Shown in pieces: positions 1 through 31,512 of a stretch of 31,512 bases of DNA; the first letter of the stretch is position 1; every line of letters starts with the position of its first letter. The notes under the pieces were generated by a model. It saw only the letters and a list, made by a program, of their open reading frames with translations. It was not told the DNA's origin and did not search any database. A program made the translations under genes and the position numbers. This DNA comes from a virus. The stretch spans positions 1 to 31,512 of the IMG/VR virus record IMGVR_UViG_3300037427_004519, one strand, 5' to 3'.

Positions 1-986
1 TAGTCAAATATTGCGTTCTTAGCCCATGGATCTTTGACAAAAGAAGTTAGATTCATTAGCATTAGTCGACAAGAATCATAAGGAGATAGAATAATTTCTC
101 CACATGGATTAGTTGAAACTGAGCCGAAGCCTTCTTCTTCATAAATGTCAGAAGGTGTCATCTTCTTTGCAGTATCCCAAAATAAAACACCCGGTTCAGC
201 TGAAGCGTGTGCTCCCTCAATTATCTCGTGCCAAATTTCAGATGCACTATCCATTTTACTTATCTTGGGACTTTCATCGCTAACAGGCCATCTGAGTTCT
301 ACTTCGCTTTTATCTCGAACTGCATTCATAAACTCATCTGTGACTCTAACAGAAATATTTGCACCTGTTACTCTTGTCAGATCCCGCTTAATCTTTATGA
401 AATCTCGAATTTGGGGATGATGGACCGATATCGTCAACATTAGAGCGCCTCTGCGGCCGCCTTGGGCCACTTCACGACAAGAATTGGAGAATCTATCCAT
501 GAAGACTTCTATACCATCAGTGGTTCTTGCAGCGTTTCCTGTTGTCTCTCCTTTCGGTCTTATATTTGATATGTCAAATCCTACACCACCTCTACGCTTG
601 GCAATTTGCACAAGCTCCTGATCTGTTTTTAAAATCCCGCCATAGGAATCGCAAGGAGCTTCTATAACAAAGCAGTTTGAAATAGACTGAATCTGATGCT
701 CGTTCCCTATTCCGGCCATTGGTGATCCTTGCGGAACTACATATTTGAAATCTTTCAATAGATCGTAGATCTCATCTTCTGACATTGGGTTCGGATATTT
801 AGACTCTACCTTAGTAAATTCTCCTGCCAGCCTTTTATGCATATCATCAGGTGTTGATTCAAGAAAGTTGGCCGACTTGTTTGTCAATGCATACTTTGTT
901 ATAAATACATTTGCAGCAAGATCATCATTTTTAAAGTAGTCCGATGAGGCCTTGAAGGCTTGATCGTAATCAATACATATCTTCAT
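1..986 (-). CDS. nrdJ: Class II (adenosylcobalamin-dependent) ribonucleotide reductase, N-terminal 328 residues, cut by window edge
   Basis: Reduces ribonucleotides to deoxyribonucleotides for phage DNA synthesis. The reading frame is open from the ATG at 986 to the window edge, so the C-terminal part lies outside. Family signatures in order are SISNCFVIEA (C105, a candidate for the redox-active cysteine), KRRGGVGFDISNIRPKG (about 130-146), a GGRRGALM segment (176-183), VTGANISVRVTDEF (206-219), and STNPCGEI (291-298), which holds the N-x-C-x-E active-site trio N293, C295 and E297. The VTGANISV stretch and the NPCGE form fit class II enzymes better than T4 NrdA (inference from remembered family patterns). 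It starts 12 bases after the helicase stop, with only a weak purine-rich ribosome site, so it is probably read from the recA-exonuclease-helicase message. No class I NrdB or class III NrdG lies in the window. The missing C-terminus with its redox cysteines would settle the class. Confidence 0.85.
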   Translation of the reverse strand, partial: MKICIDYDQAFKASSDYFKNDDLAANVFITKYALTNKSANFLESTPDDMHKRLAGEFTKVESKYPNPMSEDEIYDLLKDFKYVVPQGSPMAGIGNEHQIQSISNCFVIEAPCDSYGGILKTDQELVQIAKRRGGVGFDISNIRPKGETTGNAARTTDGIEVFMDRFSNSCREVAQGGRRGALMLTISVHHPQIRDFIKIKRDLTRVTGANISVRVTDEFMNAVRDKSEVELRWPVSDESPKISKMDSASEIWHEIIEGAHASAEPGVLFWDTAKKMTPSDIYEEEGFGSVSTNPCGEIILSPYDSCRLMLMNLTSFVKDPWAKNAIFD

Positions 987-998
987 AAATTATCCCAT

Positions 999-2402
999 CT
1001 AGTCCTGTTGAACTTCTTTCCACTTTGCTTTTAGCAAATTCTTCATTGTTCTTGCATCGTTTTCAGCTACTTCATTGAGATTCAAGTCCTCTTCATCTAA
1101 AAACTCAATTTTTGATCGCGCAGTATCCATCTTTATTGGAAATAAAAGCCCATCTCTTCCAGCTCTATTTTTTGCAACAAAGAGCCTACCAACTCCAGAA
1201 GACTTCTCCATAGGTTTTCTAGATAGAGATATAACAACATCTGCGACCATAGCCTTTCCATAAGCCTCAGACATGTTTTCTAATCCAACTATATCAGATT
1301 TTGCTGAGTCTCTATTAGCCTGCGATGCTGTCCAAACAGGAACATTCAACTCCATTGCTAAATTTCGAAGCTCTTCATAGATCAATTTCAATTCATGTCG
1401 AAGAGAATCATATTGACGAGAAGATCTCATAATATCTGCATAGTCGATGACAATAAGACTGGGCATAAATTCTTTCAACTTTAGCTTCTCTATATGATTT
1501 CTTATTGTTTGCACTGTAGCGGTCCCTGTTGGATACTCTTTGATTATCAGTCTTCCCAGATCTAAATCTTTATACTTAGACAATACTCTGTCTTTGTTAT
1601 CTTGTACTTCATTGCTTGGAATATTACAAAGATTACTATCATATCTGAGCCCTACAGCTGTCTCTGTTAATTCAAATGTATAGTGAACGACATTTTTTCC
1701 GGCACGCAGGGCGTTTGCTCCCATTGCTACGAGCCAATGAGACTTTCCAACACCAGTATTTGCGGTGACGACACCGATCTCGCCGCGGCCGAGGCCTCCG
1801 TTTAAAATATCTTTTCTATCAAGCTCTACCAATCCAGTTGGACAAACTCGTCGATTAACCTTGACAAATCTTGCTTCAATATCTTCAAAGAAATCGTGCC
1901 CGGTGGAAGACGGCATGCCAACAGAGACAGCATTTTTCATTATTGAAAGAACGTTTTCAAACTGTCCGTCGTGAATAAGATTCACAGACTCTTGAAGTGC
2001 TTCTTTAAATGCCTGTCTTTTGCAAAAGTCTAAAGCCTTGTCTTTAACGTATTTCAGGTCACCATGATCTGGGTTTGTCTTAATCCTGTGTAGATATCCA
2101 ACTATCTGTTCTCTCAGAACAGCATCATTCCCCTGGCTTAGATCGTCCCGTATAATGCTTACAAGTAACCCCATTGTTGGAAAGCACTTATAGTTCTCAT
2201 GATATTTGAAGTACTTCTCTGTAAGATAGTGAAGATACTTCAGCTCAAAGAAACTGGGGATCATTACTTCTACCATTTGAGCAGCCCAAACATGATCATG
2301 CAAAAGACCTTGAAAGATCTTCTCCTGAAATGCTTTTCCGTACTGCTTAAAGTGACCGTGACTATTTTGCAAAGGCGTTACCTTTGCATTTTCTTGGGAC
2401 AT
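999..2402 (-). CDS. DnaB/gp41-type replicative DNA helicase
   Basis: A hexameric 5'-3' helicase expected to unwind the replication fork. The 467-residue length is close to T4 gp41 and bacterial DnaB. An N-terminal helical region (about 1-165) is followed by a RecA-fold motor. The Walker A motif is ANTGVGKS at 214-221, a FELT segment with a candidate catalytic glutamate lies at 243-246, and Walker B is IVIDY at 317-321. The SQANR motif is at 360-364, and an AKNRAGRDG segment with a likely arginine finger is at 410-418. The ATG at 2402 lies one base after the exonuclease stop (TAG-A-ATG), so translation is probably coupled to the upstream gene. No primase domain is fused to it and no primase gene is visible in the window. 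Confidence 0.93.
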   Translation of the reverse strand: MSQENAKVTPLQNSHGHFKQYGKAFQEKIFQGLLHDHVWAAQMVEVMIPSFFELKYLHYLTEKYFKYHENYKCFPTMGLLVSIIRDDLSQGNDAVLREQIVGYLHRIKTNPDHGDLKYVKDKALDFCKRQAFKEALQESVNLIHDGQFENVLSIMKNAVSVGMPSSTGHDFFEDIEARFVKVNRRVCPTGLVELDRKDILNGGLGRGEIGVVTANTGVGKSHWLVAMGANALRAGKNVVHYTFELTETAVGLRYDSNLCNIPSNEVQDNKDRVLSKYKDLDLGRLIIKEYPTGTATVQTIRNHIEKLKLKEFMPSLIVIDYADIMRSSRQYDSLRHELKLIYEELRNLAMELNVPVWTASQANRDSAKSDIVGLENMSEAYGKAMVADVVISLSRKPMEKSSGVGRLFVAKNRAGRDGLLFPIKMDTARSKIEFLDEEDLNLNEVAENDARTMKNLLKAKWKEVQQD

Positions 2403-2403
2403 T

Positions 2404-3357
2404 CTAACCTCTTAGAGCAAAATTTAAAGACAAAAACAGAGCATCAACATCGAACGTATGCAAACCCTCAACTGATAAGGCTCTCATCATAGCTATTTTA
2501 TTACGAGCAGGCGTAAAAGTATCAATTACCCCTTCTATCTTTTGAATTTGTGTTCCAGTCAAATTCACAGTATCTAGATGCATTAACTTCCAATTCCTTC
2601 GTGCAATATCAGCAGACTCGACAATCTTTTGATAAGCTTGAACTTTTGATTCTTTCGTTCTCTGCTCGCTCAAACTAATTATATCGTTAACACTCACAAA
2701 TTCCTTCTTTGAAAGTTCGGGAAAACGCTTGGCGAGGACCTTAAAACCAACACCTTTTATTCCAGGGATTCCGTCGGAGGTATCTCCACAAAATGTTCTC
2801 GCTTGACAAAAATTTTCAGGATGAATTGAAAATCTTTCTAAAACATCATCAACATGTATGTACTTCTTGCTTGTGGGTGAAAATATTGTAACCCTCTCAG
2901 AAACAAGTTGATAAAAATCTTTATCTGATGAGTAGATCACACATTCTTTATCAGTGAACATATTTTTTGACATATAACCTATAACATCATCTGCCTCACA
3001 ATCAGATACGTAAATCTGACATACGGGGGCATTTTTAAGTAAATTTACCAAGAAGGTTACCTGGTTGTTTCGATTAGAAACCGTGTCAGGTATTTCAGAG
3101 TAAAATCGATTCAGCCTTTGTGGCTTTTTATTTTTTTTATAGTCTGGGAACAACTTCCTTCTTTTTGAAGACCCTCCACCTTCCCAGATTATATACACAG
3201 CCGAAGGGAAAACTTCGGAAACGATGTTTTTTAGACCATTCAAGAATCCGACAGCGCCACCTATCGGTTCCCCGTGTCGATTCATTGTGGGATTTGCACA
3301 AAAATGTCGTGTGAAGACATTATAAGCATCTATTAAAAGAACCGGTCGTTTTGTCAT
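2404..3357 (-). CDS. 5'-3' exonuclease / flap endonuclease (FEN, T4 RNase H-like)
   Basis: A structure-specific nuclease expected to remove RNA primers and 5' flaps during lagging-strand synthesis. At 317 residues it matches T4 RNase H and the 5'-nuclease domain of bacterial Pol I. Visible metal-binding residues are D10 in LLIDAYNVF, the E121/D123/D124 cluster in CEADDVIG, D145 and D147 in YSSDKDFYQLV, and D192 and D195 in FCGDTSDGIPGIKGVG. That last stretch also opens the helix-three-turn-helix DNA-binding element (about 193-209). The start ATG directly abuts the recA stop (TAGATG), so the two are translationally coupled. Since the window's polymerase is a bare polymerase domain, this protein probably supplies the 5'-nuclease function that is fused to the polymerase in E. 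coli Pol I (inference). Confidence 0.92.
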   Translation of the reverse strand: MTKRPVLLIDAYNVFTRHFCANPTMNRHGEPIGGAVGFLNGLKNIVSEVFPSAVYIIWEGGGSSKRRKLFPDYKKNKKPQRLNRFYSEIPDTVSNRNNQVTFLVNLLKNAPVCQIYVSDCEADDVIGYMSKNMFTDKECVIYSSDKDFYQLVSERVTIFSPTSKKYIHVDDVLERFSIHPENFCQARTFCGDTSDGIPGIKGVGFKVLAKRFPELSKKEFVSVNDIISLSEQRTKESKVQAYQKIVESADIARRNWKLMHLDTVNLTGTQIQKIEGVIDTFTPARNKIAMMRALSVEGLHTFDVDALFLSLNFALRG

Positions 3358-4542
3358 CTATTCTAGCGCTCCGTCGAGCGCAATTGATCGAATCTCCTCG
3401 TATGACTCTGAATCTATGTCGTATTCTTGACTTGACATCTTCTTGATCATTACTACATCCAGCAGACTATTAATATAACCTGAATACTCTGAGTTGTTCA
3501 TAATTTCATCAAATGAGGGCTTATGAAACTTCTTTTCAATTAAAACCTCACCTGTTGTTGTATCTGTTACAGTAAAGGTCTTCCATGCACCTGTTCCGGC
3601 TACACATATTTCTTTTCCATCAATTGTCTCGGGCCCGTGTTTTCTAAGAACATCAAATATTTGAACATGTTCTCTTATCCCTTTTCCAAAATGAATTTCA
3701 AAATCAATCTTTCTAAACGGAGGAGCAACCTTATTTTTAATTGTCTTTGCAGATACATGAATACCAATAACGTCATCGCCGTCTTTGATTTGCTGCCCTG
3801 CACCCAGTTTGATTCTAGTAGATGCATGGAATGGAATTGCCTTTCCACCCGGGGTTGTATCAGGATCGCCATACATGACACCAATCTTTGTTCTGATCTG
3901 GTTAAGGATTACAAATAATACATTTTGATTTGCAATGACGCCAGTAATCTTGCGCATTCCCTTTGAAATTGCACGTGCCTGTAACCCAATAGACTCTTTG
4001 TCATAATCACCCATAAGCTCTGCTTTTGGTGAAGATGCGGCGACAGAATCCCAAACAATAGTTACAGGTATGTCTTTATTCATTGCCTTGGCTTTCATAA
4101 TAGTAGCCTCAGCAATTGAAAGAACTTCCTCTGTGCAGTGTGTATCGACATAAACAAAACGCTGAGATACATCGACACCAAGCATTTTTAGATTTTCAAC
4201 AGAAGTTGCATTCTCAGTATCAATATAGACAACAATTCCGCCCATTTTCTGTGTAGTTCTTGCAATCTGTGTTGCAATGTGAGACTTTCCAATGCTCGGC
4301 GGGCCAAAGATCTCAACAATTCTTCCTTCGGGTAAACCGCCGTCTTTTCTATTAGAGCAAATATAATCTAACAGCTTAGAACCAGTACTGATCCACCTGT
4401 TAACATGTGTTGGAGATTCATCATATGCTAAGTTATATGCAACTCGCTCTCCAAGCTCTTTGTTAAGTGAGCTAATTAAATCAGAAGTAAAATCATCTGT
4501 TCTATTTTCTTTGCTAGTTATTGTAGTTTTTCTTTTTGCCAT
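3358..4542 (-). CDS. recA: RecA-family recombinase (RecA/UvsX role)
   Basis: An ATP-dependent strand-exchange protein that coats single-stranded DNA for recombination-dependent replication and repair. The 394-residue product has Walker A GPPSIGKS at 80-87, a catalytic glutamate at E110 (YIDTENAT), Walker B TIVWDSVAA at 161-169, and the L2 region NQIRTKIGVMYGDPDTTPGG at 214-233. These read more like bacterial RecA (VDSVAALTPKAE, NPETTTGG) than like T4 UvsX. The frame is open further upstream to 4608, but that start lies inside the ssb terminator hairpin. The ATG at 4542 has an AAGAGGA ribosome site 6 bases upstream and is preferred. The gene begins a tight series with the exonuclease and helicase. 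Its leader shares a 13-base element with the ssb leader. Confidence 0.92.
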   Translation of the reverse strand: MAKRKTTITSKENRTDDFTSDLISSLNKELGERVAYNLAYDESPTHVNRWISTGSKLLDYICSNRKDGGLPEGRIVEIFGPPSIGKSHIATQIARTTQKMGGIVVYIDTENATSVENLKMLGVDVSQRFVYVDTHCTEEVLSIAEATIMKAKAMNKDIPVTIVWDSVAASSPKAELMGDYDKESIGLQARAISKGMRKITGVIANQNVLFVILNQIRTKIGVMYGDPDTTPGGKAIPFHASTRIKLGAGQQIKDGDDVIGIHVSAKTIKNKVAPPFRKIDFEIHFGKGIREHVQIFDVLRKHGPETIDGKEICVAGTGAWKTFTVTDTTTGEVLIEKKFHKPSFDEIMNNSEYSGYINSLLDVVMIKKMSSQEYDIDSESYEEIRSIALDGALE

Positions 4543-4548
4543 TATTAG

Positions 4549-4555
4549 TCCTCTT
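4549..4555 (-). promoter_or_regulatory. Ribosome binding site deciding the recA start
   Basis: Reads AAGAGGA on the minus strand, six bases before the ATG at 4542. It supports that start over the upstream in-frame start at 4608, which lies inside a terminator hairpin and would add 22 residues unlike the family. Confidence 0.75.
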
Positions 4556-4562
4556 CTGAATA

Positions 4563-4575
4563 TTAATGTGCAAAT
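4563..4575 (-). promoter_or_regulatory. Shared 13-base leader element, recA copy
   Basis: Reads ATTTGCACATTAA on the minus strand, 20 bases before the recA start. The same 13 bases occur 17 bases before the ssb start (5454-5466). Its position just upstream of both ribosome sites suggests an operator or a translational control site; the function is inferred. A weak promoter-like pair (ATGAAC, 18 bases, TAATAT) overlaps it. Confidence 0.5.
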
Positions 4576-4596
4576 AGCAAAGTGTTCATAATAAAA

Positions 4597-4620
4597 AAGG
4601 GAGGCCAATTGGCCTCCCTT
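4597..4620 (-). terminator. Strong intrinsic terminator after ssb
   Basis: A perfect 24-base inverted repeat (AAGGGAGGCC arm, AATT centre, GGCCTCCCTT arm). On the minus strand it runs directly into six T residues. It begins about 21 bases after the ssb stop and ends 54 bases before the recA start. The opposite strand has no comparable T run, so it acts on ssb transcripts. It should separate abundant ssb mRNA from the recA operon. Confidence 0.93.
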
Positions 4621-4641
4621 GTGAAGATTTGAAAAATAACC

Positions 4642-5436
4642 TTAGAGCGTTTCTAAGTCTGCAAAGGCATCATCAAGTGATTTATAATTCGAATCTGTTG
4701 TACTGCTAGAAGTTCCAGTAGAGCTGGACGTTTCTGTAGTTCCTCCACGAGTTGTTCCGGTATCATCATCATCAGATCCGTCATCACCGTTGAGCCAATC
4801 ATTTACAATCTTTTCTAGCTCGTCGTAAGTCTTACAAGTAAACATATCATCAAGATTAGGAATACTTTGAATCCACTGTGTAGATTGTGCTTTGTCAGAT
4901 GACAACATCGAATCCTTGCCTCTTGGACGAACTTCTGTCATTGCCCACATGCGACCAGGTGGCTTATTGCAAACAACCTTGATATCACGGCCCTCTGTAG
5001 GGTCAGTAATATCTCCATAGTCTTCATCAAGCATAATGTTCAGCAAAGATTGATAGACAGTTTTACCAAATGCCCAAAGCCGAACACCCTTGTCTTCCTC
5101 ACCTCGGACAACAACAGGGGCATAACTTCGCATCTTAGGATAAAGCTTCTTGGCCAGCTCGTAAGACTCCTTAGACCCGTCGTCACGGAGCTTAGTAATA
5201 AGCTCTTGAATTGGATCTGCGTCACCAAACTGGTAAGGGGCAAGAAGCCCTGGATTGTTTCCGATATTATAGTAGAAATAACGTTCCTTGAAAGGTTGAC
5301 CGTCATTGTCTTGGAATGAAAGCAGACGAACAGTGTGTTCCTCTCCTTCTTGTGGGCGCCACATAGTGTTGCGCTTTGAATTGTTTCCAGAAAGCTGACT
5401 CAGCTTCTTTCGAATTGCATCGAGATCTATTGCCAT
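4642..5436 (-). CDS. Single-stranded DNA-binding protein, T4 gp32-like
   Basis: Binds single-stranded DNA at the fork and during recombination, and probably recruits partner proteins through its acidic tail. The 264 residues comprise a basic N-terminal arm (about 1-30, DAIRKKLSQL), a core with the gp32-family stretch YPKMRSYAPVVVRGEEDKGV followed by WAFGKTVYQSLL (about 110-145), a Ser/Thr/Asp-rich linker (about 218-250), and an acidic tip LDDAFADLETL. The His/Cys zinc site of T4 gp32 is not evident: the only core cysteines are isolated (VVCNKP, FTCKT). This suggests a zinc-free variant. The gene has its own promoter (5482-5510) and terminator (4597-4620), as expected for a protein needed in large amounts. 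The ATG at 5436 is preceded by AAGGAG. Confidence 0.88.
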   Translation of the reverse strand: MAIDLDAIRKKLSQLSGNNSKRNTMWRPQEGEEHTVRLLSFQDNDGQPFKERYFYYNIGNNPGLLAPYQFGDADPIQELITKLRDDGSKESYELAKKLYPKMRSYAPVVVRGEEDKGVRLWAFGKTVYQSLLNIMLDEDYGDITDPTEGRDIKVVCNKPPGRMWAMTEVRPRGKDSMLSSDKAQSTQWIQSIPNLDDMFTCKTYDELEKIVNDWLNGDDGSDDDDTGTTRGGTTETSSSTGTSSSTTDSNYKSLDDAFADLETL

Positions 5437-5453
5437 TTTTAACTCCTTAATGT

Positions 5454-5466
5454 TTAATGTGCAAAT
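5454..5466 (-). promoter_or_regulatory. Shared 13-base leader element, ssb copy
   Basis: Reads ATTTGCACATTAA on the minus strand, identical to the copy before recA (4563-4575). It lies downstream of the predicted ssb transcription start and 17 bases before the ATG, so in ssb it would be in the 5' untranslated RNA. That favours an RNA-level or operator role rather than a core promoter element (inference). Confidence 0.5.
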
Positions 5467-5481
5467 GTTTAATTGCTATAC

Positions 5482-5510
5482 ATTATAGCATGCTGTATTT
5501 AGTTGTTCAA
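5482..5510 (-). promoter_or_regulatory. Sigma70-type promoter of ssb
   Basis: Minus strand shows TTGAAC (5505-5510), exactly 17 bases, then TATAAT (5482-5487). This is the best promoter match I noticed in the window. The -35 box sits just past the stop of the upstream gene (5515), and the ssb ATG is about 46 bases downstream of the -10 box. It is consistent with use by the host RNA polymerase. Confidence 0.8.
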
Positions 5511-5514
5511 ATTT

Positions 5515-6030
5515 TTATTTAGACTTGCGTCTTTTCTTTTTGCCCCTTTTTTTCTTACCGGGCATGTAAGGTTTTGCACCGCCAAAACCGCTTCCAGCAG
5601 CCTCAGCGGGTGTTCTTCTTTTTCGACCATGAGTGGGTGGAGATGCGCCTAGTGGAAGTGTTACGCCTCGAATATTTCCTCTAGAAATCCCAGCGCCACC
5701 TCCCATTCCAATTGCATTGACCTCTTCTACCTCATCATCTTCTTCAAGCTCGTCTTCATCAATGATTTCTTCTTTTTCCGTGAGGAGGATTCCTCTTACA
5801 AACTCTCTGAGTAATGCTTCGTCCATTGGTTCTTCTTCCTCTTCCATTTCTTTGCCCGGGCAATCAAAGAGATATTCATCACAGTCTGGATCTAGTGCAC
5901 CTGCAAGTGATCTAGGGATCGATGCAGTTGACGAAGCTGGAGCTGAAGGATCTCCGGCTGTTCCTACATAAAAAGGGCGACGGCCGCCCTGATACCTACC
6001 TGGTTTTTCATACTCTTTTAAGCTTGGCAT
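5515..6030 (-). CDS. Charge-segregated 171-residue protein of unknown function
   Basis: I do not recognise a family. The protein is strikingly partitioned. Residues about 1-55 are Pro/Gly/Ser-rich with two cysteines near DPDCDEY and FDCPG. About 60-103 is very acidic, with a short helix MDEALLREFVRGILLTE between runs of Glu/Asp. About 105-155 is Gly/Pro-rich, and the last 16 residues are almost all Lys/Arg (KKKRGKKKRRKSK). The polycationic tail suggests nucleic-acid binding, for example a DNA-condensing or head-internal protein, but this is inference. The LREFVRGILLTE helix resembles the LRRIIAEE helix of the 75-residue protein two genes upstream. The start at 6030 follows a GGGGG ribosome site. 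The gene ends directly before the ssb promoter. Confidence 0.7.
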   Translation of the reverse strand: MPSLKEYEKPGRYQGGRRPFYVGTAGDPSAPASSTASIPRSLAGALDPDCDEYLFDCPGKEMEEEEEPMDEALLREFVRGILLTEKEEIIDEDELEEDDEVEEVNAIGMGGGAGISRGNIRGVTLPLGASPPTHGRKRRTPAEAAGSGFGGAKPYMPGKKKRGKKKRRKSK

Positions 6031-6052
6031 AAAGATAAATATCCCCCAGATA

Positions 6053-6637
6053 TCAGTCTTTCAAAGCAACAGTCATTCTTATTGCATTATTCAAAGCTAT
6101 GGACAAAACAGGTTGCGAGTTTAGATAAAACTTGCTTTCATCATTTAGTGCCCCTGAACTTAAAAGGATCGTCAAATATTCTTCTCTTGATAGCTTGGCG
6201 CCTATTTGATTAAGCAACCAAACTGACCTATGCTCAACTGTCATCTTGCCAATTTTTTCATTATACTTATAAAACTGCCCCAGCTTCTCCTGATGCCACT
6301 TAGAGTCTTCTGGAACAAATAGATCATTCTCAAGATCGCCTACCTTTCCAATTGCATGAAATAACGAAACAGTAATCATTGACTTTACTGTAAGTTCTAG
6401 TTTGTGGGCTTCGTTTTCTCTTCGTAAGCTATTTAAAACTCCTAACGAATACTCGATTAGGCCTCCGGGGGTCGCCCAACCGTATTCTTCTCTACCGCTA
6501 TAGGGACATAATGCTAGGCGATCGCCTAGCGTCTCAATAAAAAAAGAATAAAGATCAGCACGATCTTTATCCTTCTGACTCAATTTATAAAAAAGCTCAA
6601 AATTACTCTGTACTTTTTCAGCGCTTATCTTACTCAA
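6053..6637 (-). CDS. HD-domain-like protein with lost metal ligands
   Basis: The layout fits the HD-phosphohydrolase-like proteins found in many T4-type phages: a PGGLIEYSLGV helix (57-67), SLFHAIGKVGDLENDLFVPE (91-110), a W-H-x-E-K-L-G segment (114-120) and EHRSVWLLNQIG (135-146). In active HD proteins the first would carry a histidine (for example PGGLxxHSL) and the second the HD pair (LFHDxGK). Here those positions are E62-Y63 and H94-A95, so the defining aspartate is missing. A late aspartate expected near 186-188 is also not seen (NNAIRMTV). The fold appears intact and the frame is unbroken, which suggests a pseudoenzyme or binding protein. Translation starts at TTG (6635-6637), supported by an ideal AAAGGAGGT site. 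Confidence 0.72.
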   Translation of the reverse strand: MSKISAEKVQSNFELFYKLSQKDKDRADLYSFFIETLGDRLALCPYSGREEYGWATPGGLIEYSLGVLNSLRRENEAHKLELTVKSMITVSLFHAIGKVGDLENDLFVPEDSKWHQEKLGQFYKYNEKIGKMTVEHRSVWLLNQIGAKLSREEYLTILLSSGALNDESKFYLNSQPVLSIALNNAIRMTVALKD

Positions 6638-6641
6638 AATT

Positions 6642-6650
6642 ACCTCCTTT
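6642..6650 (-). promoter_or_regulatory. Ribosome binding site deciding a TTG start
   Basis: Reads AAAGGAGGT on the minus strand, four bases before the TTG at 6635-6637. It is a near-perfect anti-16S match and fixes the rare start codon. It lies in the 3' half of a small inverted repeat (6640-6660) that could mask it. Confidence 0.8.
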
Positions 6651-6684
6651 AAAAAGGTAACATGTAGCTAGATAGATTTACAAG

Positions 6685-6912
6685 TTAAGAGAGGTTTTTA
6701 AGTTCTGAAAGAACAAAGCTTCTGAGTTCTTCTGACGTCATTGACTCTATTAAGTCGTCGGTATGGTCTTTATCCCAATGAACATTTTTGCCGCCCGCCC
6801 AGGCATCTTCTTGGGCTTTTACATCAGCTGTATCGTCATGTGATAGAGGATCATCTGTTGTCTTCATCTCTTCTGCAATGATTCTTCTAAGTTGTTTTCT
6901 CGTGATTTTCAT
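6685..6912 (-). CDS. Small protein with N-terminal MKITRKQLRRIIAEE helix
   Basis: 75 residues, family function unknown. The N-terminus (MKITRKQLRRIIAEEM) is a basic amphipathic helix. I recall closely similar N-termini on otherwise unrelated small proteins of marine phages (recollection, not checked). The middle is hydrophilic and rich in Asp, and the C-terminus TSEELRSFVLSELKNLS is a second LR-type helix. The IAE and LSE tripeptides fit the (L/I)-x-E pattern used by T4-type prohead proteases, so a head-internal protein with a cleavable targeting peptide is possible (inference). The ATG at 6912 has an AAAGG site 7 bases upstream. The coding frame is short, but the start context and the motif support it. 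Confidence 0.72.
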   Translation of the reverse strand: MKITRKQLRRIIAEEMKTTDDPLSHDDTADVKAQEDAWAGGKNVHWDKDHTDDLIESMTSEELRSFVLSELKNLS

Positions 6913-6974
6913 TTTGTACCTTTTAGATTGAAAGGGGTTATCTAACAGTAATTATTACGTCACAGATGTTTATT

Positions 6975-8207
6975 TTATGGAATTAAGTTAAAACTTTCAC
7001 CCATAGAATCGCTTACGTTCAAAGGAAAGTCGACATCAAACTTTTCAACTCTCGATCCAGCGCTTGCCAGATCATCAATCATAGACAGCTCATCGCTAGG
7101 AACGTCTAGTAAGAGCGCATCGTGTATTAAAAATATTGGAACTGCCCTCATTTTTGAACTTTTGATCTTTTCAATTATATTTGAAAACCCGGAGAGGCAC
7201 ACATCAACGCCTGTTGACTGAACATAGTGACTTACAAGCAAGTGATCATCAGATCTTGAAAAGTATAGCGGCCTACCGAAAAAATTAGTTATCTTGCCTT
7301 TCTGGCTAAATTCTCTTCTTAATTTATTTGCCAATGATGTAATACCAAAAATTCGTCTTATTTTGTCTAATACTTCTGAAGCATCTATCGAGTGAGGCAA
7401 GAGACCCTGTAGTTTTAAAGATGATATTCCGTAAAGTGCACCCATAACAGACATCTTCAATTTTGCCCTTTCAAGTCTTAAACCCGTTTTCTTTGCGATA
7501 TCATCGTAGATATCTCCTGACAACATCTTGCCCGAAAGTGCTAGCATGATTCGAGGTTCTAGTGAGGAGTAGTCAAACTGTACTATCTTTCCTCCTTTGA
7601 ATTTTGAACTTATTATCGATCTATGCTCTTTCTTAAGTGTTAGGATTTTAGGGCCTCGCTTTACAGTTGTACGTCCAGTTGAGCCCTGTTGATAAACAGG
7701 TGCGCTTAAATGACCAGATTCATCAGGTACAAAGCTTTTTAATGTCGAAGTAAGTGTAGGATTCCCTTCTTTTGTGATATAATGATTAAGAGCTTTCACG
7801 TCAATAAAACTATCACAAAATGATGTCAGAACCCTTCTGTTGCTTAGGAACTTTTCATAATATGTTGTATCATTTAAATGATCAAGAACGCTCTGGAGGT
7901 CACCTAGAAGGCCTGTGATATACTTTTGAAACTCATCGTGGGGTAGAACTAAATGCCATGGAACACTTAAGGCGCCCGGTTGGCCGATTTCAGTAAAAGA
8001 TCTAATGTACTTTTCTGGTGGAGACTCCTGGGGCGACATATTAAAGAGCAAACAAAGATCGTTTAAAGACTGTTCATAGTTTGGCGCATTTCCATAAAAC
8101 CATGCACCTGACGGAACACTCGAAGACCAACTATATAGTTGGTCCGATGTCTCATAAACTAGATGTTTTTCGGTTCCTAGAACATATCTTGAAATACATA
8201 ATTCCAT
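6975..8207 (-). CDS. Family A DNA polymerase, polymerase domain only
   Basis: Template-directed DNA synthesis. The 410 residues correspond to the polymerase domain of Pol I. No DEDD 3'-5' exonuclease or 5'-nuclease domain is present. Visible motifs are STGRT at 176-180 (palm/thumb TGR motif), motif A FDYSSLEPRI at 211-220 with D212 and E217, and motif B RAKLKMSVMGALYG at 247-260 with R247, K251, Y259 and G260. M255 sits where E. coli has F762. The YVQSTGVD segment is at 328-335, and motif C is LIHDALLL at 361-368 with D363. Motif C normally reads HDE, but here the glutamate is alanine (A364). The N-terminal 170 residues are only weakly family-like. The gene follows the hub-like gene after 34 bases, and no clear ribosome site precedes the ATG at 8207. 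Confidence 0.85.
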   Translation of the reverse strand: MELCISRYVLGTEKHLVYETSDQLYSWSSSVPSGAWFYGNAPNYEQSLNDLCLLFNMSPQESPPEKYIRSFTEIGQPGALSVPWHLVLPHDEFQKYITGLLGDLQSVLDHLNDTTYYEKFLSNRRVLTSFCDSFIDVKALNHYITKEGNPTLTSTLKSFVPDESGHLSAPVYQQGSTGRTTVKRGPKILTLKKEHRSIISSKFKGGKIVQFDYSSLEPRIMLALSGKMLSGDIYDDIAKKTGLRLERAKLKMSVMGALYGISSLKLQGLLPHSIDASEVLDKIRRIFGITSLANKLRREFSQKGKITNFFGRPLYFSRSDDHLLVSHYVQSTGVDVCLSGFSNIIEKIKSSKMRAVPIFLIHDALLLDVPSDELSMIDDLASAGSRVEKFDVDFPLNVSDSMGESFNLIP

Positions 8208-8241
8208 ACCAATTTATATAGAGAATACCTGTAGTGTACAA

Positions 8242-11200
8242 CTATTCAGCACCGTATAAAGCAGCTATTTCTGCTGGTGTCTTAATAAGGAAGTCTCTTA
8301 TTCCATCGTGATCCAAAATACGGGTTTTGATAGCATTAGAATACATACCATCATTATTTTTGATAATTAGTGCAGTCATCGGTCCCCAGTGGTTCATATT
8401 AGTTTGAGAGAGACCAAAAGCCACGTTACCACCGTCGTATGCCATGGCCCATGCCTTTGATTGGCTGGAAATGAATGCATTTGCAAGAGTTAATGGATTT
8501 CCTTTAGAAGAGCAACAATTTCTCATCTTCAACATGTTCTTCCATGCGGCAGTCTGAATTTGTCCCTTTGTTGTTCCGTGCCAGGCAGCGTTGTCGTTCG
8601 GGGCTACGCCGCGGGGGAAGAAAGTCCGAAGTTTTTGGCGGGCTTCTGCATTTGTATTTGCCATAAAAGTATCCAAGTCTCCTGCGCTATCTCTACAAAA
8701 TGTATAGAAACCTCGGATATTATTATAGTGATCCTGGTGAGCCTGAATATAAGATGGATGGGTTCGGTTGCTGTTATGTGTGACCAAATAATTCTCCATG
8801 CCCATTGCATGAAACCTGAGACCGTCGACGGAAAGTGGTATATTGTTTTGATGCCTGGGTGGCCAGGCGCACGGAGATAAGTCCCTCCCACCGCCTCTTC
8901 TTTTAGTACTCATTAACTGCTTCCAAGGCACAGTAGAACCGCCCCAACCGGTAGCTGCTTTTATATAAGCTGATTTTCGAGTGGGCGCGTCCATAGTTTG
9001 GGGCCTGTCAACGGCACTGAAATTGAATCCTTCTAAATTAGAGATCGGTGCAGTACCTGCAACCCTGTCATAACAACTTGCAGCTGACAAGAAACAGGCC
9101 TGGATCAAGGATCTATAAGAAGACCAACAACTATCCAGCCAGGTCGTAAAGTCGGTCCCTCCTTGCAATGCTCTGGCTGCCCGGGCTGCTTGGGCTCGTT
9201 GTATACCCACTTCATGTATTTGATCGAGGGCAAGTTGACGATGGGCCTCCAGATTTGATGTGGCCACCTGTGTGGCACGGTCAAAACCTGCGTACGCTTC
9301 GCGGGCTGCAGCTAGCTCGGCCGGGTCCAGATCTTCGACTGCTGTTGTTGAAGTCGACGGATCTGTTGAGAGAATTTCAATTCCTGGTATGTCGGCCGCG
9401 CCGTTTTCTTCATTATTGATTCCTGCGGACATGGTTGCAGCGAGACGGTTTATTTTACTTATTGTGGGCGCAAATGATGCATAGCCTCCCTGGTATAGTA
9501 ACTCTGCTTTTGTCTCAAATTTTCCTGCCTGTATTACATGGGATACTTTAAAGACACCGTACATAGAGTCAATATCGGTACCTGTTCGCATATCAATAAA
9601 GAACTGCTGCATTGGAGCTAAAAAGGGACAGCCAAAAAATGTTGCAGACGCTTTTTGCGGCATCATCGACATTGGTAAAGAAGTTGCTTGAGATTCACCT
9701 GGTGCGCCTTGTGTACCTCTAATCATATTTATCGCTTGGAGATTTCCACCGGATTGATTTGACATAGAGATTGTTTTTACTGCTGTATTGCTCGAGCCTA
9801 CATCTATGTTGGGAGCCATGCTTTTCAAGATCCCCTTCCAATCGCCGCTGCCTAATACTGTCATTCTACCGGATGGCTGGCCGTCACTTGCGATTTCTGG
9901 AACGAAGATTCCAAAGTCAGTGAGGACCTGTCTCATTCTATTAACTTCAGCAGCTAAAAATGTGCCATTAAATGTTCCCACTGTGTCCAGATTTTCGCTC
10001 CATGCCGGTCCCAGCACAGGCTGTTGGGTTTCTAGGGCACCCGGGAGATGTTCGTCAAAGACTCGTTTTATTGCATCTTGAGCGCCATTGTAAGGTGTCG
10101 CCTTGGCATCTTCAAAGAAGATTCGCAGAATTGATTCTGAAGCGTTTCTTACACTTTGATTAGAATGAGCTGAAACGGTGCCTGGAATTGTTGCTATTGG
10201 CGCTGACCTCATTGAAAAATTCAAGGTCGGACATTGAAAAGTTCTATCTTCTCCTTCATATGCATCTTGTAGAACAGCTGCCATTGAATCAGTGGAACGT
10301 TGCTGGGCTCTTTCGCTAGAATACTTTAGTGACATTAGTCCGGTGTCTTCGTCGAATTCATAAGACTCGCCGCGAACACTGTCGAAACCATAAATGGGAT
10401 TCAAATGATTTTCAAAAAAGTAGTTATTTAAAAATCCCATAAAGTCGCCCAGGACAATATTAAAGCCGCATGCATCTTTTAGACGACCCAGACCTCGGAT
10501 GATACCTAACTCACCGTTAAGTTTTATTGGGTAAGAAGCAAGATTGAGATCACTTGCATATGAAGCATTATGATTAACGCAACCATAGAAGAATTGTATC
10601 TCCGCGTAATTATTGCTGCCTGCGAAGCCTAAAGGTTGAGCTAAAAAGATTGAAATTACTTTTGCTAAAGACACGTATCTGGGTGTTCTGTGGCCGCGAA
10701 CAAATCCTAAGTGGGCACTGGCAGAATCAGTTCCATGCATTCCTCTCATTGTCTGACTATCTACTGTCGACAGCCAGGGATCAGGACCGGAGCGAAGGGC
10801 TTGGATTTTTCTATTCCAAAATATAGAAATATTGGTCCTAGCTGATGCTAAGCCTTGTACAGCTTTTTCGAGATCATTAGCTATCTGATCCAGTTCTGGC
10901 TCAGGTGTACTTCTAAGTCGAGCAATACGAGTTTGTAAATCACGGATTCCTGCAGCATCTACTTGTAGGGCATATGCACCATTGGAGTTTTCCACGTTGG
11001 CAATAACAGTAGAATCTCTAGACGGAAACCCGGGAGTTGGGTCGGACGGATAATGATTACTAGCTTGTAGACACAAGCTTTCAAATCGTTCCATTAGCTT
11101 TAATTCATCTACACACAAATCTTCTAGAATTTGCACATCTTGTGTTAAGTCACCTGCTGCTCTGGAGTAAATTTTGCAAGTAATCTCTACTTCTCCCGAT

Positions 11201-12540
11201 GTTGTGAAAGAATAATCTGCAGTAGAAATGGTAAAATGTTCCTCGGTTTTCATTGAATCAATAAACATACCGAACGGGTTATTTTCAAGTGAATGTGGAT
11301 TACCTGCCGGGTGGGACCAGCCATATGTTATCTTTAGAAACGTCCTACCAAAACCACCAGGTGATACTAGGCCAGAGATCTCTGCCATTCGAGAGCGATC
11401 ATGAAGCTTTAGTTTCAATGTGCCTTCGGTAAAAATAATATTATTCATGGCTGGGTGGATATTGATTGTCAGTCCCATCAAAGACATGAAAGGCCGGAAA
11501 GGGTGCATAACACCGCTGTAGGGTCGATTTAGACCCCCAGTTCTGTGAATTCCCGCAGTCCTCTCATCTCCCCTTACTAGCGTTTGAGGAGACGTAAATA
11601 CCTCCATCCCGCTCACCCATCGAGCTGAAGAGTCGTCGGGCGGTTCCATTCCCATTCCTTCGAAGTCAATAGCTGTAACACCTTGATCTAGTGCCGCTGA
11701 TGGATTTGAGGGTCCTTCATCATCTGTAGTTGAGAATTTTGAAGCTTTTGTAATTGAAGCGACATCTTCAGCCGCATAACCTTGATCGCCTAAAAGAAAT
11801 CTATAAAGATTGGGTGCTTTTACCAAAGGATTGTCATAACCGCCTTCTTGAAAAAATTGAACATCGAGGTACGGTACTGCTCTTGATAATTCATGCGTGG
11901 GCAGACTATTAAAGAATACTGTGAGTGCATTCCCATCAGAGGCTGATTTTGTAAAAGTTCCGTGCGTTGATGCTATATGAAAAATTTTTGTAGCATTGGC
12001 AGCGCTGGCTACTTCTTCTTCTAGGGCTTCTCTATTGGTATCGTAATTTAGCATACCTCGATGACCGACAGGTAAGCCAGCGCCTGCATCAAAAGCCAAA
12101 CCACCGGTAAAGATGGCACCTCCTGGCCAGGGGCTACCTGTTACAGAAAAGCCTTTTAGATCCCCGCCCGCGTTATTGTGGGGTTGAATTGCTATGATAG
12201 ACATCGATTCGGGATCGTCACCAAATGTATTCTCAAGAATTTGAACCATTTCTGCGGCAGGTAAATGTCCTACACAGCTTGAAAAAAGAAGATCTCGAAC
12301 AAATTCGAGCATGCCGGCTTCACCATTGGGATCTAGACGTTCAGCTATAGCGGCTGCCAATACTTCGCCGCTAGCGCTGCCGTCCTCATTAGGGGCCGTC
12401 TCTCCTGAAAAGTCGCCTGGGTCAGCTGAGACTAATGCATCTTCCATTACGTTAGATAGTTTATAATATTCAGCTATTTGCGAGATCGCAGCATGCATTC
12501 GATTTAATTGTGCTGTTCCATTTCCCGTACTTCCAGGCAT
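8242..12540 (-). CDS. Very large baseplate hub-like structural protein
   Basis: 1432 residues. Its place after the tape measure and wedge genes, and two stretches, suggest a central baseplate hub. At about 344-480 a beta-rich segment (IIFTEGTLKLKLHD, then GFGRTFLKITYGWSHPAG) resembles the barrel of gp27/late-control-D hubs. At about 990-1012, YGVFKVSHVIQAGKFETKAE resembles the conserved closing strand of such hubs. Residues about 515-560 and 1070-1110 look helical. The last 330 residues are rich in Cys, Trp and Asn (DSCWSSYRSL, MRNCCSSKG, AFGLSQTNMNHWGP) and match nothing I recognise. No lysozyme active site was found. The ATG at 12540 has AGGA upstream, overlapping the previous stop. The hub role is inference; the structural role is more secure. 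Confidence 0.65.
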   Translation of the reverse strand: MPGSTGNGTAQLNRMHAAISQIAEYYKLSNVMEDALVSADPGDFSGETAPNEDGSASGEVLAAAIAERLDPNGEAGMLEFVRDLLFSSCVGHLPAAEMVQILENTFGDDPESMSIIAIQPHNNAGGDLKGFSVTGSPWPGGAIFTGGLAFDAGAGLPVGHRGMLNYDTNREALEEEVASAANATKIFHIASTHGTFTKSASDGNALTVFFNSLPTHELSRAVPYLDVQFFQEGGYDNPLVKAPNLYRFLLGDQGYAAEDVASITKASKFSTTDDEGPSNPSAALDQGVTAIDFEGMGMEPPDDSSARWVSGMEVFTSPQTLVRGDERTAGIHRTGGLNRPYSGVMHPFRPFMSLMGLTINIHPAMNNIIFTEGTLKLKLHDRSRMAEISGLVSPGGFGRTFLKITYGWSHPAGNPHSLENNPFGMFIDSMKTEEHFTISTADYSFTTSGEVEITCKIYSRAAGDLTQDVQILEDLCVDELKLMERFESLCLQASNHYPSDPTPGFPSRDSTVIANVENSNGAYALQVDAAGIRDLQTRIARLRSTPEPELDQIANDLEKAVQGLASARTNISIFWNRKIQALRSGPDPWLSTVDSQTMRGMHGTDSASAHLGFVRGHRTPRYVSLAKVISIFLAQPLGFAGSNNYAEIQFFYGCVNHNASYASDLNLASYPIKLNGELGIIRGLGRLKDACGFNIVLGDFMGFLNNYFFENHLNPIYGFDSVRGESYEFDEDTGLMSLKYSSERAQQRSTDSMAAVLQDAYEGEDRTFQCPTLNFSMRSAPIATIPGTVSAHSNQSVRNASESILRIFFEDAKATPYNGAQDAIKRVFDEHLPGALETQQPVLGPAWSENLDTVGTFNGTFLAAEVNRMRQVLTDFGIFVPEIASDGQPSGRMTVLGSGDWKGILKSMAPNIDVGSSNTAVKTISMSNQSGGNLQAINMIRGTQGAPGESQATSLPMSMMPQKASATFFGCPFLAPMQQFFIDMRTGTDIDSMYGVFKVSHVIQAGKFETKAELLYQGGYASFAPTISKINRLAATMSAGINNEENGAADIPGIEILSTDPSTSTTAVEDLDPAELAAAREAYAGFDRATQVATSNLEAHRQLALDQIHEVGIQRAQAARAARALQGGTDFTTWLDSCWSSYRSLIQACFLSAASCYDRVAGTAPISNLEGFNFSAVDRPQTMDAPTRKSAYIKAATGWGGSTVPWKQLMSTKRRGGGRDLSPCAWPPRHQNNIPLSVDGLRFHAMGMENYLVTHNSNRTHPSYIQAHQDHYNNIRGFYTFCRDSAGDLDTFMANTNAEARQKLRTFFPRGVAPNDNAAWHGTTKGQIQTAAWKNMLKMRNCCSSKGNPLTLANAFISSQSKAWAMAYDGGNVAFGLSQTNMNHWGPMTALIIKNNDGMYSNAIKTRILDHDGIRDFLIKTPAEIAALYGAE

Positions 12541-12546
12541 AAGCGT

Positions 12547-12837
12547 CTATCCTAACGCATCGATAATTGGGTTTACATTAACAGGTATAACAAGTCGGAC
12601 CCCTGGGGGTACTTGTAGTCCCCAACCAATATTAGATGCTGCTGCTATTACCCACCAGAGAGATGCATCGCCATAAACGCGATGTGCTACTATATCAAGA
12701 CGCTCAGATTCTTGCAATGCTTCAATACGAACGCTAACTGTACCATTTGCGATCAATTTCTTTACAACTCTTTTTGCTGAAGACGTCCCAAAATATCCTC
12801 CAGATCTTCTAAGTGACAACGGATATCTAGTCGGCAT
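12547..12837 (-). CDS. LysM-like baseplate wedge protein (gp53-like)
   Basis: 96 residues dominated by a LysM-type fold. RLDIVAHRVYGDASLWWVIA at 46-65 is followed by ASNIGWGLQVPPGVRLVIP at 67-85. This is the usual pattern of phage baseplate LysM proteins (…L..IA...YGD..LWW.I...N.I.....PG..L.IP). T4 gp53 and many small tail proteins share it. The protein probably joins wedge to hub or tail tube inside the virion rather than binding free peptidoglycan. The ATG is preceded by GGAGAATTAATT. The genes on either side are the large baseplate protein (11 bases away) and the hub-like protein (6 bases away), which fits joint assembly. Confidence 0.8.
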   Translation of the reverse strand: MPTRYPLSLRRSGGYFGTSSAKRVVKKLIANGTVSVRIEALQESERLDIVAHRVYGDASLWWVIAAASNIGWGLQVPPGVRLVIPVNVNPIIDALG

Positions 12838-12848
12838 AATTAATTCTC

Positions 12849-15800
12849 CTATTCATCATAAGGATCGCCTCCCCAAGCTCTAGAAGTCTGCCCCACATTG
12901 TAGATAGGTGCACGATTCACGCCATACTGATCTATACCAGGTGCTATATCATGCATCGGACTCATGGATATTGTAATTTGACAAGCTTTTGGGGCATTGG
13001 ACCCGGGGGATGCAGTTACCCAACCGGGACCGTCCATCCAATTGAAGTCCAATTGTGTAAGAGCACCTGCTAAACCTTTACCCCTTGTTGACTCAAATGA
13101 TTTTACGATCGGATTCTGCTCGGCCTGCATAAATCCCTGGACAATGTCGGCGTATCCCTCTGCGATTGGAAGCGTTAAGTCATCTAGGGGCGTTCCAATG
13201 ACATCGAACAGAGACGATTTTTGCAAAACTTTCCATCTCATAATTATTTTGTTAGGATCGAAACCGAATTCCTCAAGATATGTAATAAACTGTGCATTTG
13301 TTTCAATTTGTTGGTCGTCGGCTTCGGGAGGATCCTGTACTTTTACCGCAACATTACCATACTTGGCAAAACCAAGAAGATCTCCTGCAGCCATGGCTTC
13401 TGCTAAAGAATCTAAACTGCTAATTGCGTCATTGATTGCAAAGGTCACATCTTTTGGTATTTCGATATCCATTACACAGCCAATTGGATCATTGTATGCA
13501 CCAGAGCGCTGGTTTGATTTTGCCCGAAACATTGTATCTGGCGTCCCAAACAAAGGTGGGTCGGATGACGTTGTAAAATCTGTTTGAGTAGCTACTGGAT
13601 CTGTAACGCTTGGTTCGGAATTTACTGATGCTGGGTCTGTATTTTCGAAACCAAAAAGACGACTAAGCGCAAACTTAGAATAATTTGATTTTATCAGATC
13701 ACCCAGGCGTAATCTAATTATTGGCGATGCTGTGGGTATTTGAGAAAACGGTGCTGTTATTGTATTTCCGCCCTCCGTAGTTAACAATGTACCTCCGGAG
13801 TACTGTGGATATACCATCGTAACTAATTTATTTATCTTCCACCACATCTCATCAAAGTCAGAGGGGTTTGTTGCAAGAACCCAAAAGGTCATTCCAATAG
13901 ATCTGTTTGTACTGTTATAAGCCATTACTGGATCGGCACGGCCGTAAGCTTTTGTTTGATCCCAACTAACTGAATATGAGTCAGACAAAGAAGTTAAAAA
14001 GGCATGAAAAGCAATTATTTCATTTGTCCGAAGATCATGAAAGTAAAACGGCATGTATTCACTATCTAAATGATTCTCCGTGGCGCGGACTACCTCAGCA
14101 GAAAGCCTTGATTCTGCGACGTCGTTGACTTTTGATATAGTAAAGCCCTGTGAAGCGTAGGCTTGATTTGTCCATGAGGTGGGAATCATTTTGACAGAGT
14201 CCTCAGCAGAACGGAGACCGGAGGCAGCGCCATAATTTCTTACCTTTGCACTAAAAAGATAAGACGATGGAAGTTGTCCTGTACCCCAGACTAAGGTGTC
14301 GTGCTCGCCTAATGATTTCTTGCCATCATATCGACTTTTACCTACACGGTATTTTTGAGTCGGCCCAGCTGCGAGAGGCAATGCAGAGAGGGCAGATATG
14401 CCGCCTACTAGCGTGTCCCCCAATGCTAAGTCTTGAGCAGGACCTTGATATTCGGTAAGGTTTTGATCGAGTACAGTTTTGTACATTTCTCCCAAAGAAG
14501 CCAACAAATTAATATATGCCATTAATTTTGAATTTCTGATTGTTGCTAAAACTTCAGCAATACCCTGAAGAATTGCAAAGAAGCCTCCCTTGAAAGCATC
14601 ACCTATTGTTAGTCCTATCTCAATCGTAGATCGAATTACTGCTCTAAAGACTATCGAATAGTATCCGGGGGAGTCATTTACATTTTTGCCTCCGGGTAGT
14701 GCACCAAAAAGACCACCGCCTTGGGGGCGAATATCACCGTCTTCTGTCCCAAAAAAGACATCAATCCCTAGCGTCACTGCATCTCCGTATGCCATAGTAG
14801 CCATACCGTCTTCATTATGCTTGACTCCAAAAACGTGGGGCGGAACTATCATTGCAGTTGGCGGCTTATTTGGCCTTCGGCCGAGGCGATTTCTCATATG
14901 GCCTGCGCGCATCGACTGCCCGTCGCCTCGGGTGGTATTGTCCATGGGAGAGGAACACAACATTTCCATAATTTCTGCAACTATTTCTACTAAAATCTCT
15001 ACTGCAATGACAAGAGCTAAAGTCATCGTTGTCATACCCATTTTAGGAATTGCGCTAAACGGCTCTAGCGGGCTATTCATTGCACCAAAGGACTTATCTC
15101 TATAGCCTGGGTTTTCTGTTGCTACCCCTACTGTGTCTGGATTTCCTGCGCCAAAGCCTGGATTGTCTCGATTTTTAGCGTACATCTCATGTCGAGGCAC
15201 TTTAGAGGCACCTAGCTGGGCTAATGATGGTAACAATGCTTCTTGCGTTAGACCGCCTAAATTAAATCCGCCTGGAGTGTGGCCTGTGGCCATGATAACC
15301 ATTTTCTCGCCGATATCTTTCATCTCTTTTATTTTTACGGCGGCGCTATCTTCATTATAGACGCCTAACTTATTTTGCTTACTAGCAAATTTTAATGAGT
15401 CAACTTGATTATTAGATAGCGTCTCGCCGCGGCCTGCATAGGGGGTATTTTTTCCCGGATCAAAACGATTAGTAGTTGCTAAAACCGGGCTTATTATCAC
15501 TTCATCTGCTGCTCGACCCAGTGCATCATGACCTGATAGCGATCTATCTTTGCCAGATTTGTCAACTATGTCACCTAACTGGCCGGCGCTAAACGTTCCG
15601 CCGCCTCTTGTTTTTGGGTCGCCACCACCAGAGATCTTTTGAAAATAACTAGAAATCTTTGGATTATCAATAGTAGCTTCACCACCTGTATTGTCGTCTA
15701 GATATCTTTTAGCTTCGCCGCCGTCACCTGATGTGTATGCAGACGGAGTCCCATCATCGTCTCTTAAAGAAAATTCTTCTGTCTTATCACTTATCGGGTA

Positions 15801-16001
15801 ATCATTACTATTGATTCCCTGGGCTGTCGTATGATGGGTAAATCGACCTAAGGCTTCTTTTAAATCCTTTTTGAGATCGTCTACATACGGATCAGAAGAA
15901 CTGTCGCCCCCTTGGTCAACCACATAGTCTATCTTTTCAGTACTAGTTGATGATCCGTACGGGTCTTTTCTTAAAAAATCCTTTAGTGATTCTCTCGCCA
16001 T
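12849..16001 (-). CDS. Large baseplate protein, possible tube initiator (gp48/gp54 position)
   Basis: 1050 residues. The first 300 are hydrophilic, Gly/Asp/Ser-rich and probably extended. A strongly hydrophobic helix with alternating Glu lies at about 317-346 (TMTLALVIAVEILVEIVAEI). The best-formed domain is at about 648-800: YFHDLRTNEIIAFHAFL, SWDQTKAYGRADPVMAYN, RSIGMTFWVLATNPSDFDEM, WWKINKLVTMVYPQYSGG and SPIIRLRLGDLI. I recall this block in large marine phage baseplate proteins (recollection, unchecked). Tube-initiator proteins such as T4 gp48 and gp54 occupy this place between tape measure and wedge genes, so a related role is inferred. A second structured region is at about 930-1040. 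The ATG at 16001 follows AGAAGGA. Confidence 0.68.
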   Translation of the reverse strand: MARESLKDFLRKDPYGSSTSTEKIDYVVDQGGDSSSDPYVDDLKKDLKEALGRFTHHTTAQGINSNDYPISDKTEEFSLRDDDGTPSAYTSGDGGEAKRYLDDNTGGEATIDNPKISSYFQKISGGGDPKTRGGGTFSAGQLGDIVDKSGKDRSLSGHDALGRAADEVIISPVLATTNRFDPGKNTPYAGRGETLSNNQVDSLKFASKQNKLGVYNEDSAAVKIKEMKDIGEKMVIMATGHTPGGFNLGGLTQEALLPSLAQLGASKVPRHEMYAKNRDNPGFGAGNPDTVGVATENPGYRDKSFGAMNSPLEPFSAIPKMGMTTMTLALVIAVEILVEIVAEIMEMLCSSPMDNTTRGDGQSMRAGHMRNRLGRRPNKPPTAMIVPPHVFGVKHNEDGMATMAYGDAVTLGIDVFFGTEDGDIRPQGGGLFGALPGGKNVNDSPGYYSIVFRAVIRSTIEIGLTIGDAFKGGFFAILQGIAEVLATIRNSKLMAYINLLASLGEMYKTVLDQNLTEYQGPAQDLALGDTLVGGISALSALPLAAGPTQKYRVGKSRYDGKKSLGEHDTLVWGTGQLPSSYLFSAKVRNYGAASGLRSAEDSVKMIPTSWTNQAYASQGFTISKVNDVAESRLSAEVVRATENHLDSEYMPFYFHDLRTNEIIAFHAFLTSLSDSYSVSWDQTKAYGRADPVMAYNSTNRSIGMTFWVLATNPSDFDEMWWKINKLVTMVYPQYSGGTLLTTEGGNTITAPFSQIPTASPIIRLRLGDLIKSNYSKFALSRLFGFENTDPASVNSEPSVTDPVATQTDFTTSSDPPLFGTPDTMFRAKSNQRSGAYNDPIGCVMDIEIPKDVTFAINDAISSLDSLAEAMAAGDLLGFAKYGNVAVKVQDPPEADDQQIETNAQFITYLEEFGFDPNKIIMRWKVLQKSSLFDVIGTPLDDLTLPIAEGYADIVQGFMQAEQNPIVKSFESTRGKGLAGALTQLDFNWMDGPGWVTASPGSNAPKACQITISMSPMHDIAPGIDQYGVNRAPIYNVGQTSRAWGGDPYDE

Positions 16002-16023
16002 TGATTATAAGATCCTTCTAGTA

Positions 16024-16260
16024 CTAAGTATTTAACTTCTTCAAATTTTCGTTAAACTCTTCACGTTCTTCGTCGGTCATCGAACCATAGGCTTCACCAA
16101 ATGATTCAACACTGGGCATGAAAACGTCTTTTATCTCATCTATAAACTTTTCGACGTGTTCTTTTTGAGCTTCGTTTAGTTGTTCAAAGTACTTCTTGAA
16201 TCTTTCGTCTTCTCTTACTCTTTTCTTAAGATCTACGTTTAAAATATCACTTATATTCAT
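16024..16260 (-). CDS. Small acidic helical protein, unknown
   Basis: 78 residues with no family recognised. The sequence is highly charged and predicted helical throughout (KKRVREDERFKKYFEQL, MTDEEREEFNENLKKL), with no cysteine or membrane segment. It starts 5 bases after the tape measure stop with a GGGAGAT site overlapping that stop, and it is followed by the large baseplate gene. That context suggests a small baseplate or tail-assembly factor, perhaps a chaperone for its large neighbours (inference). Confidence 0.72.
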   Translation of the reverse strand: MNISDILNVDLKKRVREDERFKKYFEQLNEAQKEHVEKFIDEIKDVFMPSVESFGEAYGSMTDEEREEFNENLKKLNT

Positions 16261-16265
16261 CTCTA

Positions 16266-19200
16266 TTATCTCCCTGTTGTTGCGGTGCCTCTCATCGCAT
16301 CTGTTTCCTTAAGCGCTACTGCCATTTGTTCAGCATCAATGCTGACATTGAGCGTAACTGTCATAGAAATTGGTCTATCTTTTACTTCATTAAACTCTTC
16401 AACTAAGCTAGCTGATCTACCTAAAACTTCGATTGGTAGTGTTATTTCTGGTATTCCATTAACGATTTCAGCAATTGATACCAGCATTGTTGTCAATTGT
16501 TCGGCTACACCCTTAACAGTTTCGGCATTTGAAAGTGTCGTTCTCATATTAGAAATTGCTTCATCATTTACAAAGTCAAAGGTTGAAAACTCTATCATGG
16601 CATTCTCAAATTTCATCTTTGAACCTGCGATTTCCCCTACATCAAAAGTTCTTGTTTTTGCAACAAAATCCATTGCACCGTCAACCATTTCCCCTACATT
16701 CTGGAATATCCCTAAGGCCAGCTCTACTGTGCCGCCAACATTACTTGGAAGATCCATCTGCTGGACCTTGTCGACGGCATACTGAATAGTTCCGGTATTA
16801 CCTAGTATATGATCAGCAAAGCTTCGTAATAAACTGCCTACCTCTGCTCCCATCTGAGTATTTGTCACACTTGACATTGTGCCGCCGCGGCCAAAGAGGC
16901 CGGCTGCAGTTGATATGGCCTCCATCATTGCTGCAATGATTGTTATCTTCTGTTCGATCTGATCTGGATTTACCAGTTCGATTTGATCAAGTCCCGTCAT
17001 CAACTGGTTAATAGCTGGACCCATGTCCTGGCTCATCGCACGGCCGATTCTTGAGAACATTTCAGCGCCTTCTGTTTGCAACATTTCTAGTAGCTCAGTC
17101 TTCCGCTCTTCGGACATAGTAGAAGACATAATATTACCCATTTGCTGTAACGTCATCGACAACGCTTGGGCACCAGCAGAAGTTGCCATCATAATCCCTG
17201 TCATTAGATCTGCTGCGCCCTGAATTTGTCCTTCACTAAGATTTGTATTGGCAACAACATCAAGATACATCCCAGCTTGGGCCATAACTCCTGAAATGAG
17301 ATTTTGGAGCGCGGGAAGCATGCTGACGATGACCGGGCCTAGCGTTCGAGCATAGTTGGCTAGAGCGTTCACATACTTAGCGGAGTCATCATTATCGATA
17401 TGCTGCATTGCTTTCATTGCATCGCCTGGCTGGAGTGCTGAAGCAAATCCTGCTGCTGCAGAAATTATTGGACCGATATCACCGAGCATAGATGTCTGGC
17501 CTGAGCCCATGACTAGGCCGCGCAAACTATTCATGAATCGCGGGCTTAGAAGAGTCGTACTTAGAGTACTCATCAAACCCTGGACTATTGGGCCCATGGT
17601 AGCTGCATATTCTCGTTGCGCATTAACAAACTTAGCAGAGTCATCATCATCAATATTTCCACTGGCTAGTGCATCAGCATTTGCTGCTCCGCCGATTGAG
17701 GCTGCCATTGCACCTACACCTTCAAGAATCTGGCCGATGCCGCTAAGAAAGTCTATTGCAGATTGATCAACTTGCATTCCAGCAAGCTGTACAAGTGAAT
17801 CTACTAACCTAACGATTCCGTTGGCCATGAATGCATCTACTAAATCAACAACGACTGCAATGTTGTCTGACATTGTGATGCCTTTCTCTCGATCCAGATC
17901 CGTAGGTTTCGCTGCAGCTAAGATTTCCCCAATAGATCCGACAAAACGACCTGAAGTTTCTATTAATGAAATGATTGCTTTGGAAACTATTTCAAATGAG
18001 GCGGGATCCTCAATTCTGATTGCTGCTATTGCTTCTATTGCTGGAATAAACGATCTAACTAACGTTGCACCTAAGCTTCCTAAAATCACAAATCCGGCAG
18101 CAATAATTGCTACGCCCGCGGTTCCAAACGGCCAGGCCATCAACATGATTCCTAGTGCGGCCGCAACAGGTAAGAAAAGAACTGTCAACCCTATTATTTC
18201 TGCCATTGAATCCATAACAGCTGCAACACCAGACGGGTTAGTTCCTGCAGCTTTTGAGACCATCCAAACGATTGCTGCAAATGCACCACCGAGTATGCCC
18301 ATCATGACACCCAATGCTATAGAGCCCATAATAACGTCTTTAATCTCGGCCGGCTTTATCTTTGCCCTCTTGAGTAATTGGAACATCCCGTATGCGCCCA
18401 ACATCGTCACACCCATCAAACCCATCATTAACAAAGTCTCTTTCTCTTCGAGAGCTGCGGCTCTGTAAACCTTCATTGTTAACCAAAGTGCACCGATAAA
18501 TGAGACTGCGCCTATTGTAAACATTACAGCTAACATCGCCAAGGTTCGGCCGGCTTTGAGTATCGTTCTAGGCTTAATTCTGCCAAAAGCTGCAAGTCGC
18601 TGACCGAGACTCCTTGCACCAGTAGCCCCCGGAGGCTGCCCCGCGGGGGCTGTGGTTCCTGCTCCATTTTCACCAGGGGCTGGTCTAGCTGCTCTGCCCA
18701 TGATACGACTCAAACCGGCACTGGCAGCTCCAGCACCAGCCTTTGCACCTGCAAGTAAAGCACCACCGATCATTTTTGCGACGCCAATGATGAATGCGGG
18801 CCCGAACATTAAAGTAGTCAATAATACGCCTATTGCGATGGATTTACCTGGGTTGGCCTGGATCCATCCCCAGAGGGCATCTACCATTGCTCCGCCTATA
18901 TGTGACATCAAGGCCGTCAGATGTGGTTCAAGTGCTTTAAAGACGCGCATCCAAGCACTACCAAGCCTAGCGAATGCTTCAGCTAATTTATTTTGAGCTT
19001 CTGTTCCGCCTGCTTGAGAAAGAGTCCCTTCAAGAAAGCTGGCAAGGGTTTCTACCATTGAAGCAGCCCAATTGATCAAATAGGCACCAGCTGTTTGAAG
19101 AACTGAGGTGAAGGACGAACCAAAAACATCAATGAAAACCCTGTCAAGTTCTTCCATCGCTCCGACACCACCGCCCATAAAGAGCATATCAAAGAATCCA

Positions 19201-20825
19201 CCGGGTCGACCCAGACCAGAAACTAGCTCGCCTATCTTCATGAGATTATTGATCATCGTATCGAACATACCCGACTGGATCAATCGATTAATGACGGCAC
19301 CCATTTCTTTTCCTGCCTCATAAAAGGCTTCGTTGAGATCTTGGAATTTAGACAAGTCACCCGACTCTGTCATTGCGTCATTAATGCCTTTGAAAAAGTT
19401 TTCCTTCATGCCACCGGTGGTCAGAACCTCAACAAGCCTTGCCATTTCGTCGGCCATACTCGCCATAGCTTTGGTTTGCTTTTGTGTATCAGTCATCTGA
19501 CTCTTTGCAGATTTCCTGAGGCTCTTGGCAGATTTTCCACGATTCTCCATTGAGAACATTAGGCGAGCTTCAGCATCAGACAACCCTGTTGAATTCATGA
19601 GTAGCTTCATTTCCGCGGCATTCAATTGATTGACATCTTTTCCTGTCGCAAAGAATTGTTTTCTCATTGTCTCAAGCATCTTAACTTGATCGCCGGCCGC
19701 ACCTTGCATCATTTCCATTGGATTTACTGCCATACCAAAGGCTTGTCCGAGCATTGCAGCGGATTCAGCAGCTTGATCAAAATTCATGAATTTGTCGACC
19801 ATTTTGCCAAGTGTCTTAAAATCCATACCTAGTGTACGCATCTTGGCTGAAATAACAGTTGCTTGTTGTGCAGATATCGCACCCCAGGTGGCCATTGAAT
19901 TCTGAAGTATTATCATGTCCTTAGAAATTCTTTTTCTTGTCACGCCTGTAGCATCGGCCATTGCATAACTTAGCTGGATGTTTTCATCCATCATTTGTTG
20001 CATATCTTGACCAGTTGCGAGGGCTACATTACCCAAGGCTGACATTTCTTCTGCGCCCCAGCCCATGGCCATATTCATATTGGCCAGTCCTTCCGCGGCT
20101 TCTCCGGCTCGTTCCCAGAGCGCTTCAACAGCATTACCCATGTCAGACATGGACTGGGTTGCTGCTTTGAATTGTCCGCCTGACATCCACCCAAACTTAT
20201 TACCCAGTTTTCCTTCGGCATCTGAGAATGTTCCTGCCATGTTACGAATCTTGTCCGCATTCGAGCCAAACTCTTCGGCAGCATCCTGGCTTGCTTGAGC
20301 GACAGGTATGGACGCTTTCGCTTGTTCATCCGCAGCTTTCATTAAGGCATCCATCATAGCAAGTGGTGCCATGATGAGTTTCTTATTAATTTCTATAAAG
20401 TCGCCAATAAGCTTCTTTGCAAGAGAAGTAACAGCTGAGAACGCTTTTCCGATTAGTTGAAATGCTTTTGATGCTCCGCGGAGAGCGCCTATCATGAAGG
20501 TTGCTTTTTTGCCGCTCTTCTCCATCTTATCGGCCATCTGATCAAGAGTGGCAGCAAATGCACCAGTTACTGACTTGCTCTTCTTAAAGTTCTTTTGAAG
20601 AGAGGCACCAAATGATTCAGAATTCCCTGTAGCTTTTTCTAAAGATTCTGTATTGTCCTTTAAAGCTTTGTTTAAAGAGCTGGATAGAGAAGACTGCTTA
20701 GAAAGCTCTCTATTAAGCCTTCCTTCCGCTGAAGTTCTGGCATTAATTGCTTCAGTAAGTTCAGCAGTGGCGTCAGCTGCACCTCTTGTTTCTTCAGTTA
20801 GTTTTTTCGGATCTTTTGGAGCCAT
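16266..20825 (-). CDS. Tail tape measure protein
   Basis: Sets tail length and is probably ejected with the genome. At 1519 residues it predicts a long tail. It has a coiled-coil N-terminus (about 1-75), long Ala/Met/Gly-rich amphipathic helices, and a cluster of hydrophobic segments at about 660-700, 753-784, 795-816, 829-858 and 875-922 that could insert in the host membrane. An internal repeat of about 86 residues is visible: DDDSAKFVNAQREYAATMGP near 1056 and NDDSAKYVNALANYARTLGP near 1143. The C-terminal 350 residues are again helical, ending in a beta-like tail (SMTVTLNVSIDAEQM). The place after the gp26/gp51-like genes corresponds to T4 gp29. The ATG at 20825 follows a GGGAAAAAGG stretch. 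Confidence 0.9.
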   Translation of the reverse strand: MAPKDPKKLTEETRGAADATAELTEAINARTSAEGRLNRELSKQSSLSSSLNKALKDNTESLEKATGNSESFGASLQKNFKKSKSVTGAFAATLDQMADKMEKSGKKATFMIGALRGASKAFQLIGKAFSAVTSLAKKLIGDFIEINKKLIMAPLAMMDALMKAADEQAKASIPVAQASQDAAEEFGSNADKIRNMAGTFSDAEGKLGNKFGWMSGGQFKAATQSMSDMGNAVEALWERAGEAAEGLANMNMAMGWGAEEMSALGNVALATGQDMQQMMDENIQLSYAMADATGVTRKRISKDMIILQNSMATWGAISAQQATVISAKMRTLGMDFKTLGKMVDKFMNFDQAAESAAMLGQAFGMAVNPMEMMQGAAGDQVKMLETMRKQFFATGKDVNQLNAAEMKLLMNSTGLSDAEARLMFSMENRGKSAKSLRKSAKSQMTDTQKQTKAMASMADEMARLVEVLTTGGMKENFFKGINDAMTESGDLSKFQDLNEAFYEAGKEMGAVINRLIQSGMFDTMINNLMKIGELVSGLGRPGGFFDMLFMGGGVGAMEELDRVFIDVFGSSFTSVLQTAGAYLINWAASMVETLASFLEGTLSQAGGTEAQNKLAEAFARLGSAWMRVFKALEPHLTALMSHIGGAMVDALWGWIQANPGKSIAIGVLLTTLMFGPAFIIGVAKMIGGALLAGAKAGAGAASAGLSRIMGRAARPAPGENGAGTTAPAGQPPGATGARSLGQRLAAFGRIKPRTILKAGRTLAMLAVMFTIGAVSFIGALWLTMKVYRAAALEEKETLLMMGLMGVTMLGAYGMFQLLKRAKIKPAEIKDVIMGSIALGVMMGILGGAFAAIVWMVSKAAGTNPSGVAAVMDSMAEIIGLTVLFLPVAAALGIMLMAWPFGTAGVAIIAAGFVILGSLGATLVRSFIPAIEAIAAIRIEDPASFEIVSKAIISLIETSGRFVGSIGEILAAAKPTDLDREKGITMSDNIAVVVDLVDAFMANGIVRLVDSLVQLAGMQVDQSAIDFLSGIGQILEGVGAMAASIGGAANADALASGNIDDDDSAKFVNAQREYAATMGPIVQGLMSTLSTTLLSPRFMNSLRGLVMGSGQTSMLGDIGPIISAAAGFASALQPGDAMKAMQHIDNDDSAKYVNALANYARTLGPVIVSMLPALQNLISGVMAQAGMYLDVVANTNLSEGQIQGAADLMTGIMMATSAGAQALSMTLQQMGNIMSSTMSEERKTELLEMLQTEGAEMFSRIGRAMSQDMGPAINQLMTGLDQIELVNPDQIEQKITIIAAMMEAISTAAGLFGRGGTMSSVTNTQMGAEVGSLLRSFADHILGNTGTIQYAVDKVQQMDLPSNVGGTVELALGIFQNVGEMVDGAMDFVAKTRTFDVGEIAGSKMKFENAMIEFSTFDFVNDEAISNMRTTLSNAETVKGVAEQLTTMLVSIAEIVNGIPEITLPIEVLGRSASLVEEFNEVKDRPISMTVTLNVSIDAEQMAVALKETDAMRGTATTGR

Positions 20826-20866
20826 CTAGCCTTTTTCCCGTTCTACACTAAAACGCCTATAATGTA

Positions 20867-20872
20867 ATTATA
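20867..20872 (-). promoter_or_regulatory. Candidate promoter -10 box before the tape measure gene
   Basis: TATAAT followed by TAC on the minus strand, 42 bases before the tape measure ATG and within the 15-base inverted repeat 20858-20872. There is no good -35 box (TTAAAT at 17 bases). Similar boxes precede the tube and sheath 2 genes, so it may be a phage late promoter read by a modified host polymerase (inference). The rest of the 74-base gap holds nothing I recognise. Confidence 0.3.
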
Positions 20873-20899
20873 CCGGTCGTTAAAACTAGATTTAATTAT

Positions 20900-21148
20900 C
20901 TACAATCTCCAGCTCAATCCAGTTGCTTTTCTAAACTCATTAGAAGCTAAATTCTTTCTCTCAATTAACTCTTGCGCACGTTCGAGAGTTGCATCTTTTT
21001 CCATAAGGTAATTGTATAGTTCTTGTGTGGCATCAAATACCTCGCCAAGGGCTTCGGTTTTTTCACCTTCTCGTACAAGACTTTCAAGAGTTTTCCTCTC
21101 AAGTAAAGATTTTGCAGAAACTAAAGTTATTTTATCAAAGTTATTCAT
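20900..21148 (-). CDS. Small helical tail-module protein, unknown
   Basis: 82 residues, family not recognised. It is almost entirely helical and charged (SLLERKTLESLVREGEKTEA, DATLERAQELIERKNL) with a hydrophobic, aromatic end (FRKATGLSWRL). It lies between the gp51-like gene and the tape measure gene, a position often held by tail assembly chaperones or tape measure accessory proteins, so an assembly role is plausible but unproven. The ATG at 21148 is preceded by TTAGGAG. Confidence 0.72.
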   Translation of the reverse strand: MNNFDKITLVSAKSLLERKTLESLVREGEKTEALGEVFDATQELYNYLMEKDATLERAQELIERKNLASNEFRKATGLSWRL

Positions 21149-21177
21149 CGGAGTCTCCTAACTTTAATTATTAGGCA

Positions 21178-21456
21178 TCACTTAAATCTTCTCAATCTAG
21201 CTGGAGCTTGTGCCCTTGATTTACCCATTAAAGCATTCATCTCAGGGTCATTTGAATGAGCTGCGTGGTGGGGAGGGACTTGTTTTTCAGTTCCCTGCTT
21301 TATCTCTTTAACAGTTCTTTCAATAAACCACATTCTATATTTTACTGGTATATTATAAGATTCACGATAAGTGAAGCCCATATAATACATCAAAAGAAAG
21401 TGCTGTTCTAGTAGCTCAGGTCTATCATTCGGCGTCAGGCCAAAAAAAGCTCGCAC
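21178..21456 (-). CDS. gp51-like baseplate hub assembly protein (tentative)
   Basis: 92 residues. The segment LMYYMGFTYRESYNIPVKYRMWFIERTVKEI (23-53, read in two parts: LMYYMGFTYRESYNIP and VKYRMWFIERTVKEI) has the layout I associate with T4-type gp51 proteins. Its place right after the gp26-like gene matches the T4 order gp26-gp51. It starts at GTG (21454-21456), immediately preceded in frame by a stop, so no longer start exists. It overlaps the gp26-like gene by 32 bases, in the +1 frame. The nearest ribosome-like site (GAGGTGA) is about 12 bases away, further than ideal. The overlap contains seven consecutive T residues, so a fused product by frameshifting or transcriptional slippage is an alternative. 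Confidence 0.6.
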   Translation of the reverse strand: MRAFFGLTPNDRPELLEQHFLLMYYMGFTYRESYNIPVKYRMWFIERTVKEIKQGTEKQVPPHHAAHSNDPEMNALMGKSRAQAPARLRRFK

Positions 21457-22288
21457 CTAGCGGCACGCTCACCTCCGAGCTTTCACCACAAGCAGTACAG
21501 TCAAACCAAGATGACATTTCTATTCCGGGCTCAGAAGAATCAATATGCTTCCTAAGCGCTCTTGAATCTCTTGCTGGCATATTTCGAATAAAGTTGTTAA
21601 TCTTTGATCGATCGGTAACACCGGCAATTTCAACAACCGTGTATTGAAGTCGGGTTGTTACCATATTGTCAGACAATTGTCCCATTTTCTTTCTTCTAGA
21701 TTCGAGCTTTTGAATTTCTTCTTCGTCGCTGCCTATCAAGAACTTAAACTTTACCTTCTTTTTTGTATAAGGCAGTTCAAATTCAAATAAATTCATACCA
21801 GCTTCAATAGGCTCAATACCCATTCGAGTGATTGGTAATTCAGCAAGATCAAACTCAAACTTAGATTGCGCAGAACATTCAGGACAAGTCACTTCTGCTT
21901 TATAATCAGCGCCGTAACCAGTAATTCTTAAGGCAACCATCAAAGCATTTCGATCACCCGAAAGAAGATCGTTTGCTTTTACTCGCTTATCTAGAAGGCA
22001 TGACTCAATTAGATGAGTAATTACTGTTCCCTTCTTGATTAGGGCCCGTGAAGTAAGAATGTCTTCTTCTCGAGCAGTCATAGGTTTTACATCTACAGTT
22101 TCAACACCGTGGAGCGGATGATCAGTTGGATAACATGCGCCTCTCGATGGAAGTGGGACAGCTTCGTATGGAATGTCTAAACCAAAATCATCTTTCATTA
22201 CATTGCTTATTGGTGCTCCAGGCATATTCATGCCTTCCGGGGCTCCCGAATCAAAAACTTGATTACTTTTTCTCTTTTTACCGGCCAA
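21425..22288 (-). CDS. gp26-like baseplate protein with zinc knuckle
   Basis: 287 residues resembling the T4-type baseplate protein family that includes gp26. The features are PLPSRGACYP near 46-54, MTAREEDILTSRALIKKGT at 70-88, and two CxxC pairs, CPEC at 135-138 and CTAC at 264-267, which probably bind one zinc ion together. The LPSRG and TAREEDIL pair is a hallmark I recall of this family in many contractile phages (recollection). The start codon is TTG at 22286-22288, preceded by AAGGAG at a workable distance; no in-frame ATG lies near it. The 3' end overlaps the gp51-like gene by 32 bases. The 5' gap (22289-22355) contains no convincing promoter. Confidence 0.82.
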   Translation of the reverse strand: MAGKKRKSNQVFDSGAPEGMNMPGAPISNVMKDDFGLDIPYEAVPLPSRGACYPTDHPLHGVETVDVKPMTAREEDILTSRALIKKGTVITHLIESCLLDKRVKANDLLSGDRNALMVALRITGYGADYKAEVTCPECSAQSKFEFDLAELPITRMGIEPIEAGMNLFEFELPYTKKKVKFKFLIGSDEEEIQKLESRRKKMGQLSDNMVTTRLQYTVVEIAGVTDRSKINNFIRNMPARDSRALRKHIDSSEPGIEMSSWFDCTACGESSEVSVPLGASFFWPDAE

Positions 22289-22355
22289 AACTAAACTCCT
22301 TAACTATAGAGATGATATAATACTATTCTTTACTGCAACTTAGTAAAACTATTTG

Positions 22356-22715
22356 TCAATAAAAGTCAGGATCGTCTTCTGCATAGCTTGACTCTTTAAA
22401 ACCATTATATTCTCTAACTGTCCCCATGTCAAGAAAGGGTAAAAAATGCTTAGAAAATACATCTCTTATAAGCGTTTCACTATAGAAAATTTCAATATTA
22501 TCAGTTGATATTTCACGTCTTCCGCTATTTGCAACTTCTAAGTTTCCTGTTGATACAATAAGTTGATCACCTCTTTTATCAAGAATCTCCAGGGGGACAC
22601 CAACTAAATCTGGATGTTCGTCATCAGATCGAAGTGCTACTATACATGTACTGTCAATAGAATTTGTGAGCTTATCAATAAACTCTTCAAAGATCTTTTC
22701 TTTTCCGCATATCAT
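22356..22715 (-). CDS. Hypothetical protein, 119 residues
   Basis: No family recognised. The sequence alternates helix and strand (MICGKEKIFEEFIDKL, GVPLEILDKRGDQLIVSTGN) and ends in an acidic, aromatic tail (SYAEDDPDFY). A slightly longer version could begin at TTG (22724). The ATG at 22715 is chosen because no ribosome site favours the TTG, but neither start has a clear one. It follows a hairpin placed after the tube gene, so its expression may be lower than that of the neighbours. It lies between tube and gp26-like genes, and a role in tail assembly is only suggested by position. Confidence 0.65.
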   Translation of the reverse strand: MICGKEKIFEEFIDKLTNSIDSTCIVALRSDDEHPDLVGVPLEILDKRGDQLIVSTGNLEVANSGRREISTDNIEIFYSETLIRDVFSKHFLPFLDMGTVREYNGFKESSYAEDDPDFY

Positions 22716-22767
22716 AATAAACAATTAACACTTTTAAGATCACCTGTAAATTGCCTGAATACACTAA

Positions 22768-22808
22768 AGGCTCCTCACGTGACCCAATAAAAACACGAAG
22801 AGGAGCCT
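22768..22808 (-). terminator. Hairpin after the tail tube gene, possible partial terminator
   Basis: On the minus strand a 9-base arm AGGCTCCTC (22808-22800) pairs with GAGGAGCCT (22776-22768). An inner CGTG/CACG pair extends the stem across a small internal loop, with a 12-base loop. The following sequence (TTTAGTGTATT) is a poor T run, so it may be a partial terminator or an mRNA-stabilising 3' structure for the abundant tube message. It begins 22 bases after the tube stop. Confidence 0.6.
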
Positions 22809-22829
22809 ATTAATGTTAGGAAGAGAAAA

Positions 22830-23318
22830 TCAGTACTGGAGAACGCAGTTGTCAAATCTGAGTGTCATTGCGATTTCCACCATATCTGATCCGTCGTAAG
22901 ATAGATCATTGAAGTTGGCCTCAGTTAAGAAGGCTCCTTTGATATCCCAGAGCTCAACAACTGTCCCTACGGGATCGAGCAGCTTGAGCTGGCAATCGCG
23001 CTTATAGAAATCAGCATAGCCTGCACGTCCTGAAACAGATTCGAAGTGAGTACGAACCCATTCCATTACCTGCTGGGCGCCTGACGGTGCTATTGGGTCA
23101 TGAAGTGTAACAGACAAGGTCCCAAACGTTGTTTTTCCTGCAACATATCTATGATGGTTAATCCACGGAATTGCAACTTCCTCTGTGGTAAATGTAGGTC
23201 TAGCCGCTGTCTTCATTAAGAAGGCATCGACTCCTTCGATCATGAATACCCACCGAAATTTTCTTTTGGGCTCAAATTTATTGGGTAGCATGTCCGTAAC
23301 GGAAAGGGTATCAGCCAT
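22830..23318 (-). CDS. Tail tube protein (gp19-like)
   Basis: Forms the inner tube through which DNA passes, polymerising in hexameric rings inside the sheath. The 162 residues match T4 gp19 (163). Family-like stretches are KFRWVFMIEGVDAFLMKTA (20-38), RPTFTTEEVAIPWINHHRYV (40-59), a GTLSVTLHDPIAPSGAQQVM segment (about 66-85), and the closing beta strands SYDGSDMVEIAMTLRFDNC. The ATG at 23318 follows TTAGGAGAATC. Its place directly after two sheath genes is the canonical order. A candidate -10 box lies upstream and a hairpin downstream, fitting high late expression. Confidence 0.93.
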   Translation of the reverse strand: MADTLSVTDMLPNKFEPKRKFRWVFMIEGVDAFLMKTAARPTFTTEEVAIPWINHHRYVAGKTTFGTLSVTLHDPIAPSGAQQVMEWVRTHFESVSGRAGYADFYKRDCQLKLLDPVGTVVELWDIKGAFLTEANFNDLSYDGSDMVEIAMTLRFDNCVLQY

Positions 23319-23350
23319 TTTTAGATTCTCCTAAAATTAGTCTATTGGTA

Positions 23351-23356
23351 ATTATA
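23351..23356 (-). promoter_or_regulatory. Candidate promoter -10 box before the tail tube gene
   Basis: TATAAT followed by TACC on the minus strand, 33 bases before the tube ATG. At 17 bases upstream the hexamer is TAGATG, a weak -35. The CGATATAATTAC context resembles CGGTATAATTAC before the tape measure gene. This may be a late promoter (inference). Confidence 0.32.
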
Positions 23357-23382
23357 TCGATCATGATGTTTTTCATCTATTA

Positions 23383-26300
23383 TTAAACCTCAGCCCCAGC
23401 ATTTGTAATTACAAAGTCAAGTGAGATGAACTCTGCAACTCTTGTTGGCTGGAGGAAGATCTTTCCTCTCAAAGTATTGTTCTCGACGTCCGCCTGAGTT
23501 GTCGTAGTCGTATCGATTACAACTTTGAATCTATCTAGCCCTTGCTGTTCTTGAATTCTAGTTAGAATAGGCTGGACAGCTGACGAGAATTTTGCAAGTG
23601 TGGATTCGCGGTTTGGTTCGAATAGTATTCGATTTCCTACGAGTCGAACTTGTCGTCTTATCTCTATGAGTAATCGTCTTACGTTTACTCTGTCTAGGGA
23701 TGATTGTGCTGCAAGTAGAGTCTTTTGTCCCCAAACAACGATTCCATCACTTCCTGGGAAGGATGTCAAGGGGTTAATATCAGACTCATAAATTGTGTCT
23801 AAGTTGGCTCTACTAAGATTAACTGCAACTGTTCTTCCCTCATTTCTGGGGTCAAGAGCACCTCTTGTAAATCCTGCAGGAGCAAACCATGGATGAGCAA
23901 CATTATCATTGAGAGAAAATGCGCCAAGAACTGCAACAGAAGGCGGAACCTGAACATTCACATTCATGAACGGATCTCTAATAGTTACATCTGGGAAATA
24001 TGCTGCTGCAAAAGATGTATCTAGTCCACGATCTTTGAAAGCTGTTACAGTATTGTTGACACCAGGATCTTGGATTGATCCCGTTATTACCTTATTGTCT
24101 ACATCTCTTTCTTCGACGTCCATTATGTAGAGAGCATCAAATCGATTTTCAACTGCCTCGATCGCTTTGTTCGTGATTTGTTCGTGTCTCACGCCCGGAA
24201 GTGCTAAGAGCTTGATATCAACATCAGACTTGGTACTCATAATGTCTAGTGCTTTATCGTAAGCTGAAACTGTTGGACCGTCGCTTTCGCCTTGATTGGT
24301 ATCATCCATTTCCCGCTTGATTGCAACGTTTTCAAATTTTGTCTTAGCTTCATCAAAGATGTTTACTCCATCAAATCCACCTTGAAGGAAGAATGTAAAC
24401 TTCGCATATTTTCTTACACTAGAATCACCCAGATCATCTGCAACGCTAAAGCCTCTTGTCTTTTTGCTTGCATTTACTTGGATTCCGCCAGCCCTTACAT
24501 ATGAAGCACTGTGCCATTGTTTGACATCTGCTAATCCAGAAGAGCCGGTTCTTACCTTGATATTCTCAAGAGTGAATAAGTTGTTCTGGAACTTATCTGA
24601 ATCTAGCTCACCGTAATATGTTGATGCGGCTTTTCCTGAGTTGTCACCAACCCATGCTGCCTGATATGTCTCTTGCCAGCCGGGTAGATAGCGAGTATAG
24701 TTTTTCATTCCCGGATTTTTCTTGGTTGACTTATTTGTCTCAAGTACGTTATCTTTCATCTCAAATTGTACACCCCAGTAGTAAGCTGAATCTGCTTGCT
24801 CTTTTGGTGGTCTTCCAACCTTGATATCTTCTCGATAAGGTATGGGAAGCGTTTGAGATCTCTTATACGTCGTAGTATAAGGAAGCGTCCCTGTATTTGA
24901 TACTGGGATATTTAGGCATTCTGTACCGGATGTTACTAAGTGATGTGGTCCGCGGAAACCTACAGGTAGGGCAATATCATTGATTATTCCATCAATAACA
25001 TCATCGGCTACTTCAATTCTAATATAGCTGGAGTTGTTTGGGTGCTCTCCTTCATAAACTAGCTTTTGAGCACCAAGTTTCTTATCAAAGTCAAACTTAG
25101 ATGACTTGTCGCCAATCACTCTAGAGATATATCTGTCTGACATTGGATTCAATGAAAGACCTCGGAATTGCTCTAAGACGACTCTATCTGTATCGGTATC
25201 ATTAAAATCACGAACCAGCAAATCGAACCTACCGTACTTTTCAGTATTAGATGTAGAATTTCTTAATCCTTCAATTGAAATCTTGAAAAGATGATTTGCA
25301 TAAACACCGTCATCTCTTGAATGAATCTTAAAGAGATTCTTAGCAACTCCACCAAACTTCTGTGACACAACCCATGGAGATCTTGGCGCACGATAACGTG
25401 TTTCAAATCCTTCATAGTTTGGTGCTTTGTTTGAAGCATTGGCATTTCTTCCGAGTGCGCCAGTTAAGATAAACGCGCAATCTTGATAAATCGGTAATCC
25501 AGCGGCAGCACCTGCACCATTCTCTTCGGTAGCACCTTGAACAAGGACGCCTGAGCCTGTTGGAACTGCCATTGCTGGGTGTATATCCCAATGAGCATAG
25601 AGTAAATGACCTGCCGCTTCAGTCTGGAGTGGGTCTGTATTGAATACATTCGAAATATAGTTACCTGCATCTGGATCAAAAGATGCTGTTAAAACCCGCT
25701 TGTACTTACCAGAACCCTTATGACCGTTAAGGAGTACAACAAATTCCTGCTTACCATTTCTAATATTAACCGATCCTGTTACGCCACCTACCGGGCCTGC
25801 GGCCGTCGCGATGGTTGTCTTGGCAGGTGTCTGATTGACTCCAGCTTTTCCGGTTTGACTTCCGGATAGCATTATACAAACACCAGAAGGTGCCAGAAGT
25901 ACTCCGCGAATAATTGGTGTAGAACCACCAGTTCCTCCGTCAAAGCCACTGGATGATCCCTGAGACCCTGTTATTGATATAAACGGAGTGGCCCCACCTA
26001 TTAGATCGTGTCCAGTAATGGAAACGTTACCTACAGGGCCACCAATTGAACTAGTAAGTTGTACGGTTGCCGATCCTGCGACATAATTTGCCGACATACG
26101 AAGTTTATTACCTGATGCAGAGCCTGTAGATGAAGCAGCTACACCATAGTCTATCGCATGTTGAATTGAGCCCCAAAGTGATCTTGCAAGTTTTGCAGCA
26201 GAGTTTACGCCACTATAGCCAATTGCCCTTGAAGTAGAAGCTTCATTTGTTTTGCTAGAATTTATAGATGCAGAGTAAACATTACCCATACCATCATGAA

Positions 26301-26844
26301 AAACCACACCAGCGTCGACTTTTGCAGAGGCATATCTATCAATAGTTAGCTGAACCATTGATGATACTGCGGTTGTTTGAACCCCGGGGGCACTTAATGC
26401 AGTACTGTGGTTTGACTCTGACATAAAGCAACCCAAGAAGTATGTTCTTCCTAAGACACCATTAGAGTTTGCGTATGGATTAGCTGCAATGCTGCCAGCT
26501 GCTTGCACTTGTTTAGCGCCTACAACGAAGCCTGCATTTGTTACTTTTCCATCGGAGGCCTTAGTCTTTCCGTTACCGGCACCAAGGACCCTTAGGTAGG
26601 TCACAGCTTTTGCATTTGTTAACCACTCAACAACAGCGAGGGGTCCAAATTTTTCTGCATCAGTTTTGCCAAACTCTGCAACAAAATCCTTAAGTGTTCC
26701 GACTACAACGGGCACGAAAGCAGGCCCCCGATTAGCGGTACCAATAATTCCTGCAGGTACTCCAGATGGTGCGACACCTGAAGGGCCTGATAGGTCAATC
26801 TCTCTTGTGCTTACGCCTGCGCTTTTAAAAGTTAGTTCTGGCAT
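23383..26844 (-). CDS. Tail sheath protein 1, with large insertion
   Basis: A contractile sheath subunit of 1153 residues, compared with 659 in T4 gp18. The N-terminus has the family pattern FKSAGVSTREIDLSG…GVPAGIIGTANRGPAFVPVV. The C-terminal 350 residues carry the conserved core: FPDVTIRDPFMN, PPSVAVLGAFSLND, AHPWFAPAGFTRGAL, INPLTSFPGSDGIVVWGQKT, and DRVNVRRLLIEIRRQVRLVG, ending LQPTRVAEFISLDFVI. Between about 157 and 300 there is a Gly/Ser/Thr-rich insertion that the neighbouring paralogue lacks. It probably forms a surface domain on the virion. The ATG at 26844 follows AGGAGAACTGGGGA. The gene is 43 bases downstream of sheath 2. Confidence 0.95.
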   Translation of the reverse strand: MPELTFKSAGVSTREIDLSGPSGVAPSGVPAGIIGTANRGPAFVPVVVGTLKDFVAEFGKTDAEKFGPLAVVEWLTNAKAVTYLRVLGAGNGKTKASDGKVTNAGFVVGAKQVQAAGSIAANPYANSNGVLGRTYFLGCFMSESNHSTALSAPGVQTTAVSSMVQLTIDRYASAKVDAGVVFHDGMGNVYSASINSSKTNEASTSRAIGYSGVNSAAKLARSLWGSIQHAIDYGVAASSTGSASGNKLRMSANYVAGSATVQLTSSIGGPVGNVSITGHDLIGGATPFISITGSQGSSSGFDGGTGGSTPIIRGVLLAPSGVCIMLSGSQTGKAGVNQTPAKTTIATAAGPVGGVTGSVNIRNGKQEFVVLLNGHKGSGKYKRVLTASFDPDAGNYISNVFNTDPLQTEAAGHLLYAHWDIHPAMAVPTGSGVLVQGATEENGAGAAAGLPIYQDCAFILTGALGRNANASNKAPNYEGFETRYRAPRSPWVVSQKFGGVAKNLFKIHSRDDGVYANHLFKISIEGLRNSTSNTEKYGRFDLLVRDFNDTDTDRVVLEQFRGLSLNPMSDRYISRVIGDKSSKFDFDKKLGAQKLVYEGEHPNNSSYIRIEVADDVIDGIINDIALPVGFRGPHHLVTSGTECLNIPVSNTGTLPYTTTYKRSQTLPIPYREDIKVGRPPKEQADSAYYWGVQFEMKDNVLETNKSTKKNPGMKNYTRYLPGWQETYQAAWVGDNSGKAASTYYGELDSDKFQNNLFTLENIKVRTGSSGLADVKQWHSASYVRAGGIQVNASKKTRGFSVADDLGDSSVRKYAKFTFFLQGGFDGVNIFDEAKTKFENVAIKREMDDTNQGESDGPTVSAYDKALDIMSTKSDVDIKLLALPGVRHEQITNKAIEAVENRFDALYIMDVEERDVDNKVITGSIQDPGVNNTVTAFKDRGLDTSFAAAYFPDVTIRDPFMNVNVQVPPSVAVLGAFSLNDNVAHPWFAPAGFTRGALDPRNEGRTVAVNLSRANLDTIYESDINPLTSFPGSDGIVVWGQKTLLAAQSSLDRVNVRRLLIEIRRQVRLVGNRILFEPNRESTLAKFSSAVQPILTRIQEQQGLDRFKVVIDTTTTTQADVENNTLRGKIFLQPTRVAEFISLDFVITNAGAEV

Positions 26845-26887
26845 TCCCCAGTTCTCCTGTAACAGTAATTCATTTCATAACTATTCA

Positions 26888-29800
26888 TTAGACGAAACTT
26901 GCGCCTGTTGTATCGACAATAAAGTCAACTGCAATAAACTCAACTGTTCTTGTTGGTACAACAACAATCTTTCCGTTTAATCTATTCGCTGAAACATCCT
27001 CGTCTGTGTTATTAGTAGCGTCCATCACCACAGAGAATTTTTCAATTCCGGCTTGGGCTTGGACTAATGCCAGAAGCGGCACGACTTGTCCCACAAATCT
27101 TGAGCGTGTCTCAGGTGTGTTCTGTTCAAATACGAATCTATTCGCAATTCCAACAACGATTCGCTTAACTTCAAGCATCAGTCTTCTGACGTTTACTCTG
27201 TCAAGTGCTGACTTTGAAGCTTGTAGCGTCTTTTGACCAAAAATAACGTACCCTTCTCTTGGGAATGTTGCAATTGGATTGATCCTAGCATCGTAAAGTT
27301 CATCTCTATCGCCTGCATTGAGCCTAACATCGACATTTGAAACCATGTCAAGTGCAGCCCTGTTAAATCCAGCTGGTGCGAACCATGGATATGCAACTTT
27401 GTCATTATAAGCCAAAGCAGCGATAGCAGCAACAGAAGGCGGAACTTTTACTTGTCTTCTATTATACGGATCATCAATAAAGATATCTGGGAAATATGTT
27501 GCTGAATAATTGTTATCAACTGATCTTCCTGAGAATTCTTCAGACGTCTTTTGTACATCGGGTTTTGCAGTGGAGTCATCAAACAAACGATTTCCATCTT
27601 CATCATACTCGATCAAATCCATTAGATAGAAGAGCATGCTATAATCTCTAGCTCTTTGAGCAGCATAATCTGTAATGAATGCGTCTCTTATGCCGGGGAT
27701 TGCAAGGATATTTGTATTTACAGTCATTTCATCTGTCATTATTTTAACAGCAGTCCTGTAACTTGCAACAGCATTATTATCTTTACCTGTTCCACCTACA
27801 TTCTTAGCATTTCCGCTTGTATCAACAAGACCAGGAGAGACGAAGCTTCCGTTGGCGCCACCATTTGTATCGGTTGAAGCAGATCGATCATTCATCTTCT
27901 TGGCATTTACATCAAGAATGTTTAGACCGTCCCATCCACCGTAGAAGAATGTTGAGAATTTTGCCCACCCTGAGAATCTATTGAAGTAAACGGACGACGT
28001 TAGATTTACTAAAGTTCCTAGCGTTACGCGTTGTTTACTGGCAGAATCTTTGATAAGATAGTTACTCGAATCTGGCGCTCCATCTCTAAGATAAGCAGCG
28101 TCTCTCATGTGTTGACCAGCTGATGCTGTAAAGTTTGATACGAGGACCGTGGTTACCTTCTGTGATGCTCCTACGAAGTTTCCGAATGCTACCTTAGCTA
28201 GTGTAAACTTATTGTCACAGAATTTATCTGCGGATGTTCCTGTAACAAAAAGATCTAGCTTGTTGACTCCCATAAACTTGGTATAGTTTTCAATAAGTTC
28301 ATTTCTCTTTGAACCGTTATTGGGTTTGAAAGCTGCGTTAGCGATTGATCCAGTTTCTGGATTTCTTTCAAACTTAACACCCCAATAAAACTTAGAATCG
28401 GCCACTTCATTCTTCCCTGGTTTCCCTGGGACACCGTCATCATTTGTATTGTCGTATTGACCTTTTGTTACCTTGAATCTGAATGGTATTGGAGGGAGGA
28501 TAGAACCCGACAGGCCACATTGGGCTGTGTGAGCTAATCTTCGCTTCTGCGTTGCTGGCGGACCTGCTTTTGCGGTTCCGTATGATCCCAAAGCTGCTGA
28601 TCGATCAGTAAGTGTATCAGAAGTCTTTAACAACTCCATGCCTCGGAACCCGAACGGTAGAGCTGATGCCGGTACTTCACCTTCTTCAACAGCATTGTTC
28701 ATGACGACTCTTACAGAAGTTGATTTATTTGGATATTTTCCATCAACAATAATTCTTCTTTCTTCTTCATCTTCCGCATCAAAGTTGTAGTACGCCTTTA
28801 TGTCACCAATAACAGCTGCTACATATCTCTCAGATTTTGGATTCAAGTTACAATTTGGATAGCTCTCAATTACTTGGGGAGCTGCGTCTGTATCACTAAA
28901 GCTTCTTATTTCTACCGTGAATGATCCGTAAAGATTTCTAGGATCATCTGATTTTCTAAGATTCCTGATTGAGACTTTGAACTTATTATTTCCCCATGCA
29001 CCGTCGGAAATTGTTTCGAAGCGGAAAAGATCATATTCGGTTTCACCAAATGGCTGCGAAATAATAGCAGGGGTTTTTGGCGTCGTGAATCTGGTATCAA
29101 ATCTTCCGTATAAGTCTCTCATCGCTGTTGATGTGAGGCCACCGTCTGAGGACGTCTTTGCTGAACCTGATAGGATACCTACGTCATTTGCGCCGCCTGC
29201 TACGTTTGCGATTTCTGGATCGACTGGAAAGTGAGCGTAGAGTAAGTGCTGTTCTTTTAAGAATAGCGATGGATCAGTATTGAGAATATTTGCAATATAG
29301 AACGGTGAGGATGGATTCAAAGAAGCTGAAAGAATTTTAATACCCTTTCTACTGTCATCCGCTGCAAAGTCAGAGCTGTCAGATGAAGAAAGGACGATCT
29401 TAAACAGTCCTCTGTTATCTCCAGTTCTAATAATCCTTGCTGTATCGTTCAATGTTGCAAACGATCCCTTTGCAGGGGTTGCCTGGCCGGAACCGTCGAG
29501 AACCATCACTCTTGTTCCGGAGGGGGTCATGATCATTCCGCGAATCAGATTTACATACTCTGGTTCCGTATAGTTACCGGTATCAAATGATCCGTTATCA
29601 GTAAACATTGGACATGTGACAGACTCACTGGCTGAAACATAATGTCTGGCTGCGATAAACTGAACCGCGCCTTGATGTCTACCATCGATACTAGAATTTG
29701 ATGACTTTGAAGAAAGGGCAAATCCTGCATTTTTAACAGTACCCCTCGACTTTGTGGTATTCATATCATCAAGTGAATCATTGGCGCCCGCGCCAAGTAC

Positions 29801-30052
29801 TCTTAAATAAGTTAAAGAATTTCTATGCTTTAAAAATTCTCTTACGGCGTATGGACCGAATTTCTCCGGGTCTACACCACCAAATCTTGTTCTAAAGTCC
29901 TCAAATGTCCCTATTGTGACAGGAACAAATGCTGGTCCTTTTTCAGAAGTACCGATGACACCTGCAGGGGTTCCAGTTGGACCCTGGACTACGGGTGCGA
30001 CATCAATTTCTCTCTCAAAAAAACCAGGTGAACGAAAAGTTTGCTCAGCCAT
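26888..30052 (-). CDS. Tail sheath protein 2 (tandem paralogue)
   Basis: A second sheath subunit of 1054 residues. The N-terminus (FFEREIDVAP…TPAGVIGTSEKGPAFVPVTI) and the C-terminal core (FPDIFIDDPYNR, PPSVAAIAALAYND, AYPWFAPAGFNRAALD, INPIATFPREGYVIFGQKT, DRVNVRRLMLEVKRIVVGIA, VPTRTVEFIAVDFIVD) follow sheath 1 closely. Middle domains are more divergent, and it lacks the 157-300 insertion of sheath 1. Two adjacent full-length copies imply either a mixed sheath or different sheath zones (inference). Both copies keep the polymerisation core, so neither looks decayed. The ATG at 30052 has CGAGGAG upstream. Confidence 0.95.
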   Translation of the reverse strand: MAEQTFRSPGFFEREIDVAPVVQGPTGTPAGVIGTSEKGPAFVPVTIGTFEDFRTRFGGVDPEKFGPYAVREFLKHRNSLTYLRVLGAGANDSLDDMNTTKSRGTVKNAGFALSSKSSNSSIDGRHQGAVQFIAARHYVSASESVTCPMFTDNGSFDTGNYTEPEYVNLIRGMIMTPSGTRVMVLDGSGQATPAKGSFATLNDTARIIRTGDNRGLFKIVLSSSDSSDFAADDSRKGIKILSASLNPSSPFYIANILNTDPSLFLKEQHLLYAHFPVDPEIANVAGGANDVGILSGSAKTSSDGGLTSTAMRDLYGRFDTRFTTPKTPAIISQPFGETEYDLFRFETISDGAWGNNKFKVSIRNLRKSDDPRNLYGSFTVEIRSFSDTDAAPQVIESYPNCNLNPKSERYVAAVIGDIKAYYNFDAEDEEERRIIVDGKYPNKSTSVRVVMNNAVEEGEVPASALPFGFRGMELLKTSDTLTDRSAALGSYGTAKAGPPATQKRRLAHTAQCGLSGSILPPIPFRFKVTKGQYDNTNDDGVPGKPGKNEVADSKFYWGVKFERNPETGSIANAAFKPNNGSKRNELIENYTKFMGVNKLDLFVTGTSADKFCDNKFTLAKVAFGNFVGASQKVTTVLVSNFTASAGQHMRDAAYLRDGAPDSSNYLIKDSASKQRVTLGTLVNLTSSVYFNRFSGWAKFSTFFYGGWDGLNILDVNAKKMNDRSASTDTNGGANGSFVSPGLVDTSGNAKNVGGTGKDNNAVASYRTAVKIMTDEMTVNTNILAIPGIRDAFITDYAAQRARDYSMLFYLMDLIEYDEDGNRLFDDSTAKPDVQKTSEEFSGRSVDNNYSATYFPDIFIDDPYNRRQVKVPPSVAAIAALAYNDKVAYPWFAPAGFNRAALDMVSNVDVRLNAGDRDELYDARINPIATFPREGYVIFGQKTLQASKSALDRVNVRRLMLEVKRIVVGIANRFVFEQNTPETRSRFVGQVVPLLALVQAQAGIEKFSVVMDATNNTDEDVSANRLNGKIVVVPTRTVEFIAVDFIVDTTGASFV

Positions 30053-30077
30053 TACTGTATACTCCTCGAGTAGTTAC

Positions 30078-30083
30078 ATTATA
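30078..30083 (-). promoter_or_regulatory. Candidate promoter -10 box before sheath 2
   Basis: TATAAT followed by GTAAC on the minus strand, 26 bases before the sheath 2 ATG. No -35 box is evident. The downstream bases GTA match the ssb promoter context. The rest of the 108-base gap (30053-30160) shows only the ribosome site and no gene or hairpin that I can support. Confidence 0.3.
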
Positions 30084-30160
30084 AATATTCACGAACAGAT
30101 CAAAATACCCAACACCATTGCTGTTAGATGAAATCAAGTTCAATTCTTTGTTTTTAGTTA

Positions 30161-31420
30161 TCATTTTTCTTTCTCTGCACTAACATTTAAATCCGCAAAA
30201 CTTTCCATTGCCTGACTTGACATTACCGTCTCACCAGTCCTGGAGTCGGATGATAAGACAGGTAGATACTGAGATTTGTCTTGTCCGGTGAACGGATCTT
30301 TGACATATGTTAGTACCTGTCGGGTTTCGCGGCCTCTCCAATTTTTTTCTCGACCGTGCTTGTCTAAGATTGAAACTTCCCCCAAAAGAAAATCGTCAAG
30401 ATCAAAAGAGCCCATAGGCGATGAAGCTTCAGTTCCACCTTTTACTTGCGATTTTTGACTTTGCATTCCGAAGTGAACAGTTGGGGCAGAATAATAGCTC
30501 CTCAAGGGGCTTCCCTTGCCTTCCGGATCATTTGCTACTAAATATCCGTCGACCACTACTGAAAAGGAGTATCTTATTACCCTTTCTTGATCAGTAAAGT
30601 CATCAAAATTATTTCCATCATTGAAGTCATCTTGAATGTATGCAACAAACCAATATCCGTCTTCTGTCGATATTTTAAAATTATTTCCAGGAGCGTGGTA
30701 TGCAACCATCATTTGCTCAATCATAGAATTCATATGTGTTGAATATTGAGCCCAAAATGTTACTTCGTAAGTCATTCGAACAAATTTTGGAAATGGAATT
30801 GTAATTACTTCAAATATATTGTCCCCCAAATCTGTTGCTAAGCTTGGATTGCTAGGACCTGACTTGAACTGTCTATTCCCTACTGTCCCTGGCTTAACTG
30901 CCTTTTGAGGTTCATCTTTATCAATGATATGATTGTCAGATGAAATATTGTCTTGATTTGATAGTTTTAATTTGTTTTGAATTTTTTGATAATTTCTATC
31001 TTTATCAGAGAGACGCTTCTTAACAACCATGTCTCCAGTATCTCGGCCGCGGCCGGCTTGAGATATTGACTGACTTAATCCTGTTCGTCTGATAGAGATC
31101 AAGGGCAAGATGATCGCTCCGTTAGCGTCCCTTATCGGCTTTTGTCGTTTGACCAAGGCGAATCTTTCACCTGTTGCAAAAACAACGGGCACTGGTGCTT
31201 GCTGCTCGCGGTGAGTAATTCTTACTTGCAAAGTCTTGTCATAAAAATCAAATAGTGCCTTATCTACCTGTTCTAAACCGCAAGCTGGGATATGGAGACC
31301 TTCTGTGATATTGTCACCATCATATCCGGTGGGCAACCTGTGAGCACCATCAACCATATCCCTATTTGCATAGGTTTGTGAAGTTGTTTCGCCCTCTGTT
31401 AATCTAGTAGTATCAGACAT
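30161..31420 (-). CDS. Tail completion / sheath stabiliser candidate (gp15-like position)
   Basis: 419 residues. The segment ANGAIILPLISIRRTGLSQS (about 105-124), and later FPKFVRMTYEVTFWAQYSTH with MNSMIEQMMVAYHAPGNNFK (about 210-248), show a pattern I associate with T4-type tail terminator proteins such as gp15. Position directly before the sheath genes agrees, but the match is from memory and modest. Residues about 130-180 are charged and probably disordered, and the C-terminal 120 residues look extended. Two starts are possible. GTG at 31429 overlaps the previous stop. ATG at 31420 is preferred because GAGTGAGAG lies just upstream. Alternatives are another neck or baseplate-associated structural protein. 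Confidence 0.6.
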   Translation of the reverse strand: MSDTTRLTEGETTSQTYANRDMVDGAHRLPTGYDGDNITEGLHIPACGLEQVDKALFDFYDKTLQVRITHREQQAPVPVVFATGERFALVKRQKPIRDANGAIILPLISIRRTGLSQSISQAGRGRDTGDMVVKKRLSDKDRNYQKIQNKLKLSNQDNISSDNHIIDKDEPQKAVKPGTVGNRQFKSGPSNPSLATDLGDNIFEVITIPFPKFVRMTYEVTFWAQYSTHMNSMIEQMMVAYHAPGNNFKISTEDGYWFVAYIQDDFNDGNNFDDFTDQERVIRYSFSVVVDGYLVANDPEGKGSPLRSYYSAPTVHFGMQSQKSQVKGGTEASSPMGSFDLDDFLLGEVSILDKHGREKNWRGRETRQVLTYVKDPFTGQDKSQYLPVLSSDSRTGETVMSSQAMESFADLNVSAEKEK

Positions 31421-31425
31421 ATCTC

Positions 31426-31512
31426 TCACTCATCATAGAAAGAAGATCCCGATCCTGTCGAGTCCCCTCTAGATGATACCTCTTTTGGTTCTGTTATTGG
31501 CGCTTCAAGAAC
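31426..31512 (-). CDS. C-terminal 28 residues of an unidentified upstream protein
   Basis: An open frame enters from the window edge and ends at TGA (31426-31428). The visible tail (ITEPKEVSSRGDSTGSGSSF, then YDE) is polar and probably disordered. Its stop lies five bases before the ATG of the next gene, so the two are likely co-transcribed. Nothing more can be said about function. Confidence 0.55.
   Translation of the reverse strand, partial: VLEAPITEPKEVSSRGDSTGSGSSFYDE

Follow-up and report, generated by a model that had tools for sequence, protein, structure and literature searches.

A recurrent N-terminal leader in uncultured T4-like phages is a probable capsid-targeting sequence cut by a gp21-type protease

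Many otherwise unrelated proteins of uncultured T4-like phages, about 20 to 30 in each phage genome, begin with the same short N-terminal leader of 14 to 22 residues, whose end is a gp21-type (L/I)-x-E site with Glu rather than Asp. Judging from sequence comparison, we put at roughly three in four the probability that this leader is a capsid-targeting sequence removed by protease, T4-like in its working and representing a new sequence class and scale. The stretch of DNA analysed here (31,512 nucleotides, 31.5 kb; hereafter the window) is a fragment of an uncultured T4-like contractile-tailed phage. Its genes include a helicase, an exonuclease, UvsX, SSB, a polymerase piece, a tape measure, two sheath genes and a tube gene, and its tail genes are matched by T4 gp18 and gp19. 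Scanning the window proteins against Pfam and PHROG yielded no informative result.

Distribution and anatomy of the leader

The sequence-only reading drew attention to two small proteins of the window, of 75 and 171 residues, as carrying LR-type helices that end in (L/I)-x-E. Both open reading frames are found on the minus strand at the place given, with exactly the peptides quoted. In the 75-residue protein (6685..6912, minus strand), the leader occupies residues 1-14, MKITRKQLRRIIAE (6871..6912, minus strand), and ahead of a mature part belonging to a small family it ends in the gp21-type site I-A-E14; the cut is predicted after Glu14 (I-A-E↓E, where the arrow marks the scissile bond) on the basis of the profile, the logo and the site statistics given below. 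Searching IMG/VR with this protein returned 19 loci, which are clusters of small genes whose products all start with MKIT[RK]xQL[RK]xIIxE[EASQ] and diverge completely afterwards. Among 475 non-redundant carriers, mostly uncharacterized proteins of uncultured T4-like phages, the leader motif is M-K-I-T-[KR]-x-Q-L-[KR]-x-I-I-x-E, often extended to L-L-x-E22. Information is high at residues 1-16 and weaker at L19, L20 and E22; from residue 23 it falls to about zero, so that residue 22 is the last conserved position. No pattern ever included positions 15-22, whereas the pattern used for collection partly forced positions 1-14. For this reason the count was repeated on leaders that the collecting pattern had missed and that were picked by residues 1-12 alone; of these 209, 191 have Glu at residue 14.

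We examined six records, 185-293 kb in size, for leader genes. Naive open reading frame calling with a loose pattern gave 14-23 leader genes per record, and a profile applied to the first 60 residues gave 19-31 leaders per genome, the profile having been trained only on proteins from contigs other than those scanned. At a score of 14 the six whole genomes yielded 147 profile matches, whereas shuffled proteomes yielded none; 127 of the matches coincide with a Met codon and another 5 with GTG. The recurrence proposed by the sequence-only reading is thus far above chance for the N-terminal helix, MKITRKQLRRIIAEE; the C-terminal helix of the 75-residue protein, considered below, fares differently. 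A strict DNA pattern of the leader occurs in at least 120 stretches in IMG/VR but the 257 Gb of GTDB genomes have just 10, each of them in a metagenome-assembled contig. Two of these contigs, from bacterial metagenome-assembled genomes, contain many leader copies, NHDW01000006 (L231/L236/L238; 306 kb) and PBIO01000025 (L232/L235; 101 kb), and both are probably giant phage contigs that were binned into bacterial genomes. In a tblastn search of the isolate phage collection with the leader no isolate phage was matched, but one uncultured 484-kb phage was. There is no profile match at a score of 6 in the examined parts of Flavobacterium phage immuto (about 150 of 160 kb) or Microcystis phage Mel-JY01 (50 kb), and no description of the leader was found in the open-access journal literature searched.

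Among the longest carriers are two consecutive paralogues of 764 and 763 residues (G008:26415-28709 and 28709-31000), both of which bear the leader in the form MKITK[RK]RLRKIL-x-ESLLLE. A few open reading frames, among them G006 ORF 367 and G005 ORF 147, have a second leader-like stretch deep inside (for example at residue 188 or 173) that has no start codon. Such inner stretches could reflect cleavage within the protein or the fusion of two genes. The T4-type late promoter TATAAATA is not enriched upstream of leader genes, and hence provides no evidence on their timing.

Cleavage sites, the prohead protease and the head gene cluster

A second (L/I)-x-E is present at residues 18-30 in 248 of 447 proteins, compared with 49, 68 and 69 in the next three intervals of equal length. 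No comparable peak at residues 18-30 is seen for (L/I)-x-D, (V/M/F)-x-E or A/G/S-x-E. Presence of the second site depends on the residue that follows Glu14. When residue 15 is Glu, a second site at 20-24 is found in 172 of 291 leaders (59%), as against 8 of 113 (7%) when one of the residues Ala, Ser, Thr and Gly stands there. This see-saw has an odds ratio of about 43 after stratification by contig, which is strong but not proof, since the same table would result if two leader subtypes were each inherited as a unit. The simplest reading of these sequence counts is that one good cleavage site is needed, either at 14 or near 22.

The sequence-only reading invoked a gp21-type prohead protease, and the window breaks off inside a neck gene, with the head genes outside its 31.5 kb. 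We reached the head cluster of the nearest relatives (L397-L399) by way of relatives of the window neck gene (97% and 67% identity), then the adjoining capsid gene and the next head gene. PF03420, the gp21 family, is present in all three of these clusters, which bears out the presence of the protease in the lineage. The cluster comprises, in order, the portal, a 279-residue protein, the gp21-type protease, a small gene, a 151-residue gene, further genes, the scaffold and a gp23-type capsid protein; L399 extends to the same neck gene in which the window ends. T4 gp21 aligns with this protease at the motifs G-E-x-x-H-P and G-x-S-S-R-G. More widely, every one of the six large records contains PF03420, as do the seven additional leader records of at least 145 kb. 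This co-occurrence (13 of 13) is consistent with the proposed role of the protease but is confounded by kinship, since every leader phage belongs to the T4-like group. Sampling IMG/VR with random 15-mers, to obtain a base rate of PF03420 in large contigs, gave a single contig above 145 kb, too small a number to serve as one.

The head cluster itself carries the leader. The 151-residue gene near the protease begins MAKVTKRVLKGIVKECLVEILAEG, and in the six large genomes two small families adjoining the protease have leader-like N-termini, which follow one additional Ala or a few extra N-terminal residues. In G006, a genome that did not contribute to profile training, these N-termini are AKITKRMLKGIVKECLVEILSEG, with a profile score of 15.4, and RKITPNFLKRIVVEEARKLQAE, with 17.9; other members score lower. 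In addition, where T4 gp23 has its cleavage site FLTE↓A, the aligned capsid proteins read L-[RK]-E↓[AST], and as this matches the gp23 site, the protease of the leader phages most likely cuts after L-x-E.

Several further features of these head clusters were recorded. Two consecutive, nearly identical major capsid protein genes are located at G005:176269-178167 and 178261-180150. The window lineage has a small basic head-cluster protein (L397 8626-8886; L396 22183-22410) that by eye resembles ribosomal protein S21, and an annotated S21 gene is found in the corresponding cluster of Mel-JY01. A 235-residue protein adjoining the capsid gene of the window lineage (L244 1277-1984) is sulfotransferase-like by eye.

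Among the closest known systems is that of T4, in which gp21 removes the capsid-targeting sequences (CTS) of IPI, IPII and IPIII (MKTYQEFIAE↓A) and the propeptide of gp24 (MAKINELLRE↓S). The IPIII leader of 10 residues is enough for entry into the head. Targeting involves its residues 4 and 7, processing its residues 8 and 10, and with Asp at residue 10 the protein still enters but is no longer processed (PMC9026906). Like the leader, the T4 sequences are N-terminal, 10-22 residues long and end in (L/I)-x-E, their carriers otherwise share nothing, and a gp21-family protease is present in the same lineage. The N-termini in the T4 record are MKTYQEFIAEA for IPIII, MAKINELLRES for gp24 and MLKEQLIAEA for gp22. 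IPIII and gp24 also show an h-x-x-h-h-x-E arrangement, Y4, F7, I8 and E10 of IPIII and I4, L7, L8 and E10 of gp24 having the spacing of L8, I11, I12 and E14 of the leader; this is a match of spacing only and would not by itself prove homology. The leader differs from the T4 CTS in being longer, in its strict I-T-x-x-Q-L start and frequent second site, in being on about 20-30 carriers per genome rather than a handful, and in its presence on head-cluster genes. There is no significant pairwise similarity between the two. In phages phiKZ and SPN3US many internal head proteins lose N-terminal propeptides to a gp21-related protease (PMC5694885, PMC10052503), which is what is proposed for the leader, but the sites of these S80 proteases are A-x-E or S/A/G-x-E with a small P3 residue, most of the propeptides exceed 100 residues and they have no common short leader. 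The leader does not show this small P3 residue: (L/I)-x-E and not A/G/S-x-E is enriched in the leader region. In phage P1 the N-terminal 30 residues of DarB direct a reporter into the head (PMC9024508); unlike the leader proteins, the Dar proteins share no consensus.

The small proteins of the window

The leader of the 75-residue protein reads MKITRKQLRRIIAE↓E, with Glu at P1' and no second (L/I)-x-E site. Given that I-A-E14↓E15 is its only leader site, cutting there may be slow, and by the statistics above the window copy is not the ideal substrate. An AF2 model of the protein (mean pLDDT 64) has a helix at residues 5-18 with modest confidence, and in view of its low confidence the model was used for the N-terminal helix alone. 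The mature part contains the family core D-x-x-D-V-x-x-x-E-D-A-W-A-G-G-x-N. At the C-terminus, EELRSFVLSEL (residues 61-71; 6700..6732, minus strand) is retained in two close relatives. The sequence-only reading took this as a further signal of the same kind, which the data do not support: in leader proteins such patterns are no more frequent at the C-terminus (0.36 per 1000 residues) than in the interior (0.58), and the resemblance is not shown to exceed chance. A C-terminal cut is conceivable by analogy, because T4 Alt is cleaved at both ends (PMC5694885).

Next to this gene, in the slot polymerase-(75 aa)-194 aa-171 aa-SSB-UvsX-exonuclease-helicase, are a gene for a 194-residue protein (6053..6637, minus strand), kept in several relatives and without the leader, and that of the 171-residue protein (5515..6030, minus strand). 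Relatives of the latter are located in the same polymerase-SSB slot of G001, G002, G004, G005, G006 and G014. Orthologues of 90-114 residues start with a helix, behind which a G-x-T-x-P-L-G module separates an acidic stretch from a basic tail; the corresponding GVTLPLG module of the window protein (residues 122-128; 5647..5667, minus strand) is diagnostic of the family and likewise stands between an acidic stretch and a basic tail. The helix of the orthologues ends in hydrophobic-x-E and is comparable to ALLREFVRGILLTE of the window protein (residues 72-85; 5776..5817, minus strand). This helix, also singled out by the sequence-only reading, is real, with a dN/dS of about 0.01 over residues 69-90 (few sites) that indicates strong purifying selection, but it is internal here and N-terminal in the shorter orthologues. 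The 68-residue extension in front of it in the window, G001 and G002 is clearly coding (dN/dS 0.06-0.08). A Met directly before the helix, Met69, is kept in all three, and the codons of the purine-rich stretch GAAGAGGAAGAAGAA ahead of it (5824..5844, minus strand) are identical in them, whereas synonymous sites elsewhere differ by about 70%. This stretch is a possible ribosome site for an internal start at Met69, and a 103-residue product beginning MDEALLREFVRGILLTE is plausible. From these comparisons the helix looks like the N-terminal leader of the shorter orthologues or of an internally started product.

Three observations concern neighbouring genes and a related phage. The family A DNA polymerase of the window (6975-8207) is a 410-residue C-terminal piece, and two separate family A polymerase genes are listed for phage immuto. 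Two tail sheath genes that differ in sequence follow one another in the window (23383-26844 and 26888-30052), and such a consecutive pair is also present in five of six large relatives checked. Phage immuto has two proteins (L394 1803-2318; L393 about 8640) with a different leader, MENFDLKKFLVEN[RK]LT-x-NSK, and hydrophobic-x-E sites, one of them encoded directly before the SSB gene in the slot of the window 171-residue gene; this may be immuto's own targeting leader.

Alternative explanations, mechanism and cargo

The alternative that survives best, although we regard it as unlikely, is that the leader is never removed and instead acts as a helix that docks onto some partner of phage or host origin, such as the prohead core, RNA polymerase or a membrane; the (L/I)-x-E motifs would then simply be helix ends. 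The helix predicted at residues 5-18 would agree with this, as would the Glu15 leaders that lack a second site, and cleavage itself is a prediction. Against it, Asp hardly ever takes the place of Glu14, the preference for Glu over Asp at the second site, and the way this site varies with residue 15, fit the specificity of a protease better than a helix cap, and the protease is present in every large leader record. It is improbable that some as yet unrecognized sorting machine uses the leader to send proteins to another destination, such as the tail, a membrane or a compartment within the cell: what the sequence directly shows is just a sorting signal on unrelated cargo, yet the same leader is on head-cluster genes beside the protease, and (L/I)-x-E matches the head protease and the site in the major capsid protein. 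Still less probable is conservation at the level of DNA or RNA, as a recombination cassette, a translation enhancer or a regulatory element at gene starts. Synonymous codon agreement is somewhat raised (0.48-0.59 versus 0.39-0.45 predicted from codon usage), but synonymous sites vary widely while the amino acids stay constant, which indicates selection on the peptide, and the head-cluster families carry the leader downstream of the N-terminal additions described above; we therefore reject a nucleotide-level element. Chance resemblance of short helices of LR-x-h-h type fits the C-terminal helix of the 75-residue protein, but for the N-terminal leader it is refuted by the profile counts against shuffled proteomes and runs counter to the contrast between IMG/VR and GTDB.

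The favoured explanation is thus the prohead leader cut at (L/I)-x-E, as the sequence-only reading proposed; sharing of the leader, Glu14, the residue-15 see-saw, co-occurrence with the protease, the head-cluster leaders, the capsid protein site and the T4 mutational map all speak for it, whereas its extension to the C-terminal helix is not supported and the helix of the 171-residue protein is reinterpreted as described above. Under such a scheme the first 14 residues of the 75-residue protein, and up to 22 in many relatives, would form a transferable capsid-targeting leader. It would fold as a capped amphipathic helix, in which I3-T4-x-x-Q7-L8 may serve as hydrophobic staple and capping box, and would dock the protein on the prohead core. 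The gp21-type protease would then cut after (L/I)-x-E, at Glu14 if residue 15 is small and otherwise preferably near Glu22, freeing the mature protein inside the head for injection with the DNA. For the 171-residue protein, the LREFVRGILLTE helix would give access to this pathway.

A small number of internal proteins are injected by T4 and inhibit restriction enzymes of the host; Ip1-3 have nothing but their leader in common and act on different type IV restriction enzymes (PMC12373910). By analogy, blocking of host defences is a likely end use, and defence inhibition is a reasonable guess for many leader proteins. In batch domain scans of 114 longer carriers, about a dozen matched assorted unrelated domains, including L,D-transpeptidase, P-loop kinase, HD hydrolase, RNase_T and EF hand, and such scattered cargo fits a general loading tag. 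Compared with the T4 CTS, the strict consensus and the scale of the leader are notable. We lean slightly toward the view that in uncultured giant T4-like phages the CTS has become a general loading tag, with one leader, one pathway and one protease delivering some 20-30 small proteins per virion for injection. If so, the tag alone would be enough to predict that hundreds of proteins of unknown fold are injected, probably to counter host defences, and the leader-bearing head-cluster proteins would be parts of the core beside which the carriers dock. How internal proteins are chosen for the head would become directly testable by the combination of a tag, a protease and a head-gene set. With the leader as a guide, many genes now listed as hypothetical could be predicted to encode injected proteins, and the cargo that giant marine phages release as infection begins could be revealed.
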